DNA from: a virus
Virus record (IMG/VR): IMGVR_UViG_3300030060_000969
Span: 1-24,176 of that record
Direction: 5' to 3' (one strand)
Length of the DNA: 24,176 bases
The translations under genes and the position numbers were made by a program. This document shows positions 1 to 24,176 of the stretch, piece by piece. Within the stretch, counting starts at the first letter, position 1; every line of letters starts with the position of its first letter. A model generated the notes under the pieces. It worked only from the letters and a program-made list of their open reading frames with translations. It had not been told where the DNA came from and made no database searches.

Positions 1-332
1 CACCACTCTCCATATGTACTCTTCGCTCCTTTACGTAGCTTTCTTCTACTGTTTTCAAAGACAAATCTTATATCCAACTTAGGATGTTGTCTCTTAATTG
101 CTAGGTGCTTACGCCTATCCGCAGCAGTAAACATCCCCTTAGACTCTATAATTATACCATTATTGAGTACAAAATCAGGAGTATAGGTACGGTAGGCTAG
201 ATCTTCCCACTCTATCTTAAGGCTTTCATAGGAAAACTTTACTTTTAAAACCTTAAGTTCATCTGCGAGTTTCTTCTCTAAGCCTGACCTATACCCATAC
301 TTCCTTGCATGAGAGAACTTTGTGTAGTTCAT
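1..332 (-). CDS. Phage endonuclease I (Holliday-junction resolvase), C-terminus cut by window edge
   Basis: The 110 visible codons, translated by hand, read as a T7 gp3-like endonuclease I. This family resolves branched DNA and breaks host DNA during phage replication. A YRSGLEKKLADEL helix lies near residues 13-25. It is followed by the nuclease core YTPDFVLNNG with IIIESKG downstream, giving the PD-(D/E)XK pattern (PD, then ExK). Further on come RRKHLAIKRQHPKLDIRFVF and a short SRRKLRKG segment, all in the T7 gp3 order. The ATG at 332 follows the stop of the upstream gene at 339 by a few bases; a GTG at 335 is an in-frame alternative. T7 gp3 is about 149 residues, so roughly 35-40 residues should lie beyond the edge. 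It is the last visible gene of the leftward replication operon. Confidence 0.9.
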   Translation of the reverse strand, partial: MNYTKFSHARKYGYRSGLEKKLADELKVLKVKFSYESLKIEWEDLAYRTYTPDFVLNNGIIIESKGMFTAADRRKHLAIKRQHPKLDIRFVFENSRRKLRKGAKSTYGEW

Positions 333-338
333 CACGTG

Positions 339-566
339 TTATGAAGCTCTACCATGCCAAAATGAAAACGCACCAGAGCCTGTATTATGTATGTTATAAC
401 CTAAAGTCTTTAGCTCCTCACGTATAGTACAGTCTATGTCTTTTCTAGCTTCTAATGCAGCACGTAAGGAAGCAGTACGTTTATCTTTGTACTCACGTTT
501 CATTTCAGATAGCTGTGATTCAGCTTCTCTGATTGCATTTTCTAATTCTGTTAACTCTGTGTCCAT
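339..566 (-). CDS. Small coiled-coil protein of unknown function
   Basis: 75 residues. Residues 1-50 are highly charged and predicted helical with heptad-like spacing, so a short coiled coil is likely. The C-terminus (about 55-75) is different in kind: Gly, Asn and aromatics, with GSGAFSFWHGR. I do not recognise the family. The start overlaps the preceding 50-codon gene by 16 nt, and a purine-rich AAGGGG lies about 10 nt upstream of the ATG. The stop lies just before endonuclease I. Because it sits between recombination nucleases it could be a DNA-binding accessory, but that rests on position only. Confidence 0.7.
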   Translation of the reverse strand: MDTELTELENAIREAESQLSEMKREYKDKRTASLRAALEARKDIDCTIREELKTLGYNIHNTGSGAFSFWHGRAS

Positions 567-703
567 TCTTCTAACCCCTTTCTGTTTTCGTTCTTACCAT
601 ATGCATCATAGTGATGCCTACCATCACGAAACTGTCCATTCTCTACAGCTTCTTTAACGTCTGGATTTGCCTCAAGATAACTCGCTTCAGGAAAATCAGT
701 CAT
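551..703 (-). CDS. 50-residue protein made almost entirely of one YLxxNPDV...HY...G motif unit
   Basis: Translated by hand: it begins MTDFPEASYLEANPDVKEAV, followed by a segment containing ENGQF, GRHHYDAYGKNENR and then GLEEWTQS. The spacing Y-L-x-x-N-P-D-V-(9)-F-x-x-G-x-x-H-Y-x-x-x-G-x-x-E-x-R is a motif I know as a recurring unit in large bacterial proteins (glycosyltransferases, secreted proteins, methyltransferases), where it is an accessory segment of unknown role. Here it stands alone. The start ATG overlaps the exonuclease stop as ATGA (703-700), which supports real coupled translation. The 3' end overlaps the next gene by 16 nt. Function is unknown. Confidence 0.7.
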   Translation of the reverse strand: MTDFPEASYLEANPDVKEAVENGQFRDGRHHYDAYGKNENRKGLEEWTQS

Positions 704-1566
704 GCTCTACTCTCCTTCTCTATATGCACGTAAGGAACTATCTTAGGTTCCTTTGCACGTGACTTCAATGCTGGCAGTTCTTTCAACTCAGGCCAACAGG
801 TTTTGCGGAAAGAACACCAGCCACACTCACTACCTAGTATTTTATTTCCTGTTAGCCTACCATTAAAGGTTTCATCTACTGCGTCAAAACATCTCTTGAA
901 CTCATTCTTATTAACAGTCTTGACTGTCTTGTTAATATGATACATTTCTTCCATCATGTCAATGCCTTTAGCTGGTACATATTTAAAGCTACCATTTGCT
1001 TTATTAACTACCCACCAACCACCGGGTTTAAGACCTGATGCTTTAGCATATCCTGCAAGCTGACCTACATAACCAAACGAGTCATGTGCTTTTAACGTAG
1101 CAAAGTCTTTGAACTTATTTCTATAGGACCAATCAGATGCAGATTTAATATCATCTACAGCACCATCAATCTCTATATCGTAAGTACCTTTGATCTTAGT
1201 GTCTTGTTCAGGTAGGTCTAGCTCTACTGTATCAGCATCTCCATACTCTACCTTTGCCTCTGTTAATAGTCCTTTGAATACTGCCTCTACTATATCTCCT
1301 AACATCATGTTCATTACAAAGTTACTAGGTAGGGGCTGTGCTTTCTCAGGCTGGTTCTTTTGAAACCAGAGTTGGCAAGAGGGTCTGCCTATATTAGACA
1401 TCCTCAAGCCAAACTCACCACGCTTATTGCCCCCACCAAACTGACGAGCTAGTGCGTCCATGACATCCTTACCAATACGTTCTATTGTATCTTTAGATAA
1501 CACAGCCTTACCATTAGCTGCATCTGTCATGTACTGCGCTAGTGCCAGTTCAGCAGGATGATTCAT
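700..1566 (-). CDS. Cas4/RecB-like PD-(D/E)XK exonuclease with 4-Cys iron-sulfur cluster
   Basis: 288 residues. The nuclease core is visible as GTYD (Asp130), then DDIKSAS (Asp139, Lys141), then QLAGY (Gln169, Tyr173). This matches motifs II, III and QxxxY of the RecB/Cas4 nuclease superfamily. One cysteine in the N-terminal part (Cys64) and a C-terminal trio (Cys248, Cys251, Cys257) match the layout that holds a 4Fe-4S cluster in Cas4 and AddB. In phages such enzymes are thought to process DNA ends for recombination or degrade host DNA. It starts with a TAATG overlap to the upstream gene and ends in an ATGA overlap with the next, so it belongs to the same operon as polymerase and endonuclease I. 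No cas1/cas2 or repeats are nearby, so a CRISPR role is not suggested. Confidence 0.88.
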   Translation of the reverse strand: MNHPAELALAQYMTDAANGKAVLSKDTIERIGKDVMDALARQFGGGNKRGEFGLRMSNIGRPSCQLWFQKNQPEKAQPLPSNFVMNMMLGDIVEAVFKGLLTEAKVEYGDADTVELDLPEQDTKIKGTYDIEIDGAVDDIKSASDWSYRNKFKDFATLKAHDSFGYVGQLAGYAKASGLKPGGWWVVNKANGSFKYVPAKGIDMMEEMYHINKTVKTVNKNEFKRCFDAVDETFNGRLTGNKILGSECGWCSFRKTCWPELKELPALKSRAKEPKIVPYVHIEKESRA

Positions 1567-2459
1567 TACGCTACTGCTTCATCTTCTAGGTCAACAAACT
1601 CATTCACTAAGTCTGCATCATCAGCAGACATTTTACGCTTGGACTTATCATTCCATGCAGTAGCAATGTACTCATTATAACTATCTACCCACTCCATGAA
1701 GTCAGCAAAGGTAGACTGATCATCTGAAGTCAGAGCAATAGAATTGTCCATGTCAACAGATACTTCAGGGATGTAGAAGCTACTACCATTTGGCAATGGC
1801 TTTTCTTCTGTGCCTATAGTTAGTGCATGTGAGATAGGTAGTAACCTCTGCTTGTTAAAGGCATTGTATGTGTCACCTAGTATCTTGAAGGCATCACGAT
1901 TATCTATCTCCCATATGAAAGGTGTAGTACCAACCTTAGTTTCTGCACCTGACTCATCTACAGGATCGACTAGATCAGCTAGACCAAACACAACACGTGT
2001 TCTTTTGATCTGTCTGATTAGATCCTGCTGTGTGGTAGGCAGTGCCTTGAAGTCTTTAATCCAACCACTAGGCTTACCACAGTTGAACCCACCATCGTTG
2101 TCTTTAAGATCAACATACAGGGATTCACCCATAACAGTCTTGACAAAACGATTAGGCACATTGCCTGAACCTTTAATGAAACGCTTGTACATAAAGCGTT
2201 GTAAGAATGTACGTATCTTAATCTGTGGTGCGTACACAGTGCTACTGTCTGGTACTTCTAACTTGAAGTGTCCACCTGACACCACTTCCATGTTTACCTT
2301 CTTACCTTTTAGTTCAGTCTCACCCATGATAGCTGAATGAGCAATACGTAGTCTAGCTAGATTGCTAGTCTGCTTACTCTTGTTACCAGCATCTGCTGTG
2401 ATGCCCATTGCTTTAGCCATTTCGTCATAGTTATTTGTATCTACTGTTGTTATTGACAT
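1566..2459 (-). CDS. Conserved replication-module protein, candidate single-stranded DNA-binding protein
   Basis: 297 residues, no catalytic motif that I recognise. The body is mixed, with basic patches (KIRTFLQRFMYKRFIKG, RQIKRTRVVF). The last 20 residues are acidic (DDADLVNEFVDLEDEAVA), resembling the acidic tail with which phage SSBs (T7 gp2.5, T4 gp32) contact polymerase and helicase. It lies between polymerase and exonuclease, where many phages place SSB or an annealing protein, and no other SSB is visible. It has its own strong promoter (2497-2525) and an AGGAG site before the ATG, consistent with high expression. SSB function is inferred from position and tail; sequence homology was not shown. 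Confidence 0.6.
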   Translation of the reverse strand: MSITTVDTNNYDEMAKAMGITADAGNKSKQTSNLARLRIAHSAIMGETELKGKKVNMEVVSGGHFKLEVPDSSTVYAPQIKIRTFLQRFMYKRFIKGSGNVPNRFVKTVMGESLYVDLKDNDGGFNCGKPSGWIKDFKALPTTQQDLIRQIKRTRVVFGLADLVDPVDESGAETKVGTTPFIWEIDNRDAFKILGDTYNAFNKQRLLPISHALTIGTEEKPLPNGSSFYIPEVSVDMDNSIALTSDDQSTFADFMEWVDSYNEYIATAWNDKSKRKMSADDADLVNEFVDLEDEAVA

Positions 2460-2496
2460 GTGTTATTCTCCTCACATAGTTTTTCAAAAGAGCATA

Positions 2497-2525
2497 GTTA
2501 TACTACGCAACGTCCTTAATGTCAA
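2497..2525 (-). promoter_or_regulatory. Sigma70-like promoter for the SSB-like gene
   Basis: On the minus strand TTGACA (2525-2520) is followed by a 17-bp spacer and TATAAC (2502-2497). The -35 box lies within the last codons of the polymerase gene and the spacer starts beside its stop. The next ATG is at 2459 with an AGGAG just upstream, leaving a leader of about 30 nt. The box sequences and spacing equal those of the plus-strand promoter at 17421-17449. Confidence 0.7.
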
Positions 2526-4545
2526 GCCAATTATTGCCTATTTTAGATTCTAATAATAGAGGTACATTAATATCAACACCTAGATGTCGTTTAATACATG
2601 TATCTAAATTAATATTACAATCCTCAATAGCCCATAAGACTTGTTTTTCTTCTTCTGGATGTACGTCAATAACAATACTATCATGTACTGTATTGACAAC
2701 ACAGGACTTTTTACCTTTCAATAAAGTCTCTATCCATATTAATGCTACAGGTACAATGTCTGCTGTAGCAAATGATTGCACAGGATAATTCTTGATCTGT
2801 GTAAAATAACTGATCCTACCACGTGCATTTCTTTGTACATCAGGGAAAGAAAACTCCCTACCTGATGGTGTTGTAATCTTGCCTGTGTTAAGTGCTTCTT
2901 TGGCAAGAGTGTTGTGCCAGTTAGCAATACCCTTGTACTTCTCATTGAAGTGGGTGTAGTAGGTAGCTTCTGCTTTAGATCTACCATATCCACTAGCCCC
3001 ATATAGAGGAGCAAAGGTATGAGCTTTGGCATCTTGTCTGGACATAGCCTGTCCAGCATCTGAGATGATCTTGGCTGTGTAGGAATGCACATCAAAACCA
3101 TCTATTACTTCTCTGATAGCTACAGGATCTTGAGATAGGTACGCAGCTACACGAAACTCTAGCTGTGCAAAGTCAGCTTCAAGTATCTTGCCTCCATTGA
3201 ACCTCGATACGAATACACGCTTGACCGGGAACGTACCTCCACGTGGCATGTTCTGCATGTTAGGCTCTTTCCCACTTAGCCTACCAGTAGATGTCATGTG
3301 TTGGTTAAGTCTTACGTGTAACTTACCATCAGCTTTCACATTGTTAGCTATCCCACCAACGAATGAGGATAGATAAGTATCCAATGCAGATAGCCTTTGT
3401 ACCTTCTCAAGAAACTCTAGTGCATCAGTCATGCCTTTAGTTCTTGCTGAGTTTGCTAGCAGCTCTAGGTTCTTTCTGTTAGTAGAGAACCCATTAGCTG
3501 TAGCCCACTTAGCATTGGGAGCATTAAACTTTAAACCACCAACAATACTAGTAGGCAGAACATGATACCCATTGCCATCACACGAGTTACACTTTGACAT
3601 TTTGGCGTATGGTGTTCCATCTTTTTTCTCCTTTCTTATTTTACCTGACCCATAACAATCAGCACAACGCTTTACATGTGACTTGTACACTATGTCAGTT
3701 TCTTCCCTGACCAGTTGTTTGAAAGCAGTCTGCCCCATGTATGGATCAAACTTATTAATCCAAATGGATTTATCTACAGGCTTGCGACTGTATATCAGAG
3801 TCGATAGTTGCTCTGGACTGCTTAAGTTTAATGGTACATCTCCCATTAATTCCCTTACTTTAGTTTCTAAGTATGATAGTACCTCCTTTCTTTCTTCTTC
3901 AAATGCAATACGTACACCTTCCAGTGCAGTAATGTCTACGTTAAAACCTCTCGTATAGATCTTAGCTAATGCAATAACCATCTGATTAGTTAGCTGCACT
4001 ACATTATGCATACCACTAGCCTCTGTACCTACTAGCTTGATACGCAATTCATGTGCCAGTTGTTGTGTTGCATGTAGGTCAGCACTTAGATACTCAGCTA
4101 ACTCAGCATGTGGTACATCACGTACTGATACACCTTGCTTGAGATAAGCCTTGAGTGTGTCCTGTTTCTTAGTGTCTAGATCATAACGTTGTGCACATGC
4201 TTCTAATGACAGAGGTTGCTTGATACCACGTAGTATCAGATACTCCATCATCATTGTGTCAAACACTGCTCCATTGTAGGTAAAGCCTGACTCCCATAGC
4301 CACACTAAGTCATGGCCTATGTTGTGACCAATCAGTACAGTAGCCTGATCTAGCTTGCTCTGTACAATAGCATGACCATTAGGAGTAGCCTCTACTTCAC
4401 TGTGATCAAACGTAACGATGTCTTCATTGCCCTGATCATCGAGCATACCCACCATAACAAGTGTGTTCTCTGGCTCGAAAGGATCTAGCTGTAGCTTACC
4501 TTCACGTTTGATTACTGTGTTTTCTACATCAAGAGTCAGTTTCAC
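2503..4545 (-). CDS. Family A DNA polymerase with 3'-5' exonuclease and inserted DnaJ-type zinc finger
   Basis: The phage replicative polymerase, about 680 residues. The proofreading domain shows Asp6/Glu8 (LDVE), Asn75/Asp79 (HNIGHD) and Tyr152/Asp156 (YLSAD). A zinc finger follows at residues 294-325: CADCYGSG, an 18-residue gap, then CNSCDGNG, as in the DnaJ central domain. The polymerase half has GRLSGKEPNMQN, motif A EADFAQLEF (Asp458), motif B with Lys507, Phe511 and Tyr515, and motif C VHDS (Asp622). Motif C normally reads HDE, so Ser623 is unusual. The residue equivalent to E. coli Phe762 is Phe. I chose GTG 4545 over an upstream TTG (4563) because AAAGGAG (4558-4552) sits at ideal distance from the GTG. 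The start overlaps the oxygenase gene by 17 nt. This domain combination is characteristic of HMO-2011-type phages. Confidence 0.95.
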   Translation of the reverse strand: MKLTLDVENTVIKREGKLQLDPFEPENTLVMVGMLDDQGNEDIVTFDHSEVEATPNGHAIVQSKLDQATVLIGHNIGHDLVWLWESGFTYNGAVFDTMMMEYLILRGIKQPLSLEACAQRYDLDTKKQDTLKAYLKQGVSVRDVPHAELAEYLSADLHATQQLAHELRIKLVGTEASGMHNVVQLTNQMVIALAKIYTRGFNVDITALEGVRIAFEEERKEVLSYLETKVRELMGDVPLNLSSPEQLSTLIYSRKPVDKSIWINKFDPYMGQTAFKQLVREETDIVYKSHVKRCADCYGSGKIRKEKKDGTPYAKMSKCNSCDGNGYHVLPTSIVGGLKFNAPNAKWATANGFSTNRKNLELLANSARTKGMTDALEFLEKVQRLSALDTYLSSFVGGIANNVKADGKLHVRLNQHMTSTGRLSGKEPNMQNMPRGGTFPVKRVFVSRFNGGKILEADFAQLEFRVAAYLSQDPVAIREVIDGFDVHSYTAKIISDAGQAMSRQDAKAHTFAPLYGASGYGRSKAEATYYTHFNEKYKGIANWHNTLAKEALNTGKITTPSGREFSFPDVQRNARGRISYFTQIKNYPVQSFATADIVPVALIWIETLLKGKKSCVVNTVHDSIVIDVHPEEEKQVLWAIEDCNINLDTCIKRHLGVDINVPLLLESKIGNNWLDIKDVA

Positions 4546-5215
4546 TTTTCTCTCCTTTAGCAATTTCTACAAAGTTAAAGTTAGAACTAAACGATCTGCG
4601 CTCACCTTTAGTATAGAAAGGATACACACAATGGAACAACTCACTAGGGAATACGTAGAAGTCTCCCACCTGTGGTCTTACCATAAAGTTTGTAGCACTG
4701 TAGCTACCTGCACTACCAGATATGAACTGTATGTGACCATGAGAAGGATGATGATCTTTGTAATCCTCTTCCCATTCTTTCTCAATACCTTCAGGTAGTT
4801 TCAGATACCCAACACAGGACATACGACATCCTGTATGTAGGTGTACTGGATTGTACTCATGTTCAAACTGCCTGACTAACCATCCAGATACGAACTGCAT
4901 ACTGTACTCAAAGTTATCTGTGTTCAATCTGTTTCTACCATATGAGTTTCGTATAGTAGCTGTCTGATTGTACCTACCTATAAAGTCTTTGACTTCATTC
5001 AAGAACATATCTCTCATTGCTTCACTGAAGTGTAGCTCCTGACCTACCTTACCTACCAGATTGTCTGAGTAGTCCTGTAGATCAGGCTCTTCTTCATAGA
5101 AACTATTCATGTTCTTTATAAACTCAGGACTTAGTTTCTTGTAGCCCATGACAGGACCAAATGGAAAGAAGATCTGCTCATCTGCATCCTTCTTAGGTGT
5201 GAATATATTAACCAT
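4529..5215 (-). CDS. Putative 2OG-Fe(II) oxygenase
   Basis: 228 residues. The second half has the pattern of the phage-type putative 2OG-Fe(II) oxygenase family: NPVHLHTGCRMSCVGYL (His125, His127), then GDFYVFPSELFHCVYPF (His195), then GERRSFSSNF. The last has the Arg (206/207) expected to bind the 2-oxoglutarate carboxylate. The iron triad would be His125 or His127 with a nearby acidic residue, plus His195; the acidic ligand is not obvious. Related phage proteins hydroxylate unknown targets, either protein or modified nucleotides. An AAGGAGG site precedes the ATG. It lies between helicase and polymerase and overlaps the polymerase start, so its expression follows replication. The substrate cannot be told from sequence. 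Confidence 0.75.
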   Translation of the reverse strand: MVNIFTPKKDADEQIFFPFGPVMGYKKLSPEFIKNMNSFYEEEPDLQDYSDNLVGKVGQELHFSEAMRDMFLNEVKDFIGRYNQTATIRNSYGRNRLNTDNFEYSMQFVSGWLVRQFEHEYNPVHLHTGCRMSCVGYLKLPEGIEKEWEEDYKDHHPSHGHIQFISGSAGSYSATNFMVRPQVGDFYVFPSELFHCVYPFYTKGERRSFSSNFNFVEIAKGEKSETDS

Positions 5216-5226
5216 GCTTTACCTCC

Positions 5227-6450
5227 TTATGCTGAAAACAATGCTGTCTTATAATCAAACTCACAAGTTACCATACCATGCCAACCTGTCAACTTATTTT
5301 TCGCAATGTTAATATGTCTCTGTGTGTCTTCCTCAGTCTGATTCTCTGTTGGTGGGTTCCTTGCAATCAGGAGCATGAGGTCAGCTTCAGCTGCCTTGCC
5401 TGTCTTAGAACCTTCCATCATAGATTGGTTGAGTACTACTCTACCTTCAGCTTCAGCAGATAACTGTGACATATAGAACACAGCACACTCCTGCTGCTTT
5501 GCTATCTGTCTAGCGTACATGACATTCTGTTTAAGTACTTCATGTATACTGGCAGAGTTAGCTGTGGATGTAAACTTGTCACCCATATCTAACATGATGA
5601 TGTCAGGCTTGTAGTATTTACATACTGACTCCACCCATGCCATGTCTTTCTCTGTGCTGTCCTTGAACTTGAGGTGACGAGACTTGGATCTGTATGTAGC
5701 TAGATGCCTAGCCTTGTCCTTACGTATGCCTACTGAGTCTGTACCTACTGCACATGTCAGATACCTGTGGCCTACACGAGTAGGTGTTTCTTCATTACAG
5801 AGCACAATAACTTTAGCACCCTGATCTGCGAAACCATCTGGCCCCATAACTAAACTGGCATGGAAGCTAGTCTTACCTGTGTTAGACCTAGCACCTATCT
5901 CAATAAGCTGACCTGCATTCACGCCCGGAACCTTACGTGCAAGGCTAGGTATGTTGAAGGTCCACTTGCTTTGTAAGTCACCCTCATCAAGTATTCTGTC
6001 CATGTTCATGTCTTCCCACTGTACCTGTAACTTAGGTATGAAGTCATCACCATGCACCTCAAGCAGATTACGTAGTGGCTGTAGACTTTTGAGTGATCCA
6101 TTAACAAAGTCAAAACCTAAGTTGGCAACCTCTTCACCAATCACCTGCTGAAATAACTTAGACAGTACCTCTTGTGCTATGTCCTTACCCATAGGCTGTT
6201 GTGTTTTAATCTGACCAAACAAAGCAGAGTACTGTTGCTTCTGTGCTGTAGTCAGTGTTGGATTGTCTGATAAAAAAAGTGCCTCAACTTCATCTGGTGA
6301 GACACTGCGATCATAGTCATCCATTGCTTTATCTATTACACGTTTAACTTTCTGTATGTCCTTGCTGAATAGTTTCATAGGGCAACGTGAACCCCTGTGT
6401 TCCTCGTAGAATTGCTTCTCCATAAGGCTTCGTATAAGTGAAAGTTCCAT
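5227..6450 (-). CDS. Replicative DNA helicase, DnaB/RecA-fold
   Basis: 407 residues. The C-terminal half is a RecA-like motor. It has Walker A GARSNTGKTS (186-195), catalytic Glu220/221 in VIVLCNEE, Walker B PDIIMLDM (Asp288), a motif 3 glutamine in FYMSQLS (Gln329) and a basic stretch SKTGKAAEADLMLLIAR (348-364), ending KNKLTGWHG as in DnaB-type helicases. The N-terminal 165 residues do not resemble the DnaB N-domain and may mediate primase or hexamer contacts. It lies directly downstream of a separate primase gene, so the two together replace the fused primase-helicase of T7 gp4. The start is ATG 6450 with an AAAGGA box 11 nt upstream. Confidence 0.9.
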   Translation of the reverse strand: MELSLIRSLMEKQFYEEHRGSRCPMKLFSKDIQKVKRVIDKAMDDYDRSVSPDEVEALFLSDNPTLTTAQKQQYSALFGQIKTQQPMGKDIAQEVLSKLFQQVIGEEVANLGFDFVNGSLKSLQPLRNLLEVHGDDFIPKLQVQWEDMNMDRILDEGDLQSKWTFNIPSLARKVPGVNAGQLIEIGARSNTGKTSFHASLVMGPDGFADQGAKVIVLCNEETPTRVGHRYLTCAVGTDSVGIRKDKARHLATYRSKSRHLKFKDSTEKDMAWVESVCKYYKPDIIMLDMGDKFTSTANSASIHEVLKQNVMYARQIAKQQECAVFYMSQLSAEAEGRVVLNQSMMEGSKTGKAAEADLMLLIARNPPTENQTEEDTQRHINIAKNKLTGWHGMVTCEFDYKTALFSA

Positions 6451-6461
6451 AGCTCATCCTT

Positions 6462-7220
6462 TCATAGTTCATTAAGAGCGTCCATATCTTTCTTGTGTCT
6501 ATACTTTATATCGTCCTGTAGACGTAGGACTTTTACATTATCAACTACACTTCTTAACTCCTTTGCTATTGCTAAAGTTTTCTTTGATGCATCAGGATCT
6601 AATGCTACTACTGCTGTAGAGAACTGCGCTAGGTATTGCCTCTGTTCGTTGGACATGGAGGTTCCCATTAAAGCTACCCCGGTATGTCGATCTCCTCCAA
6701 CAACTGCTGCACTAACGCAATCCTCTACAACAACAGCTACCTTACCACAACCATGTACATAAGGCAACCCACTATTTCCATATCGCTTCCACTTAGGTAT
6801 CCGCTTACCCAATGCCCTACCTGTAGCGTCAACTGTAATACCATTGTGTACTACAGGAAACACAACACGATGCTCACGTATGTCATACATCAGATCATGC
6901 TCTACTACATCAAGACCCCACTCACTTGCATACTCATAGACAGGGGCATCAGTAGGTACAGGCACTGGCACTACGTACATAGGCATATCAAAGCTAGTGT
7001 CCTTTACCTTTACTATTTTGTTTAGCTTATCCTGTATAGCAGTGGCAGACATGCTCACTCTGTTAGCACCACTGATACTACACCCTGCCTTGTAACAGTT
7101 CCATAGTAGCTGTCCATTTAGATTGGACACAGTGAATGTCCTACGTCCTTTGCATTCAGGACAATCCATACGTACAGAACTACCATCAGTGATGTCTAAG
7201 CCTGTGAGATATTCAAGCAT
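6462..7220 (-). CDS. DNA primase, zinc-binding domain plus TOPRIM
   Basis: 252 residues. An N-terminal zinc-binding module (Cys20, Cys23 in CPEC; Cys42 and Cys47 in CYKAGC) is followed by a TOPRIM fold. The TOPRIM part shows the acidic Glu166 in VVVEDCVSAAVVG and the DxD pair Asp208/Asp210 in VVALDPDASKKTLAIAKEL. The arrangement is that of the primase half of T7 gp4, making RNA primers for lagging-strand synthesis. The helicase gene follows 11 nt downstream. The first 8 nt overlap the end of the upstream HNH endonuclease gene, an unusual junction that suggests the endonuclease gene arrived later. Confidence 0.9.
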   Translation of the reverse strand: MLEYLTGLDITDGSSVRMDCPECKGRRTFTVSNLNGQLLWNCYKAGCSISGANRVSMSATAIQDKLNKIVKVKDTSFDMPMYVVPVPVPTDAPVYEYASEWGLDVVEHDLMYDIREHRVVFPVVHNGITVDATGRALGKRIPKWKRYGNSGLPYVHGCGKVAVVVEDCVSAAVVGGDRHTGVALMGTSMSNEQRQYLAQFSTAVVALDPDASKKTLAIAKELRSVVDNVKVLRLQDDIKYRHKKDMDALNEL

Positions 7221-7797
7221 TTACTTTCTTCTCCAGTTCATAATAAAAATCTGCAACTTGATACATTTCTTTCACAGTAGCTACACTCTTTATAGTATTT
7301 ACTCTAAGAGAAACTACAACTAAATTATCTTTAGTATAACCTTTACTGTTATCTATCCTGTCAAAAGACATATTCCATTGGCTGTTAGTATTAAAAACAA
7401 ATGGTACTTTATACACAGGACATTTTAAATCTTTAGGTACTAAACTTAATATATCATCTGCTGTTACAGTAAATGGAACATCTAAATTTTTTCTTTTTTT
7501 CCATGAAATTCTAAGAGAAGCTCTCCTATGTGATGCCCAATTTTTAGTGATGTCCTCATATGAGGTAACTATTTTTGCATTCTGTCTTCTTGCTCTCCTG
7601 AGTTTGCAAAAGTGTTCTCTATTTTTAAGGTCATATAACCTCTTATGCTCTTTGTACTCTGGTGTTCTTTGTCTCTGTCTTTCCCTTTCCTTAACTTCTG
7701 GTCTTTGATTGTACTCTCTCATTCTCTGTTTAACTTCTGGTCTTTGATAGTATTCTTTATCATACTGTTGTTTTTCAATTGTACATTTACGTGGCAT
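7213..7797 (-). CDS. Free-standing HNH homing-type endonuclease
   Basis: 194 residues. The N-terminal 60 residues are charged with repeats of the type QRPEVK-x-R-x-REY (about 18-30, 31-42, then TPEYKEHKRLYD), likely a helical DNA-binding region. The nuclease core is at 126-170: CPVYKVPF, then SFDRIDNSKGYTKDNLVVVS and RVNTIKS, matching the HNH subset common in marine phages. The second CxxC cysteine pair is not evident. It is set between integrase and primase with short overlaps (an AAGGAGG site before the start; the last 8 nt overlap primase). Its wording looks more AT-rich than its neighbours. Such genes are usually mobile and not essential. No intron or intein was seen beside it. Confidence 0.8.
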   Translation of the reverse strand: MPRKCTIEKQQYDKEYYQRPEVKQRMREYNQRPEVKERERQRQRTPEYKEHKRLYDLKNREHFCKLRRARRQNAKIVTSYEDITKNWASHRRASLRISWKKRKNLDVPFTVTADDILSLVPKDLKCPVYKVPFVFNTNSQWNMSFDRIDNSKGYTKDNLVVVSLRVNTIKSVATVKEMYQVADFYYELEKKVNA

Positions 7798-7798
7798 A

Positions 7799-8680
7799 TC
7801 ATTCCTCCTTAAACTGTTGTCGTGCAGTCAGCGCACTATTAGCACTAAGATAAGTATTCTTTATGTAAGGCTTCACCGATTGTGGATTAGCATGACCTGT
7901 CACTGACATGATCTGTGGCAATGGCACACCTGCCTCTACCATTTCAGTTGTACCAGTTCTTCTAAGATCCATCAAGCGTAATTCATCTGGCAGTTCAGCC
8001 TGTCTCATTATCTTCCTACCTATCTTAGACAATCGTTCCATTGAGAATGGTTTGTACTCACCACCATAAGGTGTAGGCATAGGTGCTACATATTTCTGGA
8101 AGTCAAAGTCCTGTCGTTGTTCTGTAAGCATATCAAGTAACGCATCTGATATGGGTAGCTGTACCTCTGCACCACGCTTAGACTGTAGCAGTCTTAGTCT
8201 ACGTGTATTGAAGTCAATACTATCCCATGTCAACATACGCATGTCACCTACACGTTGACACCATTCATAGGCCATCTGCACTATCAGTCCTACATTACGA
8301 TACACAAAGTCACCATAAGCTACGTCAAGAAACTGACGCACCTGATCCTGTGTCCATACTGTGTTACGTGCAACAGGTGATAGCTTCCTTACTAGTGTGA
8401 ATGGATTATTCTTAACATACTCCATGTCCTGACCATGCCTGTACACAATGCCAGCTACTGCTGCCACATGATTAGCTAGGTGTATGCCTCGTGTAACCCA
8501 TTCTTCATACGCCATCCTTGCGTCCTTACCTGATACAACAGATGCAGTTGTTTCACCTAACGTATCTGTCAATATCTTTAAGAACCTAGTGTAGTCTAAC
8601 TTTGTTTGATCACGTAAGCGATTAAACTCAGATGACTGTAAGTATAGCTTGACCAACTTCTTTAGTGGTATCGCTCTCAT
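7799..8680 (-). CDS. Tyrosine recombinase (phage integrase)
   Basis: 293 residues. The N-terminal 100 are a helical core-binding domain. The catalytic domain shows Arg143 in EWCQRVGDM, the beta-hairpin Lys168 in LLQSKRG, the second Arg240 in DLRRTG, His263 in TGH and the nucleophile Tyr272 in KPYIKNT, nine residues after His263 as in XerD. The His normally three residues before the second Arg is replaced by Met237, a known tolerated variant. An AGGAGG precedes the ATG. It may catalyse integration into a host attachment site. No int-adjacent tRNA fragment or obvious attP was seen, so the site is unknown. It lies inside the replication operon, so expression would be early and not tied to a lysogeny switch. 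Confidence 0.92.
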   Translation of the reverse strand: MRAIPLKKLVKLYLQSSEFNRLRDQTKLDYTRFLKILTDTLGETTASVVSGKDARMAYEEWVTRGIHLANHVAAVAGIVYRHGQDMEYVKNNPFTLVRKLSPVARNTVWTQDQVRQFLDVAYGDFVYRNVGLIVQMAYEWCQRVGDMRMLTWDSIDFNTRRLRLLQSKRGAEVQLPISDALLDMLTEQRQDFDFQKYVAPMPTPYGGEYKPFSMERLSKIGRKIMRQAELPDELRLMDLRRTGTTEMVEAGVPLPQIMSVTGHANPQSVKPYIKNTYLSANSALTARQQFKEE

Positions 8681-8695
8681 TGTTATTCCTCCTGT

Positions 8696-8797
8696 TTATA
8701 ATAAAACTTCTGCTACGTATGTACTTAATAACATAAGTATTATTATAGTTAGTGATATAATAAGTTTAACTTTAGTATTGTTTGGATCTAAAGTCAT
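8696..8797 (-). CDS. 33-residue single-pass membrane miniprotein
   Basis: Translated by hand: MTLDPNNTKVK followed by a hydrophobic helix of about 20 residues (LIISLTIIILMLLSTYVAEV). The ATG overlaps the stop of the upstream membrane protein as ATGA (8797-8794), and the stop lies 15 nt before the integrase ATG, whose AGGAGG falls in that gap. The tight fit and the clear membrane segment support a real gene. I do not recognise a family. Confidence 0.6.
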   Translation of the reverse strand: MTLDPNNTKVKLIISLTIIILMLLSTYVAEVLL

Positions 8798-9066
8798 AGT
8801 ATATATATCTTAACTAAACTACTCATAAGTATAGCTAAAGAAAATGTGTTGATAAAGATCAACGCCCTATCATTCCATAACAACCCAACCCATAACCATC
8901 CTGCAATACCTATTGCATGAAAGATTAAGTTGACAGGAAAGATATTATTAGCAGTAAGCACCATGCCCACTGTAAGTAGTACGCTTGCTACCCATTTTAT
9001 GTACCAGTCGAATGTGTACAGTGGGGTTTTGGTTATTGTTCTTGTTCCTTCATGGTCATCTAACAT
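8794..9066 (-). CDS. Small three-helix membrane protein of unknown function
   Basis: 90 residues. A polar N-terminus of about 25 residues precedes three hydrophobic segments, roughly 26-40, 43-63 and 69-88. The middle has GIAGWLWVGLLWNDRALIF, a tryptophan-rich turn. No signal peptide or catalytic motif is visible. AAAGGA lies about 10 nt before the ATG. It neighbours other small membrane or exported proteins (8696-8797, 9282-9620), suggesting an envelope-directed cluster. A holin role is possible but the true holin candidates lie in the plus arm. Confidence 0.7.
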   Translation of the reverse strand: MLDDHEGTRTITKTPLYTFDWYIKWVASVLLTVGMVLTANNIFPVNLIFHAIGIAGWLWVGLLWNDRALIFINTFSLAILMSSLVKIYIL

Positions 9067-9081
9067 AATGTATATCCTTTA

Positions 9082-9288
9082 TTAAGTAAAGTTTCCACTG
9101 ACTCTATTCCATTCAACAGACTTAGGCGTACGCTGTGCATGTCGCACTACTTTCATAAGCGTAGTTATAGGTATCTTGTGCATGGACGCAACCACTGATG
9201 CATGTTCCTCACTATAATCAGGATCGTGATGGGCTGCATTCCATACCATTTCAAAGATACTATTACTGTATGCCCTATCCTCTACCAT
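9082..9288 (-). CDS. Hypothetical protein
   Basis: 68 residues, soluble, rich in His and Ser, with a helix-turn-helix-sized segment ASMHKIPITTLMKVVRHAQR (about 34-53) that could bind nucleic acid but is too short to judge. I do not recognise it. Its start overlaps the stop of the exported protein gene by 7 nt and it ends 15 nt before the next start, so it is part of the same operon. Confidence 0.6.
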   Translation of the reverse strand: MVEDRAYSNSIFEMVWNAAHHDPDYSEEHASVVASMHKIPITTLMKVVRHAQRTPKSVEWNRVSGNFT

Positions 9289-9620
9289 GTCTTCTTATTT
9301 TTCTTCAGTGTGCTTCCATCACCATTGGCAATAAGCTCACCTGTACTACCTACATCCACGCCACACATCATTGTGGGGTTCTCTGGTCTGATAATACTGG
9401 CAGTCCATGTGCCTGTCTTATTGTTGTAATGTATCAGGGTAATGTGACCACGCCCGGATATACCTCTGAAGATAAGTTCCTCTCCATGTGCACCCTCTAA
9501 AAATTTAATCACCTGTTCTCTGTCTCTACATGGTGCAGGGTTCTGTGCATATGCAGTGAGAGGTAGCACTACCATTAGCACTACCATATATAGTATATTC
9601 CTAACTCTTTTACCTAACAT
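9282..9620 (-). CDS. Exported (periplasmic) protein of unknown function
   Basis: 112 residues with a textbook Sec signal peptide: basic MLGKRVRN, hydrophobic core ILYMVVLMVVLPLT, and a cleavage-like AYAQ near residue 26. The mature part has two cysteines (Cys31 and Cys86), which could form a disulfide, and a beta-rich pattern (ELIFRGISGRGHITLIHYNN, then TGTWTASIIRP). It resembles small exported proteins of alphaproteobacteria and their phages, but I cannot name a family. An AAAGGAG site lies upstream and a promoter candidate (9667-9695) precedes it. Release into the periplasm could serve superinfection exclusion or envelope change; that is a guess. Confidence 0.72.
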   Translation of the reverse strand: MLGKRVRNILYMVVLMVVLPLTAYAQNPAPCRDREQVIKFLEGAHGEELIFRGISGRGHITLIHYNNKTGTWTASIIRPENPTMMCGVDVGSTGELIANGDGSTLKKNKKTW

Positions 9621-9633
9621 ATTGTATCTCCTT

Positions 9634-9690
9634 TCAAAAGATAGCGGCTATTAAAAAGCCTACTATTAAATATATTATTTCCCACTCCAT
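9634..9690 (-). CDS. Possible 18-codon hydrophobic leader ORF
   Basis: ATG 9690 to TGA 9634 encodes MEWEIIYLIVGFLIAAIF, a single hydrophobic stretch. It begins one base after the stop of the upstream gene and ends right beside the AAAGGAG of the exported-protein gene. It could be a micro membrane protein or a coupling leader, or chance. It also overlaps the promoter candidate 9667-9695; if that promoter is the main source of transcript, this ORF is not translated from it. Confidence 0.3.
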   Translation of the reverse strand: MEWEIIYLIVGFLIAAIF

Positions 9691-9695
9691 GTCAA
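9667..9695 (-). promoter_or_regulatory. Possible sigma70-like promoter for the exported-protein gene
   Basis: On the minus strand TTGACA (9695-9690) lies over the stop of the 9692-10168 gene. A 17-bp spacer leads to TATTTA (9672-9667), two mismatches from consensus; TATATT at a 15-bp spacer is an alternative. The perfect -35 at a gene junction repeats the layout of the promoters near 2.51 and 12.6 kb. Confidence 0.45.
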
Positions 9696-10168
9696 GCACC
9701 AATCCATTCTGGTGTAGGTCTACCTGTCCACTGTAATATGTAGCGTTTATCCTTGCGGTAGTAGGCACGATAGGCTTCTACATAATCGTCACACTTGAAC
9801 TCATCTGGCATACACTGTGGTGGTGTAGTGTGTGCATCATAATCATCGTGAACCCACCCATCATCCATCTCTGCTAGTACTGCTGTACTTTTGTGTACCT
9901 TACCATACCTACGTGTATACTCTCGGCCTATCTCAAGGCCATGATTCACGGCCCATGCAAAGTTATGTTCGTTATCCCTAACCCACACAGTCATAGGATG
10001 GTTCTTGTAGGCAGATTTATATACATGCTTTAGGTGTCGTGCAAAACCCCACTCATGCATAGCAGTGCTACACATCTGTGCAGTCTCCAACACCATCTTA
10101 ACTACATGCTTATCACACAGTTGCTGTGCTGATTTGATTGGGCATCTGTCTATAAAAAATAAGTTCAT
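9692..10168 (-). CDS. Phage protein of the family commonly annotated as pyrimidine dimer DNA glycosylase
   Basis: 158 residues. It starts MNLFFIDRCPIKSAQQLCDK, then HVVKMVLETAQMCSTA. Further on come YKSAYKNHPMTVWVRDN, GREYTRRYGKVHKS and a C-terminal PDEFKCDDYVEAYRAYY with a final TPEW. This arrangement is shared by many phage proteins labelled pyrimidine dimer glycosylase (denV-like), although the resemblance to T4 endonuclease V is weak and activity is, as far as I know, unproven for this form. If right, it would repair UV damage in phage DNA, plausible for a surface-ocean phage. It sits three bases after the small gene 10172-10324. Confidence 0.65.
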   Translation of the reverse strand: MNLFFIDRCPIKSAQQLCDKHVVKMVLETAQMCSTAMHEWGFARHLKHVYKSAYKNHPMTVWVRDNEHNFAWAVNHGLEIGREYTRRYGKVHKSTAVLAEMDDGWVHDDYDAHTTPPQCMPDEFKCDDYVEAYRAYYRKDKRYILQWTGRPTPEWIGA

Positions 10169-10171
10169 GTC

Positions 10172-10324
10172 CTACTCCACTAAATCTATTTTGTATTTGG
10201 TTGCACAACACTTTAACAGTATTTCTGTGTAGTAACGCTTGTCAGAAGTTAGTTCCTCTATGAAACCACCTGCCCAAAAATATTCAATAGCGTCCATGAC
10301 ATCTTTCTTAGTTGTCTTTTTCAT
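10172..10324 (-). CDS. 50-residue hypothetical protein
   Basis: Translated by hand: MKKTTKKDVMDAIEYFWAGG, then FIEELTSDKRYYTEILLKCC and ATKYKIDLVE. It is mostly helical, basic at the N-terminus, with an adjacent Cys-Cys pair. The stop lies three bases before the next ATG and the gap to the upstream gene is 14 nt. No family is recognised; the close packing supports it as a gene. Confidence 0.6.
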   Translation of the reverse strand: MKKTTKKDVMDAIEYFWAGGFIEELTSDKRYYTEILLKCCATKYKIDLVE

Positions 10325-10338
10325 TGTGTCTCTCCATT

Positions 10339-10773
10339 CTATCTGTAAAATATATGATCTTCTATTGTTGTAATGTACTCTCTATTCCATGCTGGGTCAA
10401 CGTCCACTGAATGATAGAACGTAGCACCATCCACTACATTGATTGTTAAACCATATGAATAGTACACCTCTTCTGCTACAGACACTGCCCTGTTCCATGC
10501 ACGTTGGTCTTTAGGTACATCAGGCTTACCATCACAGTACCAACTGAACTGGCATCTATGCCTGATAGGATAGTCCTGCTTCCAACTGTATGTTGGCCCT
10601 TCACGTATGACATCACACACTGTGTCAGGCCATGCAGGATGGTGCACCCTGTTCAGTACGACATAGGCTACTGCCATCTGTCCCACTGTAGGTTGATCAC
10701 GTGCCTCAAAGTAAATGTTCTGGGCAAGGCACGTAATCGTAGCACCTACTGCAAGTATACTTTCACCTATCAT
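10339..10773 (-). CDS. SleB-type cell wall hydrolase (Hydrolase_2 family)
   Basis: 144 residues, close to the length of the bare catalytic domain. Motifs in order: CLAQNIYFEARDQPTVGQMA (catalytic-type Glu23 in YFEAR), VAYVVLNRV, CQFSWYCDG, ATFYH and a C-terminal HIFYR. The family contains spore-cortex lytic enzymes and phage or alphaproteobacterial cell wall hydrolases acting on peptidoglycan as lytic transglycosylases. There is no signal peptide, so it would need a holin or be part of a virion. It lies in the early arm, far from the GH24 lysozyme in the late arm. No clear Shine-Dalgarno sequence precedes the ATG. Confidence 0.85.
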   Translation of the reverse strand: MIGESILAVGATITCLAQNIYFEARDQPTVGQMAVAYVVLNRVHHPAWPDTVCDVIREGPTYSWKQDYPIRHRCQFSWYCDGKPDVPKDQRAWNRAVSVAEEVYYSYGLTINVVDGATFYHSVDVDPAWNREYITTIEDHIFYR

Positions 10774-10785
10774 AGATGTACTGCC

Positions 10786-11052
10786 TTAAAAATCTGTACA
10801 TCTACCATTGTGTTGCCAATCTCCATGCATAGTGGGATCTTGTCCATCGTAACCTCCATACTCTTTCTTAGGTGCTCTACCTCTAGCACGTTGTAGTTGA
10901 TTGTTTATACTTTCTTCTTTTTTTTCTGGTAGATTAAAAAATACGTAGCTGACACCGCCATCCACTAAATCTTTTCTACGTTGAAAATTTACAGGGCATT
11001 TAGATAACCACCGCAAAAAATCATGTTGTGCTTGTATTCCATGTATAGGCAT
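10786..11052 (-). CDS. Hypothetical protein
   Basis: 88 residues: an N-terminal half with a short helix (HDFLRWLSK) and beta-like VSYVFFNLPEKK, then a charged, Gly/His-rich C-terminus (RARGRAPKKEYGGYDGQDP). I do not recognise it. The start is one base from the DUF932 stop (TGATATG), so translation is probably coupled. Confidence 0.6.
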   Translation of the reverse strand: MPIHGIQAQHDFLRWLSKCPVNFQRRKDLVDGGVSYVFFNLPEKKEESINNQLQRARGRAPKKEYGGYDGQDPTMHGDWQHNGRCTDF

Positions 11053-11053
11053 A

Positions 11054-11932
11054 TCAGGCAGCCATCTCTAAAAATGATGGGTGTTCTACCCACTTGGCTA
11101 CCTCTAGGTTGCGGTTAAACTGACGCTGTACCTGAGTATCGTTGTTGGTCTTACGAAACTCAAACCTGTCATTGTGAGTAGCGTACTGTGTCATAGCTGA
11201 GTACACAGCCCACATGTTATTGCCACGCACATTAGTTTCCTGTAGCACAGAACTAAACATCTTGTCTGCCTTACGTTTAGGCATCATGGACTCAAGCATA
11301 CTGTCGATCTGATCAAGGTGTACCTCCTTCTCAGCCAGTCGTTGACACCATGCGTTATGCTCACTGTATCCTGCAATCATACCGCCTGCCTTATCAGCAA
11401 AGGTAGACAGGTCAAAGTTCTTTGTGTTTCTTTTCTTCAACACAGAGTAGTCACCTGTTACCATGCCATTCGTACAGAAGAAATCTATCAGCCCACCTAC
11501 AAAGTTGTTAGACGTACTGCCATTAACACTGTGCCAGTAGTTCAACTGCATAGCTGTCTCTGTCTTATGCTTCTTAGTTTCAACCACACCTTTGAGGTCA
11601 GGGAAGGTAACAGTCTCCAATGCCCATGCCCCATTACCTGCTGTCCTAGTCCTGATGTTGTAGTTATCAGGTTGCAATGTGTTCATCCACTGCTCACGCA
11701 TCTTACCAAAGTAATCTGGATGTGACGTACCAGTGTAGGTACTGTTGACCATACCGATACATTCATCTGTGTCAGTACGAATAACATACTTGTGTTTGTC
11801 TGATCGCTCTGTAGTTACATAGTCTATGTCAAACTCTGCATGTCCATATGTGTTCATCATGTTACTGTCCAATCTGTTGTGTTTGTTGTTTTGCTCTACG
11901 TAACTTACGCCTCTCGCGTTTCCAATCGTCAC
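11054..11932 (-). CDS. DUF932 family protein
   Basis: 292 residues. Recognised from the central GGLIDFFCTNGMVTG (CTNGM at 153-157) and the overall layout with an N-terminal beta region and a helical C-terminus (ALETVTFP, AMQLNYWHSVNGS, YSAMTQYATHNDR), which is typical of the DUF932 phage/plasmid family. The biochemical role is not established. The annotated start is a GTG at 11932 without an evident ribosome-binding site, two bases after the previous stop. The ATG pair at residues 24-25 (MMNTYGHAEFD) is an alternative, because the first 23 residues look like untemplated polar sequence. Confidence 0.8.
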   Translation of the reverse strand: MTIGNARGVSYVEQNNKHNRLDSNMMNTYGHAEFDIDYVTTERSDKHKYVIRTDTDECIGMVNSTYTGTSHPDYFGKMREQWMNTLQPDNYNIRTRTAGNGAWALETVTFPDLKGVVETKKHKTETAMQLNYWHSVNGSTSNNFVGGLIDFFCTNGMVTGDYSVLKKRNTKNFDLSTFADKAGGMIAGYSEHNAWCQRLAEKEVHLDQIDSMLESMMPKRKADKMFSSVLQETNVRGNNMWAVYSAMTQYATHNDRFEFRKTNNDTQVQRQFNRNLEVAKWVEHPSFLEMAA

Positions 11933-11934
11933 GT

Positions 11935-12114
11935 TTAGGTTTCGGTGTTGTTAATTTTGTTATACGCATCTTTTGATATTGTGACTGAGACTGCATCCTC
12001 TCGTCCTTTCTTTCTGTTGTATGAACCTTTACCTTTTTTGTTAGGTATAACCTGAGTACGGGGGCGATTACGAGCTACTGCTTTTGCTACTGGATTTACT
12101 CTACGTATCTTCAT
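11935..12114 (-). CDS. Small basic protein with KKGKGSYNRKK motif
   Basis: 59 residues from the chosen start (MKIRRVNPVAKAVARNRPRT), then VIPNKKGKGSYNRKKGRED and an acidic or polar tail. This kind of small basic protein, with the KKGKGSYNRKK core, recurs beside DUF932 genes in marine phages as far as I remember; function unknown. An in-frame ATG at 12123 would add MVI. I prefer 12114 because AGGG lies nine bases upstream of it, while it abuts the 12123 ATG. The stop is two bases before the DUF932 GTG. Confidence 0.65.
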   Translation of the reverse strand: MKIRRVNPVAKAVARNRPRTQVIPNKKGKGSYNRKKGREDAVSVTISKDAYNKINNTET

Positions 12115-12151
12115 AATCACCATCCCTATACTCAGATCATTTAATTGTTAA

Positions 12152-12165
12152 GTCCAATGTTGGAC
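12152..12165. repeat. GTCCAAYRTTGGAC palindrome, copy 1
   Basis: Reads GTCCAATGTTGGAC, a perfect two-fold repeat apart from the central YR. It lies between the stop of 12173-12379 and the start of the next gene. The flanks (AA left, CCTAGT right) are mirror-imaged compared with the other copies, and no GGAG cassette follows. Confidence 0.8.
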
Positions 12166-12172
12166 CTAGTTA

Positions 12173-12379
12173 TCAGGCAACAAACCTACCTGTTCTACCA
12201 TCACGTACACCTTGCACCATGTCCTTATGGATGAAAGGAATACTTCTACCTTTATACACCTGATACAACCTACCTCGTGTATCACCACCTGATGCAGTAG
12301 CTTTGTTGTCTGCTTCCACTATGCTTCTAGCGTTAGTGATACGGTTTACTCTTACGATAAGTGTTGATGTTGTAGCCAT
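12173..12379 (-). CDS. Small basic hypothetical protein
   Basis: 68 residues from ATG 12379: MATTSTLIVRVNRITNARSI, then a segment with KATASGGDTRGRLYQVYKGR and IPFIHKDMVQG. AAAGGAG lies immediately upstream at a good distance; the in-frame upstream ORF (to 12541) merely overlaps the preceding gene in another frame. The beta-strand-like N-terminus and basic loop could bind nucleic acid. The preceding gene stops four bases upstream. Confidence 0.65.
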   Translation of the reverse strand: MATTSTLIVRVNRITNARSIVEADNKATASGGDTRGRLYQVYKGRSIPFIHKDMVQGVRDGRTGRFVA

Positions 12380-12383
12380 TGTC

Positions 12384-12572
12384 TTATTCTCCTTTGAAGT
12401 TTGTAAATGTTGTAGTGTCTTCTGCAATTTGTTGGGCAAGTATCTGCTCACCAAACTCAACCACAGATATCGAGAAAGGTTCTGTGAACCTACTGTGCAA
12501 GTCCTGTTGAATGTGACTAGGTAGCTTGTTAAGTCTTTCAAGTACTTCTGGGTTGTTCTTATAATAAGGCAT
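12384..12572 (-). CDS. Hypothetical protein, first gene after an internal promoter
   Basis: 62 residues: MPYYKNNPEVLERLNKLPSH, then IQQDLHSRFTEPFSISVVEF and GEQILAQQIAEDTTTF. Helical and acidic. AGGAGATATACACA precedes the ATG, and a strong promoter lies at 12604-12632. Not recognised. Its own final codons contain the ribosome-binding site of the next gene. Confidence 0.65.
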   Translation of the reverse strand: MPYYKNNPEVLERLNKLPSHIQQDLHSRFTEPFSISVVEFGEQILAQQIAEDTTTFTNFKGE

Positions 12573-12603
12573 TGTGTATATCTCCTATGTTAATTACCTG
12601 ATT

Positions 12604-12632
12604 AATATAATAGTGTTTGTTAATAGTGTCAA
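12604..12632 (-). promoter_or_regulatory. Sigma70-like promoter inside the leftward operon
   Basis: TTGACA (12632-12627) overlaps the TGA stop of 12629-12814 and is followed by a 17-bp spacer and TATATT (12609-12604). The next start is ATG 12572 with AGGAGA. It would boost the genes from 12.57 kb leftward. Confidence 0.65.
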
Positions 12633-12814
12633 GTAGTAATATCAATGTGCTTGCCAAGCCCCTCCTTTGATGGTTGTACAGTGTCTTTCTTTTCCAGTGG
12701 TACAGGTGCTCCTGTCTCCACTTTGTGTGCATGACTGATCTTGTCCTTGTGTCTCAGTACATTGCTGATTGAGTCATACGCCAGTGAACTGTTACCTATG
12801 TGATCTATAGTCAT
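12629..12814 (-). CDS. Hypothetical protein
   Basis: 61 residues, polar and His/Lys rich (SNVLRHKDKISHAHKVETGA), no motif recognised. The start overlaps the previous stop as ATGA (12814-12811), and the stop codon lies within the -35 box of the next promoter. The overlap is the main support. Confidence 0.55.
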   Translation of the reverse strand: MTIDHIGNSSLAYDSISNVLRHKDKISHAHKVETGAPVPLEKKDTVQPSKEGLGKHIDITT

Positions 12815-12990
12815 TTAGTCATATCCCTCTCATATTTATTTACTCGTATGGTATAGTATTTATCAAACTCAAACACTATCTCTACATTGGTAGGGCAGTC
12901 ATCCAACCACTCAGTTATAGCCTGTTTAGCTTTACCCTTCTGTATATCATCATAGATTTTGGCAAAGTGTTCTTTACTACCTAATAACAT
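12811..12990 (-). CDS. Hypothetical protein
   Basis: 59 residues from ATG 12990: MLLGSKEHFAKIYDDIQKGK, AKQAITEWLDDCPTNVEIVF, EFDKYYTIRVNKY. A helical N-terminus and a beta C-terminus. I chose 12990 because it forms a TAATG overlap with the methyltransferase stop, with AAAGGA 11 nt upstream; the longer frame to 13047 only re-reads the methyltransferase end. No family recognised. Confidence 0.6.
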   Translation of the reverse strand: MLLGSKEHFAKIYDDIQKGKAKQAITEWLDDCPTNVEIVFEFDKYYTIRVNKYERDMTK

Positions 12991-13922
12991 TATAATAATC
13001 CTTTCAATATATGGGCTATCACATCCACAGTGAAGCCATTGCCACATATTTTGTAGCGTTGCGTATTGGACACACCCTCTGTGTATCCAGAAGGCAGGGT
13101 TTGTAATCGTTCACACTCAAGAGGTGTCAGCTTACGCCAACTCATACCTTCTGTGTACACCTTTGGCTCACGATGACCACCACCCATAGTGGTAAGCGTA
13201 GGTGCTTTGCCTTCCCTGTGATAGACACGCTTCAAGCTGTCAATACCTTTCAGGTTAGCCTCACCGACATGGCACAGGCCATCCTTACTGAATACTAGTT
13301 GCCTTCTGTGCTTCTCAAAGTATGTCTTGAGATTACCACCCTTCCAGTAGTTAGCGTCAAGGCAGAAAGACTTGTCTCTGTCCACACAACCATCCTCTAG
13401 TATGTCCTTAAGCATAATGCCTTTGTCCTCTGGTAGACCTGACTGTGGTATGTTAGTCCAGTATAGTCTACGTCTGTTCTGTGCTGACACAAGACTGCTG
13501 TTGATCTCGATAGGTTCCACACCTAGATGTTTGCTGATGACATCCTGATACTTCTGCTTCATGGGTACATTCTCAAACAGAAAGTACTTAGGTCTGAGTA
13601 GATTTTTGATACGCACTATCTCCCAAAAAACCTGACCTCGTGGATCGTCAAAGCCCTTACCCTTACCTGCCACAGAAAATGAGGGGCAAGGAAACCCACC
13701 TGCCATGAAGTCTATTGGGTCACCATTAAATGAGTGCAAACCTACATTGTGAATGTCACCTACCTGCTGTGTGTCTGACCAGTTCTTCTGTGTTACCTTG
13801 ATGGCGAACTTGTCTAGCTCACTGGCATAGTACCTGTAGGTTGGTGCTAGTACACCTGCCCTGACCATAGCTTCCTGTAACATAGATCCACCATCACATG
13901 CTGAGAATACTGTATTAATCAT
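12990..13922 (-). CDS. DNA (cytosine-5-)-methyltransferase
   Basis: 310 residues from ATG 13922. Motif I is NTVFSACDGGSM. Motif IV is GGFPCPSFS with nucleophile Cys79. Motif VI is ENV (117-119) and motif VIII QNRRRLYW (148-155). The C-terminal motifs IX-X are LTPLECERLQTLPSGYT and YKICGNGFTVDVIAHIL. It methylates cytosine C5 using S-adenosylmethionine; the short variable region between VIII and IX should set specificity. No matching restriction enzyme is nearby, so protection of phage DNA from host enzymes is the likely use. The ATG overlaps the stop of the small upstream gene (ATGA), with GGAG about ten bases upstream; a longer in-frame start (13973) lies inside that gene. Confidence 0.92.
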   Translation of the reverse strand: MINTVFSACDGGSMLQEAMVRAGVLAPTYRYYASELDKFAIKVTQKNWSDTQQVGDIHNVGLHSFNGDPIDFMAGGFPCPSFSVAGKGKGFDDPRGQVFWEIVRIKNLLRPKYFLFENVPMKQKYQDVISKHLGVEPIEINSSLVSAQNRRRLYWTNIPQSGLPEDKGIMLKDILEDGCVDRDKSFCLDANYWKGGNLKTYFEKHRRQLVFSKDGLCHVGEANLKGIDSLKRVYHREGKAPTLTTMGGGHREPKVYTEGMSWRKLTPLECERLQTLPSGYTEGVSNTQRYKICGNGFTVDVIAHILKGLL

Positions 13923-14086
13923 TTTGTTATGCTCCAATTTGTTATGTGGTAGTAACCACCAATCTCGCTCCAACCATTAAACCTAGTCCATGCTATATCA
14001 ATAGCTTCTTCTTCTGTATAGCCCTCTGCCATGAGGTCATCAACTATGTCCTCTAACTGACTAGCTATCTGTGGATGTAAACTCAT
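13919..14086 (-). CDS. Small hypothetical protein upstream of the methyltransferase
   Basis: 55 residues: MSLHPQIASQLEDIVDDLMA, EGYTEEEAIDIAWTRFNGWS, then EIGGYYHITNWSITK. Helical, acidic first part. It is joined by ATGA overlaps on both sides (14086-14083 and 13922-13919), strong evidence for a real coupled gene although it is short. No family recognised; DEAI-type helices like this are common in small phage proteins. Confidence 0.65.
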   Translation of the reverse strand: MSLHPQIASQLEDIVDDLMAEGYTEEEAIDIAWTRFNGWSEIGGYYHITNWSITK

Positions 14087-14328
14087 ACGTTATCTCCTAT
14101 TGCTACGTCTAACTCTGTCTCTATCCATACCCTAGCACCACAAGGCAATGGGTTATCTGGTCTGTACACTATGGATGCCAACACCTCGCCATCCTCACTT
14201 AGCATATCTATCCTGTCACCATACAGTGTATCGTGATCACCTTGTGCTCTGAGTACAGGTAACCTGTCCTTAGGTTCCCTATGTATATTGCTACGTATAT
14301 TGCCCTGATTAACGTGTAGTATAGTCAT
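14083..14328 (-). CDS. Hypothetical protein preceded by the palindromic leader cassette
   Basis: 81 residues, mostly beta by appearance: MTILHVNQGNIRSNIHREPK, then RIDMLSEDGEVLASIVYRPD and ARVWIETELDVAIG. No motif recognised. The 5' leader is the palindrome at 14348-14361 followed by CTAACATC, GGAGA and a 5-7 nt spacer. The gene's stop overlaps the next start. Confidence 0.65.
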   Translation of the reverse strand: MTILHVNQGNIRSNIHREPKDRLPVLRAQGDHDTLYGDRIDMLSEDGEVLASIVYRPDNPLPCGARVWIETELDVAIGDNV

Positions 14329-14347
14329 GTACTTTCTCCGATGTTAG

Positions 14348-14361
14348 GTCCAATGTTGGAC
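14348..14361. repeat. GTCCAAYRTTGGAC palindrome, copy 2
   Basis: GTCCAATGTTGGAC between the stop of 14362-15027, which it abuts, and the GGAGA of the next gene. A member of the leader cassette series. Confidence 0.85.
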
Positions 14362-15027
14362 TTAGTGAGATGATAAGTGAACTGTCACTCGCTTGCCTAT
14401 AGTAGTCTGACTAAAGCATCCTGCCTTACATACAGCACAATGTCCAGACAATTTCTTCCAAGTCTTAGGACACTTGAATGCCTCACCTTTCCCTGCGTAC
14501 TTGGTATCATCACCAAAGTACATGATGTTCCAACCATCAGCAATCAAACTGTCCTCTTCCTCCTGTGTATTGGATGGATCAAGTGACGCATTTAGTGCTA
14601 TGTTTGGAATAGGGAATAGCTCTATCTGGATTAGCTCACGTAGCAATGTGTTACGCCATGCTCTAGTCGGAACCCACCATACAGTTTCAGGTGTAGCTAA
14701 TGCTATTTCCTTGACACGATAGATGTCAGTGAAGTCCTTGATAGCCTCACCTCTAGTCATATGTCTAGACCGATCAGTCTGCTTCTTTTTGCGTGATAGA
14801 TAGGTACGCACTGCATCCCCTGATATACGTTGCCATTCATGTTCACAGCGTTCATCACGTTTACCCATGTTGGGATACATCCTATACAGCTTGACGTTAT
14901 AGCAGTCTGCATCACAGAAACTAGTCCGATGATCACACGATCCCTTAACAGATCCTACGTCATTGATTGGTCGATCACTAGCGAACATACCGATGTCATC
15001 ACACCAACGAAATAAATCCTTAATCAT
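14362..15027 (-). CDS. Gp88-like cysteine-cluster protein, possible iron-sulfur or radical-SAM-like enzyme
   Basis: 221 residues. N-terminal cysteines are at 31, 38 and 42 (SCDHRTSFCDADCYNVKL), a central ALATPETVWWVPTRAWR (110-125), NIALNASLDPS (142-152) and a C-terminal cluster Cys186, Cys197, Cys200, Cys204 (CAVCKAGC). This layout resembles the phage Gp88 family, in which a C...C..CY segment is followed by a TRxW strand and a C-terminal Cys cluster, reminiscent of radical-SAM folds. I am not sure of the assignment. It starts one base after the 29-residue membrane miniprotein stops. No substrate can be inferred. Confidence 0.6.
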   Translation of the reverse strand: MIKDLFRWCDDIGMFASDRPINDVGSVKGSCDHRTSFCDADCYNVKLYRMYPNMGKRDERCEHEWQRISGDAVRTYLSRKKKQTDRSRHMTRGEAIKDFTDIYRVKEIALATPETVWWVPTRAWRNTLLRELIQIELFPIPNIALNASLDPSNTQEEEDSLIADGWNIMYFGDDTKYAGKGEAFKCPKTWKKLSGHCAVCKAGCFSQTTIGKRVTVHLSSH

Positions 15028-15028
15028 T

Positions 15029-15118
15029 TTAGTAATCCCTAAAGCAAGTTACAATTAAACCTAATGCTACTACAAACCAACAGATAACTAGTATCTGCAA
15101 TGTGTTAAGCTCTTCCAT
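15029..15118 (-). CDS. 29-residue single-pass membrane miniprotein
   Basis: Translated by hand: MEELNTLQILVICWFVVALG then LIVTCFRDY. One hydrophobic helix between an acidic head and a short basic-acidic tail. It has the full leader cassette (palindrome 15139-15152, then GGAG eight bases before the ATG). Upstream is the composite hairpin 15161-15222. The stop is one base from the next ATG. Function unknown. Confidence 0.65.
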   Translation of the reverse strand: MEELNTLQILVICWFVVALGLIVTCFRDY

Positions 15119-15138
15119 GTTATTCACTCCGATGTTTA

Positions 15139-15152
15139 GTCCAACGTTGGAC
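15139..15152. repeat. GTCCAAYRTTGGAC palindrome, copy 3
   Basis: GTCCAACGTTGGAC, between the composite hairpin and the 29-codon gene. It is followed in the minus direction by TAAACATCGGAG and the ATG at 15118. Confidence 0.85.
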
Positions 15153-15160
15153 TTAGTTAA

Positions 15161-15222
15161 GATGTATCTAAGTAATATATACTTTCACTAAAGTATCAAG
15201 TATATATTACGTAAGATATATC
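15161..15222 (-). other. Composite hairpin A, homologous to hairpin B
   Basis: Plus-strand positions 15172-15184 and 15198-15210 form a perfect 13-bp inverted repeat around a 13-nt loop TCACTAAAGTATC. An outer stem, 15161-15169 with 15214-15222, matches 8 of 9, and an asymmetric internal loop (AA against GTA) separates the stems. The loop, the internal-loop bases and the flanks CTAAGT and ACGTAAGA are the same in hairpin B, while the stem sequences differ. It lies after the stop of 15231-15659 and 5' of the 29-codon gene. A simple rho-independent terminator is unlikely because no T-run follows. Confidence 0.75.
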
Positions 15223-15230
15223 TAAAGTGA

Positions 15231-15659
15231 TTATCCAGCACAGAATACAGCAGGTTCATTACTGTACTCAATCCCTGCCCAATCCTTAACCTTACGTTGA
15301 TGGGGGATATGCCGAACCCCATTCTCAAACAGGGTTTGATCCCAATCATAGAACCCATCATAGCAATTACCACCAGCATCAGCTAACCAACGTAAGACAT
15401 CCTTACGATTAGTCGTAGGGCTGACTAATGTCTCAATCCTACCTATGAGATTGTACATGCTTTGCTCACTACGCTCTCGGTCTTCCTCCTCCTGCTCTGT
15501 AAGAGTGGCAACCAACCCATCCCAATGCTCATTAAACTGAGCATCAGACATGCTACGCACCCATTGCATAGTATGTGACATAGGTCTGCAGCCCCATACA
15601 TCCTTGTGCAAATCGCTATAGCAATTCATGAGTTCATCTCGTGATACTTCGTTAGTCAT
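15231..15659 (-). CDS. Hypothetical phage protein with DLHKDVWGCRP motif
   Basis: 142 residues. The N-terminal SRDELMNCYSDLHKDVWGCR resembles the start of a family of small phage proteins (pattern RDEL...Y..LH.DV.G.RPR) of unknown role. The middle is an acidic helical stretch (LTEQEEEDRERSEQ) and the C-terminus is rich in aromatics (GNCYDGFYDWDQTLFENG). It has the palindrome cassette leader (15679-15692, GGAGATAAAAA, ATG), nearly identical to that of the next gene upstream. Confidence 0.7.
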   Translation of the reverse strand: MTNEVSRDELMNCYSDLHKDVWGCRPMSHTMQWVRSMSDAQFNEHWDGLVATLTEQEEEDRERSEQSMYNLIGRIETLVSPTTNRKDVLRWLADAGGNCYDGFYDWDQTLFENGVRHIPHQRKVKDWAGIEYSNEPAVFCAG

Positions 15660-15678
15660 TTTTTATCTCCATTGTTAG

Positions 15679-15692
15679 GTCCAACGTTGGAC
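15679..15692. repeat. GTCCAAYRTTGGAC palindrome, copy 4
   Basis: GTCCAACGTTGGAC, directly after the TAA of 15693-15872 and followed by CTAACAATGGAGATAAAAA and an ATG. This 33-nt leader differs by only one base from copy 5's leader. Confidence 0.85.
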
Positions 15693-15872
15693 TTAGTTTG
15701 CATTAGCAAATTTATTTAATGCTTTAGCTAATGCTTTAGCATCTTTACGTGTTAGATTAACAGGTGTATCCCATCCCATGCCAACATTAACACAGAAACC
15801 TTTAGTATCACCACCCCAAAATTTAGTCAGGGTGAATGGTGCGTTTTTAGGTGTGTTCAAAGTAGTAGTCAT
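15693..15872 (-). CDS. 59-residue hypothetical protein
   Basis: Translated by hand: MTTTLNTPKNAPFTLTKFWG, then GDTKGFCVNVGMGWDTPVNL and TRKDAKALAKALNKFANAN. A beta N-terminal part with Gly-rich turns and a C-terminal helix with an alanine-lysine repeat. The start forms ATGA with the stop of the upstream gene and has a cassette leader (copy 5); the stop is immediately followed by copy 4. Not recognised. Confidence 0.65.
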   Translation of the reverse strand: MTTTLNTPKNAPFTLTKFWGGDTKGFCVNVGMGWDTPVNLTRKDAKALAKALNKFANAN

Positions 15873-16099
15873 TTTTTATCTCCATTGTTAGGTCCAACAT
15901 TGGACTTAATCTGCTTTGCCTTCATACGTAATTGCGACCACTTGTGATCACGCTTGGCCTTTTCAAAGGCATCAGCCATAGCTTGTTCCTGACCTAGTCT
16001 ATAGACTAATGGCACTTTAGTGTCAAGATCAGGAACTTCATTGATCCAAGAGGATCTCAAAGGAGTATGAGATCCCATAGGGATAATGTGCTTTGCCAT
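15869..16099 (-). CDS. Hypothetical protein whose last residues are encoded by a leader palindrome
   Basis: 76 residues: MAKHIIPMGSHTPLRSSWIN, then YRLGQEQAMADAFEKAKRDH and a basic helix. The last 11 residues (SNVGPNNGDKK) come from reading through palindrome copy 5 and the ribosome-binding site of the next gene, ending in an ATGA overlap. Without the palindrome cassette the ancestral frame probably ended earlier. TAATG couples its start to the upstream gene. No family recognised. Confidence 0.65.
   Translation of the reverse strand: MAKHIIPMGSHTPLRSSWINEVPDLDTKVPLVYRLGQEQAMADAFEKAKRDHKWSQLRMKAKQIKSNVGPNNGDKK
15892..15905. repeat. GTCCAAYRTTGGAC palindrome, copy 5
   Basis: GTCCAACATTGGAC, located in the 3' end of 15869-16099 and at the same time in the leader of 15693-15872. 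Confidence 0.85.
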
Positions 16100-16683
16100 T
16101 AGCCTACCTCACTTTCTACTACTGAAGTATCAGTAGATGTTGCACTGTCAATCAACATCTCTACAACTTGTTGTAGGTCAATGTTGTGCTTCTTAGCAGT
16201 AGCTAAAACATTTGCTACAATGCTTTCAGCATTTACGTTAGAGGATGTATTATCCTCTGTTGATGTTTCTTCTTCATCATCACCACCTTCGGTGTTAGGT
16301 CCAACGTTGGACTCATCAGCTTTCTTCATTGCTAACTGCAAAGCAGTCAATGATGTGAAGCCCTTCTTTGAGGCTTTGATGAATGCTAAAGCATTATCAT
16401 AGTTTTGGTAAAACCAAAGAGCTTCTGATCTTCTTCTTCTGTCGATGTTGGCTATGCCAACTTCTTTCAGTCTAGCTGAACTAATTCTATCACCCTCTGC
16501 TTCAGCAGAAAGAGTATTCATCAGTTTACCTAAACGGTAACTTAACTTATCCATCTTGATGGACTCAGTGAACCTCCTCTTTTCAGAGGAAACCTCAGTC
16601 TTGTACATTTTAGCTAAAGCTAAACCTTCACTCTCTAGAGTGTCTATTGATGGGATCACTGTAAGTGCTGTTGAAGTAGTCAT
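16099..16683 (-). CDS. Two-part helical protein with acidic linker, unknown function
   Basis: 194 residues from ATG 16683, which has GGAG eight bases upstream; the longer frame to 16716 lacks a site and overlaps the preceding small gene. Residues about 1-125 are basic and helical (LSYRLGKLMNTLSAEAEGDR, IDRRRRSEALWFYQNYDNAL). Then comes an acidic linker (GGDDEEETSTEDN) and a C-terminal helical segment (ESIVANVLATAKKHNIDLQQ). The linker starts with SNVGPNTEGG, encoded by palindrome copy 6. Such a layout suits a scaffold or nucleic-acid adapter, but no homology is claimed. The stop overlaps the next start (TAATG). Confidence 0.7.
   Translation of the reverse strand: MTTSTALTVIPSIDTLESEGLALAKMYKTEVSSEKRRFTESIKMDKLSYRLGKLMNTLSAEAEGDRISSARLKEVGIANIDRRRRSEALWFYQNYDNALAFIKASKKGFTSLTALQLAMKKADESNVGPNTEGGDDEEETSTEDNTSSNVNAESIVANVLATAKKHNIDLQQVVEMLIDSATSTDTSVVESEVG
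16299..16312. repeat. GTCCAAYRTTGGAC palindrome, copy 6, inside a gene
   Basis: GTCCAACGTTGGAC followed by CTAACACCGAAGG, inside the coding frame of 16099-16683. The AGGTCC...GACT flanks match the intergenic copies, so this is a true family member and not chance. Confidence 0.85.
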
Positions 16684-16708
16684 GTTAAATCTCCGATTTA
16701 AAGTTAAG

Positions 16709-16831
16709 TTAGCCAATGTTAAATAAGTTATTTAGCATTGCATTAGTTGAAGGACTCAGTTCACATAGGATTGTTAATCCTATAGTGATTGTCATACTTA
16801 CCCAGCAGAACTTTTCGATTAGGTTGCTCAT
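16709..16831 (-). CDS. 40-residue membrane miniprotein, first gene of the leftward operon
   Basis: Translated by hand: MSNLIEKFCWVSMTITIGLT then ILCELSPSTNAMLNNLFNIG. A hydrophobic helix at about 9-24. It is the first ORF after the divergent region. Its purine-rich GAGAG ribosome-binding region (16843-16839) lies in the outer stem of hairpin B, so initiation could be controlled by folding. The stop is 26 nt before the next ATG; the gap contains a degenerate half palindrome (around 16709-16722) and GGAG. Confidence 0.55.
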   Translation of the reverse strand: MSNLIEKFCWVSMTITIGLTILCELSPSTNAMLNNLFNIG

Positions 16832-16838
16832 TTCTTTT

Positions 16839-16927
16839 CTCTCTTTCTTTCAACTGTTTCTAAGTGTTATTACTTTCACTAAAGTATAAGTAATAACACG
16901 TAAGAAACAGTAATAGAAAGAAGAGAG
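16839..16927 (-). other. Composite hairpin B in the leader of the leftward operon
   Basis: Plus-strand 16864-16875 and 16888-16899 form a perfect 12-bp inverted repeat around the loop TCACTAAAGTAT. The middle stem 16854-16861 with 16903-16910 is a perfect 8 bp. An outer stem 16839-16851 with 16916-16927 pairs with one bulged base. The internal loop is AA against GTA, as in hairpin A. Within the loop region, TACTTTAGTGAAAGTA (minus strand) can form a smaller competing hairpin. The outer stem covers the probable ribosome-binding site of the 16709-16831 gene. Confidence 0.75.
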
Positions 16928-16960
16928 AGTTTGGTGTGGTAAATCGGTGACAAAAACTGT

Positions 16961-17009
16961 GCCAACTACTGCTGCGCGAAAGCTATGCTTTTCTTACGCG
17001 GTAGTTAGC
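16961..17009 (-). other. Stable hairpin with inner stem-loop, possible terminator or attenuator on the minus strand
   Basis: Outer arms 16961-16969 and 17001-17009 match 8 of 9, with a U-G wobble on the minus-strand RNA. CGCG at 16975-16978 pairs with 16997-17000, and an inner AAAGC-TAT-GCTTT hairpin caps it (16979-16991). On the minus strand the structure is followed four bases later by TTTTT (16953-16957), as in an intrinsic terminator or attenuator of the leftward leader. Confidence 0.45.
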
Positions 17010-17013
17010 TATG

Positions 17014-17027
17014 GTCCAACATTGGAC
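17014..17027. repeat. GTCCAAYRTTGGAC palindrome, copy 7
   Basis: GTCCAACATTGGAC in the divergent region, the most upstream copy on the leftward leader, not linked to a gene start. Confidence 0.85.
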
Positions 17028-17127
17028 TTCATTTTTGAGTGGGTGGTATCTGTGGATTTTGTAGTCCGGCGTTGGGGTGTTTTCACATCTCATATTTCGG
17101 CATATTCAGTATCATCATGCTGTGACA

Positions 17128-17144
17128 AGTGATAGTGTATCACT
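17128..17144. promoter_or_regulatory. Operator-like inverted repeat AGTGATA-GTG-TATCACT
   Basis: A perfect 7-bp inverted repeat with a 3-bp centre in the divergent region. Size and symmetry fit a dimeric repressor site. No cognate repressor gene is recognised in the window. Confidence 0.45.
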
Positions 17145-17187
17145 AGCATTGTTAAATCGAAGATTCATAGCGCATAATGTGTTACAG

Positions 17188-17255
17188 GTCATATGACACA
17201 CTACATATGCTACATACGCTATGCCTCATATGCTATGCGTCATGCTATACGCGCC
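17188..17255. repeat. Cluster of iteron-like CATATGCTA / GCTATGC repeats
   Basis: The palindrome GTCATATGAC is followed by two CATATGCTA units, two GCTATGC units and variants (ATACGCTATG, ATGCTATACGC) in about 60 bp. Short, imperfect, clustered direct repeats next to an AT-rich stretch resemble binding sites for a replication initiator or regulator. Confidence 0.4.
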
Positions 17256-17420
17256 CATCCAAGCGCGGTCGGGCATGCTCCACCGGGGGTACGGTAGATA
17301 TATATACACAGAAGACCACAGATCAGGTATTTTCACTGTTAACCATACAGGCAAGTGATAACTATATGTACCCTATTAGACACACAAATAAATTATTTTC
17401 ACAATATTTGTATTTTTTAG

Positions 17421-17449
17421 TTGACAGAGTTTGATTGAGCCATTATAAC
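17421..17449 (+). promoter_or_regulatory. Strong sigma70-like promoter of the rightward arm
   Basis: TTGACA (17421-17426), a 17-bp spacer, TATAAC (17444-17449). Transcription should start near 17456, giving a leader of about 100 nt before ATG 17560. A second TATAAT-like hexamer (17457-17462) lacks a well-placed -35. Confidence 0.75.
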
Positions 17450-17464
17450 TATACACTATAATGA

Positions 17465-17476
17465 TCACTTAAGTGA
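17465..17476. promoter_or_regulatory. Operator-like palindrome TCACTTAAGTGA
   Basis: A perfect 12-bp palindrome about 10-20 bp downstream of the predicted transcription start, a common position for a repressor site. Its half-sites recur in the inverted repeat at 17545-17557. Confidence 0.5.
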
Positions 17477-17544
17477 ATATTAAAACTATCCCTTCATAAA
17501 AACTTAAAAAACATTTAATTATAAAACACATCAGTGAACATTGA

Positions 17545-17557
17545 AAGTGAAACACTT
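17545..17557. promoter_or_regulatory. Inverted repeat AAGTG-AAA-CACTT at the first rightward ribosome-binding region
   Basis: Five-base arms AAGTG and CACTT around AAA end two bases before ATG 17560. It may be a second binding site of the same protein as 17465-17476, or a small hairpin over the initiation region. Confidence 0.4.
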
Positions 17558-17559
17558 AA

Positions 17560-17724
17560 ATGGTAGATCAATTATCCGTAATAGATATATTATCAACAAT
17601 ATGGCCTATCTTACTGGGTATAATAACTCTGATTATTGTACTAGCTAAGATGCATGGTGATATTATTGTATTAAAAGAGAAAGTAAAAAGTCTGTTTGAT
17701 CTATGGAACTCTAAAATAAAGTAG
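17560..17724 (+). CDS. Small membrane-anchored protein, XhlA-like
   Basis: 54 residues, translated by hand: MVDQLSVIDILSTIWPILLG, IITLIIVLAKMHGDIIVLKE, KVKSLFDLWNSKIK. One membrane helix at 10-29 followed by a short amphipathic helix with the DI..LKEKVK.LFDLWN pattern seen in hemolysin XhlA-like phage lysis accessories. The match is short, so the assignment is tentative. No consensus ribosome-binding site; the region before the ATG carries the 17545-17557 repeat. It is the first gene of the rightward arm. Confidence 0.6.
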   Translation: MVDQLSVIDILSTIWPILLGIITLIIVLAKMHGDIIVLKEKVKSLFDLWNSKIK

Positions 17725-17725
17725 T

Positions 17726-17923
17726 ATGTTAGTTAGAGAACCAGTATTAATACGTATTTATTACTACCTGCCTGATCATAGTAGTTTAGTGCAGGAATTT
17801 ATATGGGGTACTATGGACATTATTCCAGAATACCCACGTATTAATAAATTTTTAAACTATTGGCATGAAAATATAGACGCTGTAATAGCCAGTATTGACA
17901 TTGACCCATACAAAGGAGTATAA
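17726..17923 (+). CDS. Usg-like protein
   Basis: 65 residues: IRIYYYLPDHSSLVQEFIW (9-27), MDIIPEYPRINKFLNYWHEN (30-49), IDAVIASIDI. This follows the Usg family pattern (Y.LPDH..LLQ.F.WQ..D..P.FP...RFL.FW...IDG.IHSV). Usg is a small alphaproteobacterial protein named for its place upstream of trpF; its function is not established. Its presence in a phage early operon points to an alphaproteobacterial host and acquisition from it. It starts one base after the previous stop and is followed at once by a small membrane protein gene with AAAGGAG inside its own 3' end. Confidence 0.8.
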   Translation: MLVREPVLIRIYYYLPDHSSLVQEFIWGTMDIIPEYPRINKFLNYWHENIDAVIASIDIDPYKGV

Positions 17924-17926
17924 TCT

Positions 17927-18091
17927 ATGAAAATTAAAGCATTCTTTAACGGCATGTACAAATTTGCAAAGAAAGCATTCGCACGTGCTACCAGTATACT
18001 ATCAGATCCAATGAATAGCAGGGCAATTGTAGGCATAGCTGTAGTTATAGGCTTTGTATTATTAGCAATGAGCTTTGGTATCATTAAATAA
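17927..18091 (+). CDS. Small basic membrane protein
   Basis: 54 residues, translated by hand: MKIKAFFNGMYKFAKKAFAR, ATSILSDPMNSRAIVGIAVV, IGFVLLAMSFGIIK. A basic amphipathic N-terminus is followed by one membrane helix (32-52). AAAGGAG at 17913-17919 sets the start. No family is recognised; the layout suits a membrane effector or a virion pilot-like peptide. Confidence 0.65.
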   Translation: MKIKAFFNGMYKFAKKAFARATSILSDPMNSRAIVGIAVVIGFVLLAMSFGIIK

Positions 18092-18113
18092 TTACAGAAA
18101 CAACTTGACATTT

Positions 18114-18317
18114 ATGAGAAAAGAAGTAAAACTATACAAAGAAAGAGTAATTGAGTCATTTTATGATGCATTAAGAAATAAAACTTTCAGATATTTACAT
18201 GTACCCCATAGCAAAGTGTTTTATGTACGTGCTGCAATAGAGAAACGTACAGGTATTAGGTACAGTCTGGAACATGTAGAGAATGCTATGGTACTAGAAG
18301 GATGGAAAGATGGCTAA
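18114..18317 (+). CDS. Small basic DNA-binding-like hypothetical protein
   Basis: 67 residues from ATG 18114: MRKEVKLYKERVIESFYDAL, RNKTFRYLHVPHSKVFYVRA, AIEKRTGIRYSLEHVENAMV, LEGWKDG. Alternating helices and basic residues look like a small winged or HTH-type domain. A TTG at 18075 would extend it into the previous gene. No good ribosome-binding site is visible for either, so the start is uncertain. It overlaps the next gene by 8 nt. Confidence 0.6.
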   Translation: MRKEVKLYKERVIESFYDALRNKTFRYLHVPHSKVFYVRAAIEKRTGIRYSLEHVENAMVLEGWKDG

Positions 18318-18582
18318 AACTCCTGCATGGACACGTAAGGCTGGTAAAAGTAAGTCTGGCGGTCTAAATAAAAAAGGTGTAGCCTCATATCGTAAAGCTA
18401 ATCCCGGTTCTAAATTAAAGATGGCTGTAACAGGCAAAGTTAAAAAGGGATCAGCCGATGCTAAAAGACGTAAATCTTTTTGTGCTAGAATGAAAGGCAT
18501 GAAAAAACGGCTAACAAGTGCCAAGACTGCTCGTGATCCTAACTCAAGGATCAATAAGTCTTTGAGGAAATGGAGATGTTAA
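18310..18582 (+). CDS. Conserved small basic phage protein (DUF6321-like)
   Basis: 90 residues, strongly basic. It begins MAKTPAWTRKAGKSKSGGLN, KKGVASYRKANPGSKLKMAV and ends RKSFCARMKGMKKRLTSAKT, ARDPNSRINKSLRKWRC. The KSFCARMKGMKK and DP.SRIN..LRKW.C blocks are those of a conserved family, widespread in marine phages and viruses, that I recall as DUF6321; function unknown. A role with DNA or capsids is suggested only by charge and context. Confidence 0.78.
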   Translation: MAKTPAWTRKAGKSKSGGLNKKGVASYRKANPGSKLKMAVTGKVKKGSADAKRRKSFCARMKGMKKRLTSAKTARDPNSRINKSLRKWRC

Positions 18583-18583
18583 A

Positions 18584-19477
18584 ATGGTAAAGAAGGTATT
18601 AGCTAAACTAGCTACAAGAGGTAGTAAAAAAGTAACAAAGAAAAAAAGACCTGTTAAAAAAGAATTAGAAAGACAGTTAGATCTAGAAAGAGCTAAAAGA
18701 GTAAATAAAGAAAAGCGTAAAGAGATACGTGCAAAAGCCGCAGCAGATAAGAAGAAAGTAAAAAAGAAAGCCTCTACACAAAAAGGTATGATAGGTTCTG
18801 GTGCTAGATCAGCACCGGGTAAGGGTGCAAAAAATCCAAGAGCAAAAGATGCTGAACCTATGAGAGCAATGTCTGATGAGCTTACTGCTTTTGATGATGT
18901 AAGCACTGGGCAAGCAGGTAGAATTAATACAGGTAAATCATTTAATTTAGAATCAATGAGGACTGCTTCTCAACGTAAAAGAGCAAAAGAGTATGCACGT
19001 ATTGATTCTAAGGATGTAAAAGACAGAACTTCTGATGAGAAAAAATTTCATACTCTATATGAAAAACAAGAAGCAGAACGTAGTCTACGTGCAGATATGG
19101 CATCTAGTAATACACAAAGAGCTAAAAATAAAAAACGATCTGAAAAGATGAACCCAGAAGGTAAGAAGAGAGAAAGAATAACTACTGATGATGCAGGTGA
19201 TCCAGTAACAGGTGAATTTACAGATAAGACTACAGCTAAAAGATTAGAAGCGTTAGAACGTAATGCAGCTGTTAGGGCTAGAATTGATGCAGATAGAGCT
19301 AAAACTAAAAGTCGTAGAGATGCATTAAAAAATAAAAAACCAGAAATGATGTATGGCGGTATGGCAAACAATAAGAAGCACATGTACGCAGCAGGAGGAT
19401 CGGTTAAAGATAATCCCGGTCTGAAAGCATTAGCAAAGCAACGCCCAGATGTAGTTGCTAAAATGATGAAAGGATAA
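18584..19477 (+). CDS. Lysine/arginine-rich helical protein with YGGMANNKKHMYAAGG tail
   Basis: 297 residues. The N-terminus MVKKVLAKLATRGSKKVTKK with a following KRPVKK is shared in type with 21444-21674 and 21671-21946. Then comes a long charged helix-rich section (KRKEIRAKAAADKKKVKKKA; KRLEALERNAAVRARIDADR). The C-terminus MMYGGMANNKKHMYAAGGSV recurs in 22180-22647. No enzyme motif is seen. GGAG precedes the ATG. High positive charge and place before the terminase genes suggest a DNA-condensing or internal virion protein, but this is inference. Confidence 0.7.
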   Translation: MVKKVLAKLATRGSKKVTKKKRPVKKELERQLDLERAKRVNKEKRKEIRAKAAADKKKVKKKASTQKGMIGSGARSAPGKGAKNPRAKDAEPMRAMSDELTAFDDVSTGQAGRINTGKSFNLESMRTASQRKRAKEYARIDSKDVKDRTSDEKKFHTLYEKQEAERSLRADMASSNTQRAKNKKRSEKMNPEGKKRERITTDDAGDPVTGEFTDKTTAKRLEALERNAAVRARIDADRAKTKSRRDALKNKKPEMMYGGMANNKKHMYAAGGSVKDNPGLKALAKQRPDVVAKMMKG

Positions 19478-19485
19478 GTATTAAT

Positions 19486-19605
19486 ATGTATAAGAAAACA
19501 AAGAAAATGTCTAAGGGTGGTGCTACTAAAAAAATGTATGGAGGTGGTATGAGTAAAAAGGGTACGAAGAAGTACTCTAAAGGTGGAGCTGCTAAACGTA
19601 GATAA
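19486..19605 (+). CDS. 39-residue Lys/Gly-rich miniprotein
   Basis: Translated by hand: MYKKTKKMSKGGATKKMYGG then GMSKKGTKKYSKGGAAKRR. It is made of SKGGA and K-M-Y-GG units like the tails of the larger basic proteins around it. The stop overlaps the next ATG as TAATG, which supports it as translated. It may be a detached tail module. Confidence 0.6.
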   Translation: MYKKTKKMSKGGATKKMYGGGMSKKGTKKYSKGGAAKRR

Positions 19606-20339
19606 TGCCTAATCTTATAAGCAATGTACCCCACTTTAATTGTTGGGTACGTAGAGAGTTCACTAGTAACCATCAAAAGTATCACGGTGAATTTCTACAT
19701 GGGATTGCATTTGCAGTAAATACCATACCAGACAGATCACTTAGCTTTCAGGTTGTATTTACTGGGTGTGAAATAGACAGGGAAGATGGACCTCAAGAGA
19801 ATGTACATGGAGGAGCTATGTGGGCTAGAATGCCGATACAGGCACTCGTAGCTGACATACCTCTAGAAGAGTGGCCTGACCCAATGGAAGATCATTTATG
19901 CCAACCTTGGGATTGTGAGTCACGAGAGCATGGTACAGTCATTCTGGATAGAGTAAGTTCATCACCTTGGTTGTGTAAGATAGGAGGTGATCTCTATAAA
20001 GGTAAATACTTATTTACCGTAGATTACACAGGCAATGATATAGCAGATGATCCTGCACAGCATAAACAGTCACACGTAATATATTTAACAGATGCTGGTA
20101 GCTGGACAGGAAACTTTGTAGCACTGCCTAATAATAGAGTAAGGGCAACAAGTCCTGCTCTATGGAGAACTGGAGAGGGTGCACCTGACTTTGTACCGTC
20201 ACAATGGGTGCACTCAGCAGAAGGACATGAGACATACTTAGATCCATCTGTAACATTTAATAATCTATACGCAAAGGACGTTAAGACAAATGGCAGTAAA
20301 AACAAAAGCAAAAAAAGTAATAAAAAAAGTAGCAGGTAA
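19605..20339 (+). CDS. Conserved marine-phage protein of unknown function
   Basis: 244 residues, unlike its neighbours in composition: a folded, beta-rich protein with NVPHFNCWVRREFT (7-20), GIAFAVNTIPDRSLSFQVVF and MWARMPIQALVADIP. The start pattern VPHF.CWVRREF and the MWARMPIQAL strand recur in a conserved marine phage family, as I recall, without known function. A Ser/Lys tail (SKNKSKKSNKKSSR) is added at the end, where the frame overlaps the next gene by 50 nt. Confidence 0.72.
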   Translation: MPNLISNVPHFNCWVRREFTSNHQKYHGEFLHGIAFAVNTIPDRSLSFQVVFTGCEIDREDGPQENVHGGAMWARMPIQALVADIPLEEWPDPMEDHLCQPWDCESREHGTVILDRVSSSPWLCKIGGDLYKGKYLFTVDYTGNDIADDPAQHKQSHVIYLTDAGSWTGNFVALPNNRVRATSPALWRTGEGAPDFVPSQWVHSAEGHETYLDPSVTFNNLYAKDVKTNGSKNKSKKSNKKSSR

Positions 20340-20580
20340 ACTGGCAAAGGCTAGTGCTGCACATAAAAAACAGTCTAAACAATTAAGTGCTATTAAATTA
20401 AAAAGTGGTGGTAGCACAGTAAACGCAGCAGGTAACTATACACAGCCCGGTATGCGTAAGAGATTATTTAATAGTATTAAGGCGAGTGGTAAAGGTGGTG
20501 CACCCGGACAATGGTCTGGACGCAAAGCCCAGATGTTAGCAAAAAGATATAAAGCAAAGGGCGGTGGTTATCGTAGCTAG
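20290..20580 (+). CDS. Basic protein with GNYTQPGMRKRLF...GQWSGRKAQMLAKRYK domain
   Basis: 96 residues: a basic N-terminal helix (KTKAKKVIKKVAGKLAKASA) and a conserved C-terminal block GNYTQPGMRKRLFNSIKASG, KGGAPGQWSGRKAQMLAKRY, KAKGGGY. This block is a small domain seen in phages, large viruses and some bacteria (I recall DUF5872 for it, not certain). Function is unknown. It begins inside the 3' end of the previous gene; the ATG is well placed after GGACGTTAAG only weakly, so the exact start is less sure. Confidence 0.72.
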   Translation: MAVKTKAKKVIKKVAGKLAKASAAHKKQSKQLSAIKLKSGGSTVNAAGNYTQPGMRKRLFNSIKASGKGGAPGQWSGRKAQMLAKRYKAKGGGYRS

Positions 20581-20624
20581 TTATGGGCTACTATCGCAAC
20601 TATTATGGATACAGGAATTATATA

Positions 20625-20804
20625 ATGGTAAATGTAACAACAACCTGTGAATGCGGAGAAGAGTTAGTATGTATGTGTAATGTAGGTTCTTCCTGTACAT
20701 GTGATAGCTGTATAGAGTGTGGCTGTGACCCTGATGTATGTAGATGTGATTGTCATGGCAATGATAGAAATGAAATGTTTAAAAGTCAGAGAGATTTTGA
20801 ATAA
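20625..20804 (+). CDS. Twelve-cysteine miniprotein, metallothionein-like
   Basis: 59 residues with 12 cysteines in residues 8-43, mostly as CxC or CxxC pairs (CEC, CMC, CTC, CIECGC, CRCDC), followed by His44. The remainder is acidic (HGNDRNEMFKSQRDFE). Such density suggests binding of several zinc or copper ions. No specific family is recognised. I chose ATG 20625 because AGGA lies eight bases upstream; ATG 20583 in the same frame would add a Tyr/Asn-rich 14-residue head. It ends at the ATG of the next gene. Confidence 0.65.
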   Translation: MVNVTTTCECGEELVCMCNVGSSCTCDSCIECGCDPDVCRCDCHGNDRNEMFKSQRDFE

Positions 20805-21052
20805 TGGCAAGAGCTAAATCACAACAGAGTCTAGCAAACTGGACAAAGCAGGATTGGCGTACTAAGTCAGGTAAGCCATCTACACAGGGACCAAAGGCTA
20901 CAGGTGAAAGGTATTTACCTGCTAAAGCTATTAAGTCACTATCATCTTCTGAGTATGCTGCTACAACCAAAGCTAAACGTGAAGGTAGGAAACAGCACGT
21001 AAAACAACCAAAGGGTATAGCTAAGAAGACAGCTAGGTTTAGGAGAGCTTAA
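20804..21052 (+). CDS. Conserved small basic protein with NWTKQDWRTKSGKPSTQG motif
   Basis: 82 residues: SLANWTKQDWRTKSGKPSTQ, GPKATGERYLPAKAIKSLSS, SEYAATTKAKREG, then PKGIAKKTARFRRA. The motif chain NWTKQ.WRTKSGKPSTQGPKATGERYLP is strongly conserved in my memory across marine phage and viral proteins of unknown function. It overlaps the previous stop and the following start by single bases (AATGG, TAATG). Confidence 0.72.
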   Translation: MARAKSQQSLANWTKQDWRTKSGKPSTQGPKATGERYLPAKAIKSLSSSEYAATTKAKREGRKQHVKQPKGIAKKTARFRRA

Positions 21053-21432
21053 TGCTAGGTACATTGATTGGGCCAATAGCTAATCTAGCTGGCACATGGT
21101 TAGAAGGACAGGTAGCTGAAAAGAAAGCTAAGACAGAAGCTAAGATTGTAACAATACGATCTGAAGCTACAATAAAAGAAAAACAGGCAGCAGGTGAAAT
21201 AGACTGGGACATAGCACAGGCTAAAGCGAGTGATAACTCGTGGAAAGACGAGTGGCTTACAATTTTGTTTTCAATACCTCTAGTGCTTGCGTTCATTCCC
21301 GGTTGTGAAGACATAGTTCAAATAGGGTTCAGCCAATTACAACTAATGCCTGAGTGGTATAAGTACGCCATTTCGGTAATCGTGGCAGCGTCATTTGGGG
21401 TACGTAGTGCTACTAAGCTATTTAAAAAATAA
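21052..21432 (+). CDS. Holin-like protein, GTA holin (3TM) family
   Basis: 126 residues: MLGTLIGPIANLAGTWLEGQ, a charged helix, then SWKDEWLTILFSIPLVLAFI (63-82) and MPEWYKYAISVIVAASFGVR (99-118). The SWKDE...P...AF.P and WY....V.VA.SFG patterns are those of the holin family described for gene transfer agents and related phages. It would form the membrane lesion that releases endolysin. The lysozyme gene follows about 1.2 kb downstream. It starts by TAATG coupling. Confidence 0.78.
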   Translation: MLGTLIGPIANLAGTWLEGQVAEKKAKTEAKIVTIRSEATIKEKQAAGEIDWDIAQAKASDNSWKDEWLTILFSIPLVLAFIPGCEDIVQIGFSQLQLMPEWYKYAISVIVAASFGVRSATKLFKK

Positions 21433-21443
21433 GGAGAAAATAA

Positions 21444-21674
21444 ATGTCAGTAAAAAGAGCAATAGCTAAAAAACTTAGACCCGGTGGTTCAGGTAAAATA
21501 ACAAAAAAGACAAGACCAGAAAAAAAGAAAAACTATACAAAAGCAGATATGTTTAAACCTAATGTTATTAAAAACCTATCTAATAAAGAATTAATGGAAC
21601 AACTACTTCGTTTAAATCTTGTACCAAAAGATTTCAAAAAAGGTGGTATGGTTAGAAAAGGAACAATAAAATGA
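21444..21674 (+). CDS. Small lysine-rich protein, paralogous to neighbours
   Basis: 76 residues: MSVKRAIAKKLRPGGSGKIT then KKTRPEKKKNYTKADMFKPN and a helix NKELMEQLLRLNLVPKDF, ending KKGGMVRKG. The N-terminal PGGSGKITKKTRP block is repeated in slightly changed form in the next gene and in 18584-19477. AAGGAG precedes the ATG. Unknown function. Confidence 0.65.
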   Translation: MSVKRAIAKKLRPGGSGKITKKTRPEKKKNYTKADMFKPNVIKNLSNKELMEQLLRLNLVPKDFKKGGMVRKGTIK

Positions 21675-21946
21675 GTAAAGCATTCGCTAGAGCACTAACT
21701 AAAAGAATAGGTGGTAGTGGTTCAAATAAAATAAAAAAAAGAAGTAGACCTTTAAATGAAAAAGAAATAAAACGAAAACCCCCTTCAAAAAGAACTGCTA
21801 TAGAGAAAGCATTTTTAATACGTAAACAAAAAGAAAAAGCCGCAAAGACAGCACTAGATCCTGTTCAAGACGCTAGGCTTAAAAGAGGAAAGAACATTAT
21901 GGGAGAAGTTATTAGAAAAGCACGAGAAAATAAAAGGAAAAAATAA
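21671..21946 (+). CDS. Lysine-rich protein, paralogous to the previous gene
   Basis: 91 residues: MSKAFARALTKRIGGSGSNK, IKKRSRPLNEKEIKRKPPSK, RTAIEKAFLIRKQKEKAAKT. It shares the GGSG.KI.KR.RP block with 21444-21674, suggesting tandem duplication. ATGA coupling at its start and TAATG at its end. Function unknown. Confidence 0.65.
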   Translation: MSKAFARALTKRIGGSGSNKIKKRSRPLNEKEIKRKPPSKRTAIEKAFLIRKQKEKAAKTALDPVQDARLKRGKNIMGEVIRKARENKRKK

Positions 21947-22164
21947 TGGCAGATGAAAATGTAATCGTTGACAAAGCAGCATATCAATCTAACAGACGCT
22001 ATATGGCATGGACTGCACTAGCTACCATGCTTATAGCTACCACTGCTGTACTAATATGGCCTGACAGGTTTGCAGCAGCAGACAGTATTCTTATGATGAT
22101 GTATGGTTCATTGTCTGCACTTGTTGGTGCGTACTTTGGCTTTGCAATGCCTAAGAAGAAATAG
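21946..22164 (+). CDS. Two-helix membrane protein, possible second holin or antiholin
   Basis: 72 residues with hydrophobic helices at 20-38 and 47-67 joined by a short polar loop (PDRFAAAD) and a PKKK tail, the shape of a class II holin. It lies between the GTA-type holin and the lysozyme, where phages often encode a holin pair. No specific family is recognised. Confidence 0.65.
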   Translation: MADENVIVDKAAYQSNRRYMAWTALATMLIATTAVLIWPDRFAAADSILMMMYGSLSALVGAYFGFAMPKKK

Positions 22165-22179
22165 AAGTGGAAACAGTAA

Positions 22180-22647
22180 ATGGCTCGTAAACCAAAAGAT
22201 TATTTAGATGCTCCATTAAGTGATGGTGAGAGAGAAAAAGCATACCATCTACTTGCTGATGCTCGTGAGCGTAAACGTAAAGCTATGTATCGACCTAAAG
22301 ACTATCTAGATGCTCCAATAGGTGATGCTGCCTATGAAGAAGCACAGAATTTACTTAGGGACGCTAAGAAACCTAAAAAAAGAAAACCAACATTGCAAGA
22401 AATAAAACGTAAAATAGACGATAAAAAAATTGATTTATCTATAGCAAAAAAAGAAGGTCGTACAACAAGAGTAAAAAGTTTAAAAAGGTCAATAAGTATT
22501 TTAAATAAACAAAAACAAACTATGGAAAATAAAAGTAAATCTAAAGGTAGTACCTCTAAAAAAACAACAATGTCGTATGGTGGTATGGCTAATAAAAAAC
22601 AACATATGTACACTACTGGTGGTCAAGTAAAAGATCATAGAAAATGA
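22180..22647 (+). CDS. Lysine-rich protein with a duplicated KPKDYLDAP unit
   Basis: 155 residues. Residues 4-29 (KPKDYLDAPLSDGEREKAYH, LLADAR) are repeated at 38-63 (RPKDYLDAPIGDAAYEEAQN, LLRDAK), so an internal duplication of about 26 residues is clear. A charged helix follows (QEIKRKIDDKKIDLSIAKKE). The C-terminus MSYGGMANKKQHMYTTGGQV resembles the end of 18584-19477. The role is unknown; it may be part of the same protein set. Confidence 0.65.
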   Translation: MARKPKDYLDAPLSDGEREKAYHLLADARERKRKAMYRPKDYLDAPIGDAAYEEAQNLLRDAKKPKKRKPTLQEIKRKIDDKKIDLSIAKKEGRTTRVKSLKRSISILNKQKQTMENKSKSKGSTSKKTTMSYGGMANKKQHMYTTGGQVKDHRK

Positions 22648-23135
22648 AGTACGACTTAAGTAAATTACTTGACATGCTTATCAGAGATGAAGGCATGGAA
22701 AGAAAAGTATATAAAGATAGTCTAGGTATAGAAACTATAGGTGTAGGCAGAAATATTGAAGATAGACCATTGACTGTTGCAGAATTACAACACATAGGTT
22801 TAGCTGACATGGAGGACTTACGAGAAAATGGAATATCACTTTACGGTGCTAGATACCTCTTACGTGTTGATGTTGGCATTGCTGAACGAGAACTGCTTAC
22901 TGCTCAACCTTGTGTGGCAATTTTAAATGCACCACGACAGATGGTGTGTGTTAATATGGCTTTTAATCTAGGTATGCCACGTTTAAATAAGTTTAAGAAG
23001 ATGTGGTCTGCCATAGAAGATGAGGACTATGATCATGCAGCAGTTGAGATGTTAGACAGTAGGTGGGCAGAGCAGGTAAAAGGTAGAGCTACCAGACTAA
23101 GTGATATAATGCGAACTGGGGAATTAAATGACTAG
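22644..23135 (+). CDS. GH24 lysozyme-type endolysin
   Basis: 163 residues, the usual length. The catalytic triad has T4-lysozyme spacing: Glu16 (RDEG), Asp25 (VYKDSLG) and Thr31 (ETIGVGRNI), with eight and five residues between. The C-terminal lobe has MVCVNMAFNLGMPRLNKFKK and a final DSRWAEQVKGRATRLSDIMR. It hydrolyses peptidoglycan; there is no signal peptide, so it depends on the holin. ATGA overlap at its start and an 8-nt overlap with the small terminase at its end. Confidence 0.9.
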   Translation: MKYDLSKLLDMLIRDEGMERKVYKDSLGIETIGVGRNIEDRPLTVAELQHIGLADMEDLRENGISLYGARYLLRVDVGIAERELLTAQPCVAILNAPRQMVCVNMAFNLGMPRLNKFKKMWSAIEDEDYDHAAVEMLDSRWAEQVKGRATRLSDIMRTGELND

Positions 23136-23502
23136 ACAGTACACAGAAAATCAGGTAAAATTCCTAGATGTACTATTTGACGAAGCAGGTGGGGATGTAG
23201 CAACAGCTAAGAAACTAGCTGGCTATGCAGATGGTACATCTACCACAGTAGTAGTTAAGAGCCTCAAGGAAGAGATACTAGAAGCAACACAGCAGTATAT
23301 GGCACGTAATGCTCCTAAAGCTGCTGTAGCAATGGCAAGTGCACTTATGGACCCTACTGAGTTAGGACTAAGAGATAAGATGTCAGCAGCAAAAGAACTA
23401 CTGGATCGTACAGGTTTAATTAAAACTGAAAAGATACAGGTAGAAGCAAGTGGTGGTGTGATGCTAATGCCACCTAAAAAACAAATAGAGGAGGATGAGT
23501 AA
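23128..23502 (+). CDS. Probable small terminase subunit
   Basis: 124 residues. An N-terminal helix-turn-helix-like segment (GGDVATAKKLAGYADGTS) is followed by a long helix for oligomerisation (EEILEATQQYMARNAPKAAV) and a C-terminal RTGLIKTEKIQVEASGGVML then PPKK, which matches small terminases of marine podoviruses in layout. It would recognise phage DNA for packaging. The probable large terminase begins about 600 nt downstream, after one basic protein gene. Confidence 0.75.
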   Translation: MTRQYTENQVKFLDVLFDEAGGDVATAKKLAGYADGTSTTVVVKSLKEEILEATQQYMARNAPKAAVAMASALMDPTELGLRDKMSAAKELLDRTGLIKTEKIQVEASGGVMLMPPKKQIEEDE

Positions 23503-24105
23503 ATGGGTATTGGATCAACTATAGGAAGAGCTACATCAAAAGCTACATCAAGAGCTACATCAAAATTACAAAAAAAGAGTAGGGGTCTAGCTCTTGGTTT
23601 ATCTAAAGATAAAAATAAAACTATACAAGTAGAAGTAGTTCAGGATAAAATACGAAAAGCTGCAAAAAAAGCAGGTACATCAGTAAAAAAATATCGTGCA
23701 GATAATCCTAATAATGCTAATGTTAAAAAATTATATGATCTTAAGCCTCATATAAAATCTGATGATGCAATACGTATCAAGAATAGAAAACAGGCTGACA
23801 CTAAAAAAAGTACACCCAATAAAACAAGCCCATCTCAAGAAAAAAAAATAACTACTACCTTTAAAAGTAGAGGTAGAGGCAGTGCTGGAAAACAAACAGA
23901 AGCACGTAAAAAATTATTAAGAGATGCATCTAAAAAAGCAAGAACCTTTACTGGTTTTGAAAGAAGCACAAAAGCACAACCTACCGCAAGAGAAGTTTCT
24001 ATATTAAGAAAAAAATGGGAAGCTGCTGGTGGTAAAAAAGGAACAGGTAAAAGTTTTACAGATATTAAAAAACAATATTTTGGAAAATTTTACGAAGGTA
24101 AATAA
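23503..24105 (+). CDS. Lysine-rich protein with RATSKATSRATSK repeat at the N-terminus
   Basis: 200 residues, starting one base after the stop of the small terminase (TAAATG). The N-terminus has a repeat of A-T-S-[KR] units encoded by three 12-bp direct repeats. The middle is basic (KIRKAAKKAGTSVKKYRADN) and the C-terminus has KARTFTGFERSTKAQPTARE, then SFTDIKKQYFGKFYEGK. The intervening position between the two terminase genes is unusual. Function unknown; similarity in composition to the basic proteins upstream suggests one set. Confidence 0.65.
   Translation: MGIGSTIGRATSKATSRATSKLQKKSRGLALGLSKDKNKTIQVEVVQDKIRKAAKKAGTSVKKYRADNPNNANVKKLYDLKPHIKSDDAIRIKNRKQADTKKSTPNKTSPSQEKKITTTFKSRGRGSAGKQTEARKKLLRDASKKARTFTGFERSTKAQPTAREVSILRKKWEAAGGKKGTGKSFTDIKKQYFGKFYEGK
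23530..23565 (+). repeat. Three tandem 12-bp repeats
   Basis: GCTACATCAAAA, GCTACATCAAGA, GCTACATCAAAA in frame inside 23503-24105, coding for ATSK-ATSR-ATSK. Repeat number could vary between related phages. Confidence 0.7.
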
Positions 24106-24176
24106 TGAATAGAAGTTTAGGCAAATGGAAATTACCACAACCAACAGATATAAAGGAAAAAAATGATTGGCTACCT
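24105..24176 (+). CDS. Probable large terminase subunit, N-terminus only
   Basis: TAATG overlap at the start, then 24 codons to the window edge: MNRSLGKWKLPQPTDIKEKN then DWLP. The first residues of a large terminase would be expected here, since the small subunit lies just upstream, but no ATPase motif falls within the window. Position is the main evidence. Confidence 0.45.
   Translation, partial: MNRSLGKWKLPQPTDIKEKNDWLP

Follow-up and report, generated by a model that had tools for sequence, protein, structure and literature searches.

Metallothioneins of the wheat Ec-1 type (PF02068, Metallothio_PEC) are built of short, dense CxC and CxxC clusters, a build that the phage protein described here resembles. 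Ferredoxins of the [4Fe-4S] type space their cysteines as CxxCxxCxxxCP. Bacterial metallothioneins such as SmtA and PmtA (PF02069, Metallothio_Pro) are small and cysteine-rich, with CxC pairs and a histidine as a possible ligand, and SmtA has a second, spaced cysteine half. In sections of two published accounts, SmtA-type bacterial metallothioneins are reported to bind 3–4 zinc ions (PMC10612145, PMC7387436). Among viruses, phages of the HMO-2011 type have a DNA polymerase with an inserted partial DnaJ domain that contains two CXXCXGXG repeats, as stated in part of one report (PMC9038755). That marine viruses carry an A-type Fe-S carrier and IscU as auxiliary genes is likewise already known from parts of two papers (PMC5332604; PMC9038755), and these parts make no mention of a cysteine-rich partner of the viral carrier or IscU. 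In word searches of an open-access literature collection, we found nothing on phage or viral metallothioneins or on the core strings described below.

Here, we describe a cysteine-rich miniprotein encoded by a 24,176-base virus record of IMG/VR, the whole of which was analysed and is called the window below. The DNA polymerase of the window (2503–4563, minus strand) shares 65% identity with its counterparts in Roseobacter phages CRP-1 and CRP-345 and Puniceispirillum phage HMO-2011, and it contains the segments CADCYGSG and CNSCDGNG, which are two CXXCXGXG repeats as in the HMO-2011 type. By both DNA and DNA polymerase, HMO-2011-type phages are the nearest kin of the window among annotated phages, and this kinship suggests a marine phage; the record is 24 kb long, compared with 55 kb for HMO-2011. 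The window also carries accessory genes for a 2OG-Fe(II) oxygenase (4529–5215, minus strand, PF13759), a pyrimidine-dimer glycosylase (9692–10168, minus strand, PF03013), a C5 cytosine methylase (12990–13973, minus strand, PF00145) and a Usg-like protein (17726–17923, plus strand, PF06233). The protein encoded at 19605–20339 (plus strand) is labelled ‘ferredoxin’ by PHROG 3704; a Pfam match is absent, a ferredoxin cysteine motif is not evident by eye, and the label looks doubtful.

The miniprotein gene lies at 20583–20804 on the plus strand and encodes 73 residues, from an ATG at 20583 to a TAA ending at 20804; its core frame is kept in relatives. The sequence-only reading had placed the gene at 20625–20804 (plus strand), a form of 59 residues that begins at an internal ATG. 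Its frame and stop hold, but the open frame begins further upstream, at 20583. The same reading had reported 12 cysteines in 36 residues, and here it was right: the cysteines stand at residues 22, 24, 30, 32, 38, 40, 43, 46, 48, 53, 55 and 57 (73-residue numbering) and span exactly 36 residues. This density is far beyond chance. Cysteine makes up 1.24% of the residues of 16 likely genes of the window (56 of 4,524), the densest 36-residue stretch in the window's stop-to-stop frames of at least 40 residues holds 8 cysteines once the miniprotein ORF is removed, and the maximum over 100 first-order Markov windows is 9.

The first 14 codons (20583–20624, plus strand) encode a tyrosine-rich module, MGYYRNYYGYRNYI, which other members of the family swap for other N-termini or lack. 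Codons 2–9 of this module have a pN of 0.19 and a pS of 0.90 across 18 sequences. Hence, the N-terminal 14 residues are conserved as protein, and relatives at least do encode the long form. In all 34 distinct ORFs that have the tyrosine-rich module, a start codon stands at position 15 (ATG in 28, GTG in 6), which makes two start sites possible, and the 59-residue form may therefore be made as well as the long one. The sequence AGGA at 20613–20616 (plus strand) may serve the internal start at 20625 as a ribosome-binding site, and all 34 relatives have AGG, GAG, GGA or GGG upstream of codon 15, a figure that comes without a chance control. The 59-residue form has a mass of 6.5 kDa, 12 cysteines and 2 aromatic residues, and the miniprotein is acidic (pI 4.2). 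Being small and cysteine-rich with few aromatics and with CxC pairs, the short form has the composition expected of a protein that would work as a metallothionein, whereas the long form adds 14 tyrosine-rich residues that are untypical of metallothioneins.

A search of IMG/VR with the 59-residue protein found 24 loci, and all 24 keep the cysteines and the histidine of a conserved core, CDSCIECGCDPDVCRCDCH (20700–20756, plus strand), with the pattern C-D-S-C-x-E-C-x-C-[DN]-P-x-x-C-[RK]-C-x-C-H (seven cysteines and one histidine). A further search of IMG/VR with a 17-member alignment confirmed 94 stretches as relatives. The best 80 of these 94 were fetched, and 79 of the 80 keep the core, the remaining one (L104) being cut by the end of its stretch. 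With hmmsearch --max over 275 collected sequences, no decayed members were found at E<1 except L104. The sequence-only reading had looked to conserved cysteines and an uninterrupted frame among homologs; the first is found in the C-terminal core, several outliers aside, and not in the N-terminal third of the cysteines, and the second largely holds, the exception being one fetched locus, L295, whose core is interrupted by a stop codon (reverse strand; the ORF is at 10934 of the reverse complement), the mark of either a decayed copy or an assembly error.

The miniprotein gene is under purifying selection. Between it and its relative in L003, 7.0 of 26.5 synonymous and 3.0 of 132.5 non-synonymous sites differ, and over 59 distinct core DNAs, which were picked by pattern so that pN is lowered, pN is 0.108, pS is 0.869 and pN/pS is 0.124. 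Among GTDB genomes there is one matching locus (L124, PBIO01000021.1), in a Halobacteriovorax MAG; its contig has the length (34,887) of an IMG/VR virus contig, with which it also shares the miniprotein, and is probably a virus contig binned in this MAG. Apart from this one MAG contig, itself probably phage, all members found to date are in phage contigs.

Outside the cysteines, the D, S, E and P of the core are invariant in 65 of 65 sequences, and the V/I and R/K positions are near-constant; these sequences were selected by pattern, and the invariance follows in part from the collecting pattern. Metallothioneins are usually less strict in their non-cysteine residues than this core. The invariance fits a folded zinc domain and speaks against a metallothionein-like protein, and it supports the chief rival explanation, a structural zinc adaptor. 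On that view, the core would be folded round two zincs and, in this fixed shape, would attach to a protein or nucleic acid of host or phage for host takeover, transcription or packaging; the metal would be structural only. Arithmetically, seven cysteines and a histidine give eight ligands, enough for two tetrahedral zincs, and the core looks domain-like, standing on interchangeable N-termini and, in L014–L017, L019, L020 and L023, inside a companion protein. Against a fixed zinc site stand outliers that came from later scans via the N-terminal module and the carrier gene discussed below. The third core cysteine is lost in L322, L343 and L346 (L343 is also without the proline), and L293, L294 and L302 keep CxCxxC...CxCDPDxCxC and have lost the final Cys-His. 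In L359 there is one extra residue between the fourth and fifth core cysteines, and the core of L370 has A for the usual S and H for the usual P, so the invariance of S and P is itself broken. The number of cysteines varies between members, and AlphaFold2 (46 sequences) gave no fold, with a mean pLDDT of 49 and a pTM of 0.20, which is uninformative. Metal-dependent miniproteins often model badly. We regard the zinc adaptor as possible rather than probable. L293, L294, L302, L322, L343, L346 and L359 all still have clustered CxC thiolates, and fewer or re-spaced ligands within such clusters suggest adaptable clusters more than one rigid site.

Upstream of the core, the CEC...CMC segment (20646–20678, plus strand) is lineage-specific in an alignment of 46 members: two CxC pairs precede the core in 21 members, one in 1 and none in 24. 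The N-terminal ones among the CxC pairs to which the sequence-only reading had drawn attention are thus not a family feature. The total number of cysteines per member runs from 7 to 12 and is odd in 26 of the 46, and the alignment presents the 12 cysteines of the window protein as a lineage trait atop a core of seven cysteines and one histidine. Metal ligation is favoured over disulfides because of the odd totals and the conserved histidine; together with the dense CxC and CxxC thiolates they lend indirect support to the metal-cluster protein that the sequence-only reading had proposed. The tail after the core is free. The C-terminal tail of the window protein, NDRNEMFKSQRDFE, is not general: close relatives, L005 and L007 among them, have a frame that runs four residues past the core Cys-His (HGKS, HGES) and ends within the beginning of the following gene.

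No convincing homolog was found in Pfam, PHROGs, NCBIfam, PDB or annotated phage records. The 59-residue protein has no Pfam match at E<=1 and no PHROG match at E<=0.1. Searches with 17 members gave two weak, unrelated matches each in Pfam and NCBIfam (best E 0.1 and 1.5, respectively) and seven weak PHROG families, among them phrog_26958 (534 positions, function-unknown label), which matched 5 of the 17 members weakly over the cysteine-rich stretch (best E 0.0083, L019) and did not match the window protein. A PDB profile search found no chain at E<=10. Among 50,697 annotated phage records there was no miniprotein match better than E 1; tblastn gave 10 records at E 6 or worse, and a second search gave 2 at E 1. 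In a PDB search with the core alone, three ferredoxins aligned at E 5.5–9.4, which is chance level, and these matches were rejected.

For the metallothioneins themselves, PF02069 found no candidates in the window at E<=10, with the control genome of Synechococcus elongatus positive, and none of the 17 members matched metallothionein models. PF02068 (plant Ec) gave no match either, with a weak control in which 0 of 14 control genomes passed the cut-off. The absence of a profile match counts against a metallothionein-like reading, and of the ‘metallothionein-like’ protein named by the sequence-only reading it is the way of working that is plausible, not membership of a known family. In contrast to SmtA and PmtA, the miniprotein has a compact core of 19 residues joined to exchangeable phage N-termini.

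The miniprotein gene fills an accessory slot at window positions 20581–20803, between two plus-strand genes with function-unknown labels, one for a small basic protein (phrog_17747, 20290–20580) and one (phrog_14910, 20804–21052) with a start that overlaps the stop of the miniprotein gene by one base (TAATG). In 146 distinct gaps between phrog_17747 and phrog_14910, taken approximately from alignment-end distances, the core is present in 33 and absent in 113. Among the core-less gaps, 32 measure 3–21 nt and are nearly empty, and different ORFs occupy others, one example being the gene for the methanesulfonate monooxygenase alpha subunit (MsmA), which HMO-2011 has where the window phage has the miniprotein. 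Contigs drawn via the flanking genes contain the miniprotein at a base rate of 9 in 80 in each of two draws. Other phages have the gene at a different point of this region, such as 0.35–1.1 kb upstream of phrog_17747. A relative of phrog_17747, phrog_14910, phrog_3704, phrog_2524 or the small terminase lies within approximately 3.5 kb of 59 of 70 distinct core ORFs; the other 11 have none of these window neighbours within that distance (for example L093/L124), which indicates that other phage types carry the miniprotein too.

This setting bears on a miniprotein that is packaged in the virion, as the sequence-only reading had suggested from the position of the gene, or built structurally on disulfides. 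The gene does share its strand with the lysozyme and small terminase genes and lies upstream of them, but the slot before them is an accessory one, which also houses unrelated genes such as MsmA or is about empty, and packaging finds no support there. The odd cysteine totals argue against disulfides, and no signal peptide was seen by eye. A virion or disulfide-built protein is therefore very improbable.

The N-terminal part of the family is a mosaic. Members begin with MxYYRxYYxxRxY, GGCGQESI, MISGKVFYGG or FDSTGSL...W(V/I)KV, or have no such module. In one phage type, seen in L207 (4536–4957), L097, L112, L102, L107, L091 and L209, a companion ORF, MSYYRNYYMQREYLMTKPMFDSTGSL...KEFWRNRQ, lies just upstream of the cysteine-rich gene; PHROG matches to it reach E 0.058 at best, and phage records contain no match at E<=1. 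In another type (L014–L017, L019, L020 and L023), which has a protein with the same beginning and end as the companion, the cysteine core stands between the W(V/I)KV and KEFWRNR parts, and in L018 and L021 the arrangement of core and companion looks split. A core that is separate in some phages and fused to the companion in others suggests, from gene arrangement, that core and companion act jointly. Four further loci (L277, L304, L298 and L311) have the N-terminal module MGYYRNYYGxRT at the start of an ORF for an unrelated, presumably DUF3310-like protein. Of 59 pattern matches to the N-terminal module, 29 are ORFs with the cysteine core and 30 are without it, some of the latter plainly by chance. 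The module is possibly a portable N-terminal cassette.

In some relatives the neighbour of the miniprotein is an A-type Fe-S carrier, which matches PF01521 at E 8e-7 in a shortened copy and at E 1e-14 to 7e-18 in whole records, and which has a CGCG end and a cysteine 64 residues before it. The carrier lies downstream of the core on the same strand, 8–248 nt away in 31 of 32 loci and 888 nt away in L113 (19 contigs). In whole records, PF01521 is present in 18 of 80 miniprotein contigs (12 of 50 and 6 of 30), compared with 0 of 100 contigs drawn via the two flanking genes, three of which (L130, L207 and L209) carry the core. The other 62 miniprotein contigs, most of them fragments, are without a carrier. 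Seen from the carrier, 27 close carrier loci have the core within 1.2 kb upstream in 19. Stretches of up to 2.5 kb on either side hold the core in 22 and a variant in three more (one only at E 0.63), and with one further variant seen by eye in the L343 contig, a core or variant lies beside 26 of the 27. These 27 contigs were seeded from a single miniprotein-bearing phage and are related phages that do not count as independent, so Fisher values calculated for the linkage are not true probabilities. The link is confined to a single group of phages and is made to look stronger by their shared ancestry. Simple common descent accounts less well for the two gene orders seen: the miniprotein precedes the carrier in 19 loci and lies downstream of it in L346 (a variant), L347 and L348.

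The second rival, after the zinc adaptor, draws on this linkage and casts the miniprotein as an Fe-S or iron-binding protein, one that would either accept a cluster from an A-type carrier of phage or host or supply that carrier with iron. The auxiliary carrier and IscU genes of marine viruses, as noted in part of one paper (PMC5332604), fit this explanation, as does the weak alignment of the core with ferredoxins (E 5.5–9.4), a DSCxxCG-like local likeness to 2[4Fe-4S] ferredoxins that is not significant. Its cysteines, however, are spaced CxxCxxCxCx4CxCxCH and not as in the [4Fe-4S] ferredoxin motif, none of 50 records, of which 27 have the carrier and 23 only the miniprotein, contains IscU (PF01592), and the 62 carrier-less contigs count against this rival as well, although mostly fragments. 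A direct Fe-S protein thus appears unlikely.

The explanation that we favour, with about even confidence, is a soluble metal-thiolate miniprotein that works in a metallothionein-like way in the infected cell and is no member of a bacterial metallothionein family; we infer its metal binding, cellular location and role. In the cytoplasm of the host, at least two thiophilic ions (Zn2+, Cu+ or Fe2+) would be held by thiols of the conserved seven-cysteine, one-histidine core and of the additional CxC pairs present in some lineages, and the miniprotein would buffer the metal, carry it or pass it on. Its purpose would lie in how the infected cell manages metal and Fe-S, as the linkage with the phage A-type carrier in sister phages suggests. 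A metal-handling host effector, the other role raised by the sequence-only reading, is possible. A more specific proposal is that this phage-evolved miniprotein is a dedicated partner of the phage A-type carrier, serving as metal donor, cluster acceptor or Zn/Cu guard in a two-gene metal and Fe-S supply module, and that phages of the window type retain the miniprotein and use the carrier of the host; we hold such a dedicated partnership to be rather unlikely. PF01521 is absent from the window record, where no carrier stands beside the miniprotein, and from two miniprotein-bearing contigs of 54 and 56 kb (G026 and G045), and the miniprotein is found at 0 of 53 distant phage A-type carriers. These absences count against the favoured explanation, and a casual look at the surroundings of the miniprotein gene revealed neither a metal transporter nor a metal sensor gene.

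The miniprotein thus represents an unnamed but conserved phage family that, judged from its residues and gene context, probably works like a metallothionein and is unrelated to metallothioneins by profile. Being short and easily made, it suits a direct metal-binding test. If a thiolate family linked to Fe-S carriers is indeed what these phages encode, marine phages would have their own protein for handling metal ions, in addition to borrowed host enzymes.
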